A stretch of DNA of 32,724 nt from an uncultured Ruminococcus sp. (GTDB taxonomy: Bacteria; Bacillota; Clostridia; Oscillospirales; Ruminococcaceae). The notes beneath the pieces were generated by a model. The model was not told the origin of the DNA. It did no database searches and worked only from the letters and a program-made list of their open reading frames with translations. How positions within the stretch are numbered: position 1 is the stretch's first letter; each line of letters begins with the position of its first letter. A program made the position numbers and the translations under genes. Of the stretch, positions 1 to 32,724 are shown piece by piece. The stretch spans positions 1-32,724 of the forward strand of contig CANPYF010000005.1 of NCBI GenBank assembly GCA_947587925.1, read 5' to 3'.

Positions 1-1
1 C

Positions 2-238
2 AATTCGCTGCAATTTGTCACCATACCGCTCGGATTTTTGCTCGGCGGTACACTGACCGACAAAGTATTCGAGCCGATCTTCTCGAAAATAGACAAGCAC
101 TCCCCTGCCGCTCTGCTCTTTGGCAGTTCAAAAGGCGCGGGAGCAGCGGCGCTGTTTTTTGCGATAGGCATTGCAAGCGCAGTCATCTGCGCGGTGTTTG
201 CGGTCGCGATGAGGAAATGGATAAAAGGCGGATCTTGA
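2..238 (+). CDS. C-terminal fragment of a membrane transporter, probably MFS (truncated by window start)
   Basis: Open frame from base 2: NSLQFVTIPLGFLLGGTLTDKVFEP...AVICAVFAVAMRKWIKGGS*; hydrophobic C-terminal helices and the LGFLLGGTLTDKVFEP motif resemble MFS efflux permeases. Confidence 0.6.
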   Translation, partial: NSLQFVTIPLGFLLGGTLTDKVFEPIFSKIDKHSPAALLFGSSKGAGAAALFFAIGIASAVICAVFAVAMRKWIKGGS

Positions 239-240
239 AC

Positions 241-400
241 CTCGCCCCTTTCCCCCCGTAGGAGAGGGGCGAGCGCGTTCTTCCGAGTTTGATAAATATG
301 AAAAATAGTTCATCTACAAATTAATTCTTATCCATCTTGCAAGGGTGATGTATGCCCCCTTTCCCTTGGGGGAAAGGGGGTTGGGGGTTTGGGGGAAAAC
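241..400 (+). repeat. 3'-end mosaic repeat, copy 1
   Basis: G/C hairpin, then gagtttgataaatatgaaaaatagttcatctacaaattaattcttatccatcttgcaagggtgatgtatgcccc, matching the copies at about 19230-19315 and 25120-25220. Confidence 0.75.
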
Positions 401-538
401 CTGATGTTTTAAAAAATTTTTATTGTAAAAAACTCCCTTCCCGCACATTTTCCTCCCGCAGGAATAAACCGACAAATTCCGCGAATAATAACAGTACGAT
501 ACGATAAATATTACGGTATTACGGGAGGTTTCAATAAA

Positions 539-1075
539 ATGAAAGCAACAGGAATCGTGCGCAGGATAGATGATCTCGGCAGAGTGGTCATTCCTAAGGA
601 AATACGCAGGACTATGCGTATCCGCGAGGGCGACCCGCTTGAAATATATACGGGACCGGACGGCGAAGTGGTGTTTAAAAAGTACAGCCCCGTAAATGAG
701 CTGGAAAATGCCGCCGAAGCCTGCGAGGTCATATCCAAACTGGGCGGCGCACCTGCGGTGGTGTTCGACAGAGATCACGTTGTGGCAGTCGCGGGAGTGC
801 AGAAAAAGGAGTACAGCGAACGGAGGATATCGCCCGCGCTCGAAGATCTGCTCGAATCGCGCAGATCTTATTCTGACAGCGAGGACGGCTCACCGCTGAG
901 ACCTATAGAGGGCATTGAAAGCCGTGCGCTTGCAGTTACACCTATCATCTCGGCAGGCGATGTTGCGGGCGCGGTCGCGTTCGTGGCTAACAGCGAAAAC
1001 GCTAAGGCAAGCGAACAGCACGTTATGCTTGCAAAGGCTGCCGCAATGTTTTTGGGTAAACAAATAGAATCCTGA
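539..1075 (+). CDS. spoVT: Stage V sporulation protein T-like AbrB-family regulator
   Basis: N-terminus MKATGIVRRIDDLGRVVIPKEIRRTMRIREGDPLEIYT is the SpoVT/AbrB swapped-hairpin signature; 178 aa with GAF-like C-terminus; gggagg upstream. Confidence 0.95.
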   Translation: MKATGIVRRIDDLGRVVIPKEIRRTMRIREGDPLEIYTGPDGEVVFKKYSPVNELENAAEACEVISKLGGAPAVVFDRDHVVAVAGVQKKEYSERRISPALEDLLESRRSYSDSEDGSPLRPIEGIESRALAVTPIISAGDVAGAVAFVANSENAKASEQHVMLAKAAAMFLGKQIES

Positions 1076-1076
1076 A

Positions 1077-1127
1077 CAAAAAAACTGTCCGTATCCGAAG
1101 ATGACCTCGGTACGGACAGCTTTATTT
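1077..1127. terminator. Intrinsic terminator between convergent spoVT and the cohesin-like gene
   Basis: CTGTCCGTA...TACGGACAG stem (1085-1119) followed by tttatttt and preceded by an A-tract; may act bidirectionally. Confidence 0.75.
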
Positions 1128-2218
1128 TACGAAAAAATATTTTTATTTTTAGACTTATTTTTTATCAGGAAAAAGACGAATACCGCCGCAAGCAGTATGA
1201 CCGCCATGAGCGCATAAATGCGCGTTCTGAAACTATCGCCGCTGTCCTTCTTATCAGCTTTATCGCTTGACGATAAAGCCTTGCCGCTTGATGAAGTTTG
1301 AGTAACTGCGGCTGCCTGCTGTGCGCCGCTGTCCTGCGAGCTCTGCTCCAAAATCGACGTGTCGGTATCCGTACCGCCGACAGGCTGAGTTTCCTGCGGC
1401 TGCGTACTTTCGTCCGCGCTGTCGTCAGGTACTGACGAGGGTTCGCGGTAAACGTCAATGGTGTACACATTTGAGAGCGTGCCGTCAGCGGACGTGACCG
1501 TTATCATTATTTCATTGTGACCGTCAGTCAGATATGTCCTTCCCTCATACCATATCGAATCGGTCTCGCTCTGCGTTACCCCTTCGGGTTCAAAATATGT
1601 TACGTCCGCCCCGACCGTGACCGTGTAGTCGTATATGCCGGGAGAAAACGCGGGTCTCAATTCGCCGTAAGGGATAGTGAGGGAGGAAAGCTGCGCTTTG
1701 CTTGCCTGCGGGACAGCGTATGAGCTGTCGGTCGGGTCGTCCGAGTCTGCCGCAGTCACGTTCACCTCCGCGCTTGCCGAAAGCGAGCCGCCAAGGCTTA
1801 TGCCGTCCATGGACATGATAGAACCGTTCGCAAGCGTTATGCTGCTGCTGCCCTGCCTGAGCGCCTTAAAGGTAAGCTCTATCTCCATTTTATCCGTATC
1901 GCTGCCGGGGAAGCCTTGGAGATTTATCAGTCCGCCGCCGCCGCTTGCAAAATCGCTTGCGATAAACTCAATATCTTCCTCGCTGTATGAAAGCTGTGCG
2001 CGTACAGTGCCTATGCTGCCGTCCGCGTTAAATGACGCGGTAACGGAAAATTCATCACCGACCGAGATCTGCTCAGCGGCATCAAGAGCGCAGCCTGTGT
2101 CGGCATAAACGGCGGCAGGCGCAAATATCCGCAGCAGGGCGGCAAAACATATTGCGGCGGCAAAAAACCTTGCCGCGGCAATCATCGGCAGCTTGTTTGT
2201 TATGACTTTTTTTAACAT
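1127..2218 (-). CDS. Secreted, membrane-anchored protein with cohesin-like domain and cadherin-like beta-sandwich domain
   Basis: Signal peptide; ISVGDEFSVTASFNADGSIGTVRAQLSYSEEDIEFI... resembles a cohesin fold; LSSLTIPYGELRPAFSPGIYDYTVTV resembles cadherin-like beta-sandwich; Ser/Gln-rich linker then C-terminal TM helix and KNKSKNK tail. Confidence 0.7.
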   Translation of the reverse strand: MLKKVITNKLPMIAAARFFAAAICFAALLRIFAPAAVYADTGCALDAAEQISVGDEFSVTASFNADGSIGTVRAQLSYSEEDIEFIASDFASGGGGLINLQGFPGSDTDKMEIELTFKALRQGSSSITLANGSIMSMDGISLGGSLSASAEVNVTAADSDDPTDSSYAVPQASKAQLSSLTIPYGELRPAFSPGIYDYTVTVGADVTYFEPEGVTQSETDSIWYEGRTYLTDGHNEIMITVTSADGTLSNVYTIDVYREPSSVPDDSADESTQPQETQPVGGTDTDTSILEQSSQDSGAQQAAAVTQTSSSGKALSSSDKADKKDSGDSFRTRIYALMAVILLAAVFVFFLIKNKSKNKNIFS

Positions 2219-2375
2219 TGTCTTTTTATCCTTTCACCTATTAGAGGTTAGAACGCCGCACTATTACAAGTAATAGCGCTTCGCTTTTAAGAAGTAAGAG
2301 TCTGAACTTCGTTCAGACGATTAGAGGTCTGAACAAAGTTCAGACTTGAAATATTAGTCCGATTTGCGGACTAAT
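2219..2375 (-). repeat. Leader hairpin array, copy 1 (5' leader of cohesin-like gene)
   Basis: Tandem short-loop inverted repeats: 2353-2375, 2327-2345 (GTCTGAAC-3nt-GTTCAGAC), 2300-2318 (same stem), 2258-2279 (GCGCTATTAC-TT-GTAATAGTGC read on minus). Confidence 0.85.
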
Positions 2376-2470
2376 TTTTCTTGCCTTCGGATCTCTTGCT
2401 TGAGAAAATTAATTTTGTAAAAAATTATTTCCGTGTTTAGCTAGCGCTTTATCGCTTTGTTGTCCAGTAT

Positions 2471-2499
2471 ATTATAATATAATTTTGTCCCTAAGTCAA
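2471..2499 (-). promoter_or_regulatory. Sigma-A-type promoter for the cohesin-like gene
   Basis: On the minus strand TTGACT (2494-2499) - 17 nt - TATAAT (2471-2476). Confidence 0.75.
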
Positions 2500-2602
2500 T
2501 ATAATTGACCGTTTTGTAACCTGTTGTTATGTTTATTTTGTGAAAAATATACCGCTTTGGCGGTCTTGATATGGTAAAAATGCCGAAAATTCCGGAGGGG
2601 TA

Positions 2603-2631
2603 TTGACAGAATTTAATTGGGGTGTTATAAT
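2603..2631 (+). promoter_or_regulatory. Sigma-A-type promoter of the GntR-ABC operon
   Basis: TTGACA (2603-2608) - 17 nt - TATAAT (2626-2631): perfect consensus. Confidence 0.85.
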
Positions 2632-2634
2632 ACA

Positions 2635-2659
2635 AGTGTACTGTGACAGATAGTACACC
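2635..2659 (+). promoter_or_regulatory. Probable YtrA/GntR operator
   Basis: AGTGTA-13N-TACACC immediately downstream of the -10; resembles the YtrA consensus AGTGTA-13N-TACACT recalled from Bacillus literature; larger inverted repeat GTGTACT/AGTACAC. Confidence 0.75.
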
Positions 2660-2736
2660 TAATACATATAGAACAACGGAACGGAAACAACAAACACGCC
2701 GCGTAAGACGCAGGCAGGGGGTAAAGGGGCAAATAA

Positions 2737-2860
2737 TGCGCCGCATAGGCGCAGTCTGGACGAAGTTCAGACATCTACAGTCTGAGCCGCAGGCTCAGAC
2801 CACTTACCTCTTAATAGCAAGCGCTATTACTTGTAATAGTGCGGCGTTCTTACTTCTAAG
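2737..2860 (+). repeat. Leader hairpin array, copy 2 (5' leader of GntR-ABC operon)
   Basis: Hairpins 2737-2753 (TGCGCC-GCATA-GGCGCA), 2754-2772 (GTCTGGAC-GAA-GTTCAGAC), 2780-2800 (GTCTGAGCC-GCA-GGCTCAGAC), 2821-2842 (GCGCTATTAC-TT-GTAATAGTGC). Confidence 0.85.
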
Positions 2861-2880
2861 AGAGGAGGGCGATCAAACTG

Positions 2881-3258
2881 TTGATAAGGATAGACGTGAC
2901 CGGCAGAATGCCGATATATGAACAGATATGCAGCAGCATATGCGCGGATATATCCAAGGGTCTGCTGAAAGAAAATGATAAGCTGCCGGGGGCGCGGACG
3001 CTTGCAAAGGAACTCGGACTGAATCCCAACACGGTGGCAAAGGCATACGCGCGGCTCGAACATGACGGTATAATCTATTCGGTCGCGGGACGCGGCTGCT
3101 TTGTGTCCTCAAAGGCGCACAGGGCGGAATCGGCGCTGACAAAAGATTTTGAAAACAGCGTCCGCGAAGCCCTGACAGCGGGGGTAAGCGAACAAAGACT
3201 TATTGAGATCGTCAGAGAATTGGCAGATGAAATGAGCGATAACAAAGGAGGGGCGTAA
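2881..3258 (+). CDS. GntR family transcriptional regulator, YtrA subfamily (TTG start)
   Basis: MIRIDVTGRMPIYEQICSSICADISKGLLKENDKLPGARTLAKELGLNPNTVAKAYARLEHDGIIYSVAGRGCFV: classic GntR wHTH; short C-terminus typical of YtrA type; GGAGG upstream. Confidence 0.92.
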   Translation: MIRIDVTGRMPIYEQICSSICADISKGLLKENDKLPGARTLAKELGLNPNTVAKAYARLEHDGIIYSVAGRGCFVSSKAHRAESALTKDFENSVREALTAGVSEQRLIEIVRELADEMSDNKGGA

Positions 3259-3261
3259 AGA

Positions 3262-4194
3262 ATGATAGAAATAAAAAATGTTTCACTCGATTTCGGCAAA
3301 AATGATAAGCTGTTCCAAGCGGTCAGCGACGTCAGCCTGACTATACCCGAGGGCTGCGTGTACGGCTTTTTGGGGTCAAACGGCGCGGGAAAATCCACGC
3401 TGATGAGAATGTTATGCGGCATATACCGACCGAGCGCGGGGAGCATATCCATAGACGGCGAGGAGGTATTCGACAACGCACAGGCTAAGTCAAAAATATT
3501 TTTCGTGAATGATGAGACGGTGCAGTACGGCTCGTTCACGCTCGAATCTCTCAAAAAATATTACAAGGCTTACTACACGGATTTTTCGCAGGATACCTTC
3601 GACAGACTTTGCGCAAAACTCGACCTGCCCATGAAAAAGCGCATGAGCGAATTTTCAAAGGGTATGAAACGGCAGGCGCTCGTTATAATCGGGCTGGCAA
3701 GCAATACGAAATATCTTATGCTTGACGAAGCGTTTGACGGGCTTGACCCCGCCATGCGCAAAATGATAAAAAATATGATAATAGACGAGATATACGACCG
3801 TCAGGCAACGCTGATAGTCAGCTCACACAATATCGCGGAGATAAACGAACTGTGCGACCGCGCCATGCTTATCCACAAGGGAAAACTTATCTTCGCAAAC
3901 GAGATAGACGAGATACGAAGCGGATTTTTGAAGCTGCAGCTTGCGGATAAAAAGCGCGTGGTATCAAAACAGGAACTTGAACAGATAGGGCTGAACGTCA
4001 TGCAGTACTCACAGACGGGCAGTATCGTTCAGGCGGTAGTAAGGGGAGAAAACGAGCAGGCGGTAAACGCGCTGGTAGAGGGCTTGGGCTGCGACATCTG
4101 CGAAACTATACCGCTTACGCTTGAAGAAATATTTATTTATGAACTGGAGGCGAGAGGATATGGCGGAGAGATCGATATCATTTCAGAGAATTAA
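3262..4194 (+). CDS. ABC transporter ATP-binding protein
   Basis: Walker A GSNGAGKST, signature-like FSKGMKRQ, Walker B YLMLDEAFDGLDP; directly follows the GntR gene. Confidence 0.95.
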   Translation: MIEIKNVSLDFGKNDKLFQAVSDVSLTIPEGCVYGFLGSNGAGKSTLMRMLCGIYRPSAGSISIDGEEVFDNAQAKSKIFFVNDETVQYGSFTLESLKKYYKAYYTDFSQDTFDRLCAKLDLPMKKRMSEFSKGMKRQALVIIGLASNTKYLMLDEAFDGLDPAMRKMIKNMIIDEIYDRQATLIVSSHNIAEINELCDRAMLIHKGKLIFANEIDEIRSGFLKLQLADKKRVVSKQELEQIGLNVMQYSQTGSIVQAVVRGENEQAVNALVEGLGCDICETIPLTLEEIFIYELEARGYGGEIDIISEN

Positions 4195-5797
4195 ATCATC
4201 GGTGAAAGCCGAATATAATGCACATTCAAAGCTTGCGCTGATAAATATACTTGCTGCGGGTCTTGCCTGTCTGGTGCAGTCGGGACAGAGCATAGACATG
4301 GCGAGCGAGCCTGATTTTTACGATTTTATGAATTCTTCGATCACCCAAGTCAGCGCTGTTCCGCTGCTGATGTACTATTTCATGGCGGCGCTCGGCGCGA
4401 TAGTCTGTGCAATGCTTTTCAAAGACCTTTCCAACCGTCAGACGGGCGATGTGATAATGGCTATGCCGATGAGCGCGTCCGAACGTTTTTTCGCCAAGCT
4501 GCTCACGCTGACCTGTTTGCAGATACTCCCGATGATAGGCAGTATGCTCATAAGCCTGATAATTGAGGCGATATGTCTGTCTATCGGCGGGCTGAGCATG
4601 GAATGGCTCGCGGGCATGGCATATATCTACCTTATTGCGTTAGCCGCCGCGCTGTTTGTTGACGCTATGGCGGTATTCTGCTGCTGCTGTACAGGCTCAT
4701 ATGCCGAGAGCATTTATTTCACGGGCATTTTTGCGATAGCGTTAAGCCTGCTGCCGAGTATCATCTCGGAAAAATTCATGGCTGACCCTGCGGGCGTGCT
4801 TTACGGCGGCGTTTTGGGTATCAGATACCCCGAAGTGTGGACGCTTGCAAACATTTTCAACATGATGCTTTACGGCGCGGAACCCGAAACCATGCGTGCG
4901 GTCATGCTCGGCATAAACTGCGTTATCTCGGTTATCGTGATGACACTCTGCGTAAACATCTACAAAAAGCGTGACGGCAAGACGGTCGGCAAGCCGATAG
5001 CCTTCAAGGCTTTCTTTGAAGCGGCAATGCTGCTGGTCGTTTTCACGGTAAGCGGATTGAATCTTTACCAAAGCACGCTGAAAACCTCGTTTATCTTCAC
5101 AGCGGTAGCGTTTATCATAATAAACATAATCGTTACCCGCGCGAAATTAAGCTTTAAAAATTTCTTTATCTGGATAGCAAAATATGTCGGCGCGAACGCG
5201 GTATTCCTCATCGCCGCATACATTTCCTATGTCACCTACGGTTTCGGCTATGCCGACCTAAAGCCGAAGGGTCTTGACAAGGTAGCGGACAAATATTTTA
5301 ACATAAGAATGTCCATAGACCCGCCGAACAGCCGAATGAATGGCATCTACGTTATGTACAACGATCCGACCTATTTTGCGGAAACGGACGAGGAGGAATA
5401 TCACAGCTTCACGAATACCTCCACAAACGCCAACGACAAGCAAAGCTTTACACAGGCTCTTGATATCGTGCGCAAATATGTTAAAAGGTCTCCGCGCGGG
5501 ATAAAGTTCTTTTTGAATGATGTCGGACTTACCTATGACCCGGAAATTTTTTCAAATTACGATATGCGCTCGGTGCAGTTCAGCGGCTCTTACTATTACC
5601 TGACCGAGGAGGACACCGACAACATTGAAGAATACGGCGTGACAGACGAATACTATGACTATGAAACGTTCGACTACGTGATAAACCTGCTCATTCCCCG
5701 TGCTGACGCGGAAGCGTTAAGAGATGAACTGGTCAACGCGGGGCTTATGCTCGAATACATCTATGTTGACGGAGAAGGAATACAGTATTTAAAATAA
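4160..5797 (+). CDS. ABC transporter permease with large extracytoplasmic C-terminal domain (DUF6449-like)
   Basis: Multiple TM helices and operon position. The track ORF starts at 4121, but ATG 4160 (MAERSISFQRIKSS) follows gaactggaggcgagagg and is the more likely start; 35-bp overlap with the ATPase gene. Confidence 0.88.
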   Translation: MAERSISFQRIKSSVKAEYNAHSKLALINILAAGLACLVQSGQSIDMASEPDFYDFMNSSITQVSAVPLLMYYFMAALGAIVCAMLFKDLSNRQTGDVIMAMPMSASERFFAKLLTLTCLQILPMIGSMLISLIIEAICLSIGGLSMEWLAGMAYIYLIALAAALFVDAMAVFCCCCTGSYAESIYFTGIFAIALSLLPSIISEKFMADPAGVLYGGVLGIRYPEVWTLANIFNMMLYGAEPETMRAVMLGINCVISVIVMTLCVNIYKKRDGKTVGKPIAFKAFFEAAMLLVVFTVSGLNLYQSTLKTSFIFTAVAFIIINIIVTRAKLSFKNFFIWIAKYVGANAVFLIAAYISYVTYGFGYADLKPKGLDKVADKYFNIRMSIDPPNSRMNGIYVMYNDPTYFAETDEEEYHSFTNTSTNANDKQSFTQALDIVRKYVKRSPRGIKFFLNDVGLTYDPEIFSNYDMRSVQFSGSYYYLTEEDTDNIEEYGVTDEYYDYETFDYVINLLIPRADAEALRDELVNAGLMLEYIYVDGEGIQYLK

Positions 5798-5845
5798 TTT
5801 TTAGTGTATTTTCCCCGCTTTAAAAAAGCGTGCTTGCAAAAAGCG

Positions 5846-5876
5846 TACCCCCGCCGTAACGGTGGGGGTATTTTTT
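5846..5876 (+). terminator. Intrinsic terminator of the GntR-ABC operon
   Basis: TACCCCCGCCGTAACGGTGGGGGTA followed by TTTTTT. Confidence 0.8.
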
Positions 5877-5913
5877 GCCCGCAAAATTTTGTGTGTTATC
5901 CCGCCGTGATATT

Positions 5914-6051
5914 AACAGAATCCCCTCATAATGATGTTAACAGAAAAAATTATGCAAAACTAAATTTCATGTATTCTCCCCCCCCGCCGCAGGCGGGGGG
6001 GAGAAACAGAATACCCTCATAATGATATTATATAGAAAAAATTTTGCAAAG
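5914..6051 (+). repeat. Imperfect direct repeat flanking a G/C hairpin
   Basis: aacagaatcccctcataatgatgttaacagaaaaaattatgcaaa (from 5914) and aacagaataccctcataatgatattatatagaaaaaattttgcaaa (from 6005); between them ctccccccccgccgcaggcgggggggag. Confidence 0.75.
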
Positions 6052-6054
6052 TAC

Positions 6055-6083
6055 TTGAAAATTTTCGGCTGTTATGCTATAAT
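6055..6083 (+). promoter_or_regulatory. Sigma-A-type promoter of the GH5 gene
   Basis: TTGAAA (6055-6060) - 17 nt - TATAAT (6078-6083). Confidence 0.75.
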
Positions 6084-6136
6084 ATTTGCGTAGGGCAAAA
6101 TGCTCTGTAAATCTGGTAAAGAAAGGATAATCAATA

Positions 6137-8419
6137 ATGAAAAGCAGAATAATAAAACGCTCGGCGGCGGCTGTTTCGGCGGCGGTCATGATAAGCACTA
6201 TGGCTGTATCGCTGCCCGCAAGCGCGGAAGGTCTGAGTGACGCTGACAAGGCTTTTATGGAAGCAATGGGCGCGGGCTGGAATCTCGGCAACTCGCTGGA
6301 CGCTAACAGTTCAAGCGGTCTTAACACGGAGACCTCGTGGGGCAACCCCAAGACCACTAAGGAAATGATAGAAGCCGTGCATGACGCGGGCTTTGAAACG
6401 ATAAGAATACCCGTGTCGTGGGGCAAACACGTTTCGGGCGATGATTACACCGTTGACGGTGAATGGATGGCGAGAGTTAAGGAAGTTGTGGATTACGCAT
6501 ATGATGACGGTATGCACGTTGTAATAAATATCCACCATGATAACCTCCTTAGTCCGACCCAAACACCCTCAGCGACCAACCCGGGATATTACCCCTCGAG
6601 CGCTAAGAAAGCAGAGTCGGAAAAATTCATCACCTCCGTATGGGCGCAGATAGCTGAGGAATTCAAGGATTATGACGAAAAGCTTGTCTTTGAAACGCTC
6701 AATGAGCCGCGTCTTGCGGGTACAAACAACGAATGGTGGTTCGACGCGAACAATCCCAACGCAGACTGCGTCGACGCAGTAAAGACCATAAACGAATTCA
6801 ACCAAGCGGCGGTAGACGTTATCCGCGCAAGCGGCGGAAATAACGCGAGCAGATACATAATCTGCCCTGCATATGCGGCTTCCGAATACGGCTGCACAAC
6901 GGCTGAATTCAAAATGCCGACAGACCCGGCGGACAAGATAATACTCTCCGTTCATGGATACGTTCCGCAGGATCTCTGCCTCGGAAGTCAGACGGATATT
7001 ACCTCGGCAAAGGCTACGCAGTTCTCTGACGCTTACAAAAAACAGGTGGAGGATTTCTACAGCAGACTGAACAGCAATTTTGTAAGCAAGGGCATACCCG
7101 TATTTGTCGGCGAAACGGGAGTTTCCAACAAAAATAACAACAGCGCAAGGACCGAATGGGCTAAGGCTACTTATGAAAATGCCGAGAAATACGGCATAGT
7201 AAACGTACTTTGGGATAACAACGCCAAGAACGGCTCAAACAAGAGCGAGAACCATTGGCACTTTGACCGCAAGACGCTGAAATGGGGCGACCCCGATGTT
7301 ATCAATGCGATAATGGACGCCGTAGGCGTAACGGACAGGAGCATACCCGCGGACGACGACGTTGTAGAACAGAAAGAGCAGAAGCTTTCGGGTACGGATT
7401 CTTACAGCAAGACCTTCCGCGACGCCGATTTCACCCTTGACGTGAAGAACGAAACGAGCGGCGGCGGTGCGCTCAGCTATTCGACCGACAATTCAAAGGT
7501 AGTTACGGTGGACAAGTCGGGCAAGGTGAGCATTACGGGAGCGGGCGAAGCGACAATAACCGTTGCCGCTGCCGAAACGACCGAATACAAGACCGCGCAG
7601 TTCAAGGTAAAGGTAAAAGTATCTCCGCTGAACATCACCCCCGCCATTTCCGCTATCGCCGACCAGACCTATACCGGCAAGGCGATAGAGCCTAAGGTGA
7701 CGGTAAAATATGGAAACATCACCCTTTCACCGTCAAATTATGATGTTGAATTTTCAAACAACACCAACAAGGGTACGGCAAATGTCAAGGTAACGCTCAA
7801 AAACAACTACACAGGCTCTGCGACCGCGACCTTCAAGATAGTTGACGGCGGCTCGGTACAGCTCCCCGCTGACATAAATATCACCAAGGTATCCACGTCA
7901 AAAGACGCGGTGCGCCTTACATGGGAAAAGGCTGACAATGCCGCGGGCTACAGGATATACCGCTATAACCCCTCGACCAAGAAATTTGAAAAGGTAAAGA
8001 CGGTAAGCGCGAACACGCTCACCTGCCGCGAAAGCGGTCTTAAAGCGGGTACGGTATACAAATACCGCGTAAAGGCATACAACAAAAACGGCGGCACGAC
8101 CAACTGGGGCAACGCAACGCAGGTCTCCGCGCTGACCAAACCCGCTGATGTGAAGATACAGAAGGCTAACAAATCGACCACCTCGGTAAGACTTTTCCTC
8201 AATGATGTGGAAAGAAGCGGCTACAAGGTACAGATGTACAATGAATCCGCCAACAAGTGGGAAACTGTCAAGCTGGTAAAATCGGGTACGCAAGCCAAGA
8301 TAACGGGACTTAAAAAGAACACCACCTACAAGTTCAGAGTTCAGGCTTACAAAAAGAGCGGAACGCTCGCGTCATACGGAAGCTGGACGGGCAGTTATAA
8401 GGTGACTACCAAGAAATAA
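6137..8419 (+). CDS. Secreted GH5 endoglucanase with BIG2/Ig-like and FN3 C-terminal modules
   Basis: Signal peptide; MGAGWNLGNSLDA, TIRIPVSWGKHV, VINIHHDN, VFETLNEPRL (acid/base NEP), VFVGETGV (nucleophile E); C-terminal modules YTGKAIEPKVTVKYG... and two FN3 units (VRLTWEKADNAAGYRIYRYN...). Confidence 0.92.
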   Translation: MKSRIIKRSAAAVSAAVMISTMAVSLPASAEGLSDADKAFMEAMGAGWNLGNSLDANSSSGLNTETSWGNPKTTKEMIEAVHDAGFETIRIPVSWGKHVSGDDYTVDGEWMARVKEVVDYAYDDGMHVVINIHHDNLLSPTQTPSATNPGYYPSSAKKAESEKFITSVWAQIAEEFKDYDEKLVFETLNEPRLAGTNNEWWFDANNPNADCVDAVKTINEFNQAAVDVIRASGGNNASRYIICPAYAASEYGCTTAEFKMPTDPADKIILSVHGYVPQDLCLGSQTDITSAKATQFSDAYKKQVEDFYSRLNSNFVSKGIPVFVGETGVSNKNNNSARTEWAKATYENAEKYGIVNVLWDNNAKNGSNKSENHWHFDRKTLKWGDPDVINAIMDAVGVTDRSIPADDDVVEQKEQKLSGTDSYSKTFRDADFTLDVKNETSGGGALSYSTDNSKVVTVDKSGKVSITGAGEATITVAAAETTEYKTAQFKVKVKVSPLNITPAISAIADQTYTGKAIEPKVTVKYGNITLSPSNYDVEFSNNTNKGTANVKVTLKNNYTGSATATFKIVDGGSVQLPADINITKVSTSKDAVRLTWEKADNAAGYRIYRYNPSTKKFEKVKTVSANTLTCRESGLKAGTVYKYRVKAYNKNGGTTNWGNATQVSALTKPADVKIQKANKSTTSVRLFLNDVERSGYKVQMYNESANKWETVKLVKSGTQAKITGLKKNTTYKFRVQAYKKSGTLASYGSWTGSYKVTTKK

Positions 8420-8518
8420 TTTTGGTTTTGCTTTCTCCGTGTTCACGTTCTAATATTATTGTTGGTTTCTCCCCTTGCCGCTAAAGGCAGGGGGAGAAAT
8501 GCCATATTACAGCCCCTC

Positions 8519-8547
8519 TTGCATTTTAAGCAAAAGTATGGTATAAT
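8519..8547 (+). promoter_or_regulatory. Putative promoter upstream of the 8603 gene
   Basis: TTGCAT - 17 nt - TATAAT (8542-8547), followed by inverted repeat ATACCGGTGT...ACACCGGTAT. Confidence 0.6.
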
Positions 8548-8602
8548 AATACCGGTGTGCGGTTTGCGTACACCGGTATTTTCTGATACGGAGTGATATA
8601 TT

Positions 8603-9196
8603 TTGCAGGATACACAGACAAACAGCGATAAAATAAAAGATTATTCAAATGAGGAGAAATATAACAGAAAGCACGCCTTTGGCGTCTCCCTGCTCAAATG
8701 GCTCGAATGTGAATTTTTCGGTATGTTTATTTTTCTCTCACTGTTCGGACTAAGTCCCATGTTAAAAAACGCGGGCAATGTTATTTTCGGCATTATCGGC
8801 TTGGTGTGCTATATAAGCGTGCTGGCTGATTTCGGCATGAAAGAGGGCGCGAAGGCGCACGTTAAAAACACCGTCCGCGGCGATAACGTTCCGCGCAGTC
8901 TGGGTCTTGCGCTCGGCGCGGTATCCATGCTGCCCGCACTGCTGTCATATATAGTGCTGCTGCTTTCTTATTTTAAGGTGATCGGCTCGTCCGTGCTTTT
9001 TTTCAAGCTGATGAATACGGGATTGTGGGGTATCATAAACCTTTTTTCGCCCGATATGAAAATAGCAAACCTTTCGGCGGCGCTCCTGGGCGTATACCCC
9101 GTGATACTGCTCATCTTTCCGCTGACCGTTTATATATCCTTCCGCCTGAGTTATGACAAGGTGGATATACAAACAAAGATACTTTACAAAAGCTGA
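8603..9196 (+). CDS. Hypothetical integral membrane protein (TTG start)
   Basis: About 4-5 hydrophobic segments; good codon usage; tightly followed by the lipoprotein gene. Confidence 0.7.
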   Translation: MQDTQTNSDKIKDYSNEEKYNRKHAFGVSLLKWLECEFFGMFIFLSLFGLSPMLKNAGNVIFGIIGLVCYISVLADFGMKEGAKAHVKNTVRGDNVPRSLGLALGAVSMLPALLSYIVLLLSYFKVIGSSVLFFKLMNTGLWGIINLFSPDMKIANLSAALLGVYPVILLIFPLTVYISFRLSYDKVDIQTKILYKS

Positions 9197-9210
9197 AAGG
9201 GGATCATGCA

Positions 9211-9960
9211 ATGAAACGCTTATGCTGTCTGCTGACCGCGGCATTGTGTGCCTGCACGCTTTTTAGCTGCTCGGCAAAGGAAGATAAGACATCTCTCGCG
9301 CTCGATGTTTCAAAAAAACTTGACGCGGGCGTATATCAGATAGACATGATAATAAAAGAGGATAACGCCGAACAAATGCCTTGTGTCATCAAGGCAAACG
9401 GCAGTGACGGGACTATCTGCATGGACGAGGGCGGCATATACACGGAAATTTATACCGTTGACCTTAAAACCTATGTGCTTTTCCCCGAGGTGGAATGTTA
9501 TCAGCTCACGGCTGACGAGGGCGCGTTCGGCAACGCGCTGTTCAAGATAACCGAGGGCGACAAGGAGGTATCCTCAAAGACCGAGGACGGCAAGATCACG
9601 GAGGAATACACCTCGCAGGGCGGCAGCTACACCTTTGTTTTTGACAGCGAGGACAAGTCGCTCGAAAGTTTTTCGTCTGACGCGGACGGAAGGCATATCG
9701 ACATAACGGTCAATTCGCTGACATTTAATGATGAAAAAATAACGCTGCCCGACATAAGCGGCTGGGCGGATATATCGGGCAGCGCGTCGGTGGACGAAGT
9801 TACGGCTATGAAATTTTCTCTTTATACCCAAGGCATAACCGCCGATATGTTAAGCGGTGCGGGCTATACGATAGAAGAATTTGTAAAGCTGCCTTATGAT
9901 GAACAGCAGTCGGTCATAGCGCAGATTTTAAGCGGCGCTTCACAAAGCAAAGCGGACTAA
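9211..9960 (+). CDS. Hypothetical lipoprotein
   Basis: MKRLCCLLTAALCACTLFSCSAKEDK: lipoprotein signal peptide with LFSC lipobox; Shine-Dalgarno aaagggg. Confidence 0.8.
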   Translation: MKRLCCLLTAALCACTLFSCSAKEDKTSLALDVSKKLDAGVYQIDMIIKEDNAEQMPCVIKANGSDGTICMDEGGIYTEIYTVDLKTYVLFPEVECYQLTADEGAFGNALFKITEGDKEVSSKTEDGKITEEYTSQGGSYTFVFDSEDKSLESFSSDADGRHIDITVNSLTFNDEKITLPDISGWADISGSASVDEVTAMKFSLYTQGITADMLSGAGYTIEEFVKLPYDEQQSVIAQILSGASQSKAD

Positions 9961-9968
9961 TATTTCAC

Positions 9969-10055
9969 GTCTGAACGAAGTTCAGACCCTGAACCAAAGT
10001 TCAGACCTCTAACCTCTTACATCTTGAGAGCGAAGCGTTCTAATTTCTAAAAGGG
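9969..10055 (+). repeat. Leader hairpin array, copy 3 (recQ leader; terminal hairpin missing)
   Basis: GTCTGAAC-GAA-GTTCAGAC (9969-9987), CTGAAC-CAAA-GTTCAG (9989-10004), then linker ctctaacctcttacatcttgagagcgaagcgttctaatttctaa matching copies 1, 2 and 4 except for the missing CTATTAC-TT-GTAATAG hairpin. Confidence 0.8.
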
Positions 10056-10070
10056 AAAGCAGGAAAATTT

Positions 10071-11891
10071 TTGGACGAGCTTAATGATATTTTAAGACGA
10101 TATTTCGGGCACAGCGATTTTCGCAGCGGTCAGCGGGAGATAATCGAGCATATACTTGACGGCAGGGACGTTCTGAGCGTAATGCCGACGGGCGCGGGAA
10201 AATCCGTATGCTACCAGATACCCGCGCTGATGACCGAGGGGATAACGCTGGTCATCTCGCCGCTCATCTCGCTTATGTCCGACCAAGTCAATTCGCTGAT
10301 ACAAAACGGCATAAGCGCAGCTTATATAAACAGCACGCTGACGCCCGCGCAGTACGAAACGGCGTTGAGCCGTGCGGCTGAGGGAAAATACAAGCTGATA
10401 TATGCCGCCCCCGAACGGCTGACCGCGCCGTCATTTATCAGATTCGCACGCAGTGCGGACATAAAGCTGATAGCGGTGGACGAAGCGCACTGCGTTTCGC
10501 AGTGGGGGCAGGATTTTCGCCCGTCTTATCTGAATATCGCCGAATTTGCGAACACTCTGCCCTCGCGCCCGATAACAGCGGCGTTCACCGCAACGGCTAC
10601 GCAAGCCGTAAGGCAGGACATTATAAAAATGCTGCGGCTGAAAGACCCCTTTTGCGTTACCACGGGTTTTGACAGAAAAAATCTTTATTTTGCCGTTTTA
10701 CAGCCTGACGGCAAACTCGCCGAGGTAAAGCGGCTGACAGAGGAAGCCGGCGGCGCGGCGGGGATAATATACTGCAATACGCGCAAAAATGTGGAACTCG
10801 TCAGCGAATATCTCTGCTCGGTCGGCATACCCTGCACGCGCTATCACGCGGGACTGAGCGATACGGAGAGAAGAAAAAATCAGGAGGATTTTCTGTACGA
10901 CCGTGTAAGGGTCATTGCGGCGACAAATGCCTTCGGCATGGGGATAGACAAACCTGACGTTGCGTTCGTTATACATTTTAATATGCCCAAAGACCTTGAA
11001 AGCTACTATCAGGAAGCGGGCAGAGCGGGGCGTGACGGCTCGGAGGCGGTGTGTACACTGTTATTTTCAAGGCAGGACATACGCACCAACAAATTTCTGA
11101 TAGAAAATTCAAATGATGAACCGAGCGACCCTGCGGCTGCCGCCGCTCTGCGCCAACGGGAGTTAAAACGGCTTTCGGTAATGGTCGGCTACTGCACCAC
11201 GACAGGCTGCCTGCGGCAGTACATACTGGATTATTTCGGTGAAAGCGGCTCGCAAAGCTGTACCAAATGTTCAAACTGTGCGGCGGGCTTTTCGGAGGAA
11301 GATGTAACTGTCGAGGCGCAGAAGATACTCTCCTGCGTTTTCAGACTGCACCAACGCGGTCTGAGCATGGGTACACGGACGGTCGCGCAGATACTGCGCG
11401 GGTCGGCAGCCAAGCGGATAAAGCAGTTCAAACTTGACGAGCTTTCGACATACGGCATAATGAAGGACGCGGACATGATAAGGATACGCACGATAACTCA
11501 GGCTCTGCTTGACGGGGGGTATCTCGCGCAGGGGCAGTACGAAACGGTAGTGCTGACCGCCAAAGCCAAGGAGATACTGTTCAACGGGCAGCGTTTCACG
11601 GTGCGTTTCAAGGGCAAGGCGGACACAGCGGCAAAGCGGAGCTTTACGCCCTGCGGCGAGGACGAAGAATTATTTGCCAAACTTCGCGAACTGCGAAGTT
11701 CATTTGCACGCAAAGCGGGTGTACCCGCTTACATAATTTTCGGAGACGCGACACTGCATGATATGTGTGCCAAGCAGCCGCGCGACCGCGAGGAATTTCT
11801 CGCGGTATCGGGAGTCGGAAGGAAGAAGGCTGACAGGTACGGGGAGGAGTTTACGAAGGTCATTCGGGAGCATATTGAGGGGAAAACATAA
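10071..11891 (+). CDS. recQ: ATP-dependent DNA helicase RecQ (TTG start)
   Basis: FGHSDFRSGQREIIEHILDGRDVLSVMPTGAGKSVCYQIPAL, DEAHCVSQWGQDFRPSY, QEAGRAGRDG, zinc-binding Cys cluster YCTTTGCLRQYILDYFGES...CTKCSNC, C-terminal HRDC domain. Confidence 0.96.
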   Translation: MDELNDILRRYFGHSDFRSGQREIIEHILDGRDVLSVMPTGAGKSVCYQIPALMTEGITLVISPLISLMSDQVNSLIQNGISAAYINSTLTPAQYETALSRAAEGKYKLIYAAPERLTAPSFIRFARSADIKLIAVDEAHCVSQWGQDFRPSYLNIAEFANTLPSRPITAAFTATATQAVRQDIIKMLRLKDPFCVTTGFDRKNLYFAVLQPDGKLAEVKRLTEEAGGAAGIIYCNTRKNVELVSEYLCSVGIPCTRYHAGLSDTERRKNQEDFLYDRVRVIAATNAFGMGIDKPDVAFVIHFNMPKDLESYYQEAGRAGRDGSEAVCTLLFSRQDIRTNKFLIENSNDEPSDPAAAAALRQRELKRLSVMVGYCTTTGCLRQYILDYFGESGSQSCTKCSNCAAGFSEEDVTVEAQKILSCVFRLHQRGLSMGTRTVAQILRGSAAKRIKQFKLDELSTYGIMKDADMIRIRTITQALLDGGYLAQGQYETVVLTAKAKEILFNGQRFTVRFKGKADTAAKRSFTPCGEDEELFAKLRELRSSFARKAGVPAYIIFGDATLHDMCAKQPRDREEFLAVSGVGRKKADRYGEEFTKVIREHIEGKT

Positions 11892-11921
11892 GAATGAAAA
11901 GGTAGAATATCTGCCAAAATA

Positions 11922-12083
11922 AATTTCATCTATCTTGCAAGGGGTATCATTGCCCCCCTCCCACGGGATGAGGACGGAAAAATCGACTGCGTCGATATTT
12001 TCTGGGGTGGGCAAGCCCCTCCTTGAGGAGGGGTTTGGGGTAGAGTTTTAAATCGTCGCGTCAGCGACCACCTTTTTCAACCA
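11922..12083. repeat. 3'-end mosaic repeat, copy 2
   Basis: catctatcttgcaaggggtatcattgccccc, then aagcccctccttgaggaggggtttgggg, then a hairpin ending in cctttttcaac. Confidence 0.65.
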
Positions 12084-12555
12084 GTAAAATTATATACCCC
12101 TCAATGTACGGCTTCACCATCTCCGGCGTTTTGTCCGCCTGCTCGAAAATGACGGGGGCAAGCTCACGCGCGGCGGCGGCTATGTCTTTTATCGGACGTG
12201 AAAATATCGTCGGGCAGACCGGCGACAGCACTATGACGCGCCGACCCTCAAACCGCATTATCCGAAGCGGCCATATCTTGCAGTCAAACGGCTTGTTGCT
12301 GCCCAAAAGACAGCCCTTTTCATGGTCGAGCATGGGGCAGAAATACAGGTCGCGGTCGGGCTCGCGCTCCATTCTGAACAGCCGCGCTCCGCTTATGTCA
12401 GAAAATCTCACCCGCGGGTCTATTTGCAGCGAACGCTGCATTATTTCGTCCGTGACAACGGGCGTTTCCCATATGTCGTAGCTGTCAAATGAACAGCATA
12501 TGCGGCAGTTTGCACATTCTGCTTTTGATAATATTTTGGATAACATTTTTATCAT
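12061..12555 (-). CDS. YkgJ-like CxxCxxCC metal-cluster protein
   Basis: AECANCRICCSFDSYDIW..., FCPMLDHEKGCLLGSNKPFDCKIWPLRI; the internal ATG at 12546 has better Shine-Dalgarno spacing than 12555. Confidence 0.75.
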   Translation of the reverse strand: MIKMLSKILSKAECANCRICCSFDSYDIWETPVVTDEIMQRSLQIDPRVRFSDISGARLFRMEREPDRDLYFCPMLDHEKGCLLGSNKPFDCKIWPLRIMRFEGRRVIVLSPVCPTIFSRPIKDIAAAARELAPVIFEQADKTPEMVKPYIEGYIILLVEKGGR

Positions 12556-12587
12556 GTCCTTTCGGCAGTATTTTTAAGTCTGTAAAT

Positions 12588-12616
12588 ATTATATCATATT
12601 TCAATTAAAATTCCAA
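12588..12616 (-). promoter_or_regulatory. Promoter of the YkgJ-like gene
   Basis: Minus strand TTGGAA (12611-12616) - 17 nt - TATAAT (12588-12593). Confidence 0.6.
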
Positions 12617-12674
12617 GTGTTTTGTTATTTTCTAAAAGTACTCTTTTTTCTTCTCTCCCTGCCACAGACCATTC

Positions 12675-12818
12675 GCGCCGTAGGCGCCACCCGTCTGAGC
12701 CGTAGGCTCAGACCTCTAACCTCTTACATCTTAAAAGCCGGTGCTATTACTTGTAATAGTGCCGGCGTTCTAACTTCCGGAAATCAAGAATTGATTTCCA
12801 AAATCAAGAATTGATTTC
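12675..12818 (+). repeat. Leader hairpin array, copy 4 (asnB leader)
   Basis: GCGCC-GTA-GGCGC (12675-12687), GTCTGAGCC-GTA-GGCTCAGAC (12693-12713), 14-bp stem GCCGGTGCTATTAC-TT-GTAATAGTGCCGGC (12737-12766), GGAAATCAA-GAA-TTGATTTCC (12779-12799) and a repeat of that unit (12801-12817). Confidence 0.85.
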
Positions 12819-12871
12819 CGATGAACACCGCCGCGGCGTTTGTCATATATTGTTAGCGAGGTGATCATTTT

Positions 12872-14725
12872 ATGTGCGCGATTGCAGGTCTTATAGGTTT
12901 TGACGGAGCGCTTGCCAAAGCGCTGAAAAAGGATAATGACGCGGCGGATAAACTCACTGCCGCACTTAAAAGGCGCGGTCCTGACGATGACGGAGTTTAT
13001 AATGACGATAACGCCTTGCTCGTACATACGCGGCTTGCGGTAATTGACCCGCAAAACGGGGCTCAGCCGATGATCTTTAAGGATAACGAGCGTACCCTTG
13101 CGCTGGTCTATAACGGCGAACTTTATAACACAGCCGAAGTACGCGCCGAACTGGAAAGGGCAGGATATACCTTTAAAACCAATACCGATACGGAAGCTGT
13201 GCTTCTCGCCTTTGCTCAATGGGGCGAACGCTGCGTTGACCATTTTAACGGTATATTTGCATTCGCTGTCTGGGATAATAAACAGCGCAGGCTGTTCGCC
13301 GCCCGTGACCGCATAGGCGTAAAACCGTTTTTCTATACCGTCACGGACGGTGTTTTTTACTTTTCATCGGAGATAAAAGGACTGCTTGCCCTCAGCGCAG
13401 TACCCGCCGTGCTGACCGCCGAAGGCATTAAGGAGATAATGCTGCTCGGTCCTGCACGAAGCTGCGGCTGCGGTATACTTCAAGGCATAGAGGAACTTAA
13501 ACCCGCCGAATGTGCATGGGTGACCGACAGCGGAGTTAAAAAGCATTTTTATTGGGATATTGCCGACGGCGCGCAGCAGCCGTTCACCGAAAGCTTTGAG
13601 GAGGTAAAAGAACACGTCGGCAGCCTTGTGCGTGACGCAATAACAAGGCAGACCGTTTCAGATGTGCCGCTGTGTACGTTTTTATCGGGCGGACTGGATT
13701 CAAGCCTTATCTCCTCGGTCACCGCCGAGCGGTTCAAGCGCGAGGGCAGGCGGCTGCATACCTTTTCGGTGGAATACCGCGACAATGCAAAGTATTTCAA
13801 AGCGGGAAAATTTCAGCCGAACAGTGACGAAGCCTATGTGGACATAATGGCGGAGTATCTCGGCAGCGTTCATCACAAAGTAGTGATAGATACCCCCGAA
13901 CTGGTCGAAGCGCTTTTTACGTCAACGGAAGCACGCGATCTTCCGGGAATGGCGGACGTTGACAGCTCCATGCTGCTGCTTTGCAAAGCTATCCGCGAAG
14001 AGTTTACCGTTGCGCTGTCGGGAGAATGTGCTGATGAGATATTCGGCGGATACCCATGGTACCGCGACAAGGACATACGAATGACCGACGGATTCCCATG
14101 GTCGCAGTCAACGGCGTACCGCGCCGGATTTGTAAAAAAAGATTTTTTATCGGGCAAAAAGGAAGCGGAGGAATATGTATACGCAAAATATCTCGACACG
14201 ATAAGCCGTGTAAGGGAGAGCGGCTTGCCGCCGCTTGAAAAGCGAATGAGAGAGATGATGCGGCTGAACATGGAATGGTTTATGCAGACGCTGCTTGACA
14301 GGAAAGACAGAATGTCTATGTACTTCGGGCTGGAAGTGCGCGTACCGTTCTGCGACCACCGCATTGTGGAATATCTCTACCGCGTTCCGTGGGAGTACAA
14401 GGATTATCTCGGCAGAGAAAAGGGACTTTTGCGCGAAGCGTCAACGGGTCTGCTGCCCGACGGGGTACTCTGGCGCAAAAAATCGCCCTATCCCAAAACG
14501 CACAATCCGTCCTATGAAAAAGCGGTGCGCGAACGCCTTCGCGAGGAGCTTACACAGACAAACTGCCCTGTTCTGGATATTCTTGAAAAAAGCGAGATCG
14601 AGAAACTAATGTACAGCGGTCAGCACGTTCAGTGGTACGGTCAGCTTATGAACGACCCGCAGACCATGGCATACATTTTGCAGATAAACCACTGGCTGAA
14701 AATAAACAACGTTTCAATAAAATAA
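12872..14725 (+). CDS. asnB: Asparagine synthase (glutamine-hydrolysing)
   Basis: MCAIAGLIGFDG (catalytic Cys2), RRGPDDDGVY, YNGELYN, LSGGLDSSLISS PP-loop, SGECADEIFGGYPWY. Confidence 0.95.
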   Translation: MCAIAGLIGFDGALAKALKKDNDAADKLTAALKRRGPDDDGVYNDDNALLVHTRLAVIDPQNGAQPMIFKDNERTLALVYNGELYNTAEVRAELERAGYTFKTNTDTEAVLLAFAQWGERCVDHFNGIFAFAVWDNKQRRLFAARDRIGVKPFFYTVTDGVFYFSSEIKGLLALSAVPAVLTAEGIKEIMLLGPARSCGCGILQGIEELKPAECAWVTDSGVKKHFYWDIADGAQQPFTESFEEVKEHVGSLVRDAITRQTVSDVPLCTFLSGGLDSSLISSVTAERFKREGRRLHTFSVEYRDNAKYFKAGKFQPNSDEAYVDIMAEYLGSVHHKVVIDTPELVEALFTSTEARDLPGMADVDSSMLLLCKAIREEFTVALSGECADEIFGGYPWYRDKDIRMTDGFPWSQSTAYRAGFVKKDFLSGKKEAEEYVYAKYLDTISRVRESGLPPLEKRMREMMRLNMEWFMQTLLDRKDRMSMYFGLEVRVPFCDHRIVEYLYRVPWEYKDYLGREKGLLREASTGLLPDGVLWRKKSPYPKTHNPSYEKAVRERLREELTQTNCPVLDILEKSEIEKLMYSGQHVQWYGQLMNDPQTMAYILQINHWLKINNVSIK

Positions 14726-14746
14726 AATATCTTAGAGTAAGTCGTT

Positions 14747-14824
14747 TCCCTTCCCCCGCCTGCGGCGGGGGAAGGGGAAAAAGTTTACTTTGTCATTACC
14801 TACCCGCCGCAGGCGGGGGAGAGG
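14747..14824. repeat. Pair of G/C-rich hairpins
   Basis: cttcccccgcctgcggcgggggaag and tacccgccgcaggcgggggagaggga about 25 nt apart. Confidence 0.7.
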
Positions 14825-14907
14825 GAACAGTCTTATCTCACAAAAATAACTTTTTGCGAAACAAAAATAAATTTTGTGATAATTAGATAAAAATTTTCAA
14901 AAATGTA

Positions 14908-14936
14908 TTGACAAATAGTCTGACCTGTGGTAAAAT
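14908..14936 (+). promoter_or_regulatory. Sigma-A-type promoter of the transglutaminase-like gene
   Basis: TTGACA (14908-14913) - 17 nt - TAAAAT (14931-14936). Confidence 0.75.
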
Positions 14937-15029
14937 GATTACACGGCGGTGACAAAAACCATCAGAAAATGACAGCGTTGCCGCCCGTTGTAACCATTTG
15001 TTTCTTTTGCCGCGGGAGGTGTATTGCCA

Positions 15030-16385
15030 ATGGAATCTTCAGTCAAACGGCTGATATGTTCATTTTTTGCGGCTGTCTGCATATGCTCCGCTTCGGTTTT
15101 GCCTAAAGTATCTCCGTTTGACCATTGGTCAGACGCCTGTCTAACGACAGACGCTTGCCTTACGGCAAGCGCGGCAAGCGCGGAGAGTCCTATAGATACA
15201 TCGGAGTTTGCAAAGACTGCCGTAAAAGTCAAAAGCAGCTACAGCTGCACAGATGACAGCGTTACGATAAGCTGGAAAAAGGTCGAGGGCGCTTGCGGGT
15301 ACAGGGTATATAAACGCGACAGCGTTACCAAAAAATATGTGAAGATAAAGACTATCAAAAGCGGTGATACGCTTAAATATAAGGACAGCGGACTTGAAGC
15401 GAACACCGAGCAGCTTTATAAGGTAAAGGCTTACACCAAGCTTGACGGCAAGACCGTATGGGGCAAGGCGAGCAAGGTCAAAAAAACAGTGACGAGACCT
15501 TCCGCCGCGCCGCAGTTCAAATCGGTCAAGGCGGGGGCGGACAAGACCTCCGTAAGCTGGAGCTGCCGCGATTGTGACGGCTACCTTATTTCGGCATATT
15601 CAGACGCCGAGGACGAATGGAAACGGGTAAAGACGGTAAATACCCCCTATTCGACCGCCTGCACGCTTGATACCGCAGACCTTACGAGCGATCCGCTCTG
15701 TCCCATAAAATTGAGGATAAAGGCGTTCTCCCTTGACGGCTGCTCAAAAGCGCAGTACACATCAGCCGGCGTTTCAGCCGAATATTATGTGACCGAAGCC
15801 GTGATAGGCGAACTTTCCGCAGGAATAAACAGACTTTCGGGCGATAAGACGCAGGGCGTGACCAACACGCAGCAAAAAACGCTTAAAATAGAAATGCTCA
15901 ACGTTCAGGACAAAAAGACCGTAAAGAGCAGCTTTACGGTAAGCCAAAGGGATATACAGGTGCTTGACAATTTTGCAAAGACCCACTTCAAAAGCGGCTG
16001 GAGCGCAGAGCAAAAAGCGGCGTATACGCTCAACTGGATAAATAAGAATATCGAATACGCCTATGCGGATAAATACAATGAAATTGCCGCGCTCGGTTAT
16101 GCGGAGGCGGTCTTTGAACATAAACTGGGACAATGCCTGCAATATAACGGCGCAATGGTCGAGATGATGAATTATCTGGGCTATGACGCAAGGCTGATAA
16201 TGGGCTGGCGCGGAACGTCCATGGACAACAAGTGGCAGCACTTCTGGGGTGAAACGACCGTCGGCGGTACAGACCTTGTGATAGAAACCGGCTGTTATGC
16301 CAAAGACGGCGGCTGGATGCACTTCTGCGAGCCGTATTCCGCTGCGTCAGGTTACATAAAAAACGACAAGGTAATGAAAAAATAA
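15030..16385 (+). CDS. Secreted transglutaminase-like protein with FN3 modules
   Basis: ATG 15030 after gggaggtg; N-terminal signal sequence; FN3-like DSVTISWKKVEGACGYRVYKRD; C-terminal LGQCLQYNGAMVEMMNYLGYDARLIMGWRG...WQHFWGETTVGG (Cys/His transglutaminase core). Confidence 0.82.
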   Translation: MESSVKRLICSFFAAVCICSASVLPKVSPFDHWSDACLTTDACLTASAASAESPIDTSEFAKTAVKVKSSYSCTDDSVTISWKKVEGACGYRVYKRDSVTKKYVKIKTIKSGDTLKYKDSGLEANTEQLYKVKAYTKLDGKTVWGKASKVKKTVTRPSAAPQFKSVKAGADKTSVSWSCRDCDGYLISAYSDAEDEWKRVKTVNTPYSTACTLDTADLTSDPLCPIKLRIKAFSLDGCSKAQYTSAGVSAEYYVTEAVIGELSAGINRLSGDKTQGVTNTQQKTLKIEMLNVQDKKTVKSSFTVSQRDIQVLDNFAKTHFKSGWSAEQKAAYTLNWINKNIEYAYADKYNEIAALGYAEAVFEHKLGQCLQYNGAMVEMMNYLGYDARLIMGWRGTSMDNKWQHFWGETTVGGTDLVIETGCYAKDGGWMHFCEPYSAASGYIKNDKVMKK

Positions 16386-16417
16386 CCGCATGAAATGCTT
16401 CATAATAACTGCAAAAA

Positions 16418-16446
16418 GAAAGTCCCCGCAAAGGGGACTTTTTTTA
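16418..16446. terminator. Bidirectional intrinsic terminator
   Basis: AGTCCCC-GCAAA-GGGGACT with flanking A- and T-runs between convergent genes. Confidence 0.8.
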
Positions 16447-17793
16447 TACTTCTTCGGTATCTTCCGTTTCTTCTTCCGTATCCTCATCATACTCATTATC
16501 GCTGCTGTCATCATCAGCCAAGTCCTGCTGCGGAGCAGTCTCATAATCCTCGCCGCCCGAACGGTGGTTGACTATCATCAGCACTATCACCGCGATTATC
16601 GCGGCGGCGGCGAAGCCGAGAATGTAAAGTGCGGTCTTGGGCGAAAGTTTTTTGCCGAAAATACCCGCCCGGTATTCGGACGAACTTCCGTCGGGCGCAG
16701 TTACCGCCGAAGCCGTGCAGGCTATCCCGTTTTTCTGAGCATAATCATATGCGGCTGAATAGGGCGGACAATCGAGCGTAAAATCGGGCAGCGGTGTACC
16801 GCTTACATCTGTGCCGAAGGCATTTTTGCCGATACCGTGCAGCGAATCGGGCAGAGTAAGCGTTCTGAGCGCACAGCCCGCGAACGCCGTGTTGCCCAGC
16901 GCGTCAAGATTTTCGCCGACATATACCTGACTTAGCGAAGAACAGCCGAAAAAGGCGTTGTTGTATATCGTCTTAACGCTGTCAGGGAGGGTGACGGCTT
17001 CAAGAGCCGTGCAGCCGTAAAACGCGCTGTCGCCCACGCTTTCAAGCGAATTTCCGAAGGTGATATCCTTTAAGGAGGAGCAATTTTTGAACAGCGAAGC
17101 GGGCAGCTGCGTACAGCTGTCGGGCAGAACTGCCGAACTGAGCGCGGAGCAGTCCTCAAACGCCGATATGCCGACCTGTGCGCCCTGCGGTATCTCTATT
17201 TTCAAAAGAGATGTGCAGCCGCTGCACATAAGCTGGTCGCAAAGCGTTACGCTTTCGGGAATGTCGAGCGAGGTCAGCGAGGTGCAGTCCTCAAAACAGC
17301 TGCTGCCGATCAACGTTGTACCGCCGCCTAACTTCACATAGCTTAGTGACGAGCAGCCCTTAAAGGTCATTGCGCCTATGTATTTTACAGAACTTGGCAG
17401 TGAGACCGATACGATACTCGTATTTTCCGAAAAGGGACTGTAAACGCTGCTGTGCGAGATACTGCCGTCCTCGGCGTATTCAACATCATGGATATTTCCG
17501 TAAAGCACAGGCTTTCCGTCTTTCTCATACCAGCCGCCGCCTATTGCCGTAACGGTGTAACCGTCAACTGTCGAGGGGACTGTCACGGCGGTATCGCCGC
17601 CGAAATATCCGCTTATCGCCGCGGTCATATCGTCAAGCACCGTATAGCTCCAGTCGCCGCTGTAGCTGTAATTTCCTCGGTCGAGGTCATAGCTTATCTC
17701 GTCAGCCTGCTTGCCCTCCTCGGCGGCAGCGGCAAGACCGCTTGCAAGCAGCAGTACGGCTGCCGCAATAAAGGTAAAAAATTTTTTTATCAA
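16444..17793 (-). CDS. BspA-type leucine-rich repeat (LRR_5) surface protein with C-terminal TM
   Basis: Repeats such as AFEDCSALSSAVLPDSCTQLPASLFKNCSSLKDITFGNSLESVGDSAFYGCTALEAVTLPDSVKTI; signal peptide, C-terminal TM and acidic tail. TTG at 17793 (after aagggtgat) avoids the overlap implied by the track start at 17859. Confidence 0.82.
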   Translation of the reverse strand: MIKKFFTFIAAAVLLLASGLAAAAEEGKQADEISYDLDRGNYSYSGDWSYTVLDDMTAAISGYFGGDTAVTVPSTVDGYTVTAIGGGWYEKDGKPVLYGNIHDVEYAEDGSISHSSVYSPFSENTSIVSVSLPSSVKYIGAMTFKGCSSLSYVKLGGGTTLIGSSCFEDCTSLTSLDIPESVTLCDQLMCSGCTSLLKIEIPQGAQVGISAFEDCSALSSAVLPDSCTQLPASLFKNCSSLKDITFGNSLESVGDSAFYGCTALEAVTLPDSVKTIYNNAFFGCSSLSQVYVGENLDALGNTAFAGCALRTLTLPDSLHGIGKNAFGTDVSGTPLPDFTLDCPPYSAAYDYAQKNGIACTASAVTAPDGSSSEYRAGIFGKKLSPKTALYILGFAAAAIIAVIVLMIVNHRSGGEDYETAPQQDLADDDSSDNEYDEDTEEETEDTEEV

Positions 17794-17821
17794 CGCTCTA
17801 TCACCCTTATTTGTAAAAATA

Positions 17822-19036
17822 TCATTCATTCTCAGACGTTCCGCCCGCATTATCCGCACGGACGGCGGATACCGCCGCCGTCACCCGGTCAGTGACAGGC
17901 TTCCCGCATTTTGCGCAGAATTTTGCTCTGTCGGGCAATTCTGTCATGCAGTTGGGACATATTATTTTTCCCGCCGAAGGGTAAGTATACTGCTGCGCAG
18001 TGACCGGCTGCGGCGGTACGGGGCGTACAACGGTCGGTCCTTGCTGATACTGCGGAGATACGGGTGTGACGACAGGCGGCGGAGCAGGCGGCGGTACGGG
18101 AGGATCTATCCCGCTGTAGGGATAATAAGGATTGTACCCCATAGGTTTTCCTATCGGAAATGGTTTTCCAAATGGAAAACCGAAGAATCTGCGGGTACTG
18201 GTGGTATGTCTTCCGGACATATCCTGCAAAGCCCCGTCAAGCTGTTCATAGTAATATCTGTTATAAATGGTATGTATATTCTTTTTAGCGCGGTGAATGA
18301 TATACCCCATAAGCACATAAATGAAGATCATGATCGCGGCTGTAAGCAGTATCGACAGCGTTTCAGCCTCGTGCGTTCCATAGACCGCCGGAATGGTAAG
18401 CACAAAATCGTATGTGCCGTGCAGCAGCACCGAGAAGATGAACGCATATATTTCCGGGTGCGAGTCGGGATCTATGTTATTATACCTGCGGTATTTTGCT
18501 ATGCCGAAATAATATCCCATAAAAATGCCGGTTATGGCATGGAGCGGGATAGACAGCACTGCCCGAAGCAGTGCTGTACCGATAGGGTCTTCAGACATCA
18601 GAAAAACATACATGATGTTTTCAAGCGTAGCAAAACCCAGCGCGGAAGCCGCGCCGTATACAACGCCGTCATAGGTATTATCAAACTCGCGGTCGTTAAA
18701 GATCATCCATTTAAAAGAAAAAAATTTGCAAGCCTCTTCGGATACGCCGACAACTAATATGTAATCGCAAAGCTGATACAGCAGCTGAAAGGTCTTATCC
18801 GAACCGCCGAACGCAAGACCGGAAAAAACAAAGACGAAGGCAAGGAGCAGTTCGCCGACAATTTCAAGTATCATTGCGGGAATGCAGGATAAAACGCTTA
18901 TCCCGAAAACGGTAAAAAATTTTTTTACCGGTTTTTTCTTATGCTTTACATTCCGCAGGACAAGAAACATGATAACTGCGGTCGGCAGCAGAGCAAGGAA
19001 AAAGGAAATATAATTTACAGTCTGAGTCTGTGTCAT
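17822..19036 (-). CDS. PrsW-like intramembrane metalloprotease family protein with proline-rich linker and C-terminal zinc ribbon
   Basis: GVSEEACKFFSFKW (EExxK), GFATLENIMYV, SIPLHAITGIFMGYY, LLHGTYDF PrsW motifs; C-terminal CPNCMTELPDRAKFCAKCGKPV. Confidence 0.85.
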   Translation of the reverse strand: MTQTQTVNYISFFLALLPTAVIMFLVLRNVKHKKKPVKKFFTVFGISVLSCIPAMILEIVGELLLAFVFVFSGLAFGGSDKTFQLLYQLCDYILVVGVSEEACKFFSFKWMIFNDREFDNTYDGVVYGAASALGFATLENIMYVFLMSEDPIGTALLRAVLSIPLHAITGIFMGYYFGIAKYRRYNNIDPDSHPEIYAFIFSVLLHGTYDFVLTIPAVYGTHEAETLSILLTAAIMIFIYVLMGYIIHRAKKNIHTIYNRYYYEQLDGALQDMSGRHTTSTRRFFGFPFGKPFPIGKPMGYNPYYPYSGIDPPVPPPAPPPVVTPVSPQYQQGPTVVRPVPPQPVTAQQYTYPSAGKIICPNCMTELPDRAKFCAKCGKPVTDRVTAAVSAVRADNAGGTSENE

Positions 19037-19084
19037 CTTACGGTAAGGCAGCTCCTTTCGGGGGGTATCAATTGAAACAATAAT

Positions 19085-19113
19085 ATTATATCACATTACA
19101 AAACAAAAATCAA
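19085..19113 (-). promoter_or_regulatory. Promoter of the PrsW-like gene
   Basis: Minus strand TTGATT (19108-19113) - 17 nt - TATAAT (19085-19090). Confidence 0.65.
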
Positions 19114-19124
19114 GGGGGCGGAAG

Positions 19125-19320
19125 AATAAGGAGCGCCCCTGCGGGGCGGGATTTTGACACTCCCCAAACCCCTCTGAGAGGGGCTTGCCTACACCCCCAT
19201 CCCCCCTCTCCCGTGGGAGAGGGGGGCAAGTGCATCTCTCCAAGTTTGATAGATAGGAAAATTAGAGCATCTGCAAATTAAGTCTTATCCATCTTGCAAA
19301 GGTGATGTATGCCCCCATAT
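19125..19320. repeat. 3'-end mosaic repeat, copy 3
   Basis: ggagcgcccctgcggggcgg, ctccccaaacccctctgagaggggctt, ccaagtttgatagataggaaaattagagcatctgcaaattaagtcttatccatcttgcaaaggtgatgtatgccccc. Confidence 0.75.
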
Positions 19321-19346
19321 TTTTTCATATCCCCCGAATTTTTATC

Positions 19347-19375
19347 TTGAATTATCCTCCCAAATATGTTATAAT
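19347..19375 (+). promoter_or_regulatory. Promoter of the small ORF/DUF4132 unit
   Basis: TTGAAT (19347-19352) - 17 nt - TATAAT (19370-19375). Confidence 0.7.
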
Positions 19376-19416
19376 TTTAACAGCAACCAATTTTTATTAA
19401 AAAGGGGGTAAATGCA

Positions 19417-19839
19417 ATGAAAATTATGGTGAACGTTAAGACTCTTTCTAAAAAGATAAGCTCCGTTGAGCCTGTTGAGTTTGAGATCGAGGGCAGACCG
19501 CTCAACGCCCGTGAACTTATCTGTGCCTGCGTCGATAGCTGCGTTAAACAGTATAACGCACGCCTGCGGCGTACCGAGGACAGCGCACAGCCGCTTGGCG
19601 CTGTGCAGCTTGCGGATATGGAAAGCGCGGGCAAGGTCGCTTTCGGACTGCCGTTCGGCGGCAAGACCGCCGACCCCGCTAAGGCGCGTGAGACCGCTTT
19701 GCTCGGTTTTGAAGACGGGCTTTTCAGAATGTTCATAGATGATACGGAGATAGAGTCGGCGGAACAGACCGTTATGCTGACGCAAAATTCCGCAGTCACT
19801 TTTATACGCCTTACAATGCTCGCGGGACGAATGTGGTAA
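19417..19839 (+). CDS. Small protein of unknown function upstream of the DUF4132 gene
   Basis: 140 aa ORF after aaaaagggggtaaatgca Shine-Dalgarno; no recognised motif. Confidence 0.72.
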   Translation: MKIMVNVKTLSKKISSVEPVEFEIEGRPLNARELICACVDSCVKQYNARLRRTEDSAQPLGAVQLADMESAGKVAFGLPFGGKTADPAKARETALLGFEDGLFRMFIDDTEIESAEQTVMLTQNSAVTFIRLTMLAGRMW

Positions 19840-19972
19840 CTCTTTGCAAAATAAATTTTGCAAATTAATTTTTCAAAATTTAATGTTACTAAAATTAATC
19901 TTTCAGATTAATTTTCCCCAAGATAATCTTTGCCAAAATAAAATTTTAACAGACCGAAAGGAGAATATTTTT

Positions 19973-22900
19973 ATGGATCAGGCACAGCAGCAAGCGGAAT
20001 ATAAACAGCAGGAGAGAGAATGGAAAGATAAAATACGCGGCGCACAGTATGACCTGCCCGATGATGTGAAAATTTTTACCGAGAGCCGCGAGGTAAGGAT
20101 AAAGCTTAAACAGGGCGAAACGCTCGGCGCGTTTGCAAGGAAAAATTTCGGCGCACTTTTTAAAGGCTACATAAAGCCGCAGTATAAACAGGCATTTTTC
20201 TGGGCGGTCGATAACATCAGCCGCTGGCAGTATTCAATGAGTTATTACAGACGCTCCTACCGTTCGTCTGACGAAACGGTCTATTCGCAGCTGCTCAATG
20301 ACATTATCTGTAAATTTTCCGAACTGGGCTTTTTTGAAAGCCCGCTCGAGGCTCTGATAACCGGCAATGTCAGCGGACTTGAAGCCTATCGGCTTTCAAA
20401 CAGTACGCCGTATTACTCCCCCGCCGCGTATGAATATCTGCTTGCATATGAACTTGACAATGATAATGAAAGCGTGCTTGAAGCGGTAAAGACCGCTGTT
20501 TACGGCGAGGGTACGGCGTTTACGAGAGATCTTATACGCGGTATAATGCGCAGCAAAAATGCTCGGGCGCATAAAGCGCTCGGCGACCTGCTGCTTGCCG
20601 CGCGTTTGCAGGAGGGTCTGCGCCAGTCGATATGCGAAAACGCCGACTGCGGTTCGCCCGAAGGGTTCAGATATATCGCGGATATAATAGCCAAAAACGA
20701 TCTGCTCAGATTTTCCTCCGTAAAACGTTCCGTTATGACATGGTGCGGACTTTACGATATCCCCGATGATCTTGACAGGCTTTCAAAGAAAATTTTCGCA
20801 CTGATGATAGAATGTCTTGACAGCGAGCAGGCGCGTGAGCGTTATCTTTCGGGCGAGGATACGGTGGAAATTTACATTTCGCTCTGGTCGTATGCTTTTT
20901 ATGATACCCTGACGGCTATGCAAAAGGTAAAAGAATTGGTGCGGAACGGTTCGCACCATCAGCGCCTGACCGCGGGCGTTTTCGCCGGCAGTTTGGACAA
21001 TATTTTCTTTGAAAATGAATGCGGAAAATTTGCGCTGAAAAACTTTTACAAAGAACTCGACACCGCCGCCGTGTTTACAAACCTTTTTGCGCCCGACGCT
21101 TCAAGCCGCATATGCAGCATTGCGGGCAAGCTTTCGCCCTATGACGGGATCGAAACGTCCAAGATAAAAGAACACGGCTACGCCGACATGAGCGGACTTT
21201 TCACGCAAGAAGAAGCGAGGGAATTTTACGGCATTTTAAAAGAATTGAAAAATCAGATACCCAAAAAAGAACTGGTATTTTCCCCCTGCGTTTTCCCGTG
21301 GAAATGCGCTGTGCTTTCAAAGAGCAAAATAACGGAGCATATGGTATTTCTTGCAAGCGGACTGCGCGATAACGCGCTTATAGACGAGATGTGCGAATGT
21401 CTTGCAGACCTGACAAGCAACAGGGATAACGCGCTTACACTGCTTACCCAATACCCCAATACGCCTGTACAGAGAAAAACGGCGGTCGCCGCCGTTGCCG
21501 ACAGAGACAGCTTTACGGCAAATCGGGCGTTCAAGATCGTGACCCATACCGTCAAGCTTGAAAAGGATAATTTCCGTCAGCTTGAAGCTATGCTCAAATA
21601 CAAATCGGCTAACACGCGCAAGAACGCTATAACGCTGCTCATGAAGCAGGACGACGAGGGGCTTTTTGAAAGCTGCTGCTTACTGCTTTCGGATAAAACG
21701 AGCGAAAAGCGCACGGCGGGGCTTGATATTGCCTTACAGATAAAGAATGATGAAACAAAAGCTGCGCTTTTTGAAAGGCTTATACCCCAAATAGAGCAGA
21801 TGAAGCGCGGCATATCCAAAGAGGATATACTGATAGAACAGCTTCTGGAAAATTCCCCGCAAAAGCCGCAGGAGGGTTTCGGGCTTTATACCGAAGCGGA
21901 CGAGCCGCTTCCGCCGATAGATAAAGCGTATGTCGAAGAATGCCGCAAGCTTTTCGGCGAGGTATTCCCCTACGGCGTTTACGGCAAAAAACTCGGGCTT
22001 ATCAAAAAGCGTGACTATATGAAAATACTCAAAAAGCTTGATGACTTTATCGAGCAGAACAAGGACAGAGAGTACGTCGGTTACGACGGCGAAGCCGCGC
22101 TTCTTGGCAATTATCAGGGCGCGTGGGTCTCGATAACGATAGGCAAAAGGATAATTCTCCCCGAGCTGTGGCTCAAATTTTATGAGGAGGAAATAAAAGA
22201 CCCCGCCGTGCTTTTTGCCATGATGATAAAACTTCGGGCAAGTGATGATAACAGCGAGATATTCAAGCGCGGCAACGCTGTCGCGGACAAACTTTTCGGC
22301 GCGGGCTTTTCCGAACCCGCCGCGTTAAGATATACAAATATCGTCCGGGCGGCGGTAAATTCGCTTGCTATGACAGAGGATAAGAACGCCGACATAAGCG
22401 AGCATATCGGAAGGCTGCCGAAGGAATTTGTCGAAAAAATGGGTACTGCGGTGCTGAGCTATCTGCTTGATCTGCCTGATGACACGCTCGTAATGAAAGC
22501 CAAAAAAGACCACGACACCGATTCGACCTACACCTCATATGCGTCGGGTACGCTGCATTGCAATATCTGCCACCCGCAGATACTGGGCGCAATCAACGCC
22601 ATTGACACAAAAAGCTATGACAGCGCAAAAACAAATTTTCCTCTGCGCTATGCGCTGTTTGAGAGGATAGACAAATTTGAGAACGCGTTAGACCGATACG
22701 GTCCGAATCATATCTACAGACGTTATCTGCCCGAAATAAACGTATACGACATGATACGCGCAGCCGCGTTCGGGGTGATAAGCGACAACGCGCTTTACAA
22801 ATGGATATTTACAAGGAAAAGGGAGAGAAAAAGATCTTACTATTATTACGCAAAAACGGAGTTTGACAGAGTACTTAACAACATAACCGATTGCATAATC

Positions 22901-25129
22901 TTAGTGCGCGAAAAAAATGATGAAAAGACCTCGCGCAGCAGCAGCAGGTACGCTGTTTACACCGCTTCGCGCAGCCTGCTGGGCAAAGAACCCGACGAGG
23001 TATATACAGATGATGATAAAAAGATACTGCAAAAGACCGAGGAGATCTATGACGGTCTGATAAATGTCATACTTGATATCGAATTAAAACGCGGCGACAC
23101 CGAAACGGTCTTTTCCCAAAACATACACAGCATAGAGCGCATTTACGGCGCGGAAACTTTCGTACGTATACTGGCGGCGCTCGGAAAAGAGACCTTTGAG
23201 CGCAGTACCTACAGTTCGGGCTCTACCAAAAAGGGAACGCTCAGTCATTTGGCGCTCGTGTGCGTGCCTTCGCCCGAGGATAACGCGGATAAACTGCGCG
23301 AGTTGGTAAGCAAAACGGATATTTCCGAGGAGCGGCTGATAGAAGCGGCAATGTATTCGCCCGAATGGCTGGACATTGTGGGAGAATACCTCGGTTGGGA
23401 AGGCTTTGTTTCGGGCTGTTACTATTTTATCGCGCACATGAACGAATCTTTTGACAACAAGCGCGAAGCTATGATAGCGAAATTTACCCCGCTCACCCCC
23501 GAAGAACTCAACGCGGGCGCGTTTGACATCAACTGGTTCAAGGAAGCGTATGCGGCGCTTGGCGAAGAGCGTTTTTCAAAGCTTTACAATGCGGCTAAGT
23601 ACATCTCGGACGGTTCAAAACATTCGCGTGCGAGAAAATACGCCGACGCGGCAATGGGCAGACTTAACAAGGAGCAGACGCAGGCTGCCATTAAAGATAA
23701 GCGCAACAAAGATCTGCTGATGGCATATTCGCTGATACCCGTCAGCGGCGAGGACGACATAATGGAGCGGTATCTGTTCGTGCAGGAGTTTGTCAAGCAA
23801 AGCAAAAAATTCGGCGCACAGAGAAGGGCAAGCGAAGCGGCGGCGGCGGATATCGCGCTGAAAAACCTTGCGTCAGCGGCAGGCTGCGCTGATGTTACCC
23901 GTCTTAAACTGAGAATGGAAGCGAAGCTTTTTGAAAACATAAAAGATCAGTTTGAGCCGCGCGAGATAGAAGATGTCACCGTTTGGCTGGAGGTCACGGA
24001 CGGCAAAGCGGAGCTTAAATGTCAAAAGGGCGGAAAAGTTTTAAAAAGCGTGCCTGCCAAGCTGAAAAAGAACGAGTATATCATTGCACTTAACGAGACC
24101 AAAAAACAGCTTGTCGAGCAGTACCGCCGCACGAGAGCCATGCTCGAACAAGCTATGGAGGACAGAGAGGAGTTCACTCTCGGCGAGATAAATATGCTCA
24201 AAGCCGACCCTGTGGCGAAAGCGCTGCTTGACGATCTGGTATTTGCCGTCAAAGGCAAATGCCTGCTGATAAAAGACGGCAGGCTGTGCGACATAAACGG
24301 CAATGCCGTTGCGGCAGACGAAAGCGAGAAGCTGCTTATCGCGCACCCGATAGATATGCACCGCGAGGGGACATGGAGAGATTATCAGCAATATCTGTTC
24401 GACAACCGGCTCGTGCAGCCGTTCAGGCAGGTATTCAGGGAGCTTTATCTTAAAACGGACGAGGAACTTGAATGTTCTCAGACGCGCCGCTATGCGGGCA
24501 ACCAGATACAGGTAAAGCAGACGATAGCCGTAATGAGAACGCGCCGCTGGGTATGCGACATAGAGGACGGTCTGCAAAAAGTATTTTTCGGCGAAAATCT
24601 TGTAGCCAAGCTGTACGCGCTCGCCGACTGGTTCTCACCGTCAGACGTTGAATGTCCGACGCTCGAATGGGTAAGCTTCAGCGACAGAAAAACAGGCAAG
24701 CCTGTTAAGATAAAGGACGTACCCGACATAATTTTTTCGGAGGTAATGCGTGACGCCGACCTTGCGGTATCCGCAGCGCACGCGGGCGGGGTAGACCCCG
24801 AACACAGCCATTCGACCATAGAGATGCGTGCGGCGATACTGAGCTTTACGCTGCCGCTTTTCAAACTCAGCAACTGCGAGATAAGCGGTTCTCATGTTTT
24901 CATAAAAGGCAGCCGTGCGGAGTATTCGGTACACTTAGGAAGCGGGGTATGCCACATAAGGGGCGGCGCGGCACTGAACATACTCCCCGTCCACTCGCAG
25001 AGCCGCGGCAGGATATTCCTGCCCTTTGCCGACGACGACCCCAAGACGGCGGAGGTCATCTCAAAGGTGCTGATGTTGGCGGAGGACAGGAAGATAAAAG
25101 ATCCGAGTATTTTAAGCCAAATTGGATAG
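19973..25129 (+). CDS. Very large DUF4132/MolR-like protein
   Basis: About 1718 aa from ATG 19973 (aaaggag upstream; track start 19844 is in an AT-rich leader). C-terminal WRDYQQYLFDNRLVQPFRQVFRELY...CPTLEWVSFSDRKTGKPVKIKDVPDIIFSEVMRDADLAVSAAHAGGVDPEHSHSTIEMRAAI and SRGRIFLPFADDDPKTAEVISKVLMLAED resemble DUF4132/DUF5724/DUF7737 proteins. Confidence 0.82.
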   Translation: MDQAQQQAEYKQQEREWKDKIRGAQYDLPDDVKIFTESREVRIKLKQGETLGAFARKNFGALFKGYIKPQYKQAFFWAVDNISRWQYSMSYYRRSYRSSDETVYSQLLNDIICKFSELGFFESPLEALITGNVSGLEAYRLSNSTPYYSPAAYEYLLAYELDNDNESVLEAVKTAVYGEGTAFTRDLIRGIMRSKNARAHKALGDLLLAARLQEGLRQSICENADCGSPEGFRYIADIIAKNDLLRFSSVKRSVMTWCGLYDIPDDLDRLSKKIFALMIECLDSEQARERYLSGEDTVEIYISLWSYAFYDTLTAMQKVKELVRNGSHHQRLTAGVFAGSLDNIFFENECGKFALKNFYKELDTAAVFTNLFAPDASSRICSIAGKLSPYDGIETSKIKEHGYADMSGLFTQEEAREFYGILKELKNQIPKKELVFSPCVFPWKCAVLSKSKITEHMVFLASGLRDNALIDEMCECLADLTSNRDNALTLLTQYPNTPVQRKTAVAAVADRDSFTANRAFKIVTHTVKLEKDNFRQLEAMLKYKSANTRKNAITLLMKQDDEGLFESCCLLLSDKTSEKRTAGLDIALQIKNDETKAALFERLIPQIEQMKRGISKEDILIEQLLENSPQKPQEGFGLYTEADEPLPPIDKAYVEECRKLFGEVFPYGVYGKKLGLIKKRDYMKILKKLDDFIEQNKDREYVGYDGEAALLGNYQGAWVSITIGKRIILPELWLKFYEEEIKDPAVLFAMMIKLRASDDNSEIFKRGNAVADKLFGAGFSEPAALRYTNIVRAAVNSLAMTEDKNADISEHIGRLPKEFVEKMGTAVLSYLLDLPDDTLVMKAKKDHDTDSTYTSYASGTLHCNICHPQILGAINAIDTKSYDSAKTNFPLRYALFERIDKFENALDRYGPNHIYRRYLPEINVYDMIRAAAFGVISDNALYKWIFTRKRERKRSYYYYAKTEFDRVLNNITDCIILVREKNDEKTSRSSSRYAVYTASRSLLGKEPDEVYTDDDKKILQKTEEIYDGLINVILDIELKRGDTETVFSQNIHSIERIYGAETFVRILAALGKETFERSTYSSGSTKKGTLSHLALVCVPSPEDNADKLRELVSKTDISEERLIEAAMYSPEWLDIVGEYLGWEGFVSGCYYFIAHMNESFDNKREAMIAKFTPLTPEELNAGAFDINWFKEAYAALGEERFSKLYNAAKYISDGSKHSRARKYADAAMGRLNKEQTQAAIKDKRNKDLLMAYSLIPVSGEDDIMERYLFVQEFVKQSKKFGAQRRASEAAAADIALKNLASAAGCADVTRLKLRMEAKLFENIKDQFEPREIEDVTVWLEVTDGKAELKCQKGGKVLKSVPAKLKKNEYIIALNETKKQLVEQYRRTRAMLEQAMEDREEFTLGEINMLKADPVAKALLDDLVFAVKGKCLLIKDGRLCDINGNAVAADESEKLLIAHPIDMHREGTWRDYQQYLFDNRLVQPFRQVFRELYLKTDEELECSQTRRYAGNQIQVKQTIAVMRTRRWVCDIEDGLQKVFFGENLVAKLYALADWFSPSDVECPTLEWVSFSDRKTGKPVKIKDVPDIIFSEVMRDADLAVSAAHAGGVDPEHSHSTIEMRAAILSFTLPLFKLSNCEISGSHVFIKGSRAEYSVHLGSGVCHIRGGAALNILPVHSQSRGRIFLPFADDDPKTAEVISKVLMLAEDRKIKDPSILSQIG

Positions 25130-25322
25130 ATAGGAAAAAGTAGTGCATATTCAAATAAACAATAAGCGGCATATCTGCAAATTAAGTCTTATCCTTCTTG
25201 CAAGGGTGATGTATGCCCCCTTCCCTTGAGGGAAGGGGGGTTGGGGGGTTAGGAGAAGCCCCTCGGAGAGGGGTTTGGGGAGAGTTAAGATCCGCCCCGC
25301 AGGGGCGCTCCTTTTTCAACAA
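25120..25322. repeat. 3'-end mosaic repeat, copy 4 (overlaps the end of the DUF4132 CDS)
   Basis: gatagataggaaaaag...gcatatctgcaaattaagtcttatccttcttgcaagggtgatgtatgccccc, then aagcccctcggagaggggtttggggag and ccgccccgcaggggcgctcctttttcaac (reverse complement of copy 3 blocks). Confidence 0.75.
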
Positions 25323-25326
25323 CCGT

Positions 25327-25355
25327 TTGACAAAATCTCTACTTTGTGATATAAT
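25327..25355 (+). promoter_or_regulatory. Sigma-A-type promoter of the beta-helix gene
   Basis: TTGACA (25327-25332) - 17 nt - TATAAT (25350-25355). Confidence 0.8.
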
Positions 25356-25424
25356 ATAATTCATGCGGAGCAAAATATAAATATCTCTGCGATAGTGTAA
25401 AAATTTCTAACGGAGGAAAAGAAA

Positions 25425-27899
25425 ATGACGGCAAGCGTAAAACGCTGTTTGCTTATCGCTGCGGCTTTTTTCGTTATCGCTGCCCTGCGGATACTTTGTA
25501 TGCCGCTGACGGCATCAGCCGCTGACGGCTCGGGGGCTTACGGCGCGGTCTTTCCCGATTATAACAGCGCTAAAGAGGTCAACGTCACGGACGATTGTGA
25601 CGCTGACCCGAGCGGTGAAAAGGATAGCGCGGGCGCTATACAAAAAGCGCTTAACGTGGGCAGAGATGAGGCAAGCGATTCAAACAGAGTGGTAGTGTTC
25701 GTGCCGGAGGGCGTTTATAAAATTTCAAGGACACTTTCCATTTACAGCAATACTCAGCTTATCCTTGACCCGAAGGCTAAGATAATTAAGGATTTTGACT
25801 ATGGCTGTATGATAAAAAATACTATGCACGACAGCTCCTCGGGCGGCTATGACGGCGACAGGAATATACTTATCGAGGGGGGTACATGGGACGGCAATAC
25901 CAAAGAGTATAACGCTGTTTCCACATTCTCCAATATCAGACTTGCACACGCACATGACGTCGTTGTCAGAAATGTGACGGTGCTCAATAATAAAAACGGT
26001 CATCATATCGAAGCGGGCGGCATAAGGGGACTTACTATCGAGGGCTGCTATTTCAGCGGCTTTACGGGTACTCTTAAAAAAGAAGCTATACAGCTTGACG
26101 TTATGAACTGCGAGGAACTTTTTGTCGATTACCCGCCCTTTGACGATACCCCATGCGATAATGTAATTATAAGGAACTGCACCTTCCGCGATATACCCCG
26201 CGGGATAGGCTCACATTCTGCGGCAGTCGGCGTTTATTACACCAATATCACGATAATGAACAATACTTTTGACAATATCTCGGATATCTGTCTGGTGCTT
26301 TATAATTATAAAAAATGTACCGTTTCGGGCAACAGCATGAACCGCTGCGGCGCGGGTATGACCTTCAATTATATGTCGGACGAAAGTTTCCGCCATTATT
26401 TTAAGCCTACTATAGGCTTGGAGGAGGCTAAACAGCATATCGACCCGAACGCCGATACCGTTATTGAAAATAATACCATTTCGACCATAAAGACCGCTTA
26501 CCGCACCGAACCTTTCGCAATAAAGATATACGGCGCGGATACCACAGGCACGGACGATTATCCCTCGTTCAATTACAAGGTCGGCAATATCAGGATAAAT
26601 TCAAACGATATCACAACGCCGCACCGAGCGGTCTGGATAAACAACGGATACAGCGTTTCGGTGCGCAATAATGTATTTAAGACTGCCGAAGACCCGACCG
26701 AAGCCGACCTTGCGCTTATCTCGTGGTCGTCAAGCATCGGGTTCAAAAATAATACCCTCTCCTCGGCGGTCAGGAGCGGACTAAGGGCGGAAAATGTTTC
26801 GTCCATAACCGTTTCGGGCAACAGCTTTCAGGACTGCACGGAAAATGTGTCCTTGGTAAGCACGTCAGATTCGACAATAAAAGAAAACAGTATCTCGGGC
26901 GGCAAAAACGGCGTAGCGTTAAGCGGCGGCTGCTCGGATATAAAGTGTACCGGCAACGTTATCAAACAATTTGACGGCAGCGCCGTGTATGTGACCGGCA
27001 GCGGCAGCGGAAAGGATATAAAAGTGCGCTCTAACGATATTTCCGAGGGAAATATCGGCATAAGCTGCGAAAGCGGCGGAAAATGCCTGGCGTCGGGCAA
27101 TTCCTTTGAAGCGGTGCAGGATAAGGTGTATGCCGATTCGGACGGGTTGGTGACTCTTTCGGCGGTGAAGGGATTTTATGCCGAGGAAACTACGGAAAAT
27201 ATGATAAAGCTCACCTGGAACGCTGTCAGTGAAGCTGACGGGATAAACATATACCGCAGGGACGCGGGAGCGCAGGATTTTGAATTTATCGCCGCGCTTG
27301 ACAGCGGCGCTGTGTTCAGTGATGAAAAACTGTATTCGGGTACGAATTATTTTTACCGTATCGTGCCTTTTATCGCCGTCAACGGCGAAAATTATGAAAA
27401 TACCCCCTCGGACGATATACGCACCCGCACAAAGCTGAATATTGAGACCGCTTACATAAGCTGCGTTTCGCAGGCGGGCTTTACGGGCAGACCGATAACG
27501 CCCAAGGTAACAGTGGTGGCAAACAGCCGCAGGCTCGTCGAGGGAGTGGATTATGACGTTTCATATTCGTCAAATGTATTTATCGGCAGCGCAGCGGTAA
27601 CGGTGACCGGCAAGGGTATTTATTCGGGAAAACTCGTTCATAATTTCGACATAACTCTTTCGGATACTAAGGTATATGACGCCGTTTCACGGTCAAGGAC
27701 TAAAAGTCCCATGTATTCGGTATCGCCGAAAAAACTCTACGAGGTCACAGCCGCCATGCCGGTAAAGACCGCATATGCCGACAGCGGCATCAGTCTGCCG
27801 TCCGCCCGGCGCACCATAACCGCGCTTACGCTCGGTACACCGACAATGACAGTACGCTCGACCGACATCTGGGACGGTTCGGGCTTTGAAAGATTTTGA
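25425..27899 (+). CDS. Secreted right-handed beta-helix (pectate-lyase-superfamily-like) protein with FN3 and Ig-like modules
   Basis: Signal peptide; VNVTDDCDADPSGEKDSAGAIQKALN and repeated IRNCTFRDI/NITIMNNTFDNIS/CTVSGNSMNRCG/ITVSGNSFQDC coils; then MIKLTWNAVSEADGINIYRRD FN3 and GFTGRPITPKVTVVANSRRLVEGVDYDVSYSSN Ig-like module. Confidence 0.85.
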   Translation: MTASVKRCLLIAAAFFVIAALRILCMPLTASAADGSGAYGAVFPDYNSAKEVNVTDDCDADPSGEKDSAGAIQKALNVGRDEASDSNRVVVFVPEGVYKISRTLSIYSNTQLILDPKAKIIKDFDYGCMIKNTMHDSSSGGYDGDRNILIEGGTWDGNTKEYNAVSTFSNIRLAHAHDVVVRNVTVLNNKNGHHIEAGGIRGLTIEGCYFSGFTGTLKKEAIQLDVMNCEELFVDYPPFDDTPCDNVIIRNCTFRDIPRGIGSHSAAVGVYYTNITIMNNTFDNISDICLVLYNYKKCTVSGNSMNRCGAGMTFNYMSDESFRHYFKPTIGLEEAKQHIDPNADTVIENNTISTIKTAYRTEPFAIKIYGADTTGTDDYPSFNYKVGNIRINSNDITTPHRAVWINNGYSVSVRNNVFKTAEDPTEADLALISWSSSIGFKNNTLSSAVRSGLRAENVSSITVSGNSFQDCTENVSLVSTSDSTIKENSISGGKNGVALSGGCSDIKCTGNVIKQFDGSAVYVTGSGSGKDIKVRSNDISEGNIGISCESGGKCLASGNSFEAVQDKVYADSDGLVTLSAVKGFYAEETTENMIKLTWNAVSEADGINIYRRDAGAQDFEFIAALDSGAVFSDEKLYSGTNYFYRIVPFIAVNGENYENTPSDDIRTRTKLNIETAYISCVSQAGFTGRPITPKVTVVANSRRLVEGVDYDVSYSSNVFIGSAAVTVTGKGIYSGKLVHNFDITLSDTKVYDAVSRSRTKSPMYSVSPKKLYEVTAAMPVKTAYADSGISLPSARRTITALTLGTPTMTVRSTDIWDGSGFERF

Positions 27900-27925
27900 T
27901 AAAACATGAAAGCAGGCGAACACTG

Positions 27926-28516
27926 ATGATAGCTGTTGTTAAGAAAAAGCCGATGAGAAAAACGCGCAGACTTGATCTCAAAGAGATAAAGGAAAATTTT
28001 TTCGGACATTTGCATACCGTAAACACACATCGGAAAGAAGTGTTTAAAAACTGCATAAAAGCGGGTATACCGCTGAGCGGACTTACGCACGATCTGTCAA
28101 AATATTCCCCCGCGGAATTTATCCCGTCAGTATTGCACTACAGCGGCAGGCGCAGTCCCAACGAGGGCGAACGCGAGCATTACGGCTATTCAAGGGCGTG
28201 GATGCACCACAAGGGCAGAAATAAGCACCATTACGAATACTGGACGGACGTTGACCCCGCAACAAGAAAATATGCCTCGGTAAAAATGCCGCTCAAATAC
28301 GTCAAGGAGATGTTCTGCGACAGGGTGGCGGCTTCAAAGGTCTACCTCGGTGAAAATTATGTTGACAGCGACCCGCTTGCGTATTTTATGCGCGGCAACG
28401 GCAGGAGGAATATGCACCCGCATACCGCCGTGCTCCTTGAAAAGCTGCTAAGGCTTTTAGCCGAGCAGGGCGAGGACTATACCTTTGACTACATCAGACG
28501 TCTGAAAAAATATTGA
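27926..28516 (+). CDS. DUF5662-like protein
   Basis: HTVNTHRKEVFKNCIKAGIPLSGLTHDLSKYSPAEFIPSVLHYSGRRSPNEGEREHYGYSRAWMHHKGRNKHHYEYWTD: His/Asp-rich family signature; ATG 27926 preferred. Confidence 0.82.
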   Translation: MIAVVKKKPMRKTRRLDLKEIKENFFGHLHTVNTHRKEVFKNCIKAGIPLSGLTHDLSKYSPAEFIPSVLHYSGRRSPNEGEREHYGYSRAWMHHKGRNKHHYEYWTDVDPATRKYASVKMPLKYVKEMFCDRVAASKVYLGENYVDSDPLAYFMRGNGRRNMHPHTAVLLEKLLRLLAEQGEDYTFDYIRRLKKY

Positions 28517-28548
28517 CGGTTTGACCGACCGTTCAAAAAGGAGATAAA

Positions 28549-29238
28549 ATGAAAGGCTACAGACTTACCTTTATCCGCCACGGATACACGCAGGGAAATC
28601 TTGACGGAAAATATATCGGAGTGACCGACCTGCCGCTTGCGGCTGACGGCGCGGACGCTATCTATTCTGCCGCCGAACGCGCGGGTTATCCGTCATACCA
28701 AAAGGTGTATATTTCGCCGACCAAGCGCTGTTTGCAGACAGCGTATATACTTGCGCCGAGCTGTCCCATGGTCGAGATAGCGCAGCTTCGCGAAATGGAT
28801 TTCGGAAAATTTGAGGGCAAGCGTCCCGAAGAACTTAAAGACGATCCCGATTATAAAAAATTTCTCAACGCAGGTCCTGACGACGCCCCCCACGGCGGAG
28901 AGACCTCGCGGCAGCTGCTTGTGCGCTGTTACGAGGCGCTGACGATAATGATCGGCGACATGATGGAAGAGGGGCTTACCAACTGCGCCTGCATTACCCA
29001 CGGCGGCATAATAATGAATATGATGAGCTGCTTTGGTCTGCCAAAGCGTAACCCGATCGAATATTCCTGCGGCTTCGGCGAGGGTTTTGAAACTATCATA
29101 ACCGCTTCCCTCTGGCAGCGGTCGGGCGTTTTTGAGATACTCGGAAGATTCCCGCAGCCTGACGAAAGTCAGGAGCCTGACGAAAGTCAGGAGCCTGACG
29201 AAAGTCAGGCGGATAAACACGGAGGACGCGGCTGTTGA
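28549..29238 (+). CDS. Histidine phosphatase family (phosphoglycerate mutase-like) protein
   Basis: YRLTFIRHGYTQGNLDGKYIG (RHG), SPTKRCLQTAYIL, LREMDFGKFEGK, CITHGGIIM; unusual PDESQE repeat at the C-terminus. Confidence 0.9.
   Translation: MKGYRLTFIRHGYTQGNLDGKYIGVTDLPLAADGADAIYSAAERAGYPSYQKVYISPTKRCLQTAYILAPSCPMVEIAQLREMDFGKFEGKRPEELKDDPDYKKFLNAGPDDAPHGGETSRQLLVRCYEALTIMIGDMMEEGLTNCACITHGGIIMNMMSCFGLPKRNPIEYSCGFGEGFETIITASLWQRSGVFEILGRFPQPDESQEPDESQEPDESQADKHGGRGC
29158..29209 (+). repeat. Three in-frame 18-nt tandem units, each a GAAA-loop hairpin
   Basis: CCTGAC-GAAA-GTCAGG at 29158-29173, 29176-29191 and 29194-29209. Confidence 0.9.
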
Positions 29239-29243
29239 ATGAA

Positions 29244-30077
29244 ATGACCAACAAGATGATAAAAGACCGCGCGAAAAAGCTGCTCAAAGAGCATATTGTT
29301 GCGGCTGTCATCTCCTCACTTTACCTGTTCAGCGTACTGATACTGATAGTGCTGCTTGAAACGATAATTTTCATAGGTCTGCGGCTGCTCGGGGTAGATC
29401 ACCACATTTTCAGCCTGAGATTCTATGTCCAAAAACCGCTTGCGGTACTTTTTCTTGCATTAAGGATCGCGGGGTATTATGCCATTTTCAGCACGCAGGC
29501 ATATATCGTGCGGCGGTCGGTCATCGGCTTTGCGAATGACGATAAGACCTTGGAGCGTTATCTTGCCGCCCACCTGCGGCTGCTGCTGATGCCCTCGCTC
29601 AAATGCTCCATGCAGCTTGCGGGGCTGAAAATACTGGTACTGTCGCCCGCCGCGTTCAGCGCATACGGCATTGCAAAGTCAGCGCAGATAGGCAGTTCGG
29701 GCAAAATATCCATAGCGGGACTTTTCATATTCATGCTCTGCATAGGATTTACCATAGTCTGGATAGGCGTGTGCATACACTATTTTATGTCGCTGTCGCT
29801 CGTAAAATATATACTTGTGCTCAATCCGCGCACCGAATTTTTTTCCGCCTGCGATCTATCCATAAAACTGATGGAGGGCAAGCACTACCGTGTGATGATG
29901 TTCTACTTTTCATTTATCCCCTTCCTGCCCGCCGTACTGCTCATATACCCCTGCCTTGTCATACTCCCATACTTTATGGACTGCCGTATGATACTCGCCA
30001 AAGAGATAATGGGCGTCCACTGGCAGGATAAACTCCCCGCAATGGCAAGACGCTGGGAAAAGCGTCAGAGAAAATAG
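29244..30077 (+). CDS. Multi-pass integral membrane protein (DUF975-like)
   Basis: Several TM helices; track start TTG 29235 overlaps the stop of the previous gene; ATG 29244 is an alternative start. Confidence 0.7.
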   Translation: MTNKMIKDRAKKLLKEHIVAAVISSLYLFSVLILIVLLETIIFIGLRLLGVDHHIFSLRFYVQKPLAVLFLALRIAGYYAIFSTQAYIVRRSVIGFANDDKTLERYLAAHLRLLLMPSLKCSMQLAGLKILVLSPAAFSAYGIAKSAQIGSSGKISIAGLFIFMLCIGFTIVWIGVCIHYFMSLSLVKYILVLNPRTEFFSACDLSIKLMEGKHYRVMMFYFSFIPFLPAVLLIYPCLVILPYFMDCRMILAKEIMGVHWQDKLPAMARRWEKRQRK

Positions 30078-30094
30078 TTATCCGCCCAAAAACT

Positions 30095-30130
30095 TATCCC
30101 CTGTCTTTTTAAAAACAGGGGATATTTTTA
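30095..30130 (+). terminator. Intrinsic terminator
   Basis: TATCCCCTGT...ACAGGGGATA followed by TTTTTA between convergent genes. Confidence 0.75.
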
Positions 30131-30136
30131 TGAGCA

Positions 30137-32290
30137 TTATTTTATAATACCGTCGTAATATTTCCACATATCGTTATGTATGCTCTCGCTTATTTCGGCA
30201 ACGTTTCTCATTCGCTGCGCACCTGTGCGGTTTGACAGGCAAATTATTATGTACGGGTGCTTGGCGTTGACGAGCGCGGTCTCGTTGTAAAGTACGTCCG
30301 TCCAGCCGCTCTTTTCATAAACCGTGTAACGGTTGCCGAGCTGATTGCGTATGTTAGCCGCGCAGGTGGTGGAGAATACCTGCTTTGCAAAGGTCTTGTA
30401 TCTGCCCTTTTTGAAGTAATCCCACATATTGTTCCATTCTCTCGCCGAATCGCAGGCGCTTACATAGCCCCAGCGCTGCCAGCTGTTTACCGAGGGAGTG
30501 CAGCCTAAAGATGTGATAAACTTATTGTATCCGTCATAGCCGAACTTGTCCTGCATCATATAATAGCCGCAATTGTCGCTGTATTGACCGATAAGTTCGA
30601 TAACGCGGCGAATGGTGTATTTGGTGTAGAACGGCTGAGTTTTTAACCAGCTTGAACCGCCGTTATAATCGCTCGGCTGATAGGTGAGCACCGTGTCGAG
30701 ATTGGGGCTTCCGTCCTCCATTTGCCTGAAGCAATAGAGCAGATACGGCATTTTTACCGTGCTTGCCGTGCCGAAGTAGGTGTCTGCGTTATAAGCCACC
30801 GTCGAGCCGCTGTCTATATCGTAAAGGATATATCCCGCGTCGCCGCCGAGAGAGTTGAGCGCGTTATAAAGCTGAGATGACTTGCTTGACGAGAGCTTGT
30901 AGCCCTGTGCGTTGACCTGTTTTACGCTGCGCGAATTGCTGTAGGAGTTCATTATCTCGTTTATGCTCTTTTTGTTAAAGGTCATGCCGCTTATTTTTGA
31001 TGAGCATTTTCCGTTTGCGGTGCATTCGTCGACCTTGGATACGGCGCGCATTTTGAAATACAGTTTTTTGCCGCTCGGCATCAGGGAGGTCTTTACGCTC
31101 GTCTTGGTCTTGCTGACCTCTTTGAACAGCGTGTATTTTCCGTCCTTTTCGGTGGCGTAATAAAGCTGATATTTATTCGCATTCTCGACCTTGCTCCATT
31201 TAAAGGTAATGTAGCCCTTTCCGGGTACGGTGCAGGAGAAATTCTTGACCTGTCCGGGCTTGGCGGTAAAGCGTTTTTTGAGCGGAGCGCCCTCATACTG
31301 CGTATCGCCCGTCTTTACGACCGCAGCCACGCGGTAGGTATTTTTTTGTCCCGCTTTCCTGTCGGTCATCTTATATGACGTGCTTGAAGTATTTTTCAGC
31401 AGTTTCCAGCTTTTGCTCTCGGGCAGATACAGATACACATTATAGCTGTCCGCGCCCTTGACCGCGCTCCATTTGAGCGTATAGCCGCTTGTGGTGACGC
31501 TTGCCGTTTTAAGGCTTGTTGCAGTTTCGGGCAGCGTTGCGGTATAAAGTCGGGTATATCCGGAATATTTTTTAGTTCCGTCCGCAGCATTGCGGTATGC
31601 CCTTATGCAGTAATAGGTCTTAGCCGCAGACGGTTTACCCGCGATAGTCCTTTTTAGCAGCGTAGTCGAGGTGAGCAGATCCCAATTCTGCGTATTTGAA
31701 TTATACTCATAAAGTTCATAGCCGTCCGCGCCCTTGACAGCGTTCCAGCTTATGGTGTAGCCGCTTGTCGAATTGTTTGACGCTTTCAGCCCCGTCACTT
31801 CGCCGATCTCGGGCGATTCGATAATGTTAAAATTAACGGTGACAGAACCGGTGAACCTGCCGATACCGGTTATCGTTACCGAAGCCTTGCCCACCTTAGT
31901 ATTATCGGCGTATTCGATATTGTAGTCAACGCCCTCTTCAAGCTGAACGCCGTCATAGGTAACAGTCACCTCCGGCTCGATCGGTTTGCCGGTATATTCC
32001 GCATCAGCTATCGGAGATATTTCAGCCTGCGAGATATCGCTTATCTGCGGATCATCGGTACTGCTGCTGTCATCAGGCTGCGAACTGTCGGTGCTGTCTG
32101 TACCGCTGTCGGTACTGCTGTCGTTGGTATCAGTATCTGATACGGTATCCGTGTCGGATACGGTATCCGAACCGCCTGTTTCCGCGATCGTTGATAAACC
32201 GTAAGGTTCAGCGTAAGCGGGGAATGCCGACAGAGACGACAATGCGATAAGCATTGCCGCGGCGGCAGCCGCTATTCTTTTATTTACCAT
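30137..32290 (-). CDS. Secreted serine hydrolase, class A beta-lactamase-like fold, with Ig-like and FN3 modules
   Basis: ATG 32290 after gggaggaataaca; signal peptide; Ser/Asp/Thr-rich linker; Ig-like YTGKPIEPEVTVTYDGVQLEEGVDYNIEYADN; FN3 repeats; STVK (SxxK), YSDNCGYYM (SDN), EKSGWTD (KSG). Confidence 0.85.
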   Translation of the reverse strand: MVNKRIAAAAAAMLIALSSLSAFPAYAEPYGLSTIAETGGSDTVSDTDTVSDTDTNDSSTDSGTDSTDSSQPDDSSSTDDPQISDISQAEISPIADAEYTGKPIEPEVTVTYDGVQLEEGVDYNIEYADNTKVGKASVTITGIGRFTGSVTVNFNIIESPEIGEVTGLKASNNSTSGYTISWNAVKGADGYELYEYNSNTQNWDLLTSTTLLKRTIAGKPSAAKTYYCIRAYRNAADGTKKYSGYTRLYTATLPETATSLKTASVTTSGYTLKWSAVKGADSYNVYLYLPESKSWKLLKNTSSTSYKMTDRKAGQKNTYRVAAVVKTGDTQYEGAPLKKRFTAKPGQVKNFSCTVPGKGYITFKWSKVENANKYQLYYATEKDGKYTLFKEVSKTKTSVKTSLMPSGKKLYFKMRAVSKVDECTANGKCSSKISGMTFNKKSINEIMNSYSNSRSVKQVNAQGYKLSSSKSSQLYNALNSLGGDAGYILYDIDSGSTVAYNADTYFGTASTVKMPYLLYCFRQMEDGSPNLDTVLTYQPSDYNGGSSWLKTQPFYTKYTIRRVIELIGQYSDNCGYYMMQDKFGYDGYNKFITSLGCTPSVNSWQRWGYVSACDSAREWNNMWDYFKKGRYKTFAKQVFSTTCAANIRNQLGNRYTVYEKSGWTDVLYNETALVNAKHPYIIICLSNRTGAQRMRNVAEISESIHNDMWKYYDGIIK

Positions 32291-32362
32291 TGTTATTCCT
32301 CCCAAAATATATATTTTTAAACTTTATATATCTGTAATTTTTACGTTTTGCCGTCTTCTATA

Positions 32363-32391
32363 ATTATAGCAAAATGCGGGGGAGATGTCAA
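32363..32391 (-). promoter_or_regulatory. Promoter of the serine hydrolase gene
   Basis: Minus strand TTGACA (32386-32391) - 17 nt - TATAAT (32363-32368). Confidence 0.8.
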
Positions 32392-32510
32392 TAACAATAT
32401 GATTACAATTTCGGGGCGGACCTTTTCAAGAGATATGACTTTTACGTTGTGGCGTCCGCCCTTAAAATTCGCCGATGGCGAATTTTCCAAGGGAAAGTGG
32501 GCATACAGAA

Positions 32511-32536
32511 AGACCGTGCAAACGCTTGCACGGTCT
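32511..32536 (-). terminator. Probable terminator of the truncated right-edge gene
   Basis: AGACCGTGCAA-ACGC-TTGCACGGTCT stem; weak T-tract on the minus strand. Confidence 0.5.
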
Positions 32537-32585
32537 CTCCTGTAATGAAGTAAAAGAATATGAAAAAATATTGTAGAATTCCTTT

Positions 32586-32723
32586 TTATCTGAAATTATT
32601 ATAGAAGTCATAGAAATCCTCAAAGCCGCCCATACCGCCGTTGTCCTGCGGCTGACTGCCTTGCTGCGACTCCGACTGGTCGAGCGCTTCATCAAGCGTT
32701 ACGTCAAGGTCGATAATATTATC
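32586..32723 (-). CDS. C-terminal fragment of a protein, possibly an HtrA/S1C-type serine protease (truncated by window end)
   Basis: Minus-strand frame from 32723: DNIIDLDVTLDEALDQSESQQGSQPQDNGGMGGFEDFYDFYNNFR*; DVTLDEA resembles the end of a PDZ domain. The track ORF 32462-32695 is a different frame. Confidence 0.4.
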   Translation of the reverse strand, partial: DNIIDLDVTLDEALDQSESQQGSQPQDNGGMGGFEDFYDFYNNFR

Positions 32724-32724
32724 T

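Follow-up and report, generated by a model that had tools for sequence, protein, structure and literature searches.

Bacterial MITEs are short, gene-free elements with terminal inverted repeats and target duplications, and they reach dozens of intergenic copies (PMC10969869). One of them, QMITE2 of Coxiella burnetii, measures 150-190 bp, has variable direct repeats of 7-11 nt and a GTAG REP palindrome inside, and many of its copies overlap the 3' ends of genes by a few bases (PMC5896051). REP sequences, among them the CGTC- and GTAG-tagged palindromes, are short high-copy intergenic hairpins with variable loops, single or clustered, and are defined by an unpaired tag beside a stem of 8-9 bp (CGTC) or 5-13 bp (GTAG), the GTAG kind being associated also with a tyrosine (RAYT) transposase (PMC3733652). 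In marine Beggiatoaceae, TAACTGA heptamers form intergenic direct repeats, some of them just before start codons (PMC4679880).

We analysed a stretch of 32,724 nucleotides from an uncultured Ruminococcus sp. (assembly GCA_947587925.1, contig CANPYF010000005.1; hereafter the window), in which four hairpin arrays precede four genes. We are confident that these arrays belong to a family of non-autonomous transposable elements (MITEs), of which they are mostly truncated copies. The element spans ~180-280 bp without any gene and resembles the bacterial MITEs in its terminal inverted repeats, target duplications and dozens of intergenic copies, and it is further like QMITE2 in its direct repeats, internal palindromes and overlaps with gene 3' ends. 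Unlike QMITE2, it carries two other kinds of palindrome in variable number, and the likeness drawn here is one of description. Its hairpins also recall the REPs but differ in that GTC lies within the stem, the loops are mostly 3 nt and most copies sit inside a MITE. An assignment of the GTCTGA hairpins to the CGTC REPs was rejected, since GTC pairs with GAC in the stem and the flanking bases vary. The heptamers are of the TCTTACC/TCTAACT type and, in contrast to those of Beggiatoaceae, are coupled to hairpins and transposon ends, without a demonstrated start-codon preference. Among the papers available to our literature search, none described a Ruminococcus MITE, and the family reported here, in which palindromes are nested in a MITE of Ruminococcus-type gut bacteria, is apparently undescribed. 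Of note are the nesting of palindromes inside a MITE and the use of one terminal repeat by unrelated MITEs.

The four arrays in the window

An earlier note on this DNA had reported four hairpin arrays with paired stems, each sense to the adjacent gene, and all of this is present in the window sequence. It had also proposed a common ordered plan. The order holds in the four arrays, but the 22-nt terminal hairpin occurs in only three of them, the recQ copy having GCGAAGCG (10030-10037) at this place. The TT loop ascribed to the terminal hairpin would be possible in RNA only as a CUUG tetraloop. The matches given below are to R1, a covariance model of the 69-nt right-hand module.

The first copy (2241-2435, minus strand; R1 match 2241-2310, 90.8 bits) runs from the left end ACACGGAAATAATTTTTT (from 2435) through an AT-rich module, two GTCTGA hairpins (GTCTGAACTTTGTTCAGAC at 2327-2345 and GTCTGAACGAAGTTCAGAC at 2300-2318), a linker and the terminal hairpin GCGCTATTACTTGTAATAGTGC (2258-2279) to GGCGTTCTAACCTCTAA, all on the minus strand; the right transposon end is absent. 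The copy begins farther upstream than the earlier plan had it, with a transposon end near 2435. A sigma-A-type promoter, TTGACT-17-TATAAT, matching 11/12 consensus bases, is found upstream of it (2471-2499, minus strand). The gene that follows (1127-2218, minus strand) had been called cohesin-like, which is not confirmed, its sole domain match being the Cadherin-like beta-sandwich PF12733.

The second copy (2738-2859, plus strand; R1 match 2791-2859, 91.2 bits) consists of a GCGCC..GGCGC hairpin (2738-2752), GTCTGGACGAAGTTCAGAC (2754-2772), GTCTGAGCCGCAGGCTCAGAC (2780-2800), the linker, the terminal hairpin (2821-2842) and GGCGTTCTTACTTCTAA (2843-2859), and neither transposon end is present. 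Upstream of it lies a sigma-A-type promoter with a 12/12 match (TTGACA-17-TATAAT, 2603-2631, plus strand), and downstream the gene for a GntR regulator (2881-3258, plus strand), followed by ABC transporter genes.

Before the RecQ helicase gene (10071-11891, plus strand), the third copy (9947-10050, plus strand; R1 match 10004-10050, 41.1 bits) shows GCAAAGCGGACTAATATTTCAC, then GTCTGAACGAAGTTCAGAC (9969-9987), a hairpin with a CAAA loop (9988-10006) and the core with GCGAAGCG replacing the terminal hairpin. At 9940-9968 this element provides the final codons and the stop of an open reading frame at 9211-9960; many of the antisense copies elsewhere likewise overlap a gene's stop codon or end at most 31 nt from one.

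The fourth copy (12675-12820, plus strand; R1 match 12711-12780, 81.7 bits) precedes the asparagine synthase gene asnB (12872-14725, plus strand). It begins with GCGCCGTAGGCGC (12675-12687) and GTCTGAGCCGTAGGCTCAGAC (12693-12713), continues with the core and a terminal hairpin of 14 bp (12737-12766), and closes with the right end GGAAATCAAGAATTGATTTCC (12779-12799), which is partly repeated once more (12800-12820). The plan had been thought to end directly at the start region; the asnB start lies 91 nt beyond the module, and the partial right transposon end, in these two tandem pieces (12779-12820), stands between them.

As the window copies have one transposon end or none and no scorable target duplication, their membership in the family rests on the common module and the partial ends. 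The window also holds three to four copies of a second interspersed repeat of ~80 nt (ATCTGCAAATTAAGTCTTATCC.TCTTGCAAGGGTGATGTATGCCCCC), at 312-392, 19269-19349 and 25173-25253, with a partial copy at 11915-11962; inverted repeats of GGAGCGCCCCTGCGGGGCG lie near two of them.

Transposon ends, target duplications and distribution

Intact copies are bounded by the inverted repeats CAYGGAAATCAATTTT, and the longest copies, when aligned, start with CACGGAAATCAATTTTTAAAA and finish with AAAATTGATTTCCGTG. The MAG Lapin-026 bin116 (G041) contains the terminal repeat 204 times, against 0 for the control, and its complete elements of ~183 bp have the same right-hand module in simpler form. The right half of this simple element contains a stretch of TCTTACC-type heptamers and a mini-hairpin, for example GCGAAGCG. 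Of the 36 complete G041 elements, 25 have direct repeats at their flanks, 8-10 bp and mostly 9 bp long, and target duplications of 8-10 bp were seen at 3/10 complete elements of the window's own genome, compared with 8/2256 when left and right flanks were mispaired as a control. The flanking duplications at complete elements are marks of transposition. The earlier note had also considered a palindromic repeat family domesticated in 5' UTRs. The repeat family is the right part of this reading, and more precisely it is a MITE bearing terminal inverted repeats and target duplications of 8-10 bp.

The array is not confined to four leaders. Searching the 1.95-Mb assembly with R1 at E<=0.01 returned 59 copies, of which ~35 have the terminal hairpin and 24 lack it, and a strict sequence pattern recovered 16 exact copies in the window's genome. 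Among 40 relatives, no R1 match was found outside the sister species G002. A scan for the exact pattern across 85,488 species, each represented by one genome, returned four MAGs, namely Lapin-026 bin116 (many copies), Lapin-002 bin99, Lapin-013 bin35 and one Clostridia MAG. The three Lapin MAGs carry the database label uncultured Ruminococcus, and their name suggests rabbit samples as the origin. Rfam searches at gathering and relaxed thresholds gave nothing credible for the arrays.

The element would have been spread by a transposase that works in trans on its terminal repeats, and intergenic copies would survive because no gene is broken. In searches for DDE_Tnp_1 and Transposase_mut no transposase with these ends was identified. 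DDE_Tnp_1 had few matches in G042, none with these ends, and was rejected as the autonomous partner; pairs of terminal repeats 1.3-2.5 kb apart in G041 were rejected as an autonomous element, as they enclose ordinary genes. A UPF0236 search gave no match, but its controls were likewise unmatched, hence absence is not established. Three of the four exact copies of the transposon end in G003 lie near contig edges (L232-L234), where a reading frame ending ...ESKKAISNIMLDCLVDFDELLHIVY-stop abuts the repeat. This fits, as a lead only, an autonomous element that is repeated and was broken up in assembly, and the frame is possibly the C-terminus of the autonomous transposase. The 25-residue coding end had no informative match among plasmids and phages.

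The same ends are also found on other elements. G041 contains a second element type with an unrelated interior, and G009 and G010 (L235-L251) contain other MITE families that combine unrelated GTAGGGGCGCACC interiors with the same ends, CACGGAAATCAATTTT; in some, the 9-bp flanks match. In G042 (L138, G042:C17:43800-45800, 139-1848) two same-ended MITEs stand on either side of a 358-residue hydrolase-like reading frame, and a single exact 10-bp duplication, TCCAAACACG, flanks the pair on the outside; on its layout this looks like MITE-mediated composite transposition of a gene. One terminal repeat on unrelated elements in several related genomes suggests that one transposase moves several MITE families.

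Hairpins and stem pairing

The paired stems had been read as a hint of selection on RNA structure, and the arrays as a possible new cis-regulatory RNA or protein-binding leader acting on unrelated genes via its conserved structure. Two properties of the hairpins agree with this proposal. For the first array, folding is far stronger than in shuffled sequence (z = -9.1), and the GTCTGA hairpins occur in paired AAC/GTT and AGC/GCT versions, pairing being kept through A-T/G-C swaps. Strong folding would be expected of inverted-repeat DNA in any case. Against the proposal, the terminal hairpin has no pair changed on both sides, and 98.4% of its cells are paired versus 98.1% when shuffled. Mismatched GTCTGA stems number 0/11 in copies before a promoter and 0/17 in other sense copies, and since the stems are equally paired in copies before a promoter, selection on RNA is not needed to explain them. 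Compensatory swaps are seen in the GTCTGA hairpins whether or not the copy is predicted to be transcribed, and none in the terminal hairpin. Palindromes can be perfected by quasipalindrome correction, a well-established route of mutation during replication, so paired stems alone do not show RNA selection. Mismatches are confined to antisense copies (3/14 vs 0/28 sense), a weak hint against the MITE account on which we do not build.

Most GTCTGA hairpins are located at one site of the MITE, after CTTGTCTA. They number 70 in the window's genome, 44 in G002 and 1 in G041, and their near absence from G041 despite its many elements shows an expansion in the lineage of the window's genome. In this lineage the right half gained between one and four hairpins of the form GTCTGARC..GYTCAGAC as well as the terminal hairpin of 22 nt, the latter probably arising where a core unit like GCGTTCTTACTTCTAATAGCG had been duplicated. 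Copies L063, L065 and L066 have GCGTTCTTACTTCTAAAAGCG-like duplicates at the terminal-hairpin site, which suggests a duplication of the core unit followed by palindrome improvement. The stems would then stay paired by recent common descent, together with correction at the DNA level where palindromes are imperfect. Within one genome, a series leads from GCGAAGCG over imperfect duplicates to a perfect 10-bp hairpin; it may show palindrome growth inside a mobile element, and palindromes growing in this way may mimic conserved RNA structure.

It is also possible, if rather unlikely, that the GTCTGA hairpin is a mobile unit of its own, a very small REP-like palindrome that is nested in the MITE. 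The single hairpin in G041 despite ~200 MITE ends would fit this idea, as would the tandem occurrence of hairpins, in both orientations, and the eight hairpins listed for the window's genome that lie >1 kb from any R1 match. However, the concentration at one MITE site argues against it, no hairpin-specific empty site or transposase was found, the GTC inside the stem departs from the CGTC-tag definition (PMC3733652), and local duplication with palindrome correction would explain the hairpins too. Two further loci, G000:C3:3876-3935 and G000:C39:7154-7213, have paired CTGAGC..GCTCAG hairpins at the same 45-bp spacing, possibly a separate composite repeat.

Orientation, promoters and empty sites

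Gene positions were taken from a simple codon-model gene caller run on sequence stretches around the copies, which placed 0/59 copies inside genes. Forty of the 59 copies are sense to the downstream gene. Frequent antisense or 3' copies had been named in advance as an observation against a regulatory leader, and this is largely what we found, with 19/59 facing a gene's 3' end. The sense share of 40/59, although in the direction that a leader would predict, does not significantly exceed the 56% that random insertion would give when gaps between genes are weighted by length (p = 0.088; background of 20 contigs without strong module matches), and tandem gaps alone gave a sense:antisense ratio of 20:12 (p = 0.22). 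Four sense copies in one window, a further point for a leader, have a chance probability of ~0.1 at 56% sense. The leader pattern of this window is a chance-compatible sample of the MITE family.

Between element and gene, 16 of the 40 sense copies have a promoter with at least 10 of 12 consensus bases (five perfect), which places the element upstream of the transcript and outside the leader; a looser scan passed 20 sense copies, where shuffles predict ~5. The cadherin-like-gene and gntR-operon copies have strong promoters upstream, which favours a leader at these two places: both are probably transcribed and, as judged from sequence, probably lie in 5' UTRs. There the copy would probably be transcribed along with the gene as a structured 5' UTR, and side effects on expression may follow.

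Another reading is that co-option has turned a few MITE copies into structured or protein-binding 5' UTRs, namely those transcribed near a start codon. In its favour, the distance from element to start codon is 13-22 nt for eight sense copies, two window copies have a strong promoter on one side and a gene on the other, the asnB copy is kept in G000 and G002, mismatched GTCTGA stems occur in antisense copies only, and heptamer repeats near start codons have been proposed to be regulatory elsewhere (PMC4679880). Nevertheless, 13/19 antisense copies lie within 31 nt of a gene's stop codon, so nearness to a gene is not special to starts, and the mismatch difference comes down to three hairpins. 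We consider co-option unlikely. That the hairpins are a second self-amplifying palindrome in the MITE, expanded in the window's genome and G002 and not in G041, with the array co-opted as a 5' leader at a few genes, seems to us quite improbable.

Relatives bear on the dedicated leader as well. Seven intergenic regions have both flanking genes syntenic in G002, and six of these are without the element, including a convergent gap and a region before a gene with a CIRCE-like operator, TTAGCACTC..GAGTGCTAA. Orthologous asnB leaders of eight same-genus genomes lack the module. With orientation, promoter position, empty sites and the terminal stem without covariation all against it, and with no Rfam match, a dedicated RNA leader was rejected; the data do not support a new leader of the cis-regulatory RNA or protein-binding kind, and we hold it to be very improbable. 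A striking repeated leader is explained by the MITE family without a new RNA switch, and it is terminal repeats, target duplications, empty sites and promoter position that settle such cases.

The exception among the asnB leaders is that of G002, in which a relative of the element is present in decayed form. An older shared insertion, a parallel insertion or retention would each be compatible with this, and retention would count against the MITE account. The G041 asnB gene (L154) has a long CTCTTAC/CTTCTTAC heptamer array before position 315, with no clear MITE. Just before the start codon, most same-genus asnB leaders and that of the window share a short GCGAGGTGATT-type motif, possibly a conserved asnB control site unrelated to the MITE. 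The motif (L146-L152, L156, window 12840-12871) often faces a AATCACCTCGC copy as a palindrome.
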